A stretch of DNA of 64,000 nt from contig DASVDQ010000089.1 in the NCBI GenBank assembly GCA_036381035.1, forward strand, positions 1-64,000. The letters are read 5' to 3'. Both the position numbers and the translations under genes were made by a program. Position 1 is the first letter of the stretch, and the number at the start of each line of letters is the position of its first letter. Of the stretch, positions 1 through 64,000 are shown piece by piece. The stretch comes from Trueperaceae bacterium (GTDB taxonomy: Bacteria; Deinococcota; Deinococci; Deinococcales; Trueperaceae). The notes beneath the pieces were generated by a model. That model was not told the DNA's origin. It saw nothing but the letters and a program-made list of their open reading frames with translations, and made no database searches.

Positions 1-107
1 TCACGGCGGGAGGACGCCACGACTTCCCCACCACGGAGCAGGCCGTGGCGGCGGCCGTGCGGCTCGCCGAGGAGGAGGCGGAGCGGCAGGCCACGGACGC
101 GGCCTGA
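1..107 (+). CDS. C-terminal end of an unrecognised protein (cut by window edge)
   Basis: The frame beginning at base 3 is open to a TGA at 105-107 and encodes 34 residues, including the stretch GRHDFPTTEQAVAAAVRLAE followed by an acidic helix rich in E and A. The codons use G/C in third position as in the other genes here, and the helical Ala/Glu composition looks like a genuine C-terminus. I cannot name the family from this much. The alternative is a chance open frame, which is common in GC-rich DNA. Confidence 0.5.
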   Translation, partial: TAGGRHDFPTTEQAVAAAVRLAEEEAERQATDAA

Positions 108-349
108 GCTGTCGGCCACCTCGCGGCGCCCGAGCCCTCCGCGATGCCGCTGGCGCGGGAGCGCGGTGGAGGGACTGTGGCAAGGTCCGCGCGGCCGCGC
201 CCTCGGCCCGGCCGGGGTCGGCCGGGGCCAGCGCGGTCACCCTTCCCGCGCCCGCGTGTCGCGCGAGTGTGGATTGTGTCGCACCGGCATCATCGACCCT
301 CCCCTAGGGTGGTCGCCGCACCTTCCGAGTGCACGAACCAGGAGGTCCG
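108..349. other. Intergenic region before the lipoprotein array
   Basis: 242 bases without a convincing gene. The first 130 bases are very GC-rich with repeated CGGCCGGGG units (about 205-230) that could fold as a terminator for the upstream gene. The last 80 bases are less GC-rich, as expected of a promoter region, but I see no clear -35/-10 pair. An AGGAGG ribosome-binding site lies at 340-345. Confidence 0.4.
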
Positions 350-1930
350 ATGAGTAACCGCCATCGTCCCCTCGCGTCCCTGCGGCGGGCGCCCCCGCTG
401 ACCCTGCTCACCGCCCTGCTCCTGGCGGCTTGCGGTCCCTCGCCCACGATCACCGTGCAGCTCGGCGACGCCACCGTGCAGGTGACCCTGGGCAGCTCGG
501 CCTCCACCGAGGTGACCCTCACCCGCGCCGGCGGGGCGAGCGCCGACGTCACCCTCGACGCCGACGGCGCGCCGGACTGGGCGACCGTATCCTTCTCCCC
601 TGCCACTCTGTCGGGCGACACGCTCACCAGCACCATGACCATCGAGACTGACGGCCAGGACCCGGACGCCGCGGCCACGAGCTTCACGCTCACCGTCACC
701 GCCGCCGGCAGCGGCCTGAGTGCCAGCGACGAGCTGACCGTAGAGGTCACACTGCTCACCGTGAGTGGCAAGGTCACCGGGATCTACGGCGAGACGCTGA
801 CCGGCTACAGCGTCTCGGTGAACGGCGGCACGCCCGTCCCCGTCGACTCGCTGGGCGTCTTCCAGGGCCCGGACGTGCCCGTTCCCTACGACCTCGTCGT
901 GATCGACACCACCAACGCCGTCGGGCACCGCTACGAGGGCTTGACGACGACCGACCTCGTGCTGACGGAGCCATCCTCGTCCTCGTCGTACACCACTGGC
1001 CTCACCGGCGATCTCTCGCAGGCCGTGGGGACCGAGCAGATGGGCATCGTCTGCATGGAGGGGATCGATAGGGTCGTCACCGGCTGCGACACGGTCACGC
1101 CCGGGAACACCGCCTTCGCCATCGCCCCCGAGTGGTTCGAGACCTCCACGGTCTCCGCCTACGTGCACGCCTGGGTAGTGGACGTCGACGCTGACGGGGC
1201 CACCACGGGGTTCGCACACGAGGGCAGGACGGCGATAAACCTCACCGACAGCGTCCCCGCCGTCGCGGACGTCGCCCTCGAAGGCGGGCCCCCAGCCACC
1301 ACGGTGGACCTGACCGTCACCGCTCCGCCAGGGGTCCCGCTCGTCGGCAGCCAGCTCTACTACAGGTACAGCGAGCACGGGGCCGTGGCGTTCCCTAGCG
1401 GCCCCACGTCGTCGTCCTACACTGCCGTGATGCCCGACGTACCCGGTGCGACCGCCGTCCTCGTGGCGCAGGCGAGCGCCGGTGAGGTGCAGGCCATCGG
1501 CTGGGAGGTCGGCGAGTACGGTTCCGGCGCCATGGCGCTGACCATGCCGCCCGTCGTGGCGGCGGTGGCCCCACCGGACGGCGCCACCGGCGTCGACCAC
1601 AGCACGCAGTTCAGCGTCAACAACCCCTCCGGCTCGGCCGTGACGTTCCTGTTCAGCCAGGCCGGCGACATCTCCTTCTACCTGGTCACGAAGGACGATA
1701 CCGTCACCACGATCCCGGACCTGTCCGCGCTGGGGCTGGCGCTGCCCTCGGGCGCCGACTTCACGTGGCAGGCGGTGACCACCCCGCATCTCCCGACCGT
1801 CGACGACGTGACCCGTGAGGGCTGGATCACGGGCCTCGTCGCGGTCCAGATGCTGATCAACGGCGGACCGGGCCCTTCCGCAAGCGGCAACGTCTCGGTC
1901 AACTCCACGAGGACCTTCAAGACCGAGTGA
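350..1930 (+). CDS. Secreted Ig-like lipoprotein, paralog A
   Basis: Predicted surface or periplasmic lipoprotein of 526 residues; function unknown. A signal peptide (residues 1-28) ends in the lipobox LLAAC, so the mature protein should be lipidated at Cys. Next comes an Ig-like beta-sandwich (about 40-130) with the pattern VTLTRAGG...GAPDWATVSFSP, then a carboxypeptidase regulatory-like domain (about 140-190), then a Thr/Val/Pro-rich beta region ending in a segment with TIPDLSALGL. The ATG at 350 is chosen because AGGAGG sits 4-10 nt upstream and the signal peptide begins there; an earlier in-frame start at 329 lacks this. It is the first member of a tandem array with the genes at 2181, 3937 and the remnant at 5611, and is closest to 3937 (same length, shared YRYSEHG and EGLTTTDL). 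Confidence 0.85.
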   Translation: MSNRHRPLASLRRAPPLTLLTALLLAACGPSPTITVQLGDATVQVTLGSSASTEVTLTRAGGASADVTLDADGAPDWATVSFSPATLSGDTLTSTMTIETDGQDPDAAATSFTLTVTAAGSGLSASDELTVEVTLLTVSGKVTGIYGETLTGYSVSVNGGTPVPVDSLGVFQGPDVPVPYDLVVIDTTNAVGHRYEGLTTTDLVLTEPSSSSSYTTGLTGDLSQAVGTEQMGIVCMEGIDRVVTGCDTVTPGNTAFAIAPEWFETSTVSAYVHAWVVDVDADGATTGFAHEGRTAINLTDSVPAVADVALEGGPPATTVDLTVTAPPGVPLVGSQLYYRYSEHGAVAFPSGPTSSSYTAVMPDVPGATAVLVAQASAGEVQAIGWEVGEYGSGAMALTMPPVVAAVAPPDGATGVDHSTQFSVNNPSGSAVTFLFSQAGDISFYLVTKDDTVTTIPDLSALGLALPSGADFTWQAVTTPHLPTVDDVTREGWITGLVAVQMLINGGPGPSASGNVSVNSTRTFKTE

Positions 1931-1952
1931 CGGCCTCCTGGGCCTAGCAGCC

Positions 1953-1984
1953 AAGGGGCGGCGGGTCCTGACTCGCCGCCCCTT
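1953..1984 (+). terminator. Strong hairpin after lipoprotein A
   Basis: AAGGGGCGGCG (1953-1963) pairs perfectly with CGCCGCCCCTT (1974-1984) across a 10-nt loop, 22 bases after the stop codon. There is no clear T-run. It is probably the transcription terminator of the gene ending at 1930. Confidence 0.7.
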
Positions 1985-2180
1985 CCCGTCCGGCGGCCGC
2001 CCACCGATTGTGGCCCATCCCCCAAACCAGGCTGCACGGGCACTTTAGAGTCCGACCGTAACTGCATGTCGCAGTGAGCTCGGCTCAGGGCCGCCGTGCC
2101 GACCATCCCTGGACGGCCTCCGACCCGCGGTCGCCGCGGCAAGGCGCCGCGGCGACCTGGCTGCGAGTCAGGAGGGCCGC

Positions 2181-3824
2181 ATGGCCGCAAGCATCCCGTC
2201 GTCTCGCTGGGCTAGGCCCCGTGCCCTGGCGTTGGCCTCGAGCGTCCTGGCCTGCCTGGCGCTCACCGGCTGCGGACCCACGGCTGCCATCTCCCTCCAG
2301 GTCGGCACGACCGCGCTCGTCGTGCCCCTGGGCCAGACGGCCGAGGTGGAGGTCACGGTGACGCGCTCGGGGGGGAGCGGCTCGGTCGGCCTCACCGCCT
2401 CGGGCGCGCCGGCGTGGGTGGATGTGTCGTTCGACCCCGCCTCGCTGGGCGCGGGCGAGACCACGAGCACCATGAGCATCGCGACAGACGACCCCGACGG
2501 CGAACCGGCGTCGTTCACGCTCACCGTGACCGCGACCGGGTCGGGCGTCAGCGCCGAGGCACGTATCGAGGTCGACGTTCAGGCGACCGACGTCGCGGGC
2601 GCCGTCGTGGACCCGTACGGCGACCCGTTGTCCGGCTACACGGTGTACCTGCCCGGTAGCCCACCCCAGCTCACGGGATCCGACGGCGCGTTCACTTTCG
2701 ACGCCGTGACCGTGCCGTACGACCTCACCGTCGTCGCGCCGACCGTCGGCGGCCAGACCCTGGCCCAGACCTTCGTGGGTCTCACGACCGGGACGCCGTC
2801 GGTGGTCCCGTTGGCAGCGGCTCTTGGCCAGGTCGGAGACTCCTACTCCGGGTCGGCGACCGGCGACCTGATCAGCGCCACCTACTCCCCCCTGCCCGCC
2901 GAGCACGCCGCCAGGGTCTGCTTGGAAGGCGTCGACAGGCCCCTCGTCTACTCCTGCGGCACGCTGACGGCGGGCGATGGCGACTACTTCATCTCGGGGC
3001 AGTGGTTCGGCTCGCCAGACGCTCAGGTCAGGGTCAGGGCCGTCGTCTACCACGTGGGCGCCGACGGCGAGCCCGACGCGATCGTCGCCTCCGGAGCGAC
3101 GCCGACCTTCACGCTCAGCGACACCGGCAACCAGGCCCAGGACATCACGCTCACGGCCACCAGCAGCCAGGCCACGGCGACTTACGACCTGACGGTCCCC
3201 CCGGGACTCACCGTCACCGAGCACGTTCTCGTCGCTCACCACAGCCAGCACGCCTCTTTCGGCCTGGAGAGCGGGGACAGTACCGCGACCACCGGAACCC
3301 TCGTGGCCCCCTACTTCGACGGCATCGACTACTCGCTCTACGCGATCGCCTACGAGGATCCGATCTCGGTGGAGCGTGGGTCGCTGGCTTGGGCGACCGG
3401 ACTGGCGCCCGGCGCGGCCGTCTCCCTGGAGCTCCCCACGCCTCCCTCGCTCGTGGCGCCGTCCGACGGAGCACCCAGCGTCACCGCATCCACCGAGTTC
3501 ACGGTCAGCAACCCCGAGGGCGGGATCCTCTCGTTCGTCGCGATCCCCGGTGGAACCGGCGTGGCGTTCGTCGTCACCACGGACCAGGCCGCGGTGCGGT
3601 TCCCCGACCTCACCGCCATCGGACTGGGCCCCACATCAGGGGCGACTTACCTGTGGTACGTGATCAGTACCCCGGACGTGGGCAGCACGGACGACGCCGT
3701 CACGGGGGACGGCTACCTGAGCCAGTTCGCCAAGCTGAACGACGCGACATACGGCGGCGGACCGGGCCCGACGACGGACGGTAGGGTCTCGACCTCTCAA
3801 CAGTGGAACTTCACCGTCCAGTGA
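2181..3824 (+). CDS. Secreted Ig-like lipoprotein, paralog B
   Basis: Predicted lipoprotein of 547 residues, function unknown. The signal peptide ends in lipobox LTGC (Cys at about 31). An Ig-like domain with GAPAWVDVSFDP and a carboxypeptidase regulatory-like domain with VVDPYGDPLSG follow, then beta-rich repeats and a C-terminal Ig-like segment ending in NFTVQ. An AGGAGG motif is 6 nt upstream of the ATG. The architecture matches its neighbours at 350 and 3937, but the sequence is clearly more diverged from them than they are from each other. The degraded copy at 5611 is most like this gene. The roughly 250-base gap to gene A, with a terminator in it, suggests its own promoter, which I could not pin down. 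Confidence 0.85.
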   Translation: MAASIPSSRWARPRALALASSVLACLALTGCGPTAAISLQVGTTALVVPLGQTAEVEVTVTRSGGSGSVGLTASGAPAWVDVSFDPASLGAGETTSTMSIATDDPDGEPASFTLTVTATGSGVSAEARIEVDVQATDVAGAVVDPYGDPLSGYTVYLPGSPPQLTGSDGAFTFDAVTVPYDLTVVAPTVGGQTLAQTFVGLTTGTPSVVPLAAALGQVGDSYSGSATGDLISATYSPLPAEHAARVCLEGVDRPLVYSCGTLTAGDGDYFISGQWFGSPDAQVRVRAVVYHVGADGEPDAIVASGATPTFTLSDTGNQAQDITLTATSSQATATYDLTVPPGLTVTEHVLVAHHSQHASFGLESGDSTATTGTLVAPYFDGIDYSLYAIAYEDPISVERGSLAWATGLAPGAAVSLELPTPPSLVAPSDGAPSVTASTEFTVSNPEGGILSFVAIPGGTGVAFVVTTDQAAVRFPDLTAIGLGPTSGATYLWYVISTPDVGSTDDAVTGDGYLSQFAKLNDATYGGGPGPTTDGRVSTSQQWNFTVQ

Positions 3825-3899
3825 GCCCGCGCCGAACTCCTGCGAGCGGCCTCGTCAGCCGGCTGGCACCGGCGAGGTGCACCGACGACTACGGATGGC

Positions 3900-3922
3900 G
3901 GCAGCGCGTTGAGACCGCTGCC
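3900..3922 (+). other. Small inverted repeat just before the RBS of lipoprotein A'
   Basis: GGCAGCG (3900-3906) and CGCTGCC (3916-3922) can form a 7-bp stem with a 9-nt loop ending a few bases before the GAGGAGG ribosome-binding site. It could modulate translation or be an operator half-site pair; a chance palindrome is possible in this composition. Confidence 0.35.
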
Positions 3923-3936
3923 TGCGAGGAGGTCCG

Positions 3937-5517
3937 ATGAGATACCTACGTGAGCCCCGTCCGGCCGCGCCGCGAACGCTGGGCCTCGCCATCCTCGCGG
4001 CGGTGGCGCTGGCGTCCTGCGGGCCATCCCCCTCCATCACGGTCCAGCTCGCCGACGGCGCCCTCGACGTCCTGCTCGGCGGCTCGGCCACCACCCAGCT
4101 CAGCGTCTCCCGCGCCGGCGGCGCCTCCGCCGACGTGACGCTGGACGCCGCCGGGGCACCGGACTGGGTGACGGTGACCTTCGCGCCGGCGACCCTCTCC
4201 GGCGGCGCCACCACGAGCACCGTCACGCTCGCGACCGATGCGGACGACCCCGACGCGGCGCCCACGAGCTTCACGCTCACCGTCACCGCGGTCGGAAGCG
4301 GGCTCGAGGCCAGCGACGAGGTGACGGTGAACGTCGAGCTCCTCGCCGTCACGGGCAGGGTGACCGACTACTTCGGTCAGCCGATGACTGGGGTGAGCGT
4401 TGCGGTGGACTCCGGCGCGCCCGTGCCTGTGGGCGCCGACGGCACGTTCACGGTGGCGGACGTCGAGGTCCCCTACGACCTCACGCTCCTCGACCTGACC
4501 AACCACTACGCGCACGTCTACGAGGGACTCACGACCACTGACCTCGAGATACTGGGCAGCATGACGCCGCCGGCGGCGCGACAGGCCGGGGTGACCGGGG
4601 AGCTCTCCGAGCCGGTGGGCACCGACCAGCTGGCGCTCGTCTGCATCGAGGGCACCGAGGTCACGGTCCTCGGCTGTACGTCCGTTCCACCCAGCCAGAC
4701 CGCGTTCGCCATCACAGCCAACTGGTACGGCGACATACAGGTGTCGGGGAACGTGCGGGCCTGGGTAGTAGACCTCGACCAGAGCGGCTCCACGACCGGG
4801 TTCGCTCGCGAGGGGCAGGCCGCTATCGACCTGGTGGACACAGTTGGGGCGACCGCCGACGTGACGCTGGGACCGGGGCCGGCCGCCAAGACCGTCGAGG
4901 TGGCGATAACCCCGCCACCGGGGCTGTTCCTGATCCAGAGCTTCGTCTCGTACCGCTACAGCGAGCATGGCTCCATTACGTTCCCCGTCATCTTGCCGCC
5001 CGGGAGCGACGTGTACGAGGCGGTGCTGCCGGACGTGCCGGGCGCGACGGCCTCCCTCCTGGGCATCGCGACCAACCTCGTCGGCCAGGTCGGCTACGCC
5101 TGGGAAGTCGGCGAGTACTCCTCTGGCACGCTCGACCTGGTCATGCCCAGAGGCTTCACGAAGCTCTCGCCGGAGGCGGGCGCGACGGACGTGAACACCA
5201 GCACCGTCTTCAGCGTCAGGAACTACAGCGACGGGCCGGTGACGTTCCTCTTCAGCGGGGACCCCTACATCGCGGTGACGACCAGCGAGCCGGAGACGAC
5301 CATCCCTGACCTGGCGAGCCTCGGGCTGGGCCTGCCGTCGGGCGCGAACTACACATGGCAGGTCATGGTCATGCCCCGGCTCGCCACCGTCGACGAGGTG
5401 GCGCACGGCGGGCTCGTACTGCTCAACTCAGCGCTCTCCACACTGACGGGCGGACCGGGTCCCTCGTCGTCGGGCGCCGTGGTCGTCGACTCCGGCTCGC
5501 CTTTCACGACCGAGTAG
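3937..5517 (+). CDS. Secreted Ig-like lipoprotein, paralog A'
   Basis: Predicted lipoprotein of 526 residues, exactly as long as paralog A at 350. The signal peptide ends in lipobox LASC, followed by GPSPSITVQLADG (GPSPTITVQLGD in A). The Ig-like domain contains RAGGASADVTLDAAGAPDW, nearly identical to A. The regulatory-like domain, a central beta region with SYRYSEHGS and the C-terminal TIPDLASLGLGLPSG block also match A. The ribosome-binding site and start, GGAGGTCCGATGAG, are identical to those of A, which argues for a fairly recent duplication that included the upstream junction. No function is known; surface display or binding of a substrate or partner is the usual role of such domains. 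Confidence 0.85.
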   Translation: MRYLREPRPAAPRTLGLAILAAVALASCGPSPSITVQLADGALDVLLGGSATTQLSVSRAGGASADVTLDAAGAPDWVTVTFAPATLSGGATTSTVTLATDADDPDAAPTSFTLTVTAVGSGLEASDEVTVNVELLAVTGRVTDYFGQPMTGVSVAVDSGAPVPVGADGTFTVADVEVPYDLTLLDLTNHYAHVYEGLTTTDLEILGSMTPPAARQAGVTGELSEPVGTDQLALVCIEGTEVTVLGCTSVPPSQTAFAITANWYGDIQVSGNVRAWVVDLDQSGSTTGFAREGQAAIDLVDTVGATADVTLGPGPAAKTVEVAITPPPGLFLIQSFVSYRYSEHGSITFPVILPPGSDVYEAVLPDVPGATASLLGIATNLVGQVGYAWEVGEYSSGTLDLVMPRGFTKLSPEAGATDVNTSTVFSVRNYSDGPVTFLFSGDPYIAVTTSEPETTIPDLASLGLGLPSGANYTWQVMVMPRLATVDEVAHGGLVLLNSALSTLTGGPGPSSSGAVVVDSGSPFTTE

Positions 5518-5538
5518 CCTCACGACCGAAGTGACCGG

Positions 5539-5572
5539 GCGGGCCCGCTCGACCTCAGGTCGGCGGGCCCGC
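5539..5572 (+). terminator. Long GC hairpin after lipoprotein A'
   Basis: Two copies of the self-complementary GCGGGCCCGC (5539-5548 and 5563-5572) flank CGACCT...AGGTCG, giving a near-perfect stem of about 16 bp with one bulged T and a tiny loop. It starts 21 bases after the stop codon at 5517. There is no T-run. Confidence 0.7.
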
Positions 5573-5610
5573 CTACCGATCGATCGACCGGGCCCGCTGC
5601 TGGAGTCGCC

Positions 5611-6332
5611 GCGCTGTTCATCTTGACGTCGTGCGGAGGGGGCGGCCCCTCCGCGACCGTCACCTTCGACTTCGACGAGCCGGCGCCCGACGTGGTGCTC
5701 GGCGCCGGCGGCACGGTGACCGTCACGATCACGAGGTCGCCGTCGGCGACAGCGGCCCGGTCGCTGGAGGCGGACGGCGCGCCAGCGTGAATCGACGTCG
5801 ACCTCAGCCCCAGCCTGCTGGAGGGCGCGACCACCCGGAGCACGCTGACGGTGTCGACGGACAGCGGGCATCCCGACGCCGAGGAGGCCAGCTTCGACCT
5901 GGTCGTCAGGGCCGTAGGGACCGGGATCAGCGCCGAGGCCACCCTGGCCGTCAACGTCGCGCCGCAGGAGGTGAACGGCGTCGTCGTCGACCCCGCGGGC
6001 GCGCCCATCTCGGGGGTCGTGGTCCAGGTCTCCGGGCATGCCAGCGTCGTGACGGAGGCCGACGGGACCTTCAGCGTGCCGGACGTCGCGGTGCGGGTCA
6101 GGGCCTACCGCTACGCCCTCGGCGCTCACGGCGCGGCCGCACAGATCGTGGCCGCCGGCATGGCCTCGCTACCGCCACCCACCACATCTCCTCGGTCGAC
6201 GAGGCCGTGTCCGGTGACGGCTACATCGGGGGCGCCCAGAGCGTCGGCCTGGCCGCGCTGGGCGCCGGGCTGAGACCGGAGGGAGACGGGCGAGCCTCCA
6301 TAAGCGCGCACTACGGCTTCACGACCCAGTAG
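5611..6332 (+). pseudogene. Decayed copy of lipoprotein B (psi-B')
   Basis: Remnant of a fourth array member. It has lost its start codon and most of its signal peptide but keeps a lipobox (ILTSC, Cys codon 5632-5634). The Ig-like domain is interrupted by TGA at 5788-5790, exactly where the paralogs have the Trp of GAPAW/GAPDW. After GTFSVPDVAV the frame jumps directly to RVRAYRYALGAHG, which in paralog B lies about 100 residues further on. A second deletion of about 190 residues plus a frameshift near 6165-6180 joins it to a C-terminal piece (SSVDEAVSGDGYIG...YGFTTQ) ending at a TAG. Several independent lesions make sequencing error unlikely. It resembles B (2181) more than A. Confidence 0.85.
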
Positions 6333-6446
6333 CGGCAAGCACGGGCGAGGCAGTCCAGCCGTCGTGAGGGCCGCCTCGCCGCCGCGGCGCGGCCGCCTAG
6401 TTCGCGGCCACAACGCCCACGGCCGGGCATGGTCGAGGGGACCAGC
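6333..6446. terminator. GC-palindromic region between converging psi-B' and clpB
   Basis: Between the two convergent genes, bases about 6371-6403 hold overlapping palindromes built from GGCCGCC, CGCCGCGGCG and GCGGCCGCC that can fold on either strand. This is probably a bidirectional terminator; no T-run is seen. Confidence 0.4.
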
Positions 6447-9026
<2,580 letters not shown>

Positions 9027-9033
9027 GCCTCGC

Positions 9034-9063
9034 ATGGTATGGACTTGAGCGAGGTCATGTCAA
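9034..9063 (-). promoter_or_regulatory. clpB promoter, leaderless type
   Basis: Read on the minus strand: TTGACA (9058-9063), an 18-bp spacer, TACCAT (9034-9039), then 7 nt to ATG 9026. The -35 is a perfect consensus and the -10 fits TANNNT, so transcription should begin at or next to the start codon. Confidence 0.75.
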
Positions 9064-9064
9064 G
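9044..9064. promoter_or_regulatory. HAIR-like operator (HspR site) before clpB
   Basis: CTTGAGC (9044-9050), exactly 7 nt, then TGTCAAG (9058-9064). The known HspR/HAIR consensus is CTTGAGT-N7-ACTCAAG; this site keeps the CTTGAG and TCAAG cores and the N7 spacing. It overlaps the -35 box and spacer, so bound repressor would block RNA polymerase. HspR control of clpB is established in actinobacteria and Deinococcus; its action here is inferred. Confidence 0.75.
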
Positions 9065-9100
9065 TTTCTTGGCAACGGTTGTCTCAGGTGGTCGTGCGCG

Positions 9101-10474
<1,374 letters not shown>

Positions 10475-10476
10475 CC

Positions 10477-10761
10477 TCAGCCCTCCCTCTTGCCCGTCCT
10501 GAACATGCCGAGCATGCGGTCGGTGACGAGGTAGCCCCCGAAGACGTTGACGGCAGCGAGCACGATGGCGACGAAGGCCAGCACGTTCGAGAACGTGCCG
10601 CCCACGGCAGTGGACGCGATGGCGCCCACGATCGAGATGCCCGAGATCGCGTTGGAGCCGGACATCAGCGGCGTGTGGAGCTGCGACGGCACCTTCTGGA
10701 TCAGCTCGAGGCCGAGGAAGATGGCGAGGACGAAGACGAACAGGAGCAGCAGTATCGTCAT
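10477..10761 (-). CDS. pntAB: NAD(P) transhydrogenase subunit alpha 2 (membrane part)
   Basis: Small 94-residue membrane subunit matching the C-terminal membrane part of E. coli PntA, here a separate gene as in Rhodospirillum and Thermus. It has three hydrophobic segments (about 1-17, 41-55 and 60-80) and the conserved PLMSGSNAISGISIVGA block. Its ATG (10759-10761) overlaps the TGA of pntAA by 4 nt (ATGA), implying translational coupling. It contributes to the proton channel together with PntB. Confidence 0.93.
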   Translation of the reverse strand: MTILLLLFVFVLAIFLGLELIQKVPSQLHTPLMSGSNAISGISIVGAIASTAVGGTFSNVLAFVAIVLAAVNVFGGYLVTDRMLGMFRTGKREG

Positions 10762-11900
10762 GCCGTGGCCTCCAGGGCCGCCCGCACGCGCTCGTCGCGG
10801 ATCGCGCCGTCGTGCGTGAGCAGGGCGCCGCCGACGATCTCGTCGGGCTCGGTGAGCTTCAGCGCCTTCGCCTCGCCGTCCCAGGCGTGCTCGATGAGGT
10901 TGTAGAGGTTGTTCGCGTACATCTGGCTGGCGTCGAGCGCCACCGACGATGGCAGGTCGGAGAAGCCGAGGATCGTCACGCCGTTCGCGGTCACGACGAC
11001 CTCGCCGGAGCGGCTGCCGGCGACGTTGCCGCCGGTCGAGGCCGCCAGGTCCACGATGACGCTGCCCGGCTTCATGCCCGCGACCATCTCCTCCGTCACG
11101 ATCAGCGGGGCGCGGCGGCCGAACACCTGCGCCGTCGTGACCACGACGTCGGCGTTCGCGCACACCGCGGCCATCTGCTGACGCTGGCGCTCGAGCTGCT
11201 CGGGAGTCAGCTCCTTGGCGTAGCCCTGCGCGGTCTGACCCGTCTCGCCCACGTCGAGCTCGACGAACCGCGCGCCGAGCGACTGCACCTGCTCCTTCAC
11301 GACGGGCCTGGTGTCGTAGGCCTCCACCCTGGCGCCCAGCCTCTTGGCCGTCGCGATCGCCTGCAGGCCGGCCACGCCGGCGCCGACGACGAAGACCCGC
11401 GCCGGCGCGATCGTCCCGGCCGGCGTGCTCATCATCGGGAACGCCTTGTGGGAGTGCCGCGCCGCGACGATGACGGCGGCGTAGCCCGCCAGGCTGGCCT
11501 GGCTCGACAGCGCGTCCATCTTCTGGGCGTAGGTGGTGCGCGGGATCAGCTCGACGCACAGCGACGAGACCCGCCCGCGCGCCAGCGCGCGCACCAGCTC
11601 GTGGTTGAAGAAGGGGTCGACGAACCCGGCGGTCACGGCGCCCGGCCGCAGGCCCGCGACCACGTCGAGGCTCGGCGGCTGCACCGTCAGCAGCACGTCG
11701 GCCGCGGGGAGCAGCTCCTCGCGCCCGCCCACGCGCGCGCCCTGGGCCTCGTAGGCCGCGTCGGGCAGGTGCAGCGGCGCTCCCAGGCCCGACTCCACCG
11801 CCACCTCCGCCCCCAGGCGCACGAACCTGCCGGCGGTCTGCGGCGTGAGGGGCACCCGCCTCTCGCCCGCGACCGTCTCCTTCACCGCGACGATGAGCAT
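10758..11900 (-). CDS. pntAA: NAD(P) transhydrogenase subunit alpha 1 (NAD-binding)
   Basis: Cytoplasmic NAD(H)-binding domain I of the transhydrogenase, 380 residues, soluble. It begins IVAVKETVAGERRVPLTP, the typical alanine-dehydrogenase/PntA N-terminus, and contains the Rossmann motif VVGAGVAGLQAIATAKRLGA and the RTTYAQKMDALSSQA segment. First gene of pntAA-pntAB-pntB. A -10-like AATAGT lies about 8 nt before the ATG but departs from TANNNT in its first base, so whether the mRNA is leaderless is uncertain. Confidence 0.95.
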   Translation of the reverse strand: MLIVAVKETVAGERRVPLTPQTAGRFVRLGAEVAVESGLGAPLHLPDAAYEAQGARVGGREELLPAADVLLTVQPPSLDVVAGLRPGAVTAGFVDPFFNHELVRALARGRVSSLCVELIPRTTYAQKMDALSSQASLAGYAAVIVAARHSHKAFPMMSTPAGTIAPARVFVVGAGVAGLQAIATAKRLGARVEAYDTRPVVKEQVQSLGARFVELDVGETGQTAQGYAKELTPEQLERQRQQMAAVCANADVVVTTAQVFGRRAPLIVTEEMVAGMKPGSVIVDLAASTGGNVAGSRSGEVVVTANGVTILGFSDLPSSVALDASQMYANNLYNLIEHAWDGEAKALKLTEPDEIVGGALLTHDGAIRDERVRAALEATA

Positions 11901-11967
11901 GGAAGACCACTATTACACGACCCCAGACGCACCGGGACCTGAGGACCCGCGCCCTGGAGCGCGAAGC

Positions 11968-11973
11968 TATACT
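11968..11973 (+). promoter_or_regulatory. -10 box for leaderless pfkA
   Basis: TATACT ends 8 nt before GTG 11982. An upstream in-frame TTG (11973) overlaps this box and so would not be within the transcript. Confidence 0.65.
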
Positions 11974-11981
11974 TGCTCCTC

Positions 11982-12950
11982 GTGAACCACCTGGCCGTGC
12001 TGACGAGCGGCGGCGACGCCCCCGGCATGAACGCCGCTATCCGCGCCGTCGTCCGCACGGCCGTCCACGACGGCGCCCGCGTCTCTGGCGTCTACCGCGG
12101 CTTCCAGGGGCTCATCGAGGACGACATCGTCGAGCTGCAGGCCCGCGACGTGGCCAACGTCATCCAGCGCGGCGGCACCGTACTGCGCACCGCCCGCTCC
12201 GAGGAGTTCATGCAGCCCGCCGGGCGAGCCAAGGCGGCGGAGGTCCTCAGGGGACGCGGCATCGAGGGGCTCGTCGTGATCGGCGGCGACGGCAGCTTCC
12301 GCGGCGCGCTCGCCCTGGCCCGCGAGCACGGCGTGAAGGTCATCGGCATACCGGGCACCATCGACAACGACATCTTCGGCACCGACGTCTCGATCGGCTT
12401 CAACACGGCCATCAACGTGGCGCTCGAGGCCGTCGACAGGCTGCGCGACACCGCCGCCAGCCACGACAGGCTCTTCCTCGTCGAGGTCATGGGCCGGCGC
12501 TCCGGCCACATCGCCCTGCACGTGGGCGTGGCCGGCGGCGCGGAGGCGATCCTCATACCAGAGGCGCCCCTGAGCGCCGCCGAGGTCGCCCAGATGATCG
12601 TGGCGGCCGAGAAGCGCGGGAAGTCGTCTTCGATCATCGTCGTCGCCGAGGGCGCCTACCCCGGCGGGGCCCGCGAGCTGCAGCGCACCGTGGAGGAGGC
12701 GTCAGGCTACGAGATCCGCAGCGTGATCCTCGGCCACACGCAGCGCGGCGGCACGCCCACGACGCGCGACCGCGTGCTGGCCTCGCGCCTCGGCTTCCAC
12801 GCCGTGCGGGCGCTGATGCGGGGCAAGAGCGGCGTCATGGTGGGCACCGACCGGCGCGGCATCGTCTTCCGCGACCTGGCGGAGGTCGTGGCGAACAAGA
12901 AGGACGTCGACAGGGAGCTCCTCGAGATCGCGGCGGTGCTGGCGACCTGA
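11982..12950 (+). CDS. pfkA: ATP-dependent 6-phosphofructokinase
   Basis: Glycolytic enzyme phosphorylating fructose 6-phosphate to fructose 1,6-bisphosphate; cytoplasmic tetramer. 322 residues from the GTG start, typical for bacterial PfkA. It begins almost immediately with LAVLTSGGDAPGMNAAIR (nucleotide-binding loop). GGDGS indicates ATP rather than pyrophosphate as donor, PGTIDNDI carries the catalytic Asp, and MGRRSGHIA is the substrate-binding motif. The GTG at 11982 fits both the family N-terminus and the -10 box 8 nt upstream. It converges on tyrS; a hairpin lies between them. Confidence 0.96.
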   Translation: MNHLAVLTSGGDAPGMNAAIRAVVRTAVHDGARVSGVYRGFQGLIEDDIVELQARDVANVIQRGGTVLRTARSEEFMQPAGRAKAAEVLRGRGIEGLVVIGGDGSFRGALALAREHGVKVIGIPGTIDNDIFGTDVSIGFNTAINVALEAVDRLRDTAASHDRLFLVEVMGRRSGHIALHVGVAGGAEAILIPEAPLSAAEVAQMIVAAEKRGKSSSIIVVAEGAYPGGARELQRTVEEASGYEIRSVILGHTQRGGTPTTRDRVLASRLGFHAVRALMRGKSGVMVGTDRRGIVFRDLAEVVANKKDVDRELLEIAAVLAT

Positions 12951-12997
12951 GGCCCGCCGGGACCGGGTCCGGTGCCGGGAGCGCCTCCACGCGGTCG

Positions 12998-13013
12998 CCG
13001 CGCCCCGGCGCGG
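12998..13013. terminator. Hairpin between converging pfkA and tyrS
   Basis: CCGCGC-CCCG-GCGCGG, nested within GCCTCC...GGAGGC. This is probably a bidirectional terminator, and there is no T-run on either side. The rest of 12951-13108 is GC-rich filler with no gene seen. Confidence 0.45.
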
Positions 13014-13108
13014 GGAGGCTAGTCGGGCCGCTCGGGCCCCGGCCTCCTGTCGCTCCCGGCCCAGCCGCCTAGGCGCGCCGCAGGCTCACGCCCCAGGTAC
13101 CGGGCCCC

Positions 13109-15353
<2,245 letters not shown>

Positions 15354-15384
15354 GACCGGAGTGTAAGCGGGCGCGCGCCGCGCC

Positions 15385-15403
15385 CCCGGCGCCGAGCGCC
15401 GGG
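15385..15403 (-). terminator. Hairpin after the sugar ABC operon
   Basis: CCCGGCGC-CGA-GCGCCGGG, a perfect 8-bp stem with a 3-nt loop, 54 bases downstream of the last permease stop on the minus strand and just before the promoter of the next gene. Confidence 0.6.
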
Positions 15404-15456
15404 CTCCTCGCCGGGGTCGCCTCGCCCCTCGCCGCTCCCGCTCCGCCCGACGCCCC

Positions 15457-16437
15457 TCACTCCACGCGCCGCTGGCGCCCGTAGACCGAGAGCAGGACGA
15501 CGAGGATCAGCCCGAAGACCATCAGCTGGTAGGCCTCGCCGAGGCGCAGCGCCCGCAGCAGGCTCTCGGCCATCGTCAGGACCAGCGCGCCCGCCATGGT
15601 GCCGAAGTAGCTGCCGCGCCCGCCGGCGAGCACGGTGCCGCCGACGACCACGGCGGCGATCGACGGGAAGAGGTAGCTGACGCCGAGGCTCAGGAACACG
15701 CGCTGCGTGAAGCCGAGGAGCAGGAGGCCGCCGAGGGCTGCCAGCAGACCGCTGAGCGTGTAGGTGAGCACCACGGTGAGCGGCACGCTGACGCCGGAGA
15801 GGTGGGCGGTGCGCCGGTTCGTGCCTATGGCGAAGAGGTTCCGGCCGTACGGGGTGCGCTCGAGCACGAGCCACATGAGGACCGCGAAGGCGAGCCAGAG
15901 GTAGACGATGCCGGGCACGCCCACGAGGCGCCCCGTCACCGTCCGCGCCAGGAACGGCGGCACGCCGCCAGGGATGCTGCCCTGCGTGATCGCGAGGATC
16001 GCGCCCTGCACGACGCCGGCCATGCCCAGCGTCATGACCAGCGGGGGGATCCGCAGGTAGACGATCCCCAGGCCGTTCAGGCCGCCGATGACCGCGCCGG
16101 CGCCGAGCGCGACGAGCGCCGCCGGCGCCAGGCGGCCCGAGTCCCCGGCCGAGACCATGAAGGTGAGGATCGCGCCGAGGGTCACGACGTTGCCGACGCT
16201 GAGGTCGATGCCCTCGCCGCCGGCGATGATCACCAGCGTCTGCCCGGCGGCGACGATGCCGAGGAACGCGGCCAGCCTCACGATGTTGACGGCCTGGTCG
16301 AGGTTCACGAACCCCGGCTGCACGAGGCCGCCGGCGAGGAACAGCAGCACCGAGAGGGCGAGCGCCACGAGGGGCGGGGCCGCGGCCACGCGCCGGCGCG
16401 GCGCCTCCCTCCGCGCGTCGGTCAGGGGCGCGCTCAC
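15457..16437 (-). CDS. Sugar ABC transporter permease 2 (RbsC/LsrD family)
   Basis: Inner-membrane permease of a carbohydrate importer, 326 residues with about ten hydrophobic segments. Family motifs: GGEGIDLSVGNVVTLGAI, where the GIDLSVG loop is diagnostic of RbsC-type permeases, and AAVVVGGTVLAGGRGS near the C-terminus. The start is GTG 16437, which overlaps the stop of permease 1 by 4 nt (GTGA). A much longer open frame extends upstream, but it runs antiparallel in codon use through permease 1 and is not real. Probably heterodimerises with the neighbouring permease. Confidence 0.92.
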   Translation of the reverse strand: MSAPLTDARREAPRRRVAAAPPLVALALSVLLFLAGGLVQPGFVNLDQAVNIVRLAAFLGIVAAGQTLVIIAGGEGIDLSVGNVVTLGAILTFMVSAGDSGRLAPAALVALGAGAVIGGLNGLGIVYLRIPPLVMTLGMAGVVQGAILAITQGSIPGGVPPFLARTVTGRLVGVPGIVYLWLAFAVLMWLVLERTPYGRNLFAIGTNRRTAHLSGVSVPLTVVLTYTLSGLLAALGGLLLLGFTQRVFLSLGVSYLFPSIAAVVVGGTVLAGGRGSYFGTMAGALVLTMAESLLRALRLGEAYQLMVFGLILVVLLSVYGRQRRVE

Positions 16438-17414
16438 GCGCCCCTCCTGACGAGGCGCACGAGCCCGGGGCCCGCGAGCGCCAGCAGGATGACCAGCGCG
16501 TCGACGAGGGTCTGGTACCAGGTGGGCACGTTGGCGAACGTGATGAGGTTGCGGATCACCGTCAGCAGCGCCACCCCGACGACGGCGCCCGTGACGCCGC
16601 CCTGCCCGCCGGAGAGGCGGGTGCCGCCGAGCACGACGGCCACGATCGAGGAGAGCGTCATCGCGTCCCCGAGGCGGGCGTTGCCCGAGCCCGTCGAGAG
16701 GGTGAGGGCCATCGCCGCGAAGGCGGCGAACACGCCCATCAGCACGTAGCTGAGGAAGCGCACACGCGTCACCGCCACGCCGCTGGAGCGCGCGGACGCC
16801 TCCCTCCCGCCCACGGCGTAGAGGTGCTGCACGAAGCGCGTGCGGCGCAGCAGCAGCCAGACGAGCAGCAGGAGCGCGACACCGTAGGCGGTGGCGGGCA
16901 GGCCGAGCGGCGCCGAGCGGTAGAAGCTCGTCAGCGCCCTGGGCAGGGCGCCGCCGGGACGCGGCAGGATCGCCAGCGCGAGGCCGAAGTAGAGGAACGA
17001 GGTCGCGTAGGTCGTGACGATGGGCTGCAGCCGCAGGTACGCGACGCAGAACCCGTTCACGGCGCCGGCCAGGGCGCCGGCCGCCAGGCCCGCCAGGGCG
17101 CCGAGGAGCACGCCGTCCCACGAGGACTCGGGCGTGACGAGCGTGACGAGGATGACGTTGACCAGCGAGACCGTGGCCCCGACCGAGAGGTCGATCCCGC
17201 CGCCCACGATCACCAGCGCCTGGCCGGCGGCGAGGACCATCAGCGGGAGCATGACGCGCAGGTTGCCGTTCACCACGCGGAGCTGGAAGAGGTTGTCCTG
17301 CAGCAGGTAGTTGAGGAGCACGGCCACGGCCAGCAAGACCAGCGACACGAGGTAGGGGTGCTCGCGCACCCTGAGCCGCCAGGGCGTCGCCGGCAGCGCG
17401 GCCGCGCGGCTCAC
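16434..17414 (-). CDS. Sugar ABC transporter permease 1 (RbsC/LsrC family)
   Basis: Second permease of the same importer, 326 residues and multi-spanning. It carries GGGIDLSVGATVSLVNVI and VAVVLGGTRLSGGQGGVTG, equivalent to the motifs of its partner. The GTG start at 17414 overlaps the ATPase stop (GTGA). Two non-identical permeases with one double ATPase and one binding protein is the arrangement of rhamnose (RhaP/RhaQ) and AI-2 (LsrC/LsrD) systems; the substrate cannot be settled from sequence. Confidence 0.92.
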   Translation of the reverse strand: MSRAAALPATPWRLRVREHPYLVSLVLLAVAVLLNYLLQDNLFQLRVVNGNLRVMLPLMVLAAGQALVIVGGGIDLSVGATVSLVNVILVTLVTPESSWDGVLLGALAGLAAGALAGAVNGFCVAYLRLQPIVTTYATSFLYFGLALAILPRPGGALPRALTSFYRSAPLGLPATAYGVALLLLVWLLLRRTRFVQHLYAVGGREASARSSGVAVTRVRFLSYVLMGVFAAFAAMALTLSTGSGNARLGDAMTLSSIVAVVLGGTRLSGGQGGVTGAVVGVALLTVIRNLITFANVPTWYQTLVDALVILLALAGPGLVRLVRRGA

Positions 17415-19090
17415 GCCCGGCCCCCCGTGCCGCCGGATGGGCCGCCCCCGCCTCCTCCGGATGGCCCACCGGACGGTACGCCGGCGTCATCGGCTGGAGC
17501 GCCGGCCGGCGCCCCTCCGCCCATGGCCGCGGCGACGAGGTGGTCGCGGTCGAGCGTGTCGCCCGCGAGCTCGGCGGCGACGCGCCCGTCGTGGAGCACC
17601 AGTACCCTCTCGCACAGGCCGAGGAGCTCGAGGTCGTCCGACGAGTTGAACAGCACCGTCACGCCGCGCCGCCGCAGCTCCTCGAGGAAGGCGTAGAACT
17701 CGGCCTTGGCGCCCACGTCGACGCCCTTGGTGGGGTCGTCGAGGAGCAGGAGGCGCGGCCGCCTCAGCAGCCACTTGGCGATCACGACCTTCTGCGCGTT
17801 GCCGCCCGAGAGGGTCCCGACGCTCTCGTCGAGCCCGCCGTGGCGGACGCTCAGCTCGTCGGCCGCGTCGGCGGCGTCGCGTCGCGCGGCGCGCATGCGC
17901 AAGGGGACGCCGTAGCGCCCCCAGTTCGGGAGCTGCAGGTTCTCGAGCAAGGGCCTGAAGGGCAGCAGTCCGGCCTCGTTGCGGTCGCCCGGCACGTACG
18001 CCACGCCCGCCGCCATGGCCTGTCGCGGGCTGCGGAACGTCACGCGGCGCCCGTCGAGCAGCACCTCGCCGTGGTGCGGTGCCGCGCCGAACAGCGAGAG
18101 GAGCAGGCGGCTCTGGCCCTGGCCCTGGAGGCCGCCCAGGCCCAGCAGCTCCCCGCGCGCCACGCGCAGGTCGAGCGGTGCGAGGCCGGGGCTCGAGTAG
18201 CCGCGCAGCTCGAGCAGCGGCGGCTCGCCGACCGCCGCCTCGGGCGTCCCCGGGCCGACGGACGCCTCGGCCGCGACCGCGCGGGCCCTCCGCGGCGCGG
18301 CGCCGGTGCCGCCCGTGAGCAGCGCCACCAGCTCGGCCTCGTCTGTCTCGGCGATGGGGCGCATGCCCACGGTGGCGCCGTTGCGGAGCACGACCGCGCG
18401 GTCAGCGACGCGGAAGATCTCGCCCATGCGGTGCGAGACGAACACCAGCGCCATGCCTTCCTCCCGCCAGCGACCCACGAGCTCGAAGAGCCTGTCGACC
18501 TGGCGGCTGTCCAGGGAGGCCGTGGCCTCGTCGAGGATCAGGACCCTCGGCGACCACGAGTACGCCTTCAGCACCTCGATGACCTGGCGTCCGGCCTGCG
18601 GCAGGTCGGCGACGACCGTGTCCGGCGTGACGCGCACCGCGAACGTGCCGGCGAAGAGCTCGAGCAGCTCTGCCGTGCGCTCGCGCATCGCCCGCCTGTC
18701 GACGCCGCCGCGGCGCGTCGGCTCGTGGCCGAGCCAGACGTTCTCGGCGACCGTCATGTCGGGTACGAGCGAGAGCTCCTGGTAGACGGCGCCGACGCCG
18801 AGGCGCCTGGCCGCCATGGGCGAGGGGAGGTCGACCGGCCTCCCCGCGAAGCGGAGCTCTCCCGCGTCCGGCCTGGTGACGCCGGTGAGCACCCTGCCGA
18901 GGGTGCTCTTCCCGCTGCCGTTCGCGCCGAGCAGCGCCACGACCTCGCCGGCGCTGACGTCGAGGTCGGCGCCGGCGAGGGCGGTCACGGCGCCGTAGCG
19001 CTTGCGGACCCCGCGCGCTGACAGGAGTGGGTCAGCGCCGGGGCCGCCCGCGGCGGGGCGGCCCGGCTCGGTGTCGACGCGCCCGGCCAT
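17411..19090 (-). CDS. Sugar ABC transporter double ATPase (RbsA/MglA family)
   Basis: Energising subunit with two fused ABC domains, 559 residues. Domain 1 has Walker A GANGSGKST (about 54-62), an atypical signature (LPQAGRQ) and Walker B VLILDEATASLD. Domain 2 has a degenerate Walker A (GLQGQGQS, no Lys) but a canonical signature LSGGNAQKV and Walker B LLLLDDPTKGVDVG. This asymmetry is normal in the RbsA/MglA family and is not decay. The tail is a Gly/Pro-rich low-complexity stretch. It starts 3 nt after the binding-protein gene. Confidence 0.95.
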   Translation of the reverse strand: MAGRVDTEPGRPAAGGPGADPLLSARGVRKRYGAVTALAGADLDVSAGEVVALLGANGSGKSTLGRVLTGVTRPDAGELRFAGRPVDLPSPMAARRLGVGAVYQELSLVPDMTVAENVWLGHEPTRRGGVDRRAMRERTAELLELFAGTFAVRVTPDTVVADLPQAGRQVIEVLKAYSWSPRVLILDEATASLDSRQVDRLFELVGRWREEGMALVFVSHRMGEIFRVADRAVVLRNGATVGMRPIAETDEAELVALLTGGTGAAPRRARAVAAEASVGPGTPEAAVGEPPLLELRGYSSPGLAPLDLRVARGELLGLGGLQGQGQSRLLLSLFGAAPHHGEVLLDGRRVTFRSPRQAMAAGVAYVPGDRNEAGLLPFRPLLENLQLPNWGRYGVPLRMRAARRDAADAADELSVRHGGLDESVGTLSGGNAQKVVIAKWLLRRPRLLLLDDPTKGVDVGAKAEFYAFLEELRRRGVTVLFNSSDDLELLGLCERVLVLHDGRVAAELAGDTLDRDHLVAAAMGGGAPAGAPADDAGVPSGGPSGGGGGGPSGGTGGRA

Positions 19091-19093
19091 GCC

Positions 19094-20131
19094 TCAGCGC
19101 ATGAACGCCCTGGCCTCCTCCTGCGTGATGATCCCGTCCATCGCGAAGGTGTCAGGCATGTCGGCGTACTGCTCGAGCGCCTCGTCGAGGTCCTCCTCGG
19201 TGATCTGGAACGGGATGGGCACGTAGAGCGTGTTGCCGAAGTCGCCGGCGAGCTGCGACTCGTCGACCTCGCCGCCCATGAGGATCTCGACCGCCACGCG
19301 CAGCGCGCTGGAGGCGATGCCGGGCGGGTTCACGACGGCGACCGACGTGAAGCCGGGGTGCTCGCGCCGTGTCTGGTCCCACAGCCGCAGGTAGCCAGCG
19401 TAGGCCTCGCCGGTCATGATCGGGAACGGGTCGGGGTTCGCGGCGCGGACGGCCGTGAGGATGCCCTGCGCCATGCCGTCCTGCGTGAGGATGCCGTCGA
19501 TGCCGGTCAGCGACGCGAGCATGTCGGAGGCCACGCGCTGGCCGGTGGCCTGGTCCCAGCCGCCCGACTCGCGCCCTACGACCTCGATGCCCGGGTACTC
19601 GGCGAGCACCTCGAGAGCGCCCTCCATGCGGTCCTCGTTCGCGGGGTGGCCCACGAAGCCCTCGATGACGATGATGCGCCCCTCGCCGCCGAGCGCTTCG
19701 GCGAGCCAGCGGGCGTTCGCGGCGCCCCACTCCTTCTGATCGATGACGACGTTGTAGACGCCCTGCGCCGAGACCTCCTGGTCGGTCGAGATGACGACGA
19801 CGCCCTCGTCGACGGCCTCCTCGAGGGCGAGGTTCAGCGCGCTCTGGTCGTTGGGGTTGATGATGATCGCGTCCACGCCGCGGTTGAGCAGGTTCTGGAC
19901 CTGCTGGATCTGCCCCTGGACGTCGACGTCGGCGTTCTCGAAGACCAGCTCGAGGTCGATGCCCAGCTCCTCCTCGATCGCGGCGGCGGTGCGCTCGAGG
20001 TCCTGGACCATGATCGTGCGCCACTCGCTGCCCACGAACCCGTTCGAGACGCCGATCGTGAACGACTGCGCCGCAGCCCAGCCCACGAGCACGAAGGCGG
20101 TGGCGGCGATCAACGTGATGCGTCGCTTCAT
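19094..20131 (-). CDS. Periplasmic sugar-binding protein (RbsB/RhaS type)
   Basis: Captures the sugar for the downstream ABC importer. 345 residues: signal peptide (about 1-22, ending AAAQS) and two Rossmann-like lobes, starting FTIGVSNGFVGSEWR, with AIIINPNDQSALN and GILTQDGMAQG typical of the type I periplasmic-binding fold. ATG 20131 is chosen over an upstream in-frame start (20149) because AAGGAGGG lies 5-6 nt before it. A minus-strand TAGACT at 20165-20170 may be the -10 box, giving a leader of about 30 nt. Confidence 0.92.
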   Translation of the reverse strand: MKRRITLIAATAFVLVGWAAAQSFTIGVSNGFVGSEWRTIMVQDLERTAAAIEEELGIDLELVFENADVDVQGQIQQVQNLLNRGVDAIIINPNDQSALNLALEEAVDEGVVVISTDQEVSAQGVYNVVIDQKEWGAANARWLAEALGGEGRIIVIEGFVGHPANEDRMEGALEVLAEYPGIEVVGRESGGWDQATGQRVASDMLASLTGIDGILTQDGMAQGILTAVRAANPDPFPIMTGEAYAGYLRLWDQTRREHPGFTSVAVVNPPGIASSALRVAVEILMGGEVDESQLAGDFGNTLYVPIPFQITEEDLDEALEQYADMPDTFAMDGIITQEEARAFMR

Positions 20132-20202
20132 CGCTTCCCTCCTTGGCAACCGTCGTTCACGGCCAGTCTAGGGGCGGCGCGTGAGCCGAGCGCGTGCAGG
20201 GC

Positions 20203-21123
20203 TCAGGTCCCGTACTCCATGACGGTGCGGACGTACTGACCGGCTCGCCGCAGCGCCTCCTGGCGGCCCTCGAGGCTGTCCTCGAAGGTCCTGTCCTCGA
20301 CCTCGATCACGACGGGACCGGTCCAGCCGGCGCCCTTGAGAGCGGCGAAGAACGCGGGCCAGTCGATGTCGCCGAGGCCGGGGATCTTCGGCACGTGCCA
20401 GCCGAGGCCGAGGACGCCGCGCCGGTAGAGGAGCTCCTCGTCCACCTTCTCGTCCTTGAGGTGGACGTGCACGAACCTGTGGGCGTAGTCGGCGATGGCC
20501 TGGCCGATGTCGATGCCCTGCCACACCAGGTGGGAGGGGTCGAAGTTGAGGCCCAGCGCCGGGCTGTCGAGGCGCGAGAACATCTCGTCCCAGACCTCCG
20601 GCGAGACGGCGAGGTTCTTGCCGCCAGGCCACTCGTCGAGCGTGAACAGCATCGGGCAGTTCTCGATGCCCACCTTCACGCCCGCCTCCTCGGCGCGCTT
20701 CAGCAGCGGGCGCCACACGCGCTCCACGCGGTCCCACTGGCGCTCGACCGGCAGCGACGGGTCGCGGCCGATGAACGTGTTCACGACGGGGACGCCCAGG
20801 CGCGCGGCGCCGTCTATGACCTTGCCCAGGTGCTCGACGTAGACCCGGCTCTCGCCCTCGTCTGGCGCGAGCGGGTTCGGGTAGTAGCCGAGGCCGGTGA
20901 TCGTGACGCCGTGGCGCTCGCAGGCCTCCCGCACGGCGCGGGCCCCGGCGTCGTCGAGGCTCGCTACGTCGACGTGCGTGACGCCGGCGTAGCGGCGCCT
21001 GTCGGTGGCGTCGGTGGGCCAGCACATGACCTCGAGGCACTCGAAGCCCTCCTGGGCGGCGAAGGCGAGCACCTCCTCGAACCCGAGGTCCGGGAGGATG
21101 GCGGTGGCGAAGCCTAGCTTCAT
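20203..21123 (-). CDS. Sugar isomerase/epimerase-like TIM-barrel protein
   Basis: Xylose isomerase-like TIM barrel (AP endonuclease 2 family), 306 residues. Putative metal ligands sit in GIENCP (Glu), NFDPSH (Asp and His), HVHLKD (His) and VIEVED (Glu), the usual order for divalent-metal sugar isomerases and epimerases. It precedes the sugar ABC operon on the same strand, 71 nt upstream of the binding-protein gene, so it probably acts on the imported sugar or its keto derivative. GGAAGGAG lies 6 nt before the ATG. Exact substrate unknown. Confidence 0.88.
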   Translation of the reverse strand: MKLGFATAILPDLGFEEVLAFAAQEGFECLEVMCWPTDATDRRRYAGVTHVDVASLDDAGARAVREACERHGVTITGLGYYPNPLAPDEGESRVYVEHLGKVIDGAARLGVPVVNTFIGRDPSLPVERQWDRVERVWRPLLKRAEEAGVKVGIENCPMLFTLDEWPGGKNLAVSPEVWDEMFSRLDSPALGLNFDPSHLVWQGIDIGQAIADYAHRFVHVHLKDEKVDEELLYRRGVLGLGWHVPKIPGLGDIDWPAFFAALKGAGWTGPVVIEVEDRTFEDSLEGRQEALRRAGQYVRTVMEYGT

Positions 21124-21352
21124 GGCGGCTCCTTCCGGGCGCGGCGACAGCCCGCGCGGTCTGCTGGTGCCTCTACCTTGTCACGACGCGGCGACCGCCG
21201 GCCGCCGCCCGCGCGGCCGGGGCGCGACCAAGCGCCGTCGAACCGCGGTCCCTGGGTCCCGGGCCGTGGGTCTCCCCGTGGCGCCCTCCCCGCGGCGGCG
21301 CTACCCTTCGTGACGAGCGGGGGCCGGCCGGACCGGCCCACGGGAGGCGAGC
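21124..21352. other. Divergent intergenic region, isomerase / arginase
   Basis: 229 bases between divergent genes. It should hold both promoters, but no convincing -35/-10 pair was found. The arginase ribosome-binding site GGGAGGCGAGC directly precedes its ATG. Confidence 0.35.
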
Positions 21353-22255
21353 ATGAGCACGCGTGAGGTCCACGTCGTCGGCGTCCCCATGGACCTCGGC
21401 GCCGGCAGGCGCGGGGTCGACATGGGGCCCAGCGCGCTGCGACTCGCCCAGCTGGAGCGCACCCTGACGTCGCTGGGCTTCGCCGTCGCGGACCTTGGCA
21501 ACGTCGAGGTCGCCGTGCCGGAGAGCGCGGCGCGGCTCGGGGGCGGCGCCGGCGAGCCCCTCTACGCCGACGCCATCGCCGCGGCCTGCGCCGCCGCGGC
21601 GGAGGCGCTGCGCGACCGGCCAGACGGCGCGTTCGCGATCGCGCTGGGGGGCGACCACTCGGTGAGCATGGGCACTGTCCCGGGCGTCGCCGCGGGCGGC
21701 GAGCTCGGCGTGCTCTGGGTCGATGCCCACGCCGACGTGAACACGCCCGAGACCTCGCCGAGCGGCAACGTGCACGGCATGCCGGTGGCCCACCTCCTCG
21801 GCCTCGGCGACGCGCGCTTCACGGCGCTGTGGGGCGACCGACCGCCGCTCTCGCCGCGCGACGTCGTCTACGTCGGCCTGCGCAGCGTGGACCCGCCGGA
21901 GCGCGAGGCGATCGTGCGCCTCGGCATCGCGGCCTACACGATGAGCGACGTCGACAGGCGCGGCATCGCCGCGGTGGCCACCGAGGCGCTGGGGCGTCTC
22001 TCGCACGCGCCCCGGCTGCACGTCTCGTTCGACGCCGACGTCCTCGACCCGACCATCGCGCCCGGCGTGGGCACGCCGGTGCCGGGCGGCCTCACCTACC
22101 GGGAGGCGCACCTGCTCATGGAGGTGCTGGCCGAGAGCGGGCGCGTCGTCAGCCTCGACCTCGTCGAGGTGAACCCGATCCTCGACGTCGCCAACCGCAC
22201 CGCCGCCACCCTCGTGGAGCTGACCGCGAGCCTGCTAGGCAAGCGGATCCTCTGA
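21353..22255 (+). CDS. rocF: Arginase
   Basis: Mn-dependent ureohydrolase converting arginine to ornithine and urea. 300 residues, the usual size. Metal-binding motifs are all present: GGDHS (about 102-106), DAHADVN (about 124-130) and SFDADVLDP (about 225), followed by LVEVNP. The N-terminus VHVVGVPMDLGAGRRGVDMG is typical of true arginases (VGxPxxxGxxxxGVxxGP) rather than agmatinases, so I favour arginase, though this family is often mis-specified. It stands alone and no other arginine gene is nearby. Confidence 0.9.
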   Translation: MSTREVHVVGVPMDLGAGRRGVDMGPSALRLAQLERTLTSLGFAVADLGNVEVAVPESAARLGGGAGEPLYADAIAAACAAAAEALRDRPDGAFAIALGGDHSVSMGTVPGVAAGGELGVLWVDAHADVNTPETSPSGNVHGMPVAHLLGLGDARFTALWGDRPPLSPRDVVYVGLRSVDPPEREAIVRLGIAAYTMSDVDRRGIAAVATEALGRLSHAPRLHVSFDADVLDPTIAPGVGTPVPGGLTYREAHLLMEVLAESGRVVSLDLVEVNPILDVANRTAATLVELTASLLGKRIL

Positions 22256-22273
22256 GGCGAAGGGGGGTAGATG

Positions 22274-22312
22274 GGCGGCGTCTGCCGCGCGGACCCGTGG
22301 TCCGACGCCGCC
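22274..22312. terminator. Nested hairpin between converging arginase and patatin genes
   Basis: GGCGGCGTC (22274-22282) pairs with GACGCCGCC (22304-22312), and inside it GGACC-CGT-GGTCC (22291-22303) forms a second stem. The location between two convergent stops suggests a bidirectional terminator. Confidence 0.6.
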
Positions 22313-22331
22313 GAGTGCTCCGCGGCCCGCC

Positions 22332-23276
22332 TCAGTCGCCGGCGACGGAGACAGCGACCGGGGCCGCGACGCGTCCCTGGAGCACCGCCGCCACGGCGCG
22401 GCGCAGGCGCGGGACGACGGGCCTGAGCGCCTCGTCGCCGGCGGCGATGGCCTCGCCCGCCCTGTGGAAGTTCAGCCAGGAGATGGGCGGCCGCGTGTGC
22501 ACCTCGAAGCGTCCGTCGCCCACCGCGCGGACGTGACCTTCCTCGGCCTCGCTGTCGTCGCGCAGCCAGGTGTCGGCGGCCAGGGCCAGGGCGCGGCCGA
22601 GCCTGCCGACGGCGGTGCGCGGGCGGCGCATGAGCGCGCGCCCGTGCAGCTTCCGCACCGGCTCGGCGGCCAGGGCACGCTTGGCCAGCCTGATCGAACG
22701 CGAGTCGCGCGCCTGCAGACCCGCCCCGATGCCGAGCGCGACGTCGACTCCCAGCTCGACGACGGTGTCGAGCGGCACCGGCGAGCCGATGCCCCCGTCG
22801 ATGAGGCGCCGCCCGCCGATCGTCACGGGGGCGAAGACGCCGGGCAGGGAGGCGCTGGCGCGCAGCGCCGGCGCCAGCGGCCCCTCGCGCAGCAGCACGC
22901 GCTCGCCGGTGTCGACGTCAGTGGTGACGACGACGAGCTCGCCCCGCAGGTCGGCGAAGGTGCGTCCCTCGAGGAGCCTGTCGAGGTACTCCTCGAGCCT
23001 GCGCCCGCGGAAGAGCGCCGCGTGGTGCAGGCCGAAGTCGGCCACGTGGGGGATGACGTCGCGTCGGCGCATGGCGCTGGCGCGCGCGATGAGCGCCTCG
23101 ATGCTCTCGCCCGTGGCGTAGAGGGCCCCGACGACGGCGCCGAAGCTGGTGCCCACGATCACGTCTGGCCTCAGGCCGTTCCGCTCCAGGCAGGCCAGGG
23201 CGCCCAGGTGCGCGTACCCGCGGGCGCTGCCGCCCCCGAGCGCCACACCTATCCTGACGCGCTGCCCCTCAGACAC
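22332..23276 (-). CDS. Patatin-like phospholipase (RssA type)
   Basis: Predicted serine acyl hydrolase, 314 residues. The oxyanion loop GGGSARGYAHLG, the nucleophile motif GTSFG (Ser at about 45) and the DGG motif of the Ser-Asp dyad (LIDGGIGSPVP) are all intact, so it should be active. After the catalytic domain come about 110 Arg-rich residues of unknown role. Starts at GTG 23276 with TAGAGT (minus, 23284-23289) 7 nt upstream, so it is probably leaderless. It is divergent from the glycosyltransferase gene with only about 60 nt between starts. Confidence 0.88.
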   Translation of the reverse strand: MSEGQRVRIGVALGGGSARGYAHLGALACLERNGLRPDVIVGTSFGAVVGALYATGESIEALIARASAMRRRDVIPHVADFGLHHAALFRGRRLEEYLDRLLEGRTFADLRGELVVVTTDVDTGERVLLREGPLAPALRASASLPGVFAPVTIGGRRLIDGGIGSPVPLDTVVELGVDVALGIGAGLQARDSRSIRLAKRALAAEPVRKLHGRALMRRPRTAVGRLGRALALAADTWLRDDSEAEEGHVRAVGDGRFEVHTRPPISWLNFHRAGEAIAAGDEALRPVVPRLRRAVAAVLQGRVAAPVAVSVAGD

Positions 23277-23283
23277 TCCGCGC

Positions 23284-23289
23284 ACTCTA
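23284..23289 (-). promoter_or_regulatory. -10 box for leaderless patatin gene
   Basis: Minus-strand TAGAGT, 7 nt before GTG 23276. A plus-strand CATGCT (23324-23329), 7 nt before GTG 23337, is the matching candidate for the divergent gene. Confidence 0.6.
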
Positions 23290-23336
23290 GCGCCGTTCCG
23301 CGGAGGAGCTGGTCGGCCCGTGGCATGCTGGCCGAC

Positions 23337-24326
23337 GTGGCGTCGGCACGTGACGAGGAGCCGGCCGCGGGCGCCGGGCCCGGGGCTACCGAGGACCAGC
23401 CCTTCGCGGCGGCGACGGAGACGGGCGCCGTCCGCGACGGACCCGCGTCCACCGCCGCGCGCCTCGGCGTCGTGGTCGTTCACCACGCCGCGTCGAGGCA
23501 GGTGCTCGACGACGCGATGCGCCGCCTGGCGCTCGCGGCGCCCGGGGCCCGGGTCGTGCTCGTCGCCACAGGGAGCTCCGTCCCCGACCCCGCCCCCGGC
23601 TGGCCGCACGGCACCGCCGTGGCGAGGGTCGAGAACCACTCCTACGCGCGGGCCGTGAACCGCGGCCTGGCGCTGCTGCCCGCGCTGCCGTACCTGGCCT
23701 TCATGAACGACGACGTGCTCGTGTCGGAGCGCACGTTCGACGACCTCGTCGCGGCCCTCGCGGCGGAGCCGGGCGCCGGCGCGGCCGGGCCGCTGGCCTA
23801 CGACGCCCGCGGCAGGCTGCAGGCGATGGGCCTCCCCTACCGCCTCGTGCAGCGCCGCGCGCTGCGCGCCGGCCCGAGGGCCGACGGACGTCCGGCCACC
23901 GTGCGCGCGCCCTGGCTGACCGGCTGCCTCAAGGTCCTGACGCGTCAGGCGTACGTCGCTACCGGCGGCTACGACGAGCGCTTCAGGTTCACGAACGAGG
24001 ACCTCGACCACGGGCTGCGCGCCTCCCGGCTCGGCTACGCCAACCTGCTCGTGGCCACGCCGGTGACGCACCTGGGCGGTTCCTCCACGCCGGGCCACCC
24101 CGCCTTCCACGTGGAGGGTCGGCGGGGCGGCTACCTGGTCACCGCGCGCCACCTCCCGCCGGCCGCCGGGCTGGCGCACCGCACCTACCTCCTGTTGGAG
24201 GGCGGGCTCGGGTCCCTCCTCGCGCCGGGCCCACAGGCCAGGGCCGCGCACCGCGCCGTGGCGCGCATGGCCTGGGAGGGCGCCTGGGGCACCTCGCCCT
24301 TCGGCGCGACCCTGGACGACCGCTAG
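23337..24326 (+). CDS. Family 2 glycosyltransferase
   Basis: Cytoplasmic nucleotide-sugar-dependent transferase of the GT-A fold, 329 residues from GTG 23337. The first 40 residues are low-complexity Ala/Glu/Gly. Then come LGVVVVHHAA, YARAVNRGLAL and FMNDDVLVS (the DXD-type metal and sugar-binding region), then TGCLKVLTRQAYVATGGYDERF and NEDLDHGLRASRLGY, which carry the ED of the catalytic base motif typical of rhamnosyl-type GT2 enzymes. Acceptor unknown; a surface polysaccharide is plausible. An ATG at 23325 is possible but overlaps the likely -10 CATGCT. Confidence 0.85.
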   Translation: MASARDEEPAAGAGPGATEDQPFAAATETGAVRDGPASTAARLGVVVVHHAASRQVLDDAMRRLALAAPGARVVLVATGSSVPDPAPGWPHGTAVARVENHSYARAVNRGLALLPALPYLAFMNDDVLVSERTFDDLVAALAAEPGAGAAGPLAYDARGRLQAMGLPYRLVQRRALRAGPRADGRPATVRAPWLTGCLKVLTRQAYVATGGYDERFRFTNEDLDHGLRASRLGYANLLVATPVTHLGGSSTPGHPAFHVEGRRGGYLVTARHLPPAAGLAHRTYLLLEGGLGSLLAPGPQARAAHRAVARMAWEGAWGTSPFGATLDDR

Positions 24327-24335
24327 GCCAGGTGC

Positions 24336-24341
24336 TACCTT
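24336..24341 (+). promoter_or_regulatory. -10 box for leaderless membrane-protein gene
   Basis: TACCTT, exactly 7 nt before ATG 24349 and 10 nt after the glycosyltransferase stop. Confidence 0.6.
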
Positions 24342-24348
24342 CTCCGCC

Positions 24349-25305
24349 ATGCCCGGGCTACTGGCGCCGGCGCTGGAGGCGCTGCTGGCCGACCCCGTCG
24401 TCCTCTACTCGTCGGGCGCCGCGGCGCTGCTCCTCGTCGTCTCGCTCGGCAGCGGCATCGGCCGCCGCGACTACCTGGCGCTGACCCGGCCGCGCACCCT
24501 GCTGCGCGTCCTCGGCGCCGTCACCGCCGCGTTCCTCCTGCAGGTGGCCGACGCCCTCTGGGGCGCCGACCTGCCCGCGGCGCTGGCGGCCGTCGCCCCC
24601 GGCCTGCACCGCCTGCCCCTCTACCTCGTCGCCCTCGCCTACGGTCCGGCCACCGGCGTCTTCGTCGGCGTGCTCTTCGCCGGCTTCCACGCCGGCGACG
24701 CCCTGCCCGGCTGGCCGGAGGCCGTGCTGACCCTCGAGCTGGCCGTCCTCGGCTGGCTGGCGATCTACCCGTCGCCGCGCGACACGAGGGTCGCCGGACC
24801 GCTCGACGCGCTGCTGGCCTACGCCCTGGCCTGGGGCACCGCCGGCGTCGCGCTGCTCGCCGCCCGGCACGGGTCGGTCACGCTGGACCTCGTCTGGACC
24901 GAGCACGCCGCCGTTCTCCCCGGCGTCGTGGCGAGCGCGCTGCTGCTGGTCCTCTTCGGGCCGGGCGCGTACCGCCGCGCGTTCCCCGGCAGCCGCATCT
25001 ACCCGCCGGTCCCGCCGCGCCGCCAGCCGGGCGACGCGCCCGCCCCGGCCCTGGCCGTGCGGACCGCCCTGGCGGCGGACGGCGTCGAGCACCTGCTTCT
25101 CGACCAGCGGGAGCGCCGCCGCGGCGTCACGCTGGGCGTCCTGGCCCAAGAACCGTCGCTGCCGCCCGAGTCGCTGCCCGCCCGCCGGTCGCGCGGCGAG
25201 CGCGCGCTGCCCCCCTTCCCGGAAGCCGACCTCGCGTTCCCGCAGCCCGTGAGGCGGCGCCGCCTCGAGCGTCGTCGGCTGCCGGAGGAGCTCAGCCGCT
25301 CGTAG
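24349..25305 (+). CDS. Multi-pass membrane protein of unknown function
   Basis: 318 residues; family not recognised. About six hydrophobic segments fall between residues 15 and 210 (including YLVALAYGPATGVFVGVLFA and VVASALLLVLFGPGAY), followed by an Arg/Pro-rich cytoplasmic-looking tail of about 100 residues ending RRRLERRRLPEELSRS. The core, with a conserved-looking GPATGVFVGVLFAGFHAG loop, is reminiscent of ECF-type S components, but I cannot support that assignment. The leaderless -10 box is 7 nt upstream. Confidence 0.75.
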   Translation: MPGLLAPALEALLADPVVLYSSGAAALLLVVSLGSGIGRRDYLALTRPRTLLRVLGAVTAAFLLQVADALWGADLPAALAAVAPGLHRLPLYLVALAYGPATGVFVGVLFAGFHAGDALPGWPEAVLTLELAVLGWLAIYPSPRDTRVAGPLDALLAYALAWGTAGVALLAARHGSVTLDLVWTEHAAVLPGVVASALLLVLFGPGAYRRAFPGSRIYPPVPPRRQPGDAPAPALAVRTALAADGVEHLLLDQRERRRGVTLGVLAQEPSLPPESLPARRSRGERALPPFPEADLAFPQPVRRRRLERRRLPEELSRS

Positions 25306-25371
25306 CTCCCTCCCGCGCGGACGAGCCGCCGGCCGGAGGCGGTCGGCCGACCGACGGCGCCGGGGCTCGGC

Positions 25372-25377
25372 TATCAT
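25372..25377 (+). promoter_or_regulatory. -10 box for leaderless phoU
   Basis: TATCAT, 7 nt before GTG 25385. The upstream ATG at 25376 overlaps this box and is therefore unlikely to be the start. Confidence 0.7.
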
Positions 25378-25384
25378 GCCGGCC

Positions 25385-26032
25385 GTGGACGGCAGCCCGC
25401 TCAGCGAGGACATCGCGAACGTCGCCAGCCACGTGCTGCGCATGCTCGGCCTGGTGAGGGAGGCGACGGGGCTGGCGCGTCGGGCGCTCATCGAGCAGGA
25501 CGAGGAGGCCGCCGAGCGCTGCATGGCGGGCGACGCGCAGATCGACGCCATGCAGGCCGAGCTCGAGATGCGCATCCTCACCGTGATCGCCAGGCGGCAG
25601 CCGGCGGCGCGCGACCTGCGCTTCCTCGGCGCCAGCTTCCAGGCCCTGCACGACATCGAGCGCGCCGGCGACTACGCCGAGCACGTGGCGGGCGCCGCGC
25701 TCGAGCTCGCCAAGGAGCCGCCGCTGAAGCGCTACCTCGACCTCCAGCGCTGCTTCGAGGTCCTGGCGGAGATGATCGACGCGACGATGACGGCGTACGC
25801 CGAGGAGGACGCCGAGGCCGCCCGGCGCGCGCACGCCATGGACCAGGTCATCGACGACCTCTACGAGCAGATCCAGCGCGAGCTTCTCACCTACATGCTG
25901 GAGTCGCCCGCCGCCATCGGCCGGGCGAACCGGCTCCTCGAGGTCGCCCGCTACCTCGAGCGCCTCGGCGACCACATCGAGAACGTCAACGAGCACATCG
26001 TCTTCTGGCTCACCGGCGAGCGCCGCATGTGA
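25385..26032 (+). CDS. phoU: PhoU-family phosphate signalling protein
   Basis: Negative regulator linking the Pst phosphate transporter to the PhoR/PhoB system; a soluble two-repeat helical bundle. 215 residues, the usual length. Two PhoU repeats are visible, each with the metal-binding pattern: DLRFLGASFQALHDIERAGDYAEHV (about 74-98, split over motifs) and a second ending ARYLERLGDHIENVNEH. No pst or pho genes are in the window. The downstream amidase start overlaps its stop (GTGA), so the two are cotranscribed; a functional link is not obvious. Confidence 0.92.
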   Translation: MDGSPLSEDIANVASHVLRMLGLVREATGLARRALIEQDEEAAERCMAGDAQIDAMQAELEMRILTVIARRQPAARDLRFLGASFQALHDIERAGDYAEHVAGAALELAKEPPLKRYLDLQRCFEVLAEMIDATMTAYAEEDAEAARRAHAMDQVIDDLYEQIQRELLTYMLESPAAIGRANRLLEVARYLERLGDHIENVNEHIVFWLTGERRM

Positions 26033-26832
26033 CGAGCGGGGGCGCCACGCCCCGCCGCCGTCTGCGCCGTGCCCTCGGCAGGGCGCTGGTCCTGCTGTCC
26101 CTGCTGTGGCTGCTGCTGGCCGCCGCCTTCGCGGCGCGCGACCACGTGGCCGTGTACGGCCTCCCCAGCCCCATGCGCCTGGTGTTCGGCGACGAGGTGA
26201 GGGTGCCGCGCTGGGAGGTGCTGCGGCGGCTGGTGAACGCCATCCGCGGGCCGGTGAGGGTCGGCCTGCAGGTCGGTCACCTCGGGGCGGCGGAGCAGCC
26301 CGACGAGCTCGCCGAGCTGCGCTACAGCACCGGTGCCCACTGGGACGGCCTCGACGAGGTCGAGGCCAACCACGCCATCGTCGCCGCGCTGGCCGAGCGC
26401 CTGCGGGCCCACGGGTTCGTGGTCGACGTGCTGCCCGCGACCCTGCCCACCCGCTACCGCGCCGACGTGCTGCTCTCGGTGCACGTGGACGCGAACCCGA
26501 ACGAGGAGCGCAGCGGCTACAAGTCGGCGCACTTCGTGCCGGCGCGCAACCCGTACGAGCCGCTGCTCAAGCTGCACCTCGACAGGGCCATGCTGGCGCT
26601 CACCTCGTTGCCCGACGACGACAGGAACGTGACCGGCAACATGCTGCAGTACTACGCGTTCAACAACCGACGTTACCGGCACGCGGCGCACGCGCGCACG
26701 CCCGCCCTGATCGTCGAGCTGGGCTACCTCTCGAACCCGCACGACAGGGAGCTGATCGACGAGCCGGACCGCCTGGCGGCGGCCCTGGAGGCCGGCGTCG
26801 TGAGCTACCTGGACGCGGTCGGCAGGCTCTGA
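26029..26832 (+). CDS. N-acetylmuramoyl-L-alanine amidase (Amidase_3)
   Basis: Zinc amidase cleaving the bond between MurNAc and the L-Ala of the stem peptide. 267 residues, with one N-terminal membrane anchor or signal segment (about 20-38, LLSLLWLLLAAAFAA). Candidate catalytic residues: His in VGLQVGHLG, Glu in DEVEANHAIV, His in LLSVHVDANP and Glu in ALIVELGYLSNPHD, in the normal Amidase_3 order. Starts at GTG 26029, overlapping the phoU stop by 4 nt. Acts in the periplasm or envelope. Confidence 0.87.
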   Translation: MTSGGATPRRRLRRALGRALVLLSLLWLLLAAAFAARDHVAVYGLPSPMRLVFGDEVRVPRWEVLRRLVNAIRGPVRVGLQVGHLGAAEQPDELAELRYSTGAHWDGLDEVEANHAIVAALAERLRAHGFVVDVLPATLPTRYRADVLLSVHVDANPNEERSGYKSAHFVPARNPYEPLLKLHLDRAMLALTSLPDDDRNVTGNMLQYYAFNNRRYRHAAHARTPALIVELGYLSNPHDRELIDEPDRLAAALEAGVVSYLDAVGRL

Positions 26833-26988
26833 GGCCCATGCGTACGCGGGCGTGGCGGCTCGTCGGACCGCCGGCTCGCGCGGCGCCGCGGAGCGGGTCG
26901 GGCCGGCGGCGTCCGGGCAGAGCGCGGTCGCGCCGGCCGTCCTCCGCGCACCCCGCCGCCCGGGGGTCGCTGGTAGCATCGCCTAGGC
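26833..26988. other. Intergenic region before the YtkA/polyferredoxin cluster
   Basis: 156 bases without a gene. A -10-like TAGCAT at 26974-26979 ends 9 nt before ATG 26989, slightly further than in the strict leaderless set. No Shine-Dalgarno is evident. Confidence 0.4.
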
Positions 26989-27423
26989 ATGACAGTCGCG
27001 CCACGCTCCCGCCTCCCGCTCCGCCTGGCCGTCGTCGCGGCGCTCGCCGCGCTGGCGCTCGCCGGCTGCCGCCCGGGCGGCGACGGGGCGTCGACCAGCT
27101 CGGCGGGCGGCGGCTCGGGCGACGTGCCCCCGCTCAACGCCGCCGTGGAGGTGACCGACCCGGCGGTCGGCGGGGGCGCCGTCACGGTGACCGTGCGGGA
27201 GGGTGAGGAGCCGGTCTCCGGCGCCGTCGTGGCGGTCCAGGCCGACATGACGCACGCCGGCATGGCGCCCGTCATCGCCGACGCCCCCGAGGCCGAGCCC
27301 GGCGTCTACCGGACCGACGAGTTCGCGTTCACGATGGCCGGCGACTGGATCGTCACGGCCGAGGTGCGGACGCAGGACGGCCGCACCGCGACGGCCGAGA
27401 CCTTCGTCACGGTCGCGCGGTGA
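26989..27423 (+). CDS. YtkA/FixH-like secreted lipoprotein
   Basis: 144 residues. The signal peptide ends in lipobox LAGC (Cys at about 24), then a Gly/Ser linker, then a small beta-sandwich like the YtkA/FixH family: VTVTVREGEEPVSGAVVAV, the Met/His segment DMTHAGMAP and a C-terminal strand TMAGDWIVTAEVRTQDG. The Met and His in DMTHAGM could bind copper, as suggested for relatives, but this is inference. The next gene starts inside its stop (GTGA), so it is coupled to the polyferredoxin protein. A related domain recurs in the gene at 29785. Confidence 0.8.
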   Translation: MTVAPRSRLPLRLAVVAALAALALAGCRPGGDGASTSSAGGGSGDVPPLNAAVEVTDPAVGGGAVTVTVREGEEPVSGAVVAVQADMTHAGMAPVIADAPEAEPGVYRTDEFAFTMAGDWIVTAEVRTQDGRTATAETFVTVAR

Positions 27424-28988
27424 GCGCCCCGGCCGCCCGCGCGGGCACCGTGGCTCGGGGCGAGGGGCGGGCGGGCCTGGTCGACCAGCCGCGCGGCTTC
27501 GACCTCCTCTCGCTGCCTGGCCTCAGGCGGTTCGCGCGCTGGCGGTACGCCCGCCTCGCGCTCCAGCTGCCGCTCCTGCTCCTGGCGCTGTTCGTGGTCG
27601 TCGACGGCCTCACCGGCCGCCAGGTCGCGCCCCGCAACGTCGCCACCACGGCCGTGTGGCTGCACTACCGCGGCCTGCTGGTGCTGGGGCTGGCGGTCGT
27701 GGGGAACGCCTTCTGCGCCGCGTGCCCGCTGATGCTCACCCGCGGCCTCTCGCGCCGTCTCGAGCGCCTGCTGCCGCGCAAGCTCGCCTGGCCGCGCGCG
27801 CTGCGCTCCAAGTGGCTGGTCATCGCGCTCCTGCTGGCGTTCTTCCTCGCCTACGAGGTCTTCGACCTGTGGGCCAGCCCGTGGCTGACCGCCTGGCTGG
27901 CCCTCGGCTACTTCGGCGCCGCGCTGGCCGTCGACGTGCTGTTCCCCGCCGGCACGTTCTGCCGCTGGGTCTGCCCGCTCGGCAACTTCAACTTCGCCCT
28001 GGCCACCGCCTCGCCCGCGCAGATCACGGCTGTGGACCCCGACGTGTGCCGCCGCTGCGAGCACAAGCCCTGCCTGCACGGCCGGTACACGGCGCCGGAG
28101 CGGCCCGCGGGAGGCTTCAGCCTGCCGCTGGCCGGCGCCCACGCGGGCTTCGTGCCCTCGGCGGAGGTCGTGAACCCCAACGGCGACGGGTTCTTCCCCG
28201 GCTGCGAGACGGGCCTGTTCGTGCCGACGATCACGTCGAACATGGACTGCACGCTGTGCCTCAACTGCGTGCGCGCCTGCCCCTACGACAACGTCGCCCT
28301 CACGGTGCGCGCTCCCGGGCGGGAGCTGCACCGCGCGCCGTGGGCGCGGCGCGGGCGCCTGTCGGTCCTGACCATGGGCGTGCTGCTCGCCTTCTTCGGC
28401 CTGATGAACGCGTTGGCGATGGTACCGCCGTTCTTCGACGCGGCCCAGCGCCTCTCCGAGCTCCTCGGCACGCGGAGCGAGGCCGTGGTCCTCGTCGTCC
28501 TCTACGCCGGCGTCACGCTGCTCGGCCTCGGGCTCACGCTCGCCGCGGCGTCCGCCGCCGACGCCCTGGGCGGCAGGTGGGAGGGTCTCGTGGCCGCGTA
28601 CGAGCGCTGGGGCTACGTCGTCGTCGCGCTCGGGTTCGGCCTGTGGGCGGCGCACTACACCTTCCACTTCCTCACGGGCGCGCTGTCGATGGTCCCGGTG
28701 TTCCAGCACTTCTTCGCCTACCGCGGCCTGGACGTGGACCCGAACTGGCGCCTGGCGCAGGTCGTGCCGAGCGCCTACCTCTTCGCGGTCCAGGCCGCGA
28801 TCACCGGCGCCGCCAGCTTCCTCGCCCTCTACACGACGGCGCGCATCGGCCTGCGCGACTTCGGCCGGCGCGGCGCCGTGGCGATGTGGCCCATGTTCCT
28901 CTTCGTGCTGGCGTTCACGGCGCTGCAGCTCCTCGTCCTGGCGCAGCCGATGGAGATGCGCGGCACGATCCTCGGACCCAGCTTCTGA
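27420..28988 (+). CDS. Polyferredoxin-type membrane protein (NapH/NosR/CcoG-like)
   Basis: 522-residue integral membrane iron-sulfur protein with about ten hydrophobic segments. Cys motifs in order: FCAACP (Cys 99 and 102), CRWVCPLG (181 and 185, the CxxxCP motif of NapH/NosR proteins), CRRCEHKPC (210, 213, 218) with a further Cys at 262, and a classic 4Fe-4S set CTLCLNCVRACP (277, 280, 283, 287). Two 4Fe-4S clusters are therefore likely. After the ferredoxin domain there are about six more membrane helices, longer than NapH. Expected role: moving electrons from the quinone pool or cytoplasm to an envelope acceptor. The real partner is unknown; no nos, nap or cco structural gene is in the window. 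Confidence 0.82.
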   Translation: MSAPAARAGTVARGEGRAGLVDQPRGFDLLSLPGLRRFARWRYARLALQLPLLLLALFVVVDGLTGRQVAPRNVATTAVWLHYRGLLVLGLAVVGNAFCAACPLMLTRGLSRRLERLLPRKLAWPRALRSKWLVIALLLAFFLAYEVFDLWASPWLTAWLALGYFGAALAVDVLFPAGTFCRWVCPLGNFNFALATASPAQITAVDPDVCRRCEHKPCLHGRYTAPERPAGGFSLPLAGAHAGFVPSAEVVNPNGDGFFPGCETGLFVPTITSNMDCTLCLNCVRACPYDNVALTVRAPGRELHRAPWARRGRLSVLTMGVLLAFFGLMNALAMVPPFFDAAQRLSELLGTRSEAVVLVVLYAGVTLLGLGLTLAAASAADALGGRWEGLVAAYERWGYVVVALGFGLWAAHYTFHFLTGALSMVPVFQHFFAYRGLDVDPNWRLAQVVPSAYLFAVQAAITGAASFLALYTTARIGLRDFGRRGAVAMWPMFLFVLAFTALQLLVLAQPMEMRGTILGPSF

Positions 28989-29028
28989 GGCGCTCGCCCC
29001 GCGTTGGCCCGCCCGCGCCGGCCGGTGG

Positions 29029-29034
29029 TAGCCT
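29029..29034 (+). promoter_or_regulatory. -10 box for leaderless vanY-like gene
   Basis: TAGCCT, 7 nt before GTG 29042, so the second half of the cluster may have its own promoter. Confidence 0.6.
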
Positions 29035-29041
29035 GCTCCGC

Positions 29042-29788
29042 GTGCCCCGCGGGACACCCTCGCTCCTCGCCGCGCTGGCGGCCCTGCTGCTCGCCTCCAC
29101 GTCCCTGGCCGAGCCGCTGCCGGCCTGCGCGGTCGACGACAGGCCGGCGCTGGCCACGGGCTACGACGAGTACGCCCTCACCGTCCTCGACACCGTGTTC
29201 GCCCTGACGCCGGACTACGAGCCTCCCGACCTCGTCCGGGCCTCCACGGCGTTCCCCGCCTCCTACGACGGGGGCGGGCAGCACCTCGTGCGCGCCGTGG
29301 TGATCGACGACCTCGCCGCCATGCTGCGGGACGCCGAGGCGGCGGGCGTGAGGCTGGCGGTGCAGTCGGCCTACCGCAGCTACGCCTACCAGGTCAGCAC
29401 GTTCCAGTACTGGGTGGACCGCGACGGCTACGACGCGGCCCTGGCGAGCAGCGCGCGCCCCGGCCACTCCGAGCACCAGCTCGGCACCGCCATCGACTTC
29501 CGCTCCTACTCCGGACCGCCGGCCTGGGACCTGGCGGACTGGGCCGAGACGCCGGAGGGCGCCTGGCTGGCCGCGAACGCCCACCGCTACGGGTTCGTCA
29601 TGAGCTACCCGCGGGGCGAGGCCGAGACGACCTGCTACGTCTACGAGCCGTGGCACTACCGCTACGTGGGACGCGAGACGTCCGCCGCCATCCACGGGAG
29701 CGGGCTGACGCCGCGCGAGTACCTGTGGCTCGCCCTCCAGGCCGAGCTGGAGCGGCGCGCCGGACCGGCCGGGGACGGCGGCCGTTGA
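29042..29788 (+). CDS. VanY-family D-Ala-D-Ala carboxypeptidase
   Basis: Exported zinc peptidase trimming the terminal D-Ala from peptidoglycan stem peptides. 248 residues with a signal peptide (about 1-25, ending TSLAEP). The VanY/M15B signatures are intact: QSAYRSYAYQ, the zinc motif GHSEHQLGTAIDF (His and Asp) and EPWHYRYVG (catalytic Glu-Pro-Trp-His). The start is GTG 29042, supported by the -10 box 7 nt upstream and by the signal peptide. Its stop overlaps the next start (TTGA). A single such gene suggests routine cell-wall remodelling rather than vancomycin resistance. Confidence 0.9.
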   Translation: MPRGTPSLLAALAALLLASTSLAEPLPACAVDDRPALATGYDEYALTVLDTVFALTPDYEPPDLVRASTAFPASYDGGGQHLVRAVVIDDLAAMLRDAEAAGVRLAVQSAYRSYAYQVSTFQYWVDRDGYDAALASSARPGHSEHQLGTAIDFRSYSGPPAWDLADWAETPEGAWLAANAHRYGFVMSYPRGEAETTCYVYEPWHYRYVGRETSAAIHGSGLTPREYLWLALQAELERRAGPAGDGGR

Positions 29789-30426
29789 GGCGCCTCGCCG
29801 CCGTCTGCCTGGCCGCGGCCCTGGGCGCCGCGTCGGCGCACCCGATGCTCGTGATCGGCGAGGTCACGATCGACCCGGACCCCGCCGTCCCGGGCGCGCC
29901 GGCGACGCTCACCCTCACGCTCCAGGACACGTCACTCGCCGAGGTCGAGGACGCCGTCGTGTTCGTCGAGCTGCGCGCCGGACCGCCGCCCGAGGGCGGG
30001 TCCGCGCCAGCCGGGGAGCCGGACGTGGCCACCGACAGGCTCGAGGAGGTCTCCCCCGGCGTCTACACGGCGACGATCGCGGTCCCTCCGGCGGGCGCTT
30101 ACACGCTTACCGTGCGCGACCGCACCTACCGCCAGGAGGAGGCCGTGGCCAACGTGAGCGTGCGGCTCGGCGAGGGCGAGACGGGGGCCGTGTCGTTCGT
30201 CCTGCCCCCCACCGCCAGCGGACCGACCTCGCTGGGCTCGTGGCTGATCTGGCTCGTCGGCGTGCCGCTGCTCGCCGGCGTCCTCGTCACGGTGCTGGTG
30301 CTGCGCTCCGGCGGACGCGAGGCGGGGCCCGGCGCCGCGGGACCGGGCGAGGACGGCTCGCCCGCGGAGGAGCCGCCCGAGGGCGGGCCGCGCGCGCCCG
30401 TGTCGCCGGGCGAGGGGGCGGGATGA
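29785..30426 (+). CDS. Exported beta-sandwich protein with C-terminal membrane anchor (YtkA-like)
   Basis: 213 residues. A signal peptide (about 1-19, AAALGAASAH) leads into a beta-rich domain beginning HPMLVIGEVTIDPDPAVPG and including EDAVVFVELRA and PGVYTATIAVPPAGAYTLTV, then a single membrane helix (about 155-175) and a Gly/Pro/Glu-rich cytoplasmic tail. The fold pattern resembles the lipoprotein at 26989. The start is TTG 29785, overlapping the vanY stop (TTGA); no better start exists before the signal peptide. Function unknown; the mature N-terminal His-Pro-Met could bind copper, a conjecture. Confidence 0.68.
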   Translation: MRRLAAVCLAAALGAASAHPMLVIGEVTIDPDPAVPGAPATLTLTLQDTSLAEVEDAVVFVELRAGPPPEGGSAPAGEPDVATDRLEEVSPGVYTATIAVPPAGAYTLTVRDRTYRQEEAVANVSVRLGEGETGAVSFVLPPTASGPTSLGSWLIWLVGVPLLAGVLVTVLVLRSGGREAGPGAAGPGEDGSPAEEPPEGGPRAPVSPGEGAG

Positions 30427-31154
30427 CCTTCGTCGAGCAGACGTGGGGCACCTGGCTGAACGTCGCCGCGGTGCTGGTCGGCGGCGGCCTCGGGCTGCTC
30501 GTGCGCGGACGGCTGGCCGAGAGGGTCACGGTCGTCGTCATGCAGGCCATCGGCCTCGTCACGCTGCTCGTCGGCGTGCTGAACGCCCTCGACCTGAGCC
30601 GCGTCGACGCCCCGCCTGGGGTGCTCGTCGGGCTGCTGGCGCTGGCGATCGGCGGCGCCCTCGGCGAGTGGTGGGGCATCGAGGACGGCCTGGAGCGCCT
30701 CGGCGAGCGCCTGAAGCGCGCTCTCGGCGGCCAGGGCCGCTTCACCGAGGGCTTCGTCGCCGCCAGCCTGCTCTTCTGCGTCGGTCCGCTGACGCTCCTC
30801 GGCAGCTTCCAGAACGGCCTCACGGGCGAGGCGCCGTTCCTCGTCCTCAAGTCCACGCTCGACGGCTTCTCGGCGCTGGCGCTGGCCACCACGTTCGGGT
30901 TCGGCGTGCTCGGCTCGATCGCCGTGATCGCCGTCTACCAGGGCGGCCTCTCCCTCGCGGCCGGGCTGTTCGCGAACCTCGTGCCCGACCCCGCCAACGA
31001 CCCCAACGTGATGCTCGTGAACGGGGTCGGCGGGCTGATGATCGTCGGCCTCGGCCTGGGGCTGCTCGAGGTCAAGCGCCTGCGCGTCGCCTCGCTGCTG
31101 CCCGCCATAGCGCTGGCGCCGCTGTTCCACTGGCTCGGCCGCCTCGTCTACTGA
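30423..31154 (+). CDS. DUF554 integral membrane protein
   Basis: 243 residues with about six to seven hydrophobic segments. Family hallmarks are present: WLNVAAVLVGGGLGLLVRGR at the N-terminus, CVGPLTLLGSFQNGLTGE in the middle and MLVNGVGGLMIVGLGLGLLE near the end. DUF554 proteins (YqgA/YdfK) are probable transporters of unknown substrate. The ATG overlaps the previous stop (ATGA), closing the cluster that starts at 26989. Confidence 0.9.
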   Translation: MTFVEQTWGTWLNVAAVLVGGGLGLLVRGRLAERVTVVVMQAIGLVTLLVGVLNALDLSRVDAPPGVLVGLLALAIGGALGEWWGIEDGLERLGERLKRALGGQGRFTEGFVAASLLFCVGPLTLLGSFQNGLTGEAPFLVLKSTLDGFSALALATTFGFGVLGSIAVIAVYQGGLSLAAGLFANLVPDPANDPNVMLVNGVGGLMIVGLGLGLLEVKRLRVASLLPAIALAPLFHWLGRLVY

Positions 31155-31242
31155 GCGTCGGCCCCACCCCCGCCGCCATCCGCGCCCGCCCCTCCCGCGG
31201 GGGCCGTGCCGACGGGCGCGCGCCGGCTGGCTCCCCGCGCGT

Positions 31243-31248
31243 TAGCAT
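31243..31248 (+). promoter_or_regulatory. -10 box for leaderless gatC
   Basis: TAGCAT, 6 nt before GTG 31255. Confidence 0.6.
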
Positions 31249-31254
31249 CGCGGC

Positions 31255-31557
31255 GTGACCGACGGCCGGACCCCCGTGATCGACGACGAGACCCTCGCGC
31301 GCCTCGAGGAGCTGGCGCGGCTCGAGCTGGCGCCGGAGGAGCGCGAGCGGGTGAAGGCCGACCTCGCGGCGGTGCTCGGCTTCGTGGCGCAGCTCGCCGA
31401 CCTGCCGGAGGGACCGGGCGCCGAGGACCTGGCGGCGCCGGAGAGGACGCGTCCTGACGTGCCGCGGCCCGGCCTGCCGCGCGACGCGGCGCTGGCCCTG
31501 GCCCCCGCTGCCAGGGACGGCTACTTCGAGGTGCCGCGCACGGTCGACGAGGGCTGA
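31255..31557 (+). CDS. gatC: Asp/Glu-tRNA amidotransferase subunit GatC
   Basis: Small subunit that stabilises the GatAB complex converting misacylated Glu-tRNA(Gln) or Asp-tRNA(Asn). 100 residues, as usual. Core motif: IDDETLARLEELARLELAPE, then LGFVAQLADLP, and a C-terminal AARDGYFEVPRTVDEG, which is the typical ending (FxVPxVxE). gatA and gatB are not in this window, so the genes are dispersed here. A hairpin terminator follows. Confidence 0.9.
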   Translation: MTDGRTPVIDDETLARLEELARLELAPEERERVKADLAAVLGFVAQLADLPEGPGAEDLAAPERTRPDVPRPGLPRDAALALAPAARDGYFEVPRTVDEG

Positions 31558-31594
31558 GGGCCGGCCGCAGCGGAGGCCGCCCCGCTCCCGACGC

Positions 31595-31623
31595 GGGCCC
31601 CGCCGAGCGGCACAGCGGGGCCC
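31595..31623 (+). terminator. Hairpin after gatC
   Basis: GGGCCCCGC (31595-31603) pairs with GCGGGGCCC (31615-31623) over an 11-nt loop. It separates gatC from the following operon. Confidence 0.6.
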
Positions 31624-31654
31624 AGGGCGAGGGTCAGGTGCCATGATCGCCTCC

Positions 31655-32944
31655 ATGTACCTGGCCATCGTGCTCGCGCTCGTGCTCGTGAACGGGCTGT
31701 TCGCGATGTCCGAGATCGCCGTGGTCTCCGCGAACCGCTTCAGGCTGCAGCAGCGCGCCGAGGAGGGCGACCGCGCCGCGGGGAGGGCGCTGGCGCTGGC
31801 CGAGGACCCGAACCGCTTCCTCTCCACGGTGCAGGTGGGCATCACGCTCGTGGGCGTGTTCTCGGGGGCCTTCGGCGGCGCGACGCTGGCCGGGCCGGTC
31901 GCCGCGTCGCTGCGGCGCGTGGCGTGGCTGGCCCCCTACGCCGGCCCGCTGGCGTTCGGTCTGGTCGTGGCCGGCATCAGTTACCTGTCGCTCGTGGTCG
32001 GCGAGCTGGTGCCCAAGCGCCTCGGCCTGGCCAACCCCGAGGGGATCGCCGTCAGGGTCGCCGGGCTCATGCACGCCGTCTCCCGGGCCGCCGGCCCGGT
32101 CGTGTGGCTGCTCGGGGCCTCGACGAGCCTGGTGCTGCGGCTGCTGCGCGTCAGGACGCAGGGGGAGGACATCGACGAGGAGGACATCGAGCTCGTCATC
32201 GCCCAGGGGCGCGAGGCGGGCGTGGTGGAGCCAGAGGAGCAGGCGATCATCGAGAAGGCCTTCTGGCTCGGCGAGAGGCGCGTCAACGACATCATGACCC
32301 CGCGCCACGAGGTCGCCTGGCTCGACCTGGGCGGGGGCACCGAGCAGGTCGTCGAGGTCTTGGCGCGCGCGCCGCACGCGCGCTACGTCGTGGCGGATGG
32401 CGAGCTCGACAGCGTCGCCGGCTACGTGCGGGCCGCCGACCTGCTCTCCGCCGCCCTCCGCGGCGAGCCCTTCGACCTGCGCCGCCACCTGCGGGAACCG
32501 CTCTTCGTCCCGGAGACCATGCCCATACTGGCGATGCTCAACACGTTCAGGGAGTCGGGCGAGCGCCTCGCCGTCGTCGTGGACGAGCACGGCGGCTTCG
32601 ATGGCCTGCTCACCCTCGGCGACATCCTCGAGGAGCTCGTCGGCGACCTGGCGGCCGTCGGCCCCGAGGAGCCGCTGGTCGTCGCGGTGGGTCCCGGCGC
32701 CTGGCGCGTCGACGGCGCCGTGCACGTCGACGCGCTCGTCGACGCTCTCGGCCTCGGGGGCGCGGTCGACTTGGAGCACGCCGGTTTCCAGACGGCCGGG
32801 GGGCTGGCCGCGTTCGTGCTGGGGCGGGTGCCGGTGGAGGGCGACGCCTTCGAGTGGCACGGGCACAGGTTCACCGTCGCGCGCATGGACGGGCAGCGCG
32901 TCGCCGAGCTGCTGGTAGGGCGCGAGCCCGTCGAGGAGGGTTAA
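31655..32944 (+). CDS. CNNM/CorC-family transporter (HlyC/CorC, CBS domains)
   Basis: Membrane protein of the cyclin-M/CorC family, linked to Mg2+ or Co2+ efflux. About 429 residues from ATG 31655: the CNNM membrane domain (1-185, with NGLFAMSEIAVVSANRFRLQ and VGELVPKRLGLANPEGIA), a paired CBS module (about 210-330, RRVNDIMTPRHEV to LLTLGDILEELVGD) and a CorC_HlyC acidic C-terminal domain. ATG 31655 is preferred over 31643 because CATGAT ends exactly 7 nt before it and the family normally begins at this hydrophobic stretch. The ClC gene follows after 10 nt. Confidence 0.9.
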   Translation: MYLAIVLALVLVNGLFAMSEIAVVSANRFRLQQRAEEGDRAAGRALALAEDPNRFLSTVQVGITLVGVFSGAFGGATLAGPVAASLRRVAWLAPYAGPLAFGLVVAGISYLSLVVGELVPKRLGLANPEGIAVRVAGLMHAVSRAAGPVVWLLGASTSLVLRLLRVRTQGEDIDEEDIELVIAQGREAGVVEPEEQAIIEKAFWLGERRVNDIMTPRHEVAWLDLGGGTEQVVEVLARAPHARYVVADGELDSVAGYVRAADLLSAALRGEPFDLRRHLREPLFVPETMPILAMLNTFRESGERLAVVVDEHGGFDGLLTLGDILEELVGDLAAVGPEEPLVVAVGPGAWRVDGAVHVDALVDALGLGGAVDLEHAGFQTAGGLAAFVLGRVPVEGDAFEWHGHRFTVARMDGQRVAELLVGREPVEEG

Positions 32945-32947
32945 GCT
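32942..32947 (+). promoter_or_regulatory. -10 box for leaderless ClC gene
   Basis: TAAGCT, whose TAA is also the stop of the upstream gene, 7 nt before GTG 32955. Confidence 0.55.
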
Positions 32948-32954
32948 GCGGCGC

Positions 32955-34958
32955 GTGAGCCGCCTGCTGGAGCTCCTGCGCCGGTACCTGCCCAGACGCG
33001 ACGGCTCCGAGGGCCAGGGCTTCCTGGCGAAGTGGGCGCTGCTCGGCACGCTGATCGGCGCCGTGGCCGGGCTCGGGTCGGCCCTGTTCTTCTACGCCCT
33101 CGAAACGGCGACGGACCTCTTCCTGGGGCGCCTCGCCGGCTACCGGCCCCCGCTGCCCCTCGGCGAGGGAGGCACCGGCGCCGCGCCGGGGGCGGCTGTG
33201 CCCTGGCTGGTGCCTCTCGTCGTGGCGGGCGGCGGAGTGCTGTCCGGGCTCATCGTCGCGAGGCTCGCTCCCGAGGCCGAGGGACACGGCACCGACGCGG
33301 CGATAAGGGCGGTCCACAGGGACGCGGGGCGGGTGAGGCGCCGGATACCCCTCGTGAAGCTCGTCGCCTCCGCCATCACGATCGGCTCGGGCGGCTCCGG
33401 CGGTCGCGAGGGCCCGTCCGCGCAGATCTCGGCGGGCTTCGGCTCGGCGCTGGCCGACTGGCTGCGCCTGAGCGCGCAGGACCGCCGCATCGCCGTGGCG
33501 GCCGGGATGGGCGCCGGCATCGGCGCGATCTTCAGGGCGCCCCTCGGCGGCGCGCTGATGGCCGCGGAGATCCTCTACCTGCACGACCTCGAGACCGACG
33601 CCATCATCCCGGGACTCATCGCGTCGATCGTCGGCTACAGCGTGTTCGGCGCGATCTACGGCTTCGAGCCGATCTTCGGGGCGCAGCCGCAGATCGCCCT
33701 CGACTCGCCGCTGCAGCTCCCCTACTACGCGCTGCTCGGCCTCGCCTGCGGGCTGGTGGGCATCGTGTACGCCGAGACGTTCTACGGCGTGTCCGCGGCC
33801 TTCCGGCGCCTGCGCTGGCCGGCCTGGCTCAAGCCCGCCCTGGGCGGTCTGGCGGTGGGGCTGCTCGGGCTCGCGCTCCCGCAGGTGCTGCACACCGGCT
33901 ACGGCTGGGTGCAGCTCGGCATGAGCACGGCCGTCCTCGAGCTGCCGCTCGCCGTCGTCCTCGTCGTCCCCTTCGCGAAGATCCTGGCGACGGCGCTGTC
34001 GATAGGCTCGGGCGGCTCCGGCGGCATCTTCGGCCCCGGCATGGTGATCGGCGGGCTGCTGGGGGCGGCCCTGTGGCGGCTGGGCCACGGCGTGCTCCCC
34101 CACCTGCCGGACCAGCCCGCGCCCTTCGTGATCGTGGGGATGATGGCGCTCTTCGGCGGCATCGCGCACGCGCCCCTGGCGATGATGCTGATGGTCGCCG
34201 AGATGACCGGCAACCTGTCGCTGCTGGCGCCGGCGATGATCGCCGTCGCCCTCGCGACGGCGCTCGTCGGCGAGCGCACGATCTACCGCGCGCAGCTCCC
34301 GAACAGGGCGGCGTCGCCGGCGCACCGGGTGAGGATGGCCTTCCCCCTCCTCTCCTCGCTCTCCGTGCGGGACGCGATGCGATCGGCCGACGTCGTCGCG
34401 GAGGACGCGTCCCTCGACGAGGCGCGCGCCGCCCTGGGCACGGACGGCGCCGTGGTGCTGCGGGACGGCCGGCCCGTCGGCGTCCTCACGTCCGCCTCGC
34501 TGGCCGACGCCCCCGGCGGCGCCAGGGCGGGAGACGCGATGCGGCCCTGCGCTCCCCTGGCGGCCGACCTGCCTCTCGACGAGGCCCTGCAGGCCCTCGA
34601 CGACGCCGGCCTGGGGTGGCTGCCCGTGGTGGACGACGGTCGGCTCGTCGGCCGCGTCGGCACGCGCGGCATCATCCGGACCTACAAGGAGACGCTGGGG
34701 CGGGGCGTGCGCCGCGTGTCCGCGCTGCCGCCCGAGACCGCGCTGCTCGAGGCCACGGTGTCGGCGGCCTCGCCCGTCGCCGGCAGGTCGCTGGCGGAGG
34801 CGCGGCTGCCGGCCGCGACCCTGGTCGTGTCGCTGGTGCGGGACGGCGCCGTGACCTACCCGAGGGGCGACACCGTGGTCGCGGCGGGCGACAGGCTCAC
34901 GGTGCTCACGGCCGCCGGCGCGGAGGACGAGGTGAAGCGCTACCTGGTGGGCGAGTGA
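32955..34958 (+). CDS. ClC chloride channel/antiporter with CBS and TrkA_C domains
   Basis: 667-residue anion channel or H+/Cl- antiporter. The ClC membrane domain (about 25-450) contains GSGGSGGREGP (about 144-154, gating Glu152 present) and GSGGSGGIFGPG (about 350-361). The first selectivity loop, normally GSGIP, reads GHGTDA (110-115), as in some bacterial subfamilies, so ion preference is uncertain. Two CBS domains (about 470-585) and a TrkA_C-like regulatory domain (about 590-667) follow, an unusually complete cytoplasmic module likely to bind nucleotides. Starts at GTG, apparently leaderless. It is convergent with serS. Confidence 0.92.
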   Translation: MSRLLELLRRYLPRRDGSEGQGFLAKWALLGTLIGAVAGLGSALFFYALETATDLFLGRLAGYRPPLPLGEGGTGAAPGAAVPWLVPLVVAGGGVLSGLIVARLAPEAEGHGTDAAIRAVHRDAGRVRRRIPLVKLVASAITIGSGGSGGREGPSAQISAGFGSALADWLRLSAQDRRIAVAAGMGAGIGAIFRAPLGGALMAAEILYLHDLETDAIIPGLIASIVGYSVFGAIYGFEPIFGAQPQIALDSPLQLPYYALLGLACGLVGIVYAETFYGVSAAFRRLRWPAWLKPALGGLAVGLLGLALPQVLHTGYGWVQLGMSTAVLELPLAVVLVVPFAKILATALSIGSGGSGGIFGPGMVIGGLLGAALWRLGHGVLPHLPDQPAPFVIVGMMALFGGIAHAPLAMMLMVAEMTGNLSLLAPAMIAVALATALVGERTIYRAQLPNRAASPAHRVRMAFPLLSSLSVRDAMRSADVVAEDASLDEARAALGTDGAVVLRDGRPVGVLTSASLADAPGGARAGDAMRPCAPLAADLPLDEALQALDDAGLGWLPVVDDGRLVGRVGTRGIIRTYKETLGRGVRRVSALPPETALLEATVSAASPVAGRSLAEARLPAATLVVSLVRDGAVTYPRGDTVVAAGDRLTVLTAAGAEDEVKRYLVGE

Positions 34959-35028
34959 GCGCCGCGGCGGCCGCGCGGCGTCGGGCTCGTCGCTCGCCGG
35001 TCCGCGCGCTGGCGCCGCTCCGGCCCCG

Positions 35029-36306
35029 TCAGAGGACCTTCGTGCCGAGGTACCCGGCCAGCGCGTCCGGCACCTCGACGGTGCCGTCCCGGCGTTGGTT
35101 GTTCTCGACCAGCGCGGCGATCGTGCGCGGGAACGCCAGCGCGCTGCCGTTCAGCGTGTGCACGGGCTCCGGCCTGCCCTTGCCGTTCACCCCGCCGGGG
35201 CGGGCCCTGGTGCGCAGCCGGTTCGCCTGGAACGCCTCGAGGTTGCTGACGCTCGAGACCTCGAGCCAGCGGCCCTGCCCGGCGCTCCACACCTCGAGGT
35301 CGTACTTCTTCGCCTGCGTGAAGCCCAGGTCACCGGTGCACATGAGCAGGCGGCGGTAGGGCAGGCCGAGCTCCTCCAGCAGCGACTCGGAGACCGCGAC
35401 CATCTCCTCCAGCGCCTCGTAGCTGCGCTCCGGGGTCGTGAACTGGACCATCTCGACCTTGTCGAACTGGTGCACGCGGTTCAGCCCCCGCACGTCCTTG
35501 CCGTGGCTGCCGGCCTCGCGGCGGAAGCAGGCGGTGAAGGCGCAGTAGCGGAGCGGCAGGCTGGCGGTGTCGAGGATCTCGTCGCGGTGCAGGTTCGTCA
35601 GGGGCACCTCGGAGGTGGGGACGAGGTAGAGCCCGCCCGTCACCTCGTACATCTGCCCCTCCTTGTCGGGGAGCTGGCCCGTGGCCGTCGCCGACTCGGC
35701 GTTCACCAGCACCGGCGGCACCACCTCCTCGTAGCCGTGGGCCGCCAGCCTGTCGAGGAAGTACGCCTGCAGCGCCCGCACGAGCTTGCTGCCCTCGCGC
35801 CTGAACACGGGGAAGCCGGCGCCCGCCAGCTTCACGCCGGCCTCGAGGTCGAGCCAACCGCGCGCGGTCATCAGGTCCCAGTGGGCCCTCGGCTCGAAGT
35901 CGAGCGCGGGCCCCTCGCCCCACTCCTTCACGACGACGTTGTCGTGCTCGCTCTCCCCGTAGGGGACGCTCTCGTGGGGGAGGTTCGGGACGGCGAGGAG
36001 GAGCTGGCCGATCTGCTGGTGCAGGCTGCGCTCGAGGTCCTCGAGGCGCTTGACCTCGCCGGAGAGCTCGGCCAGGCGCGCCATCAGCTCGGGGTCGTCC
36101 TGCCCGCGGCGCTTCATCTCGCCGACCGTGCGGCTGTCCGCGTTGCGCTGGGCCTGCTTCTCCTCGAGGTCCCGCTTGACGAGCCTGTGCTCCTCGTCGA
36201 GGCGCAGCAGCTGCTCGAGCTTGGGGAGCTCGTCTGCCATCATCTTCGCGCGCATCGCGCGTCTCACGGCGTCGGGGTTGTCGCGGACGAAGCGCAGGTC
36301 GAGCAT
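35029..36306 (-). CDS. serS: Seryl-tRNA synthetase
   Basis: Class II synthetase charging tRNA-Ser. 425 residues. The N-terminal coiled-coil arm (about 28-105) binds the long variable arm; the catalytic domain has motif 2 FRREAGSHGKDVRGLNRVHQF and motif 3 GNGSALAFPRTIAALVE-like TLNGSALAFPRTIA. TACACT (minus, 36314-36319) is 7 nt before ATG 36306, so it is probably leaderless. It is divergent from the HD-GYP gene and convergent with the ClC gene. Confidence 0.97.
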   Translation of the reverse strand: MLDLRFVRDNPDAVRRAMRAKMMADELPKLEQLLRLDEEHRLVKRDLEEKQAQRNADSRTVGEMKRRGQDDPELMARLAELSGEVKRLEDLERSLHQQIGQLLLAVPNLPHESVPYGESEHDNVVVKEWGEGPALDFEPRAHWDLMTARGWLDLEAGVKLAGAGFPVFRREGSKLVRALQAYFLDRLAAHGYEEVVPPVLVNAESATATGQLPDKEGQMYEVTGGLYLVPTSEVPLTNLHRDEILDTASLPLRYCAFTACFRREAGSHGKDVRGLNRVHQFDKVEMVQFTTPERSYEALEEMVAVSESLLEELGLPYRRLLMCTGDLGFTQAKKYDLEVWSAGQGRWLEVSSVSNLEAFQANRLRTRARPGGVNGKGRPEPVHTLNGSALAFPRTIAALVENNQRRDGTVEVPDALAGYLGTKVL

Positions 36307-36313
36307 GGCAGCC

Positions 36314-36319
36314 AGTGTA
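36314..36319 (-). promoter_or_regulatory. -10 box for leaderless serS
   Basis: Minus-strand TACACT, exactly 7 nt before ATG 36306. Confidence 0.65.
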
Positions 36320-36352
36320 CGAGCTTACTCAACGCTCCGGACCGGGCGCACG

Positions 36353-36358
36353 TATCCT
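36353..36358 (+). promoter_or_regulatory. Possible -10 box for the HD-GYP gene
   Basis: TATCCT would start transcription near 36364, giving a leader of about 40 nt that contains the GGAGG ribosome-binding site at 36391-36395. No good -35 is seen. Confidence 0.45.
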
Positions 36359-36403
36359 CGTTCGTGACGGGTCCAGGCGCGCCCGGACCCGGGAGGGTGG
36401 GAC

Positions 36404-37501
36404 GTGTTCAGACGCCTCTTGAGCAGGCCGGAGAACGCACCGGAGACCGACCAGCTGGACGTCGCGGTGCGCGTCCTGCGCGCCGCCAGGCCGCAGGAGC
36501 GCAGCGAGGAGGCACTCAAGGGCCTGCGCGGCGCCCTGGGCGGCGACGCGCGCGGCTACGTCGTCCGGGGCGACGACGCCTCGGGCTACGCCTTCGACGC
36601 CCAGGTGGGCTACGGCGCCGCGCTGCTCGAGATCGCCCCGGGCCACGGGCCCTGGCGCTCGCCGGGACCGCGGGTCGTCGCCAACCACATCGCCGAGATG
36701 TTCACGCCGAACGACGCCGCCAAGCGCGCGCAGTACTCCGACCTCGGCCTGCGCGACGCCACGTCCACGCTGGTCGTGCCGGTCGCCGGCGGCTACGCCG
36801 CCTACGGCGCGCTGGTCATGCACCGCCACGGCGGACCGGCGTTCGGGGACGAGGAGCTGAGGCTGGCGACGAGGTGGGGCGCCCTCCTCGGCGAGGCCCA
36901 GGCGCAGGCGCTCGAGCTGAGGCGGTCGAAGCTCAGCCTCGTGGAGTTCACGCGCGCGTTCACGCAGGCGTTCGAGGCGCAGGACTTCGCGCAGCTCGGC
37001 CACGCCGAGCGGGTGACCGCCTACGCGCTCGCCCTGGGACGCGCCCTGGGCCTCCCCGCGAAGCAGCAGGCCGACCTCTACTTCGCTGCCATGCTGCACG
37101 ACATCGGCAAGCTCGGCTCGGGCCTCGACCTCAGGCTCGAGGACCTCGAGCACCCGCAGCGCGGCGCGAACATGGTGGCGTCGGCGGCGATGCTCAAGGA
37201 GGCCGCCGAGGGCATCAGGCACCACCACGAGGCCTGGGACGGCTCCGGCTTCCCCAGCGGCCTGCGCAAGGACGCCATCCCGCTGCTGGCGCGCATCGTC
37301 GCCGTGGCCGACACGTTCGACGTGCTCTCCAGCGAGCGCGGCCAGGCGCTGCCGCTGCGCGAGGTCGAGAAGGCGCTCGAGGCTCGGTCGGGCGGCGAGC
37401 TCGACCCTTCCCTCGTCTCGCTGTTCGTGGGCAACATCCTCAGGCAGGGCAAGGACACGGCGGAGCTCGGCACGCTGCAGGCCACCGACCTGCCGTTCTA
37501 G
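36404..37501 (+). CDS. HD-GYP domain protein with GAF-like sensor
   Basis: Predicted cyclic-di-GMP phosphodiesterase or related signalling hydrolase, 365 residues, soluble. Residues about 15-165 look like a GAF-type sensor (VLRAARPQERSEEALKGLRG, then a beta region with YAAYGALVMH). The HD domain has HDIGK (232-236), the HHHEAWDGSGFPSGL stretch (273-287) and later VADTFDVLSS. GYP is replaced by GFP, a conservative change, and the metal-binding HD residues are intact. GTG 36404 has GGAGG 8 nt upstream. The target signal is unknown. Confidence 0.85.
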   Translation: MFRRLLSRPENAPETDQLDVAVRVLRAARPQERSEEALKGLRGALGGDARGYVVRGDDASGYAFDAQVGYGAALLEIAPGHGPWRSPGPRVVANHIAEMFTPNDAAKRAQYSDLGLRDATSTLVVPVAGGYAAYGALVMHRHGGPAFGDEELRLATRWGALLGEAQAQALELRRSKLSLVEFTRAFTQAFEAQDFAQLGHAERVTAYALALGRALGLPAKQQADLYFAAMLHDIGKLGSGLDLRLEDLEHPQRGANMVASAAMLKEAAEGIRHHHEAWDGSGFPSGLRKDAIPLLARIVAVADTFDVLSSERGQALPLREVEKALEARSGGELDPSLVSLFVGNILRQGKDTAELGTLQATDLPF

Positions 37502-37508
37502 GCGGGCC

Positions 37509-37529
37509 CCGCGTCCCCGGCGGACGCGG
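37509..37529 (+). terminator. Hairpin after the HD-GYP gene
   Basis: CCGCGTCC (37509-37516) pairs with GGACGCGG (37522-37529) over a 5-nt loop, immediately before the next -10 box at 37533. Confidence 0.6.
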
Positions 37530-37532
37530 TGG

Positions 37533-37538
37533 TAGGCT
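37533..37538 (+). promoter_or_regulatory. -10 box for the leaderless DUF3108-like gene
   Basis: TAGGCT, exactly 7 nt before ATG 37546. Confidence 0.65.
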
Positions 37539-37545
37539 TCGCGCG

Positions 37546-38232
37546 ATGAGCGTCGAGGTCGTGAGCTACCGGCTCACCTACCGCGGACGGCCCGCGGGCA
37601 CACAGGTCCTCAAGACAGAGGTGACGGGCACGGTCAGGCGCATGGAGGCGAGGGCGGCCTTCCAGGGTCTCCTCGGCAACGCCACGGTCGTCCAGCGCAG
37701 CCGCTCCAGCGCCCAGCACCACCACAGCCTCCGCTTCTCCGAGGAGACGCAGGAGCGCGAGGGCAGGCGCGTCTTCGACGTCGAGTTCGACGCCGCCAGC
37801 GGCCTCGTGCGCGCCACGACCGGCCCGAAGGACGTGGCGACGGCGCCCTACATCAGGCCGTACCGCGACCCGCTGTCGCTGCTCGGCCAGGTGCGCGCGC
37901 TGGCCGGCGAGAGCGCCCACGGCGTGGCCATGCTCGGCAAGGACGTCACCGTGCTCCTCGCCGGCGAGGTCGAGCTCGCGACAGCGCTGGGCGACCGGCG
38001 CGCCTGGGCCTACGTCGTCCACCCCGGCGGCTCCATCGTCTACGTCGACATGGAGGCGCCGCACACGATCCTCAAGCTCACCCAGCGCCTGCCCGACGGT
38101 CACCTCGACTCGCTGATCGTCAGCGTCGCCACCGAGCCCACCCTGGACGGCTTCGGCGACGAGGGCGGCAAGCGCGGTCAGCAGCAGCGCCGCCGCGGTC
38201 GCCGCCGCCCCCGCCGGCGCCGGCGCGGCTGA
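37546..38232 (+). CDS. DUF3108-like protein with Arg-rich tail
   Basis: 228 residues, no signal peptide and no membrane helix. The N-terminal pattern [16 protein letters not shown], followed by alternating beta strands, resembles DUF3108 proteins, which are usually periplasmic; this copy looks cytoplasmic. The last 21 residues are almost entirely Arg, Gln and Gly ([17 protein letters not shown]) and could bind nucleic acid or be a by-product of overlapping GC-rich DNA. The start is fixed by the -10 box 7 nt upstream. Its stop overlaps the probable folC start (CTGA). Function unknown. Confidence 0.72.
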
Positions 38233-39431
38233 GGCCGCCCACTACGACCCACGACCCGACCCACGCCGAGGCCCTCGACTGGCTGTACGCGCAGACGCGC
38301 GCGGGCGGCAGGCGCCACCCGGGTCGCGCGGCGCGTCTCCTGGACGAGCTCGGGCTGGAGCCGCCGCCCCGCCTCGTGCGCGTGGTGGGCACGAACGGCA
38401 AGGGGACCGTGTCGCACCTCATCGCCGCCGGCCTCACCGCCGCCGGCCACAGGACGGGGCTCTTCCTCTCGCCGCACGTCGAGCGCTTCGAGGAGCGCGT
38501 GTCGGTGGACGGCGCGCGCGTCACCGCGGCGGAGGTCGTGGGGTTCGTGGCCCGCGCTCGCGAGGCCCTCGCGCGCTACGCGCCCGACGGCGACTCGCGC
38601 CCCGCCTTCTTCGAGCTGACGCTGGCCCTGGCCCTCGACGCGTTCGCCCGCCGCGGGACCGAGTGGGCGGTGCTGGAGGCCGGCGTCGGCGGCGCCACCG
38701 ACGCCACGACCGCGGCCGCGGCGCCGGGCCGCGTGAGGCTCGTCGTGCTCACGAACGTCGACCTCGACCACGTCGCGACGATAGGCCCCGGCCTGGCGGA
38801 CATCGCCCGCGAGAAGGCCGGCGCCTTCGCCGCCGGCGTGCCGGCGGTCACCGCCGCCTGCGGGCCGTCCCTGGAGGTCGTGCGCGCGGTCGCCGCCGCG
38901 GTGGGCGCGCCGCTGCACGAGGTCGAGCCCCTGCGGCCCGGCGAGAGCACGCGGTCCGCGAACGAGCGCCTCGCCGCCAGGGCGCTGGAGCTGCTGGGCG
39001 TGCCGGAGGACGCCCGCGCCGCGGCGCTGGCCGCCCCTCCCCTGCCGGGACGCGGCGAGCGCTTCGTGGCGAGGGCGCGCGAAGTCCTCCTCGACGGGGC
39101 CCACGACCCGGCCGCCGCGGCCAGGCTGGCGCAGGAGGCCGGCGAGGGCTTCACGCTGCTGTTCGGGGCGCTGACCCGCAAGCAGGGCACGGCCACGTTG
39201 GCCGCGCTCGAGCCGCACGCCGCAGCTGTCGTGATCACCGAGGCCGCTCCCGGCGAGGGCGTCGACCACCTCCTCGGTCCCGGCCGCGAGGTCGTGCCGG
39301 ACCCAGCGGCCGCCCTGCGGCGGGCGTTGGCGCTCACGCCGGAGGGCGGACGCGTCGTCGTGGCCGGCTCCCTCTACCTGGCCGGCAGGCTGAGGCCCCT
39401 GCTAGACTCGCCGGCGGCATGGAGCCGGTAG
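38229..39431 (+). CDS. folC: Folylpolyglutamate/dihydrofolate synthase
   Basis: Mur-ligase-like enzyme adding glutamates to folates (and possibly making dihydrofolate). P-loop VVGTNGKGT (about 52-60), [15 protein letters not shown], and C-terminal DGAHDP and GSLYLAG motifs. The in-frame sequence upstream of GTG 38376 encodes [18 protein letters not shown]...[10 protein letters not shown], the expected FolC N-terminus, so the true start must be upstream of 38376. No ATG, GTG or TTG is available there before the previous gene's stop region; CTG 38229 overlaps that stop as CTGA, the same geometry as other coupled pairs here. 400 residues with this start, a normal length. The exact start is uncertain, the gene is not. 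Confidence 0.88.
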
Positions 39432-40849
39432 GCGCCAGCACTCCGCGAGACGACGCGGCCAGGACGAGCGGCCGGGTGGGGTTCGTCTCCCTCGGCTGCC
39501 CCAAGGCGCTTGTCGACAGCGAGCGCATCCTCAGCCAGCTCAGGGCCGACGGCTACGAGCTCGTGAGCAGCTACGAGGACGCCGAGCTCGTCGTCGTGAA
39601 CACCTGCGGGTTCATCACCCCCGCCGTCGAGGAGTCGCTCGACGCCATCGGGGAGGCGCTGCGCGAGACGGGCCGGGTCGTCGTCACCGGCTGCCTCGGC
39701 GAGCGGCCCGAGAAGGTCATGGAGCGCCACCCGCAGGTGCTCGCCGTCACCGGCCAGGCCGACGTGGACGGCGTGATGCGCGCGGTGCGCCAGGCGCTGC
39801 CGCTGGCGCGCGACCCCTTCACGAGCCTGCTGCCGATGGCCGCCGTCGGCGGGCGCGCAGCCGTCCCGGACCGCGTGAGACTGACCCCGCGCCACTACGC
39901 CTACCTGAAGGTCGCCGAGGGCTGCGACCACCGCTGCAGCTTCTGCATCATCCCGCAGCTGCGCGGGAACCTGGCGTCGCGTCCGGCCGCCGACGTCGTC
40001 TACGAGGCCAGGCGCCTCGTCGCCTCCGGCGCCAAGGAGCTGCTGCTAATCGCCCAGGACCTCTCGGCCTACGGCAACGACCTGAGGCACGCGACCTCCA
40101 CCCTCGACGGACGCGAGGTCAGGGCGCACCTCGTCGACCTCGTCACCGAGCTGAGCGAGCTGGGCGTCTGGCTGCGGCTCCACTACGTCTACCCCTACCC
40201 GCACGTGGTCAGGCTCGTCGAGCTGATGGCCGAGGGCAAGGTGCTCCCCTACCTCGACGTGCCGCTGCAGCACGCCTCGACGCGCGTCCTGCGCGCGATG
40301 CGCCGGCCGGGCGGGTCCGTGAGCCACCTCGAGACGATCCGCCGCTGGCGCGAGGTCTGCCCCGAGATCACCCTGCGCTCGACCTTCATCGTCGGCTTCC
40401 CCGGCGAGACCGAGGAGGACTTCCAGGAGCTGCTCGACTTCCTGGCCGCAGCCCGCCTCGACCGCGTGGGGGCGTTCACCTACAGCGAGGTCGAGGGCGC
40501 CGACGCCAACGCCCTGCCCGGCGCCGTGCCGGAGGAGGTCAAGCGGGAGCGCTACGCGCGCCTCATGGAGCTGCAGGCGTCCGTGAGCCGGGCGAAGCTG
40601 GCGGCGAAGGTGGGCGAGGAGCTGAGCGTGATCGTCGACGACTACGGCGAGCTGCCCGGCGAGGTCGTCGGCCGCAGCGAGGGCGACGCGCCCGACATCG
40701 ACGGCGTCGTGCGCGCGCTGGGCGACGGCACCGTGAAGATCGGCGACGTCGTGCGGGTCAGGGTCACGGACGCCGGCGACCACGACCTCGAGGGCGAGGT
40801 CGTCGGGCGGGTCGACCTGCGGCCCGCCGTGCCGGTCCTGGCCCGCTGA
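39419..40849 (+). CDS. rimO: Ribosomal protein S12 methylthiotransferase RimO
   Basis: Radical-SAM enzyme that methylthiolates an Asp of ribosomal protein S12. 476 residues: UPF0004 domain ([35 protein letters not shown], giving three cluster Cys), the radical SAM motif CDHRCSFC (about 168-175), then [11 protein letters not shown] and [13 protein letters not shown], and a C-terminal TRAM domain. The [11 protein letters not shown] signature and [13 protein letters not shown] point to RimO rather than MiaB. The ATG overlaps the end of folC by 13 nt. A TAGACT 10 nt before the ATG may be a secondary promoter inside folC. Confidence 0.95.
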
Positions 40850-40858
40850 GACACCTGC

Positions 40859-40875
40859 CCCGCGCCCGGCGCGGG
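40859..40875. terminator. Hairpin between converging rimO and pilT
   Basis: CCCGCGC-CCG-GCGCGGG, 10 nt after the rimO stop. It is symmetrical, so it may serve both genes. Confidence 0.55.
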
Positions 40876-40940
40876 CGCCACCCGGTCCCTCGCGAGGGCG
40901 GTCGCCGCGTCGTTCGACCCCGCCGGCGCGGCCGCCGCGC

Positions 40941-42101
40941 TCAGCCCAGCGGCCCCCGCGGCTGCACGAGGCGCTCGAACTCGCGCTCCTCCTCGATCCC
41001 CAGCCCGCCGCGCTGCTGCGTGACCATGAGCCGGAACTCGTGCGGGGAGGTGGCCGTGAACGTCGCGTCCTCCAGCGTGATGCGCCCCTGCAGGTAGAGC
41101 TCGACCAGGTGCTGGTCGAACGTCTGCATCCCGCGCAGGTTGTCCTGCATGAGCGCCTCCTTGATCAGGGGCGTCTTCTCCTCGTCCTTGATGTAGTCGC
41201 GGATCAGGGGCGTGTTCACCAGCACCTCGACCGCCAGCGCGCGCCCGGGACCGTCGGCGCGCGGCAGCAGGCGCTGGCTGAGGATGCCGAGGAGCGAGTC
41301 GGCGAGCAGGATGCGGATCTGGTCGCGCTCGTGCGGCGGGAAGAAGTCGATGATGCGGTTGACGGTGCGTATCGCGTCGAGCGTGTGCAGCGTGCTGAAG
41401 ACGAGGTGGCCGGTCTGGGCCGCGGACAGCGCGGCCTCGACGGTCTCCTTGTCGCGCATCTCGCCGACCATGATCACGTCGGGGTCCTGGCGCATCGCGT
41501 ACTTCAGCGCCCCCACGAAGTCGGACGTGTCCAGGCCGATCTCGCGCTGCACGACGAGGCTCTTCTGGTTGCGGTGGAGGATCTCGATGGGGTCCTCGAT
41601 CGTGATGACGTTCTTCGCGAAGCGGCGGTTGATGAAGTCGATCATCGCCGCCAGCGTCGTCGTCTTGCCCGACCCGGTGGGGCCGGTGACGAGCACGAGG
41701 CCGCGCGGCTGGCTCGCCAGCTCGGTGACGACGGCGTTGGGGAGGCCGAGCGCCTCGAAGCTGGGGATCGCGTCGCGGATCACGCGCATGACGATGCCCA
41801 CCGAACCGCGCTGCCTGAGCACGTTGCAGCGGAAGCGGGCGATGTTGGGGATGTTGAAGGCGAAGTCGATCTCGTGCCTGTGCCTGAACAGGTCGCGCTG
41901 CGACTCGGTCATCATGGCCAGCGCGATCTGCTCGGTCTGCTCCGGCGTGAGCGGTGGCACCCCCTCGTAGGGCTGCAGCTCGCCGTCGATGCGCGTGTGC
42001 GGCGGCGCTCCCGCCTGCAGGTGGATGTCGGATGCGCCGCGCGCGACCATGGTCTTCAGCAGGTCGGCGATGCGCACGCCGCGTGAGGGTGCGTCACTCA
42101 T
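40941..42101 (-). CDS. pilT: Type IV pilus retraction ATPase PilT
   Basis: Hexameric ATPase powering pilus retraction for twitching and DNA uptake. 386 residues: N-terminal PAS-like domain with GASDIHLQAGAPP, Walker A GPTGSGKTTT (about 134-143), Asp box ITIEDPIE, Walker B DPDVIMVGEMRD and His box LVFSTLHT. The C-terminal segment TPLIKEALMQDN stands where PilT has AIRNLIRE, so retraction specificity is likely but PilU-like activity is possible. No other pilus gene is nearby. A minus-strand TAGACT lies 9 nt before the ATG. Confidence 0.93.
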   Translation of the reverse strand: MSDAPSRGVRIADLLKTMVARGASDIHLQAGAPPHTRIDGELQPYEGVPPLTPEQTEQIALAMMTESQRDLFRHRHEIDFAFNIPNIARFRCNVLRQRGSVGIVMRVIRDAIPSFEALGLPNAVVTELASQPRGLVLVTGPTGSGKTTTLAAMIDFINRRFAKNVITIEDPIEILHRNQKSLVVQREIGLDTSDFVGALKYAMRQDPDVIMVGEMRDKETVEAALSAAQTGHLVFSTLHTLDAIRTVNRIIDFFPPHERDQIRILLADSLLGILSQRLLPRADGPGRALAVEVLVNTPLIRDYIKDEEKTPLIKEALMQDNLRGMQTFDQHLVELYLQGRITLEDATFTATSPHEFRLMVTQQRGGLGIEEEREFERLVQPRGPLG

Positions 42102-42154
42102 CGTGCGGCCAGTCTAGGGAACGCGCGGTCACGGCGTTGTGACATTCCGCGGGC

Positions 42155-42231
42155 GGCGCCGGGGCGCCTGGGGCCCGCCGTGCGCCGCGCCCCGGCGCAG
42201 CGGAGACCGGCGGGAACCGCGCCCCGGCGCC
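42155..42231 (-). terminator. Triple GC repeat downstream of the amino-acid ABC operon
   Basis: Between the last ABC gene and pilT: GGCGCCGGGGCGC (42155-42167) is complementary to both GCGCCCCGGCGC (42187-42198) and GCGCCCCGGCGCC (42219-42231). Only one pairing can form at a time. Likely a terminator for the ABC operon. Confidence 0.55.
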
Positions 42232-42242
42232 TCCGAGCCTGA

Positions 42243-43025
42243 CTAGAGGATCTTCGAGAGGAACGCGCGCGTCCTCTGCTCGCGCGGGTTCTGGAAGAAG
42301 TGCTCGGGCGTGCCGACCTCGACGATCTGGCCGGCGTCCATGAACACGACGCGGTCGCCGACCTCGCGAGCGAAGCCCATCTCGTGCGTCACGACGATCA
42401 TCGTCATGCCCTCCTTGGCCAGCGCGACCATGACGTCGAGGACCTCGCCGATCACCTCGGGGTCCAGCGCCGAGGTGGGCTCGTCGAACAGCATCACCTT
42501 CGGCCCCATCGTCAGGGACCGTGCGATGGCGACGCGCTGCTGCTGGCCGCCCGAGAGCTGGCCGGGGTACTTGCGGGCCTGCTCGGGGATGCCCACCTTC
42601 TCGAGGTAGAACATCGCCCGCTCCTCGGCCTCGCTCCTCTTCCACTTGCGGACCCTGATGGGCGCGAGCGTGATGTTCTCGAGCACCGTGAGGTGCGGGA
42701 AGAGGTTGAACTGCTGGAACACCATGCCGGTCTCGCGGCGGATGCGGTCGATGGCCCTGACGTCGTCGGTGAGCTCGACCCCGTCGACGACGATGCGGCC
42801 CTCCTGGTGGTCCTCGAGCCTGTTGATACAGCGGATCAGCGTCGACTTCCCGGAGCCGGACGGCCCGATGACCACCACGACCTCGCCCTTGTTCACCGAC
42901 ATGTTGATGTCGCGCAGGACGTGGAAGTCACCGAACCACTTGTTGAGGCCCTCGATCTCGATGATCCTCTCGCCCCCAGGCGGGGCGTCGGCCCTGACGA
43001 CGTTGCTGGCGACGGCGTCGCTCAT
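42243..43025 (-). CDS. aapP: Polar amino-acid ABC transporter ATPase (AapP/GlnQ)
   Basis: ATPase subunit energising amino-acid uptake. 260 residues with Walker [10 protein letters not shown] (about 54-62), Q-loop [16 protein letters not shown], signature [15 protein letters not shown] and Walker [15 protein letters not shown]. The first 20 residues are a family-typical extension. Last gene of the operon binding protein - permease Q - permease M - ATPase. GAGAGGAA precedes the ATG by 4-5 nt. Confidence 0.95.
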
Positions 43026-43077
43026 GTGCTTCCTCTCTCGGGACGCGCGCGGCGTCCCCGCGGCGCGGGCGACCGGC

Positions 43078-44292
43078 TCACCTGACGCCCACGCCCAGCT
43101 GGGTCTCGAGCTGCCGCGAGGCCGCGCTCATGCGGTAGGCGAAGAACCAGTAGACGACGGCCAGGAACAGCGACAGCTCCAGGCGGATGCCGCCCGGCAC
43201 GAGCAGCGAGGCCGGCTGGTTCGCGACCACGTCGGCGACGTTGAAGAAGTCGAACAGGCCGACGATGAACACCAGCGACGTGTCCTTGAACAGGCCGATC
43301 GCCTGACCGACGATCGCCGGTATCACCGCCCGCAGCGCCTGCGGCAGGACGATGAGGAGCGTCGTCTGCCAGCCGGAGAGCCCCAGCGCCCGCGCCGCCT
43401 CGACCTGGCCGCGCGGCACCGCCTGCAGCCCGCCGCGCACGTTCTCGGCCATGTAGGCGGCGCTGAAGAGCGTGACGGCGACCATCGACCGCGCGAGGGC
43501 GCTGATGCTGTCCGGGTCCGAGAGCCCCAGGAGCAGCGGCACGAGGAGCGAGGCGATGAACAGCCAGGTGATGAGCGGCGCGCCGCGCACGACCTCGATG
43601 AACGCGGTGCAGGCGACCTTGATGACGGGGAGGTCGCTGCGTCGGCCCAGCGCCAGCAGGATGCCGAGCGGGAAGCTGACGACGATGCCCACCACCGACA
43701 GCACCAGGGTGAGCAGGAAGCCGCCCCACAGGCGCGTGCTCACGCGCACGAGCGGGCCGTCCTCGAAGACGCCGTAGAGGAGCAGGAAGGCGACGACGAC
43801 CGACGCCCCCCACAGCCAGGGGAGGAGGCGCCGCACGCTGGGGACCACGGTCCCGAGGCCGAGGCCCGCCATGCCGGCCAGCGCCACGGCCAGCCAGCCG
43901 AAGCGCACCGACGGCCAGAAGACCAGGCCGACGACGGCGAGCGCGCCGGCGGCGTACATGAACCACCTGAACACGCCCCTGACGATCAGGCTCTCGTACT
44001 TGTCGCCCGCGGCGCCGATGCCGAGCAGGAACATGACGAGGGCGACCATCGTGAAGGGGCGCCACAGCAGATGGGTCGGGAACCGGTAGACGGCGAAGAG
44101 CTTGAGGTTGTTCCAGACCTGCTCCCAGTGCGCCCCGGTGAAGACCCAGGTCAGGAGGGAGTAGAGGGCCCACACGAGCAGGGCGCCCCCGACGAGCGTC
44201 ACGATCGTGTCGGCGATCCCGCCGAACAGGTTCCGGCGGGCCCAGGCCACGGGACCCGTCTGCCTGATGGGGGGCTTCCTGGCCTCGATCAC
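43078..44292 (-). CDS. aapM: Amino-acid ABC transporter permease (AapM-like)
   Basis: Permease of the HAAT/PAAT class, 404 residues. An N-terminal extension has several helices (about 27-175), as in AapM, followed by the core with [13 protein letters not shown] and the EAA coupling loop [27 protein letters not shown] (in two parts) and [17 protein letters not shown]. It forms a heterodimer with AapQ. Separated by 5 nt from the upstream aapQ gene. Confidence 0.93.
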
Positions 44293-44297
44293 CTAGC

Positions 44298-46127
44298 TCA
44301 CCTCTCCACCAGCGCCATGCGGGCGTTGACGATGTTCAGGACCAGGGCGAAGAGCAGGCTGATGGTCAGGTAGGCGGCGATGATCATCAGCGTGACGGGC
44401 ACCGTCGCCCCGGTCTGGTTCGCGATGATGATGCTGATCGCGAACAGCTCCGAGTAGGCGGCCAGCGGCGCCAGTGAGCTGTTCTTGGTGAGGTTGAGGA
44501 ACTGGCTGATGAGCGGCGGGAGGATCACCCGCATGGCCTGCGGGAAGATCACGAAGCGGAAGGCCTGGGAGTCGGAGAGCCCCAGCGCCTTGGCGGCCTC
44601 GCGCTGCCCGTTCGGCACCGCCAGCAGGCCCGCCCGCACGATCTCAGCGATGAACGAGGCGGTGTAGACGACCAGGGCGATGAGCAGCGCCAGGTAGTTC
44701 GTCGACAGCCTGACGCCGCCGTCGTAGTTCGAGATCGGGATCGTGGGCTTCGACCACACGAGCGGGCGGCTCGTCTGGATCGTGAACTCCGCCTGCAGCG
44801 GCTCCTCCTCGTCCTCGCCTCCGCCCGCGGCCGCGGGCGGCGCGAAGAGCTGCGCCGGCGAGACGTTCGCCCCCCGGGACTCGCTGGCCGCGAAGGTCGT
44901 GGCGAACCGCGGGATCCGGGCCTCGCCGTTGCGGTTGGCGACCAGGGTGCGCTCGAAGCCGGTGAAGCTGAGCCTGACGGCGGCGCTGAAGCCGCGGGGC
45001 GAGGGCGCGTCCGGGTCGAGCTCCTCCCCCTGGTCCCAGGCGCCGTCGCCGTCTCGGTCGCGGTAGACGACGCCGCGCGACGGGAACTGGAAGAAGTGGA
45101 TGGCGAGGTCGCTCTCCGCCGCCGCCTCCGGGTCGGCGAAGGTCACCTCCACCTCCTCGAACTCGGACTCCTGGAACGGCGGGAAGTAGAACCGGCCGTA
45201 CACGTAGCGGCGCGACTCGACGAGGTTCTGCGTCTGCACCTCGAGCCCGCCCTCGGCGACGCGCGCAGTGACGGCCGCGAACGGGATGAAGGGCTCGAGG
45301 AACTGCTTGACGCCGTCGCCGTTGAGGTCGCGGAAGACGGTGACGACGCCAGAGGTCTCGCGGAACGCCGTGGCCGCGCCCGACGGCAAGGACCCCTTGC
45401 CGACCAGGAGGTAGCCGGCCACCGCGACGACGAGCGCCGCGAGCAGGCCAGGGCCGAACGCGTTGCCGGGGCGGTCGGCGAGCCTGAGCTGGCGCCGCCT
45501 GAGCCACCAGACCGCGGCGCCAATGGCCACGGCGGCCACCAGGTACGGCACCCAGGCCCCGAAGTGGTAGCTGGGGTATGGCCAGGGGAGCGCCACGCCC
45601 TGGTTGCTGAAGAGCGCGCCGCCGGGGAGCCTGACGGCGTTGAGGATCCGCGGCGGCAGCGGCGTGAGGAAGGCCGTGTACCAGAAGATGATCTGCACCG
45701 CCAGCGGCGTGTTCCGCAGCGTCTCGACGTAGACGGTCGCGAAGCCGCGCATGAGGAAGTTGCGCGACAGGCGCATCACGCCGATGACGACGCCGAGCAC
45801 CGTCGCGAACGCGACGCCGACGAGGGCGACCTTGAGCGTGTTGAGCACGCCGATGAGGAACGCCCGCCCGTAGCTGTTCTCCCCCGTGTAGCGGATAGGC
45901 GTCTCGGCGAGCGGGATGCCGGCGCGCTGGTCGAGGAAGCCGAAGTCGCTCGGCAGGTTCGCGCTCCGCAGCGCGGTCGTGACGTTGTGGTAGACCACGT
46001 ACGCCGCCGCCACCAGGACGACGGCGAACACGACCTGCGCCAGCACGCCGATCGTCCTGACGTTCCTGTAGAAGGGGATCCTCTGCTGGGACCCGAGTGC
46101 GGTGCGTTGGATCGTCTCTGCGCTCAT
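44298..46127 (-). CDS. aapQ: Amino-acid ABC transporter permease (AapQ-like) with EF-hand insert
   Basis: 609 residues, about 200 longer than usual AapQ. Core motifs are normal: YVETLRNTPLAVQIIFWYTAF (in parts; about 132-152), the EAA loop AGLLAVPNGQREAAKALGLS (about 499-518) and LTKNSSLAPLAAYSEL. Between a membrane helix at about 226-243 and the next core helix at about 476 lies an insert of some 215 residues on the extracytoplasmic side. It holds two perfect 12-residue EF-hand loops, DLNGDGVKQFLE (267-278) and DRDGDGAWDQGE (357-368), each followed by beta-rich sequence, resembling Ca-binding SdrD/Cna B-type domains. The insert is in frame and uses the same codon bias as the core. Confidence 0.92.
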   Translation of the reverse strand: MSAETIQRTALGSQQRIPFYRNVRTIGVLAQVVFAVVLVAAAYVVYHNVTTALRSANLPSDFGFLDQRAGIPLAETPIRYTGENSYGRAFLIGVLNTLKVALVGVAFATVLGVVIGVMRLSRNFLMRGFATVYVETLRNTPLAVQIIFWYTAFLTPLPPRILNAVRLPGGALFSNQGVALPWPYPSYHFGAWVPYLVAAVAIGAAVWWLRRRQLRLADRPGNAFGPGLLAALVVAVAGYLLVGKGSLPSGAATAFRETSGVVTVFRDLNGDGVKQFLEPFIPFAAVTARVAEGGLEVQTQNLVESRRYVYGRFYFPPFQESEFEEVEVTFADPEAAAESDLAIHFFQFPSRGVVYRDRDGDGAWDQGEELDPDAPSPRGFSAAVRLSFTGFERTLVANRNGEARIPRFATTFAASESRGANVSPAQLFAPPAAAGGGEDEEEPLQAEFTIQTSRPLVWSKPTIPISNYDGGVRLSTNYLALLIALVVYTASFIAEIVRAGLLAVPNGQREAAKALGLSDSQAFRFVIFPQAMRVILPPLISQFLNLTKNSSLAPLAAYSELFAISIIIANQTGATVPVTLMIIAAYLTISLLFALVLNIVNARMALVER

Positions 46128-46218
46128 CCGTTGCCCTCAAGATGCGCGGGGCGCGGGTCAGATACGTGGGAGGACCTCACTCCAGATAGCTGTAGCCAGC
46201 GCGCGGCAGGGACGAGCC

Positions 46219-46249
46219 AGGGGGTGGTCGCCTGGCGGCGCCACCCCCT
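46219..46249 (-). terminator. Hairpin between aapJ and aapQ
   Basis: AGGGGGTGG(T)CGCC-TGGC-GGCGCCACCCCCT, a 13-bp stem with one bulge, 28 nt downstream of aapJ within the operon. Such intergenic hairpins commonly act as partial terminators or 3' stabilisers that raise binding-protein over permease expression. Confidence 0.65.
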
Positions 46250-46276
46250 GAGCAGGTCCCCACCTTCGGTCACGTC

Positions 46277-47290
46277 CTACCGGAAGGGCGGGGCGAACAG
46301 CAGACCACCCTCGGTGTAGAGCGAGTTGAGGCCGCGCGGGATGTCGAACGGGGTGTCGGGGCCGAGGTTCCTGTTGTAGATCTCCTCGTAGTTGCCGACC
46401 TGGCGGATCGCCTGGAGCATGCCGTCGGCCGGGATGCCGAAGTCGGAGACGTTTGTGCCCTCGACGCCGAGCATGCGCCGCACGTCGGGGATCGTCGTGG
46501 TGGCGGCGACCTCCTCGACGTTGTCGGCGGTGATGCCGTACTCCTCCGCCGTGAACAGCGCGAAGACTACCCACTTGACGACGTCGAAGAGGCGCTGCTC
46601 GCCGTTGAGTACGGCCGGGCCGAGCGGCTCCTTCGAGATCGTCGCGTCGAGGATCACGTGATCGGCGGGGTTCTGCAGCGTGATGAGGCGGCTGGCCAGG
46701 CCCGACTTGTCGGTCGTCCAGGCGTCGCAGGCGCCCTGGTCGTAGGCCGCGGTGAGCTGGTCGGCGTTCTCGTAGATCACGGGCTCGAAGCTGATGTTGA
46801 GGGCGCCGAGCACGTCGTTGAGGTTCAGCTCCGTGGTGGTGCCTGACTGTACGCAGATCCGGCGGCCCTCGAGGTCCTGCAGGGTCGTGATGCCGGAGTC
46901 GCGGCGCGCCATGAAGCCCTGGCCGTCGTAGAAGGTCGTGGGGGCGAACTCGAGGCCGACGCTGGTGTCGCGCGAGCTGGTCCACGTGGTGTTGCGGATC
47001 AGCACGTCGACCTCGCCGGTCTGCACGGCCGTGAAGCGCTCCTGGGCCGAGAGGGCGCGGAACTGGACGGCGTTGGCGTCGCCGAGGATCGCGGCGGCGA
47101 TGGCGCGGCAGAAGTCGACGTCGAAGCCCTCGAACTCGCCCTGGGCGTTGATCGTGCCGAAGCCGGGGAGCTGGTCGTTGACGCCGCAGACGAGGTTGCC
47201 GCGGGCGATGATGTCGTCGAGCTTGTCGGCGTAGGCGGCACCGCCGAAGACGAGAGCCGCCACTAGGATGGTGAATACGAGTCTGCGCAT
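46277..47290 (-). CDS. aapJ: Periplasmic amino-acid-binding protein (AapJ/BztA type)
   Basis: Captures polar L-amino acids for the importer. 337 residues with signal peptide (about 1-21, ending GGAAYAD). The family pattern is clear: IIARGNLVCGVNDQLPGFGT, FEGFDVDFCRAIAAAI, the substrate-contact stretch LIRNTTWTSSRDTSVGLEF and ICVQSGTTTELNL. ATG 47290 is chosen because the signal peptide starts there and AGAAGGGA lies 8 nt upstream; an earlier in-frame start (47350) would overlap the promoter. Confidence 0.94.
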   Translation of the reverse strand: MRRLVFTILVAALVFGGAAYADKLDDIIARGNLVCGVNDQLPGFGTINAQGEFEGFDVDFCRAIAAAILGDANAVQFRALSAQERFTAVQTGEVDVLIRNTTWTSSRDTSVGLEFAPTTFYDGQGFMARRDSGITTLQDLEGRRICVQSGTTTELNLNDVLGALNISFEPVIYENADQLTAAYDQGACDAWTTDKSGLASRLITLQNPADHVILDATISKEPLGPAVLNGEQRLFDVVKWVVFALFTAEEYGITADNVEEVAATTTIPDVRRMLGVEGTNVSDFGIPADGMLQAIRQVGNYEEIYNRNLGPDTPFDIPRGLNSLYTEGGLLFAPPFR

Positions 47291-47348
47291 CCGTGGTCCC
47301 TTCTTTCCGAGAGGAAGCTTGCAGCCTTCAGGTTGTCTGGCCGCCCGC

Positions 47349-47378
47349 ACTATAACCGCGCTCTCACGAAGTTGTAAA
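47349..47378 (-). promoter_or_regulatory. Promoter of the aapJQMP operon
   Basis: Minus strand: TTTACA (47373-47378), 18-bp spacer, TATAGT (47349-47354). Predicted transcription starts near 47342, giving a leader of about 50 nt with a Shine-Dalgarno. Confidence 0.75.
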
Positions 47379-47573
47379 GGAAACGCCGGTCTAGACGCGG
47401 TTCTTGCCCCTGCATGAGAGCGCCCCGGCCGCTGGGCGGCCGGGGCGCCGGGTCTCGTCGGGCTGGGAGCCCTGGCGGGGAGGTCCTGCGAGGCCGTCGG
47501 ACCGCCGGCTCGGGATGCCCCTCGGAAGGGCGTCGGTCTCCGGCCGGCGGCTCCGGCGGGCCGGTCGAGGACC
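47379..47573. other. Intergenic region between the aap promoter and atpD
   Basis: About 195 bases between the aapJ promoter and the end of the V-ATPase operon. It holds the long terminator hairpin at 47420-47448 and GC-rich filler; no gene seen. Confidence 0.5.
47420..47448 (-). terminator. Terminator of the V-ATPase operon
   Basis: GCGCCCCGGCCGC-TGG-GCGGCCGGGGCGC, a perfect 13-bp stem with a 3-nt loop, 126 nt beyond the atpD stop. No T-run follows. Confidence 0.6.
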
Positions 47574-48245
47574 TCAGGCGGACGGCGCGGCCGCGGCGGA
47601 CGCCTCCGCCTGCTTCTCCGCCTCCTCCTTGGCCTCGAGCTTGGCCTTGATGCGCTTGAGGACCGTGGTCTCCTCCAGCGCGCGCTGGTCGAGGACGCTG
47701 CGGATGTACCTGATCTCGTAGTTGATGCCGGGGATCACGAGCTGCTCGAGCGCGTTGACCCGGCGGTTCGTCTTCTTGATCTCCTCGCCTATGCGCCGCA
47801 GGCGCGTCTCCGTGGCCGCCACGTTGATGATGGCCTCGACGAGCTTGCGGAACTGCGAGGCCGCCTCGAGCGTCGTGGCGCCCGCCCCGACCGGCGAGAA
47901 GGGCAGCTTGTCGTCGAACCTCGGCGCCTGCACCTGCGGGACCTTGACCCCGAAGATGTTCTCCATCCTCAGCTCGACCTCGACCTGCTGCGACTCGGCC
48001 AGAGCCAGGCTGGAGACGTTCTCCGGCCCGTCCCAGGCGTTGGCGAGGAACAGCGCGAAGTAGGCCTCGCGGCTCGCCTGGGCTAGCTGCCGGCGCGCCT
48101 CCAGGGAGGACCGCACCAGGGCGAAGAACTCGCCGACCAGCGCGTCGCGCTTGCGCTTGAGGAGGTCCGCCCCGCGCACGGCCAGCTTGACCTGGTCGCG
48201 CCGCTGCAGGAGGTTCGAGCGGGTGGGGGCGATGCTCTCGGCCAC
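47574..48245 (-). CDS. atpD: V-type ATPase subunit D
   Basis: Central rotor-stalk subunit of the V/A-type ATPase. 223 residues, typical. N-terminus IAPTRSNLLQRRDQVKLAVRGADLLKRKRDALV is the family hallmark (shown in parts), with long N- and C-terminal helices forming the coiled-coil axle; the C-terminus is Ala/Lys/Glu-rich. Last gene of the operon, 12 nt after atpB. Confidence 0.96.
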   Translation of the reverse strand: MAESIAPTRSNLLQRRDQVKLAVRGADLLKRKRDALVGEFFALVRSSLEARRQLAQASREAYFALFLANAWDGPENVSSLALAESQQVEVELRMENIFGVKVPQVQAPRFDDKLPFSPVGAGATTLEAASQFRKLVEAIINVAATETRLRRIGEEIKKTNRRVNALEQLVIPGINYEIRYIRSVLDQRALEETTVLKRIKAKLEAKEEAEKQAEASAAAAPSA

Positions 48246-48257
48246 GTCAGCCTCCGA

Positions 48258-49682
48258 TCAGAGCCGGTCCTGCTTCGCCGCGCCCCAGAGCTCGTCCATC
48301 TTGGCGCCGTAGTACTTGTCGATCTGGTCGTTCGAGAGCCTGGTGAGCTCGCTCTTGGGCAGCATCGAGAGGATCGACCACGCGATGGTCAGGGAGTCCT
48401 CGATCGACCTGTTCTCCGAGCCCTGGTTGATGAAGCGCTTCTCGAACTCGTCGGCGAACTTCAGGTAGAGCTTGTCGGTCTCGGACAGCGCGTCCTCGCC
48501 CGTGATGGCCACGAGGCGCCGCAGGTCGAGGCCGTTGGCGTACGCGGCCTGGAGCTGGTCGGACACGTTCTTGTGGTCCTTGCGGGTCTTGCCCTCGCCG
48601 ATGCCGTTGTTCATGAGGCGCGAGAGCGACGGGCCCGGGTTGATGGGCGGGTAGATGCCCTTGTTGTGCAGCGCGCGCGCCATGTAGATCTGACCCTCGG
48701 TGATGTAGCCCGTGAGGTCGGGGATCGGGTGCGTCACGTCGTCGTCGGGCATCGACAGGATCGGGATCTGCGTGACCGAGCCCGGCAGGCCCTCCACCAC
48801 GCCGGCGCGCTCGTAGATGCTCGCCAGGTCCGTGTACATGTAGCCGGGGTAGCCGCGGCGTCCGGGGATCTCCTCGCGGGCGCCGCCGATCTCGCGCAGC
48901 GCCTCGCAGTAGTTCGTCATGTCGGTGAGGATGACCAGCACGTGGAAGCCGTGCTCGAACGCCAGGTACTCGGCGGCGGTCAGCGCCATCCGCGGCGTGA
49001 GGAGGCGCTCGACGGCGGGGTCGTCGGCCTTGTTGAGGAACAGCACCGACCGCGCCAGCGCGCCCGTGCGCTCGAACTCCTGCGTGAAGAACGTCAGCTC
49101 GCGTTGGGTGACGCCCATCGCCGCGAACACGACGGCGAACTCGCTGTCCTCGCCGATGACCGTCGCCTGGCGGGCGATCTGCGCGGCGAGCTCGTTCGCG
49201 GGCAGGCCGGAGCCGGAGAAGATCGGCAGCTTCTGGCCGCGCACCAGGCTGATCAGCGTGTCGATCGTGCTGATGCCGGTCTGGATGAACTCCTCTGGCT
49301 TGCGGCGCGACACGGGGTTGATCGGCGCCCCGCTGATGGGCAGGCGCTTGTCGGCGACGACCGGCGGGAGGCCGTCGATCGGGTTGCCGGAGCCGTCGAA
49401 GCGGCGGCCGATCATCTCGCGGGCCACGCCGAGCCGCGCGACGTTCTCGACGAGGCTGACCGTGGTGCTCGAGAGGTCGATGCCCGAGGTCTCCTCGAAG
49501 ACCTGCAGCACCGTGTACTCCTTCGAGACCTCGATGACCTGGCCGCCGCGCTCGCGTCCCTGCCCGTCGACGATGCGGACGATCGCGTTGTAGCTCAGGT
49601 CCGGCGCGTTCTGGAGGTACAGCAGGGGGCCAGAGACGTAGCTGACCTCCGAGTACTCCTTCTTCAGTAGGTTGCTGCTCAT
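48258..49682 (-). CDS. atpB: V-type ATPase subunit B
   Basis: Non-catalytic nucleotide-site subunit of the A3B3 head. 474 residues. Contains [20 protein letters not shown] where the catalytic subunit has its P-loop, [14 protein letters not shown] and [20 protein letters not shown]. Follows atpA after 66 nt. Confidence 0.97.
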
Positions 49683-49748
49683 CTGTCTCCTAGCTCCTCG
49701 CGGCGGGGCGCGCCTCGAGCTCCTCGCTGAGGTCCGGGGCCACCGCGC

Positions 49749-51488
<1,740 letters not shown>

Positions 51489-51503
51489 TCTCGTTAGCTC
51501 CTG

Positions 51504-51821
51504 TCAGTCAAGCTTGATGTCGAAGCCGATGGCGCTGCGCACCAGGTCCTTCATGTACTGGGTGGCGTCGTCCTTCTCGCCGAAGGCCGCGCCGAGCGAG
51601 GGGACGCTGAGGAGGACCGGCAGGTCGCGGCCGCGCATCGCGCGCTCGGTGGCGCGCACCGGGTCGGGGACGAGGCCCTCGTCGACGGCGACGAGCGCGT
51701 AGTCGTCCGAGCCTATGAGCTCCTCGAGCGCCTGCACGGCGTCGTCCCGCGTGGCCTCGCGCACCTCGACGCCCGCCAGGCGGTAGCCGGTGGCGGTCTC
51801 GGCGTCGGTAAGCACGACCAT
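51504..51821 (-). CDS. atpF: V-type ATPase subunit F
   Basis: Small rotor subunit bound to D that regulates coupling. About 105 residues from ATG 51821: VVLTDAETATGYRLAGVEV at the N-terminus, then LVAVDEGLVPDP and LLSVPSLGAAFGE, as expected. ATG 51821 (AAGG 8 nt upstream) is preferred over GTG 51830, which would overlap atpC and lack a ribosome-binding site. Confidence 0.93.
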   Translation of the reverse strand: MVVLTDAETATGYRLAGVEVREATRDDAVQALEELIGSDDYALVAVDEGLVPDPVRATERAMRGRDLPVLLSVPSLGAAFGEKDDATQYMKDLVRSAIGFDIKLD

Positions 51822-51822
51822 C

Positions 51823-52833
51823 CTAGGCACCTTGCAGCTCCTTCTCGAGGGCGGCGCGCGGCACGCCGTAGTACTTGCCCCGCGCCAGCAGGCGCACCTT
51901 GGCGGCCTCCGCCTCCTTGCGCCTGAGGAAGTCGACGACCACCCCGATGTCGAGCGGGTCGGCGGCGAGACGCCGCGCGCTGCGGTCGAGGACCGCCCGC
52001 ACCGCGGCCTCCGCCGCGCTGAGGTCGCCCGCCTCGGCCACCGCCGCGAAGCCGGTGTTGGCGAGCGCCTGCAGGGCGCCCTCGCTGCCGTCGAGCATGA
52101 TCGCGTCGAACAGCGTGGCCGGGACCTCCTGCCCGCCGGGCACGAACAGGTCGCGGTCGGCGCCGCGTCCCCGGAGCTTGAGCGCGGTGAGGAGGTTGGT
52201 GGCGTCGATCTCGCGCTGGAAGTGGCGCTTGAGGTCGGCCGGGGCGCCGACCTTCTCGGCCCGGCTCAGCAGCGCCCGGTAGTAGGCCTTGTCTAGCGCG
52301 AGCTCGAGCGCGTAGAGGTCCTTGTCGTTCTGGTAGCGCCGCGACGCCGCGAGGAAGGCGCGCCCGAGCTCGTTCCTGCTGAAAGCTAGCACCTGGGCCG
52401 CGGCGGCGATGTCCGCGGACGCGGCGGCCTCCTCGAGCAGGGCCGGCTTGAGCTCGCCGGCCGGGAAGAGCGAGCCGCGGATCTCGTCGGCGTCCTTGCC
52501 GGCGTGCTTGCCGCGCGCTATGGCCTTGACGTTGGCGAGGTCGTAGCGGAGCAGCAGGAGCCCGATGAGCTCGCGCGGCTTGCCGTCGGAGAACGAGAGC
52601 AGGCTGCGGGCCGTACCGTAGAAGTTCCGCGCCACGGCGCCGTCGACGGCCGCCAGGCCCTCGTGGCGGGCCTGCGCCTCCTCGAGCTCGCGCATGTAGG
52701 GCGACTGCGAGAGCGTCGAGAGGAAGGCCCGGAAGTCCGTGTCCTCGAGCGCCGCCTGGGTGAAGGCCGGCCCGAGGAGCTTGGACTTCATCCCGCGGAC
52801 GCGGGCGTTGATGTAGCCGAGGTCGCGCGGCAT
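51823..52833 (-). CDS. atpC: V-type ATPase subunit C (d-type, stalk cap)
   Basis: Funnel-shaped subunit joining the central stalk to the membrane rotor ring. 336 residues, all helical. Begins DLGYINARVRGMKSKLLGP, typical for the family, with repeats such as YDLANVKAIARGKHAG and the C-terminal LRRKEAEAAKVRLLARGKYYG. Located 3 nt after atpE. Confidence 0.94.
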   Translation of the reverse strand: MPRDLGYINARVRGMKSKLLGPAFTQAALEDTDFRAFLSTLSQSPYMRELEEAQARHEGLAAVDGAVARNFYGTARSLLSFSDGKPRELIGLLLLRYDLANVKAIARGKHAGKDADEIRGSLFPAGELKPALLEEAAASADIAAAAQVLAFSRNELGRAFLAASRRYQNDKDLYALELALDKAYYRALLSRAEKVGAPADLKRHFQREIDATNLLTALKLRGRGADRDLFVPGGQEVPATLFDAIMLDGSEGALQALANTGFAAVAEAGDLSAAEAAVRAVLDRSARRLAADPLDIGVVVDFLRRKEAEAAKVRLLARGKYYGVPRAALEKELQGA

Positions 52834-52836
52834 GGC

Positions 52837-53427
52837 CTACTCCGCCTTGGCGCCGAACAGGGCCTTGGAGACCTCCGCGGCCAGCTCGCCGGCCATGGCG
52901 TCCAACCTGTCGTAGAGGGTGTTCTCGACGGCGCTGCGGCGGGTGGTGCGCACGCGCACCCCGCCCCGGACGTCGTCGGCGGCGCGGACCTCGGCGCTCA
53001 CGCCGCGGCTCGCCAGCGCGCTCCTCGCCAGCTCGACGTCGGCGGGAGCGACCTCGACGGACGCGACCCCCACCTCGCGCGCGGCGGCCAGCGCCTCGTC
53101 GAGCAGCTTCTCGAAGACGCCGGGGTAGCGTCCCTGGTCGGTGACGAGCGCGTCGAGCTGGCGCCGCACCTCCTCGAACACGCTCCTCACGCCCTCGTGC
53201 TGCGCCCGCAGCCGGATCGCTGAGGCCTCGAGCTGCGCGGCCGAGCGGGCCCGCACCAGGCCGGCCTCGCGCTGCGCCTTGGCGCGGCGCTCCCTCTCGG
53301 CGACGATGGACTCGGCTTCGGAGCGAGCCGCCTCGGTGATCTTGGCGGCGCGCTCGTTCGCTTCCGACAGGATGGCCTCGATCTCGGTGCTCGCCTCCTT
53401 GGCGAGCAGGGTCGAGAGGTCGGCCAT
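52837..53427 (-). CDS. atpE: V-type ATPase subunit E (peripheral stalk)
   Basis: Forms the peripheral stalk with subunit G. 196 residues: a long N-terminal helix rich in E, A and R (about 1-90) and a C-terminal globular domain with GGVRVRTTRRSAVENTLYDRL, the classic end motif of V-type E. It starts 2 nt after atpK. Confidence 0.94.
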   Translation of the reverse strand: MADLSTLLAKEASTEIEAILSEANERAAKITEAARSEAESIVAERERRAKAQREAGLVRARSAAQLEASAIRLRAQHEGVRSVFEEVRRQLDALVTDQGRYPGVFEKLLDEALAAAREVGVASVEVAPADVELARSALASRGVSAEVRAADDVRGGVRVRTTRRSAVENTLYDRLDAMAGELAAEVSKALFGAKAE

Positions 53428-53429
53428 GG

Positions 53430-53741
53430 TTAGCCGCCGATCTGGTTGTTCAGGAAGAACGCGATGACGAAGCCGAAGATGATCAGCGTCTCGGGGATGA
53501 CCAGGTAGATCAGGATCTGACCGAAGGCCTCGGGGCGCTCGGCCAGGGTGCCGGCGCCGGCCGAGCCGATGGCCGACTGCGCGATGCCCACGCCGATGGC
53601 CGCCAGGCCGATCGCCAGGCCCGCACCGACGCCGATGAGGCCGGCGCCGACGCCGGGGCCGCCGGCTTCCTGGGCGAGCGCGATACCGCCGAGGAACGCG
53701 AACACCGCGAGGCCGAGTAGAACGCGTGCGACTTGCTTCAT
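53430..53741 (-). CDS. atpK: V-type ATPase subunit K (proteolipid rotor ring)
   Basis: Ion-translocating ring subunit. 103 residues: an N-terminal signal-like helix (about 1-23, ending ALAQEAGG), as in Thermus, then one helical hairpin. The second helix, ILIYLVIPETLIIFGFVIAF, carries the ion-binding Glu. The glycine pattern GVGAGLIGVGAGLAIG is typical. Nothing indicates sodium specificity; proton coupling is more likely but not proven. The ATG overlaps the atpI stop by 4 nt and has GGAGG 6-10 nt upstream. Confidence 0.95.
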   Translation of the reverse strand: MKQVARVLLGLAVFAFLGGIALAQEAGGPGVGAGLIGVGAGLAIGLAAIGVGIAQSAIGSAGAGTLAERPEAFGQILIYLVIPETLIIFGFVIAFFLNNQIGG

Positions 53742-55726
53742 GACTTTCCTCCTACCAACCGCAGGGGGTTGTATGGCGTGCCGGCCTCGTCGTAGAAGCC
53801 GAACTTGGTGAAGAACTCGACATACTGGAGCCTCAAGGGCTGCAGCGTATGCCCGATGATCGTGAGGGCGATCGCCAGGGCGTGGACGACGAGCGCCACG
53901 GCGATGCCGAGGATGGGACCGATCACGGGCAGCACGCCGGCGAGGCCGAAGCCCAGGTCGGTCGAGAGGTTCGCGACCAGCGCGGCCGAGAGGCCGACGG
54001 CGAAGAGTCGCAGGAAGCTCAGGATGTGCCCCGAGTTCGAGATGATCTCGAGGAGCATGAGCGGCATCTTCGCCAGCACCGCGCACGCCACGAAGACGAG
54101 CAGGCCCAGGCCGGCGATCGTCATCGTGAGGGCGCCGAGGTTGCCGGAGAGGTAGGCCCAGGCGAACACGATGATGCCGGACAGGCCGGCGAACATGCCC
54201 ACGCCCTCGTAGACGTGGCCCATGTCGTGGTGCTTGAGCCCTTCCCTGACCCTGATGGCCCAGCCGAACAGCACCTGGAAGATGCCGAAGCCGAGCGTGA
54301 TGAGCAGCAGCGGCGTGAACTCCTCGACGCGGAACAGGAGGATCTCGATGAGGCCGTGCGCCTCGCCGTGACCTCCCGCGTAGAACACCGGCCGGGCGGG
54401 CGGGAAGTGCTCGAGGAAGTTGCCGAAGAACTCGCCGAAGACGAAGCCCCAGGCTACGGCCCAGGCCGAGCACCAGAGGATCACGGTGCTTATGGGCGCC
54501 AGCAGCTGCGGCGGGATCGTGATGCCGAGGGGCCCCAGGCCGAGGGGCTTGCCCTGGGCGCCCCGGCGCCTCAGGAGGAGGGCCAGCACCGCGAAGACGA
54601 GGCCGAAGCCGATGTCGCCGAGGACGATGCCGAAGTAGAGCGGGAAGAAGACCGCCAGCGTCCAGCTGGGGTCGAAGCTGCCGTAGCGCGGCGGGGCGAA
54701 GAGGGCCAGGAGGCCCTGGAACGGCCGCACCCAGGCGGGGTTGTCGAGCTTCACGGGCACGCCGGTGTCGTGGTGCTCGTCGGCGGGCCGCCACGCGACC
54801 GCGACGTCGCCGCCGAACTGGCCCTCGAGGCTGCGCAGCACGTGCTCGCGGGCGTCGGAGGGGACCCAGCCCCGCAGCGCGAACCCGTAGCGTCCCTCGA
54901 GGAGGTTCTCGGTCGCCGCCAGGCGCGCCGTGACGTTGCGGGCGTGGAGGTTGAGCTGGGCGAGGCGCTCGGCGTGCTTGGCCGCCAGCTTGCGCAGCTC
55001 CTCCTCGACGGTGGCGAGGCGCCGCGGCACGACCTGGGAGCGCTCCTCCATGGAGTGCGTGGCCTTGGCGACCCCCTGGTCCTGGTAGCGCTCGGGCAGC
55101 TGCAGCTCCGAGACGCCGGCGCGGGCCAGCGCCGAGCGGAAGTTCGCGGCGTCGCCGCGCATCACCGCCGCGACGACGAGCGCCTGGCCGCCGCGCGGCC
55201 GGCGCGCCAGCACGAAGCCCTCGCCGAACTCGGAGCGCAGGCGCCGCTCCAGGTCCTCCAGGTCCGACTCGTCGGCCAGGAACGCGGCGCCGGCCAGGTA
55301 CCGCGACGACTCGACCTGCGCCAGCATGGGGGCCAGGTCGCGCATCAGCGGCAGGTAGGTCTCGATGAGCTCGAGCTCGTCGCGGAGCTCGGAGCGCTCG
55401 GCGACGAGGCGGTCGATCTGCTCCCCGGCCTCGCGCACCTCGGCCTCCGCCGCGGAGGCGTTCGTCACCGCCGGGCCGCGCGCGGCCGCGGCGGCGTCGA
55501 TGCCGAGCACGTCGAGCAGCGCGGTGGAACGCGACAGCACCCTCTCCCAGGCCTCGCGCTCGGCGAGGTCGCCGCCGCGCAGCCTCATGGCCTGGAGGGC
55601 CTCCTCCTCGGCCTCGGGCGCCAGCCGCGTGACCTGCATGACGCCGAGCCCCTGCAGGGCGGCGAGGACGTCCTTGGCGACGGAGCGGCGACCGACGACG
55701 GTCACCTGGTCCATCCGGGCGATCAC
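53738..55726 (-). CDS. atpI: V-type ATPase subunit I (a-type stator)
   Basis: Membrane stator that forms the ion half-channels. 662 residues: a cytoplasmic N-terminal half (about 1-340) with coiled coils, and a membrane half with about seven or eight helices beginning FFPLYFGIVLGDIGFGLVF. The late helix SFLRLFAVGLSAALVAN contains the essential Arg. Starts at GTG 55726 overlapping the atpG stop (GTGA). Confidence 0.95.
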   Translation of the reverse strand: MIARMDQVTVVGRRSVAKDVLAALQGLGVMQVTRLAPEAEEEALQAMRLRGGDLAEREAWERVLSRSTALLDVLGIDAAAAARGPAVTNASAAEAEVREAGEQIDRLVAERSELRDELELIETYLPLMRDLAPMLAQVESSRYLAGAAFLADESDLEDLERRLRSEFGEGFVLARRPRGGQALVVAAVMRGDAANFRSALARAGVSELQLPERYQDQGVAKATHSMEERSQVVPRRLATVEEELRKLAAKHAERLAQLNLHARNVTARLAATENLLEGRYGFALRGWVPSDAREHVLRSLEGQFGGDVAVAWRPADEHHDTGVPVKLDNPAWVRPFQGLLALFAPPRYGSFDPSWTLAVFFPLYFGIVLGDIGFGLVFAVLALLLRRRGAQGKPLGLGPLGITIPPQLLAPISTVILWCSAWAVAWGFVFGEFFGNFLEHFPPARPVFYAGGHGEAHGLIEILLFRVEEFTPLLLITLGFGIFQVLFGWAIRVREGLKHHDMGHVYEGVGMFAGLSGIIVFAWAYLSGNLGALTMTIAGLGLLVFVACAVLAKMPLMLLEIISNSGHILSFLRLFAVGLSAALVANLSTDLGFGLAGVLPVIGPILGIAVALVVHALAIALTIIGHTLQPLRLQYVEFFTKFGFYDEAGTPYNPLRLVGGKS

Positions 55727-56043
55727 GGCAAGATCTTCTCCAGGACCAGTGCGGCCGCCGCCGCGCGGTTGGCCGCGGCCTTGGCCGCGAGAGCCTCGGC
55801 GGCCTCCTTGGCGGCGGAGAGGACGCTCTGCTTGACGGCCTCCTCCTCCTTGCGGCCGGCTTCCAGCTCCGACTGGGCGAGGGCCTCGGCCTTGGCGCGC
55901 GCTGCCTCGAGGATCGCTGCGGCCTCCGCGTTCGCCTTGTCGACGGTGGCCTTGGCCTTGGCCTTGGCCTCGTCGACCTTGCTGACGAGCTTCTTCTCCT
56001 GGGCCAACAGGTCCTGCAGCAGTCGTTCACCCTGTGCTTCCAA
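55723..56043 (-). CDS. atpG: V-type ATPase subunit G (peripheral stalk)
   Basis: Long-helix partner of subunit E. About 106 residues, one continuous Ala/Glu/Lys helix (for example KVDEAKAKAKATVDKANAEA), no globular domain. TTG 56043 is preferred over GTG 56061 because the sequence between them encodes the strong GAGGAGGGAGGG ribosome-binding site. First gene of the nine-gene operon G-I-K-E-C-F-A-B-D, with all gaps 66 nt or shorter. Confidence 0.85.
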   Translation of the reverse strand: MEAQGERLLQDLLAQEKKLVSKVDEAKAKAKATVDKANAEAAAILEAARAKAEALAQSELEAGRKEEEAVKQSVLSAAKEAAEALAAKAAANRAAAAALVLEKILP

Positions 56044-56118
56044 GCGGCCCTCCCTCCTCACGCGTCCTGTCGTGACCCAAGCGGGCGCACGCCTCGAGTC
56101 TGTGGCTGGCGGACATAG

Positions 56119-56148
56119 AAAAGGGCGTTCATCTCGCCCTGAACGCCC
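56119..56148 (-). terminator. Intrinsic terminator in the V-ATPase leader
   Basis: Minus strand: GGGCGTTCA (56140-56148), 8-nt loop, TGAACGCCC (56123-56131), then TTTT (56119-56122). It is a textbook Rho-independent terminator, the only one in the window with a real U-tract. It lies between the promoter at 56167-56195 and the first ATPase gene at 56043. It either ends dnaG transcripts or attenuates the ATPase operon. Confidence 0.85.
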
Positions 56149-56166
56149 CAGACGTTTCTCGTGACG

Positions 56167-56195
56167 AAGATAACAAGCGTACTAGGGGGTGTCAA
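56167..56195 (-). promoter_or_regulatory. Promoter of the V-ATPase operon
   Basis: Minus strand: TTGACA (56190-56195), 17-bp spacer, TATCTT (56167-56172). Consensus -35 and good -10. Predicted transcription starts near 56160 and gives a leader of about 115 nt. Confidence 0.75.
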
Positions 56196-56260
56196 CGAGA
56201 CATTAGTCCCTTGACAGCACGGCCAGGACGTGCCGGAGGCGACCTGGGAGAGCTCCCCTC

Positions 56261-58081
56261 TCATCTCCGCCTCACGCGCGACCGGCGCTCCGCCTCGCGC
56301 GCCGCCAGCACGCCCTGGATCTCCTTCAGCTCGGCGTAGAGGTCCTCCAGCCTCTCGCCCCCGGGCGCTTCGCCGGCCGCGAGGATCCGCGCGATCTCGT
56401 CGCGCCGCCTCAGCAGCCGGGCGCGCGTGTCCTCCTTGAGGCCCTCGAGCCGCAGCTCCCGCAGGCGCGAGAGGGCGCGGCCGAGCCTGACGTCGACGTC
56501 GCCGAGGTCCTCGCCGTCGTCGGCCTCGCCGACGAGGCGCTCGAGCACGTAGGCGCCCTCCGGCCGCGCGGTCACGGCGGCCAGCACGGCGTCGGCGTCG
56601 TAGTCGAGGCGGCGGCCGACCTCGACGAGGTGGGCCAGGGGCGAGCCGTCCTCGTCGGCGGCGCCGGGCACGGCGGCCTCGACCTCGGCGAGCCGCTCGC
56701 GCAGGTAGTCGGGCTCGAGCAGCACCAGCGAGACGACCTCGGCCTCGACGCGCCTGACCTGGTCGAGCTCGACGCGCTGGCTGCGCATCCCGCGCACCTC
56801 GGCCTGGCTCACGCGGCGCCGGTCCCGCGCGCCCAGCCACTCGTCGAGGCGGCGGGGCTCCACGCCGAGCCTGTCGACGACGAGCCGGCGCATCTCGTCG
56901 GCCACGGGGTCGAAGAGCGTGCGCGGCCGCAGCACGTCCTGCAGCTCCTCGAGGATGGCGGCCTGGCCCTCGAGCGTGGCGGGGTCGTGGCGGCCGATGA
57001 CGCGCTCGAAGCGGAACTCCACCTCCGACACGCCCTCGTCCAGGGCCCGCCTGAACTCCTCGAGGTGGCCCCCCAGCACCGCCTCGGCCGGGTCCTTGCC
57101 GTGCGGCACGCTCACGGCCTTGACCACGAGGCGCCTGCCGACGGCCTGGTCGAGGCCGGACAGGATGGCCCGCTGGCCGGCCTCGTCGGCGTCGAACGCT
57201 AGATAGACCGTTCTAGCATCGAGCCGCTCCAGCGCGTCTGCCTGCTCGGCGGTGAGCGTGGCGCCGAGGGCCGCCACGGCGTTCGTCAGGCCCGCCTGGT
57301 GCAGCGCCATCACGTCCGTGTAGCCCTCGACGACGATGACCTGGCCCGTCTCGCGTATCGCGGCGCGCGCCCTGTCGAGCCCGTAGAGCAGCTCCGACTT
57401 CCTGAAGACCTCGGACTCGGGGCTGTTGAGGTACTTCGGGCTCCCCTCGCCGAGCACGCGGCCGGAGAAGCCCACCACGCGGCCCAGGGCGTCCTTGATC
57501 GGGAAGACGATCCTGTCCCTGAACCTGTCGTAGCGACGCCCGCGCTCGTTCTCCACGACGAGGCCGAGGGCCACGAGGTCGTCCTCGCGCACGCCCTTGC
57601 CGAGCATGTGCCTGAGCAGGGCGTCCCACGAGTCCGGCGCGTAGCCGACCTCGAAGGCCTCCACGGTCTCCTCGGCGAGGCCGCGCCCGGCCAGGTAGTC
57701 CCGCGCCGGACGGCCCAGCTGGGAGCGGAAGAAGGCCAGCGCGAGCTTGTTGACGTCGAGGAGGTCGCGGCGCTTGCCCGCCGCCTCCGAAGGCGGCGTG
57801 ACCTCGACGCCGGCCCTGGCCCCGAGGAGGCGCAGCGCCTCGGGGAACGACAGCGCCTGGGTGCGCATGACGAAGTCGAAGACGTCGCCCTTGGCCTGGC
57901 AGCCGAAGCAGTAGAAGAAGCCCCTGTCGACGAGCACGTGGAAGGACGGCGTCTTCTCGGAGTGGAACGGGCACAGGCCCTTGAGCCGCCCGCGCCCGGC
58001 CGGCCTGAGGCTCACGACCTCGCCGACGACCTCGGCGATGGGGAGCCTCTCCCTGATCAGCTCCTTGGCGTCCCGGCTCAC
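56261..58081 (-). CDS. dnaG: DNA primase
   Basis: Synthesises RNA primers at the replication fork. 606 residues from GTG 58081. CHC2 zinc finger ([12 protein letters not shown] and [11 protein letters not shown], about 39-67), RNA-polymerase domain with [21 protein letters not shown] and the TOPRIM core [15 protein letters not shown] and [13 protein letters not shown], then a helicase-binding C-terminal region with the acidic stretch [17 protein letters not shown] 58081 has GGAGAGG 8 nt upstream; the upstream in-frame extension is low-complexity. No rpoD or rpsU neighbour, so this is not the usual macromolecular-synthesis operon. Confidence 0.95.
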
Positions 58082-58103
58082 GGACAGCACCTCTCCTCGC
58101 CCC

Positions 58104-58129
58104 CGCGGGGGCGGCGCCCCGCCCCCGCG
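58104..58129 (-). terminator. Hairpin between the PRTase gene and dnaG
   Basis: CGCGGGGGCGG-CGCC-CCGCCCCCGCG, a perfect 11-bp stem with a 4-nt loop directly after the PRTase stop. It could terminate or attenuate transcription into dnaG. Confidence 0.6.
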
Positions 58130-58131
58130 CC

Positions 58132-58674
58132 TCAAGCCCCGGCGGCGGCCGGGAAGAGGGGCAGGTGGCCGAGCGCGGTCACGTCGTCGCGGCCGTTCCC
58201 CTCGGTGAACACGACCAGGGTGCCCACGACCTCGGCACCGACGCTCTTCAGCAGGTCCTTGAGGCCGTCGAGCGTGCCGCCCGTGGAGACGACGTCGTCG
58301 ACGATGGCCACCCGCCTGCCGGCGAGGCGCTCGACGTCGTTGCCGTCCAGCACGAGGAGCTGCGGCTTGCCGGTCGTGATGCTGACGACCTCCCGCGTGA
58401 CAGGCGAGACCATGTACGGCTTCACCGTCTTGCGCGCCACGACGTAGGGCAGGCCGGTCCTCACGCTCAGGGCGTGCGCCAGGGGCACGGCCTTGACCTC
58501 CGGCGTGACGAAGCCCTCCACGCCCGGCGGCAGCCGCCGCGCCAGCTCGTCGGCGGCGACCTCGGTGAGCTCGGTGTCCCCGAGCAGGTTGAGCAGGGCC
58601 ACCGACACGCCGCCCACGTCGACGACCGGCAGCTCCCTCTCGATCCCGCCCACTGTGATGCGGTGCGTAGGCAC
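58132..58674 (-). CDS. Purine phosphoribosyltransferase-like protein (APRT-like)
   Basis: Type I PRTase, 180 residues. The PRPP-binding motif is [16 protein letters not shown], and the upstream [27 protein letters not shown] resembles the EARGF...LA region of adenine PRTases. A purine salvage role (adenine, or xanthine/hypoxanthine) is likely; a PurR-like regulatory role is possible. GTG 58674 has GGGAGG 9 nt upstream. A minus-strand TAATCT (58734-58739) is a candidate -10, leaving a leader of about 55 nt that contains a perfect 9-bp hairpin (58698-58719). Confidence 0.8.
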
Positions 58675-58697
58675 TTCAGCCAGCCTCCCGTGCGTCG

Positions 58698-58719
58698 CCG
58701 CCCCGGTCGCCCGGGGCGG
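58698..58719 (-). other. Leader hairpin upstream of the PRTase gene
   Basis: CCGCCCCGG-TCGC-CCGGGGCGG, a perfect 9-bp stem ending about 10 nt before the GGGAGG ribosome-binding site. It matches no known riboswitch, so I make no functional claim beyond possible translational control. Confidence 0.45.
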
Positions 58720-58769
58720 GCCGACGAACATGCAGATTACCGCGACCGGGCCGCCGGCATGCCCCGTGG

Positions 58770-58775
58770 TACGAT
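58770..58775 (+). promoter_or_regulatory. -10 box for leaderless ruvB
   Basis: TACGAT, exactly 7 nt before GTG 58783. The ATG at 58774 overlaps the box and is not the likely start. Confidence 0.65.
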
Positions 58776-58782
58776 GCGCGTC

Positions 58783-59775
<993 letters not shown>

Positions 59776-59833
59776 GTACCTAGCGGGAGACTTATCCCTC
59801 ATCGCCGCGGCGCCCGGCTTGGCACCCTGTCGT

Positions 59834-59839
59834 TAGGGT
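59834..59839 (+). promoter_or_regulatory. -10 box for the leaderless DUF4388 gene
   Basis: TAGGGT, 6 nt before GTG 59846. Confidence 0.55.
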
Positions 59840-59845
59840 GAGAGC

Positions 59846-60910
59846 GTGATCGAGGGCAGCCTCCGGAACGTCCCGCTAGCCGACATCTTCCAGGTCATCG
59901 CCACCGGCCAGAAGTCGGGCGTGCTGACGGTGCAGCGCGGCCAGGCGCGCGCCCGCATCTACTTCGACCAGGGGCGCATCGGCTACGCCCACGTCACTCC
60001 CGGCGTGCACCTCGGCGAGATCCTCGTCCGCATGGACCTCCTCACCGCACACGAGGTGCAGGAGCTCCTGAGGAGGCAGCACGCCGAGAACCCCGGCACG
60101 CAGCTGGGCGAGATGGCCGTGCGCCTCGGCCTCCTCAAGCAGGAGGACCTCCACCAGGCCATCGACCGTCAGGTGCTCGAGGTCGTCAGCGACCTGCTCA
60201 CCTGGTCTGAGGGCCACTTCTACTTCACCGACACCCCCACGGAGGCGACGCAGCAGAGCCTCGACCACAGCGTCGACGCCATGAGCCTGCTCATCCAGGT
60301 GGCGGCCAGGCAGGAGCAGTTCGCCTCCACCGACGTCGGGCCCGATGCCGTCTTCACGCGCGCCGGCGACCCCACCCGCGTGGACATGCCGCCGGGCGGC
60401 TGGGAGGTGCTGGCCTCCGTCGACGGAAGGCGCTCGGCCCGCACGATCGCGGCCGAGCTCGACCTGACCGAGCGGCACGTCTACCACCTCCTCGGCGAGC
60501 TGGCCAGGCTCGGGGTCATCGAGCGCATACCCGTGGCCGCCGACGACCCGCTCGTCCTCGTGGTCTCCCCCAACACCGCCCTGCAGCGCCTCATCAGGCT
60601 CGGCCTGCAGCGCGCCGGCTTCACCGCGGCGGCCGTCTACCGCTACGACGAGACCGAGCGCGCGATCGAGGAGCACCACCCGAGCGCCCTCGTCGTCGAC
60701 GACGACCGCGTCGGCTCGGCGTGGGAGGTCGTGCGCGAGCTGCGGCGCCGCCCCGCCCACGCCCACGTGCCCGTGCTGGTGCTGGTCGACGAGCAGCCGC
60801 GCCCCGGCCTGTTCCGCCGCCTCCCCCGCGCCGAGACGCTGCTGAAGCCGTTCCACGAGCTGCGCCTGCAGGAGCTCGTGAGCCGCATGGTGGGCCGCAA
60901 GGCGACCTGA
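59846..60910 (+). CDS. DUF4388 (PATAN) protein with degenerate receiver domain
   Basis: 354 residues, soluble. The N-terminal DUF4388 domain starts IEGSLRNVPLADIFQVIATGQ, with SGVLTVQRGQARARIYFDQG. A region with helical repeats follows (QLGEMAVRLGLLKQEDLHQAI), then a winged-helix-like segment (SARTIAAELDLTERHVYHLLGELARLG, in two parts). The C-terminus (about 230-350) is receiver-like: it keeps a central DDD and the late LLKPF Lys, but the first-strand acidic pair is replaced (LVLVVSPNTAL) and the Thr/Ser switch is missing. It is probably a signalling adaptor that does not accept phosphate normally. Such proteins are linked to gliding and pilus regulation elsewhere. Confidence 0.8.
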   Translation: MIEGSLRNVPLADIFQVIATGQKSGVLTVQRGQARARIYFDQGRIGYAHVTPGVHLGEILVRMDLLTAHEVQELLRRQHAENPGTQLGEMAVRLGLLKQEDLHQAIDRQVLEVVSDLLTWSEGHFYFTDTPTEATQQSLDHSVDAMSLLIQVAARQEQFASTDVGPDAVFTRAGDPTRVDMPPGGWEVLASVDGRRSARTIAAELDLTERHVYHLLGELARLGVIERIPVAADDPLVLVVSPNTALQRLIRLGLQRAGFTAAAVYRYDETERAIEEHHPSALVVDDDRVGSAWEVVRELRRRPAHAHVPVLVLVDEQPRPGLFRRLPRAETLLKPFHELRLQELVSRMVGRKAT

Positions 60911-61035
60911 CCGGCGGGACAGCCGTCGCCCGACCCGACCGGCGGGCGCGCCGCTAGGCGACCCGCACCCCGCGAAGCCGGCCGGCCCGTGAGGCCGCCA
61001 CGCGAAGCCGGCAGGGCCGAGCCCGCGTTCGCGCC

Positions 61036-61075
61036 GTGCCGGCCGGGCAGAAGACCGCGTCTTCGCGTCCGGCAC
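61036..61075 (+). terminator. Nested inverted repeat, probable terminator
   Basis: Outer arms GTGCCGG (61036-61042) and CCGGCAC (61069-61075); inner perfect stem GAAGAC-CGC-GTCTTC (61050-61064). It lies 125 nt after the DUF4388 gene and just upstream of the next promoter, so it could be a terminator or a regulator-binding site. Confidence 0.5.
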
Positions 61076-61097
61076 GAACCCCGCGCGCACGTGAGGT

Positions 61098-61126
61098 TTG
61101 CCACTCACGACGACCGCTGCTATCAT
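61098..61126 (+). promoter_or_regulatory. Promoter of the MalEFG-type operon
   Basis: TTGCCA (61098-61103), 17-bp spacer, TATCAT (61121-61126). Both boxes match consensus at 5 of 6 positions. Expected start near 61133, leader about 135 nt. Confidence 0.75.
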
Positions 61127-61269
61127 CGGGGCGCCAATCGCTCGTCCTAGCGCCGGGCGGCGCGTCCCGCCGCCGTCGCTGCCGCCGCCCCTCCCGGGCG
61201 CGGGCCGACGGCGACGCTGCAGCGCGGGCGTGCTCGCACCCGCCGGGCGGGCCACGAAGGGAGTCCAGC

Positions 61270-62553
61270 ATGAAGAGGTTCCTACTCGCTGCGGCGGTCC
61301 TGTTCTTCGTCGGGACCAACGCGCTGGCGCAGGAGGAGCAGGTGACCATCGTGGTCGCCACGGGCGCCGTGGGGCAGGAGCTGGAGCTCACCCGCGCCGC
61401 GGCCCAACGCTACATGGAGCAGCACCCCAACGTGACCGTGGACGTCATCGAGACGCCCGACCTGTCGAACGACCGCCTCGGGGTCTACCTGCAGGTGTTC
61501 GAGGCGCAGTCGCCCGACATCGACGTCATGCAGATCGACGTGATCTGGCCCGGCGACCTGGCCGAGCACCTGGTGGACCTCTACGAGTACGGCGCCGAGG
61601 AGGTGGTGGACCAGCACTTCCCGGCGATCGTCGAGAACAACACGGTCGACGGGCGCCTCGTGGGCATCCCGTGGTTCACCGACTCCGGGCTCCTCTACTA
61701 CCGCACCGACCTCCTCGAGAAGTACGGCTACGACGCCCCGCCCACCACCTGGGACGAGCTCGAGGAGATGGCCCAGACGATCCAGGACGGCGAGCGCGCC
61801 GAGGGCAACCCCGACTTCTGGGGCTTCGTCTGGCAGGGCAACTCGTACGAGGGCCTCACCTGCGACGCCCTCGAGTGGATCGCCTCCAACGGCGGCGGCA
61901 CGATCATCAGCCCCGACGGCCAGGTGACGATCGACAACCCGGCCGCGGTCGAGGCCGTCGAGCGGGCGGCCGGCTGGGTGGGCACGATCTCGCCCGACGG
62001 CGTCACCAGCTTCGGCGAGGAGGACGCCCGCAACATGTTCCAGGCCGGCAACGCGGCCTTCATGCGCAACTGGCCCTACGCCTACAGCCTGGGCAACGCG
62101 GAGGACAGCGCGATCGCCGGCAAGTTCGACGTGGCGCCGCTCCCGGCGGGCGCCTCGGGCAACGGCGCCGGCACGCTCGGCGGCTGGCAGCTCGCGGTGT
62201 CGCGCTACAGCGAGCACCCCGACATCGCCGCCGACGTGGCGCTCTACCTGGCGTCGCCGGAGGAGCAGAAGATCCGCGCCGTCGAGGGCAGCTTCCTGCC
62301 GACCGTCATGTCGCTCTACGAGGACCCCGAGGTCCTCGAGGCCGCGCCGTTCTTCGGCCGGCTCTACGACGTGCTCATCAACGGCGTCGCGCGCCCCTCG
62401 ACGGTGGCAGCCCCGAACTACGCCCAGGTCTCGCAGGCGTTCTACACGGCGGTCCACGACGTGCTGACGGGCGCCTCCACGGCCGAGGACGCGCTGGCGC
62501 TCGCCTCCCTCGACATCCAGGACATCACCGGCCTGGAAGCCGGCCAACCCTGA
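61270..62553 (+). CDS. Sugar ABC transporter substrate-binding protein (MalE/ThuE type)
   Basis: Extracytoplasmic carbohydrate-binding protein, 427 residues. Signal peptide about 1-22 (ending NALAQEE). Family 1 features: AAAQRYMEQHPNVTVDVIE, DIDVMQIDVIWPGDLAEHL, VGIPWFTDSGLLYYRTDLLE and the C-terminal SPEEQKIRAVEGSFLPT. It is most like trehalose/maltose-binding proteins of Thermus-type ThuE/MalE. GAAGGGAG precedes the ATG by 6 nt. The GC hairpin after it separates it from the permease genes. Confidence 0.93.
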   Translation: MKRFLLAAAVLFFVGTNALAQEEQVTIVVATGAVGQELELTRAAAQRYMEQHPNVTVDVIETPDLSNDRLGVYLQVFEAQSPDIDVMQIDVIWPGDLAEHLVDLYEYGAEEVVDQHFPAIVENNTVDGRLVGIPWFTDSGLLYYRTDLLEKYGYDAPPTTWDELEEMAQTIQDGERAEGNPDFWGFVWQGNSYEGLTCDALEWIASNGGGTIISPDGQVTIDNPAAVEAVERAAGWVGTISPDGVTSFGEEDARNMFQAGNAAFMRNWPYAYSLGNAEDSAIAGKFDVAPLPAGASGNGAGTLGGWQLAVSRYSEHPDIAADVALYLASPEEQKIRAVEGSFLPTVMSLYEDPEVLEAAPFFGRLYDVLINGVARPSTVAAPNYAQVSQAFYTAVHDVLTGASTAEDALALASLDIQDITGLEAGQP

Positions 62554-62589
62554 CGCTGCCGAGAGTCGAGCTGAGCGTCTGACTTCAGA

Positions 62590-62624
62590 CGGGGCCGGGC
62601 CTGCCGCGAGCGAGCCCGGCCCCG
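62590..62624 (+). terminator. Hairpin between the sugar-binding protein and permease genes
   Basis: GGGGCCGGGC (62591-62600) pairs with GCCCGGCCCC (62614-62623) over a 13-nt loop, extended by one C-G pair. It is a likely partial terminator, paralleling the hairpin after aapJ. Confidence 0.65.
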
Positions 62625-62682
62625 CGTCGCACGGGGCCTCGCGGACCGAGAGGGACGCGGGGCGCAGGGGAAAGGAACGAGA

Positions 62683-63816
62683 GTGGAAGGGAGCCTACCG
62701 GCATCCTCGGACCGCGAGGGGGTGCTCACGCCTCCGAGGACGGCCACGGCGCGGAAGAGGGGCCCGTCGCGCCTGGCGCGCGCCGAGGCCCGCACCGCCT
62801 GGCTGCTGCTGCTGCCGACCTTCGTGATCCTGGCCGTGATCGCGTTCTACCCGTTCTCGCGGGTGGTCACCTCGAGCTTCACGAACGCCCGCTTCGCCAG
62901 CGCCAACGCCGAGACCCGCTACGTCGGCCTGGCGAACTACCGCGCGCTCCTCTCGATGACGATCAGGGAGCTGCCGCGCGTCGTCGACGATGACGGCCAG
63001 CCCGTGCTGCGCGACGGCGAGCCCCAGTACGAGAGCTGGGTGCGGGTGCTGCCGCGCGAGCCCCTGCGCTACCGCGCCGTCTTCGAGTTCTCGCTGCTCG
63101 GCCGGCGCTACGTCGTCGGCGCCGTCACCGCCCCGTTCGTCAGGGCGATCTGGGACACCAGCGTCTTCACCGTCATCGCGGTGTTCCTCGAGACAGTGCT
63201 GGGCATGGTCATCGCCCTCGCCCTCAACACCGAGTTCCGCGGGCGCGGGCTGATGCGCGCGGCCATGCTCGTGCCCTGGGCCGTGATCACGGCGGTGAGC
63301 GCGCGCATCTGGGAGTGGATGCTCCAGCCCACCCGCGCGGGCCTGTTCAACGCGCTCGGCAGCTACCTGGGCATCAGCGACGGACGCACCGACTTCTTCG
63401 GCAACCTGACCCTGCAGCTCCCCAGCATGATCGCGATGGACGTCTGGAAGACCACGCCGTTCATGGCGCTGCTGCTGCTCGCCGGGCTCTCGACGATCCC
63501 CTCGGAGCTCTACGAGGCTGCCGAGGTCGACGGCGCCAGCCGGCTCAGGCAGTTCTTCACGATCACGCTGCCGCTCCTGAGGCCCACGCTGGCCGTGGCC
63601 CTGGTCTTCAGGACCCTCGACTCGCTGCGCGTCTTCGACATCTTCCAGGTCGTGCTCGGCAACCGCCGCTTCTCCATGGCCAGCTACACGCAGGACCTGC
63701 TCATCAGCCAGCGCGACATGGGCACCTCGTCCGCCGCCTCCGTCGTGATCTTCGTGATCATCGCGATCTTCGCCGTGCTCTACATACGCATGCTCGGCCA
63801 GAGGAGCCTCGAATGA
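62683..63816 (+). CDS. Sugar ABC transporter permease (MalF type)
   Basis: Permease of the carbohydrate importer CUT1 class, 377 residues, about six core helices. EAA motif region LYEAAEVDGASRLRQFFTITLPLL is near the C-terminus (in parts), and FYPFSRVVTSSFTN opens helix 1. Between helices 1 and 2 there is an extracytoplasmic loop of roughly 70 residues rich in charge (ELPRVVDDDGQPVLRDGEPQ), shorter than the MalF P2 domain of E. coli. Starts at GTG 62683 with AAAGGA 6 nt upstream. The next permease starts inside its stop (ATGA). Confidence 0.92.
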   Translation: MEGSLPASSDREGVLTPPRTATARKRGPSRLARAEARTAWLLLLPTFVILAVIAFYPFSRVVTSSFTNARFASANAETRYVGLANYRALLSMTIRELPRVVDDDGQPVLRDGEPQYESWVRVLPREPLRYRAVFEFSLLGRRYVVGAVTAPFVRAIWDTSVFTVIAVFLETVLGMVIALALNTEFRGRGLMRAAMLVPWAVITAVSARIWEWMLQPTRAGLFNALGSYLGISDGRTDFFGNLTLQLPSMIAMDVWKTTPFMALLLLAGLSTIPSELYEAAEVDGASRLRQFFTITLPLLRPTLAVALVFRTLDSLRVFDIFQVVLGNRRFSMASYTQDLLISQRDMGTSSAASVVIFVIIAIFAVLYIRMLGQRSLE

Positions 63817-64000
63817 CCCGCGCTGCCAGGCGCGCCGTCGGGCGCGCGCTCTTCTACGTGCTCATCGCCGCGATCTTCGTCTACCTTATGTTCCCCTTCT
63901 ACTGGGCGATCGTCTCGGCGCTGAAGACGCAGTCCGAGCTGATCAGGACGCCGGCCACGCTGTGGCCGACGAACCCGGTCCTCGACAACTTCAGGTCGGT
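63813..64000 (+). CDS. Sugar ABC transporter permease (MalG type), cut by window end
   Basis: First 62 residues of the partner permease. MTRAARRAVGRALFYVLIAA leads into a membrane helix and MFPFYWAIVSALKTQSEL, the typical MalG N-terminus, then TPATLWPTNPVLDNF. The ATG overlaps the MalF stop (ATGA). The rest lies outside the window, as does any ATPase gene. Confidence 0.9.
   Translation, partial: MTRAARRAVGRALFYVLIAAIFVYLMFPFYWAIVSALKTQSELIRTPATLWPTNPVLDNFRS

Follow-up and report, generated by a model that had tools for sequence, protein, structure and literature searches.

A Trueperaceae-specific insert with putative calcium loops, predicted to lie on the outer face of an AapQ-like amino-acid permease

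The window analysed here, a stretch of 64,000 nucleotides from a Trueperaceae bacterium, carries an aapJQMP-type amino-acid importer operon on the reverse strand, on which all features of the window given below lie. The central gene is a single open frame (44298..46127) that encodes an AapQ-like ABC permease of 609 aa. It is accompanied by open reading frames for an AapJ-like binding protein (46277..47290, with 47290 as the likely start), which is the docking partner proposed below, an AapM-like partner permease of 404 aa that has no insert (43078..44292) and an AapP-like ATPase of 260 aa (42243..43025). Directly upstream of the operon on the same strand are V-type ATPase subunit genes (D, B, A; 47574-51488), and a gene for a PilT-like twitching ATPase follows it, also on this strand (40941-42101). 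The only Pfam match on the window AapQ is PF00528 (BPD_transp_1), which scores 67.3 bits against a cut-off of 26.4 and comes in two pieces on either side of the insert. The protein also has the EAA coupling loop (EAAKALGLS.., residues 510-531 approximately), and its NCBIfam matches are amino-acid permeases, none of which covers the insert. PDB entry 4yms, a solved amino-acid permease, matches residues 479-604 in sequence, and the full-length AapQ model matches it in fold (E 3e-5). The permease domain, the EAA loop and the presence of AapJ, AapM and AapP homologues in the operon bear out the AapQ identity given in a first-pass annotation of this DNA. It may be noted that AapJ has a cleavable signal peptide and no lipobox, which makes it a soluble protein, and that the operon with a soluble AapJ is conserved among the relatives.

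Operon order, the extra helix pair, the EAA loop and a conserved NLTKNSSL stretch are all shared with the AapQ/BztB-type permeases of AapJQMP systems, from which the Trueperaceae AapQ differs by 211 additional residues; the AapQ proteins compared here from outside the Trueperaceae clade are all without them. The unusual length was already noticed in the first-pass annotation (609 residues where about 400 is normal), and the insert-less AapQ of this order and of Pseudomonadota indeed measure 373-429 aa (one open frame, L085, reads 470 aa and falls outside this range, but it begins within the AapJ frame). To place the junctions we compared 11 insert-less AapQ from this order, Azospirillum, Rhizobium, Rhodoferax, Photobacterium and Allomeiothermus. 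In these proteins the second extra helix leads directly into ..GQPLEYGVPIRGNFGVNGG.., while the window AapQ has 211 residues at that junction (K244-R454; 44766..45398 by the alignment junctions and the translation) and only then continues with ..PLVWSKPTIPISNYDGG... The earlier span of 44750-45398 therefore had the right start, but its end at 44750 overshoots by about 5 residues: the PLVWSKPTIP found past the insert end is homologous in the alignment to PLEYGVPIRG of insert-less AapQ. The helix preceding the insert (residues 224-242, 45402..45458) runs from inside to outside in the full-length model. The helix after it (residues 476-503, 44619..44702), supported by the PF00528 match and by the same model, runs from outside to inside and leads to the EAA loop. 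In this class of transporters the EAA loop touches the ATPase, on the cytoplasmic side, which places the insert on the outer face, between two membrane helices, as had been claimed. The Arg-rich inner end ahead of the pre-insert helix (cytoplasmic loop RRRQLRLADR) agrees with this orientation. Omp85 is present in 20 of 21 insert-bearing genomes, therefore "outside" means the periplasm.

An AF2 model of the insert, built with 13 sequences, has a mean pLDDT of 79.5, with 109 of 224 residues at 90 or above. Its strands are identical in the full-length model, of which the membrane part is of low confidence (pLDDT 65.8). Only one stretch is predicted to be disordered, a variable Ala/Gly/acidic linker (residues 413-440, 44808..44891) that is absent in three relatives. 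The remainder can be divided into a first half with a strand, loop 1 and further strands (residues 257-348, 45084..45359) and a second half with a strand, loop 2, a strand and a DRDG hairpin (residues 348-412, 44892..45086). The region is thus predicted to be ordered and beta-rich with a confident core, in agreement with the beta domain proposed earlier and contrary to the disordered stretch that had been named as its counter-case. The resemblance to SdrD/Cna-type surface modules, which the first-pass annotation had read from the openings of the two loop regions, is borne out in sequence. SdrD_B (PF17210) is the Pfam family matched most often by the insert (by 10 of 27 members, with 8.5e-4 as the best E), yet all these matches are below the cut-off; the best member listed singly scores 19.3 bits where 29.7 would be required. 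In L012 and L030 it is the first half that this profile matches, in L018 the second. Also the layout of the insert, GxVYxDxNxDGxxDxGE ... V.L ... DRDGxxR.P.F, is that of SdrD_B/Cna_B modules. With hhalign both halves align to SdrD_B-like repeats of the window genome and of a related genome at a probability of 93-96%; the aligned columns are short, however, and the E-values refer to a one-entry database. In contrast to these surface modules, the insert lies in a transporter loop and not in a stalk. Moreover, though its beta strands are modelled at high pLDDT, a Foldseek search against PDB and BFVD gave nothing below E 0.05 (TM-scores of about 0.1-0.2), and the SdrD_B fold, a prealbumin-like beta-sandwich, is for this reason unconfirmed. 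PDB profile searches with the insert returned weak matches only, the best being to the helical repeats of protein A (E 0.0037, first half), which we take as chance. On these sequence comparisons the insert appears weakly SdrD_B-like, in two halves. The window genome also encodes two large proteins with SdrD_B over the Pfam cut-off, L068 (G000:C31) and L069 (G000:C47); in L069 a possible beta-barrel region is followed by Cna/SdrD-like repeats.

Each half holds one candidate calcium loop, DLNGDGVKQFLE (loop 1, residues 267-278, 45294..45329) and DRDGDGAWDQGE (loop 2, residues 357-368, 45024..45059), and the spacing between them is exactly 90 residues. Shuffled versions of the insert contained at least one such loop in 0.04% of cases, and among 200,000 of them not one had two. 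A third conserved motif, NRNGEARIPRF (residues 398-408, 44904..44936; family form DRDGQxRxPxF), follows in the second half and contains the invariant G401 and R404. In the alignment of 27 sequences loop 2 has Asp at position 1 and Glu at position 12 in all 27, N/D at position 3 and N/D/S at position 5 also in all 27, and Gly at position 6 in 24; it conforms to the Dx[DN]xDG calcium-loop pattern including the acidic position 12. The conserved Asp positions, of which the absence had been set as a test against the earlier reading, are therefore kept in loop 2, as are those of Asn and Glu. The first Asp of loop 1 is present in 20 of 27 relatives and lost in 7: all six members of genus g7 have the loop deleted, and L013 retains a degenerate form. 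These cases lie at two separate places in the tree, so that loop 1 was probably lost twice. The first-pass annotation spoke of two perfect EF-hand calcium loops, and of this description Dx[DN]xDG with Glu12 in both loops of the window protein, 90 residues apart, holds good, but two loops are not a constant design of the family, as loop 2 alone is constant. The EF-hand label we reject. A beta strand flanks each loop on both sides in the AF2 model, and this strand-loop-strand context is not that of an EF-hand. At position 8, where the EF-hand pattern wants I/L/V, loop 1 of the window protein has K and loop 2 has W (mostly basic and aromatic or Leu, respectively, across the 27 sequences). In the Pfam search no EF-hand profile was matched on the window AapQ, and only one of the 27 members touches one, at E 7.7. 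Calcium binding by Dx[DN]xDG loops is described for many contexts other than EF-hands, mostly extracellular (PMC3123361), and a text search of that paper found no permease among them. The AapQ loops resemble these sites in the six-residue motif with a later acidic ligand, in being flanked by strands and in their extracytoplasmic location. As modelled, they represent the Dx[DN]xDG site in its strand-loop-strand form and would bind Ca2+.

A profile of the insert matched 29 of 111 Deinococcota genomes, that is 27 Trueperaceae and two weak local matches elsewhere. It is present in 27 of 39 Trueperaceae genomes, in one copy each and always within aapQ, and a profile of the second half alone found the same 27. 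It was not found in the remaining 12, among which those searched with the whole protein gave no full-length AapQ match, nor in the Deinococcota of the 111 genomes outside Trueperaceae. All Trueperaceae genomes that have this AapQ carry the insert. The two matches outside AapQ (E 3e-4 and 6e-4) are of a local motif only, L066 being a surface protein with SdrD_B-like repeats and L067 comprising pilin-like proteins with a DRNGNRxxDxGEE hairpin. The latter locus (L067:267-1797), from another family of the order, consists of two adjacent pilin-like (FimT/GspH-type) ORFs in which the hairpin, here DRNGNRxYDxGEE, mimics loop 2, probably as a local resemblance. One narrow pattern, based on the helix adjoining the insert (helix plus insert) and run over 84,980 species genomes, gave 12 loci, all in Trueperaceae or in Deinococci/Deinococcota MAGs that have no family name. 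None of 2,238 plasmid records with AapQ-like permeases covers the insert; phyla beyond Deinococcota were sampled by these plasmids and the one narrow pattern only. On the sequences compared, the insert is real, conserved and Trueperaceae-specific. One genome, G004, has a second AapQ of 416 residues without the insert (L083, G004:C20:133446-134594), situated in a second aapJQM operon. It groups in the core tree with the insert-less proteins of other families, so this operon was possibly acquired by transfer. In this tree a bootstrap of 100 supports the split between the insert-less proteins and all 27 AapQ that bear the insert; with a Pseudomonadota outgroup a single gain of the insert is likely, the whole domain never having been lost afterwards. 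In six close pairs the dN/dS of the insert is 0.08-0.25, which indicates purifying selection; relative to the remainder of the protein this amounts to a factor of about 1.0-1.9. The residues E304, P349, D357, E368, G379, G401, R404, S459 and P464 are invariant in the 27-row alignment.

Accessory periplasmic domains in the permeases of ABC importers are rarely documented, MalF P2 being the textbook case. Like the AapQ insert, MalF P2 of the E. coli maltose importer is a beta-rich domain (about 180 residues) that sits in a periplasmic loop of a single permease subunit, and both systems are type I importers with a soluble binding protein. MalF belongs to another permease family, however, and its insertion lies ahead of the core instead of within it. 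No P2 model was among the Pfam matches of the 27 members down to E 10, a level at which HMMER filters may drop very weak ones, and to our knowledge MalF P2 has no Dx[DN]xDG loops. MalF-P2 (residues 91-271) contacts MalE directly (PMC3150292). The best explanation we can offer, to which we give about an even chance, is that the AapQ insert is a calcium-stabilised periplasmic accessory domain that guides the docking of AapJ. It would be a beta-sandwich module related to the SdrD_B/Cna_B-type surface modules, in which loop 2, with loop 1 optional, would be constitutively occupied by one structural Ca2+ at the calcium levels of the periplasm. With less certainty, it may serve AapJ as a rigid platform for docking or guidance, in the way of the unrelated MalF P2, because it projects from the face where the soluble AapJ must dock. 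This position, the solubility of AapJ and the MalF-P2 precedent make docking of the binding protein, one of the roles suggested in the first-pass annotation, the best reading of the analysis. A mirror-tree comparison of the insert with AapJ looked positive at first (partial r 0.45, within a range of 0.35-0.47), but the controls, fast sites in AapM and in the core of AapQ, gave equal or larger values. The signal is therefore not specific and lends docking no support, and we dropped it as evidence. The AapJ alignment had no obvious insert-specific feature. A lipoprotein as against a soluble AapJ does not explain the insert either, since an ordinary signal peptide is found in operons with and without it.

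A tentative second reading is that the domain stabilises or scaffolds the transporter, by assisting assembly with AapM or by protecting the gate on the periplasmic side against high salt, alkali or heat; it would then make no contact with AapJ, and calcium would have a structural role. That the domain is fixed in one family across many habitats, acts in cis inside one permease, evolves faster than the core yet under constraint and can dispense with loop 1 would all fit such a role. Against it, a folded domain of 211 residues with the invariant charged E304 and R404 suggests a specific partner, and insert-less AapQ of the same order manage without such a domain. Anchoring of the transporter to peptidoglycan, an S-layer or some other part of the envelope, the role that SdrD/Cna-type modules have in surface proteins, is improbable. 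The SdrD_B-like profile matches and the two other proteins of the genome with SdrD_B over the cut-off speak for this, but the insert protein has no sorting signal, peptidoglycan-binding motif or tandem stalk, and B-type modules are usually spacers rather than binders; the anchoring suggested earlier thus finds no support, as neither repeat nor sorting signal is present. Still more doubtful is a calcium sensor or gate in which Ca2+ in both loops switches the channel or the binding of AapJ, even though most members have two loops and loop 2 is fully conserved. Seven sequences, six of them from a single genus, have lost loop 1 with the operon and the domain kept, and the loops sit in a rigid strand-loop-strand context instead of paired EF-hands; both argue against a two-site switch. 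Extracellular Dx[DN]xDG sites, to judge from PMC3123361, would mostly be structural, and the calcium-dependent gating proposed in the first-pass annotation is left unsupported. We attach the same slender probability to a calcium-tuned Trueperaceae importer in which a periplasmic domain of new beta fold sets AapJ docking in a calcium-dependent way. Least likely of all is a neutral decoration kept without function, for which the faster evolution of the insert could be cited, since the domain was never lost in 27 orthologues, its dN/dS is well below 1 and ligand, Gly, Arg and Glu positions are invariant.

A permease with a periplasmic accessory domain is already known as a general type, of which the Trueperaceae AapQ is a further form. 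The design of its insert is apparently undescribed in the open-access literature, in which we found no precedent, as the first-pass annotation had supposed. If the docking explanation is true, a MalF P2-like accessory domain was invented independently in another importer family and another phylum, was built from a calcium-loop module of the surface-protein type and became fixed in one whole bacterial family. The insert-bearing and insert-less AapQ present together in G004 provide a clean natural comparison for the role of the domain in docking and transport. Among the AapJ proteins, only that of G002 (L090:1424-2527) contains a stretch of about 17 residues duplicated in tandem and in frame (LDATISKKPLGPAGPPT-LDATTSKEPLGPA).
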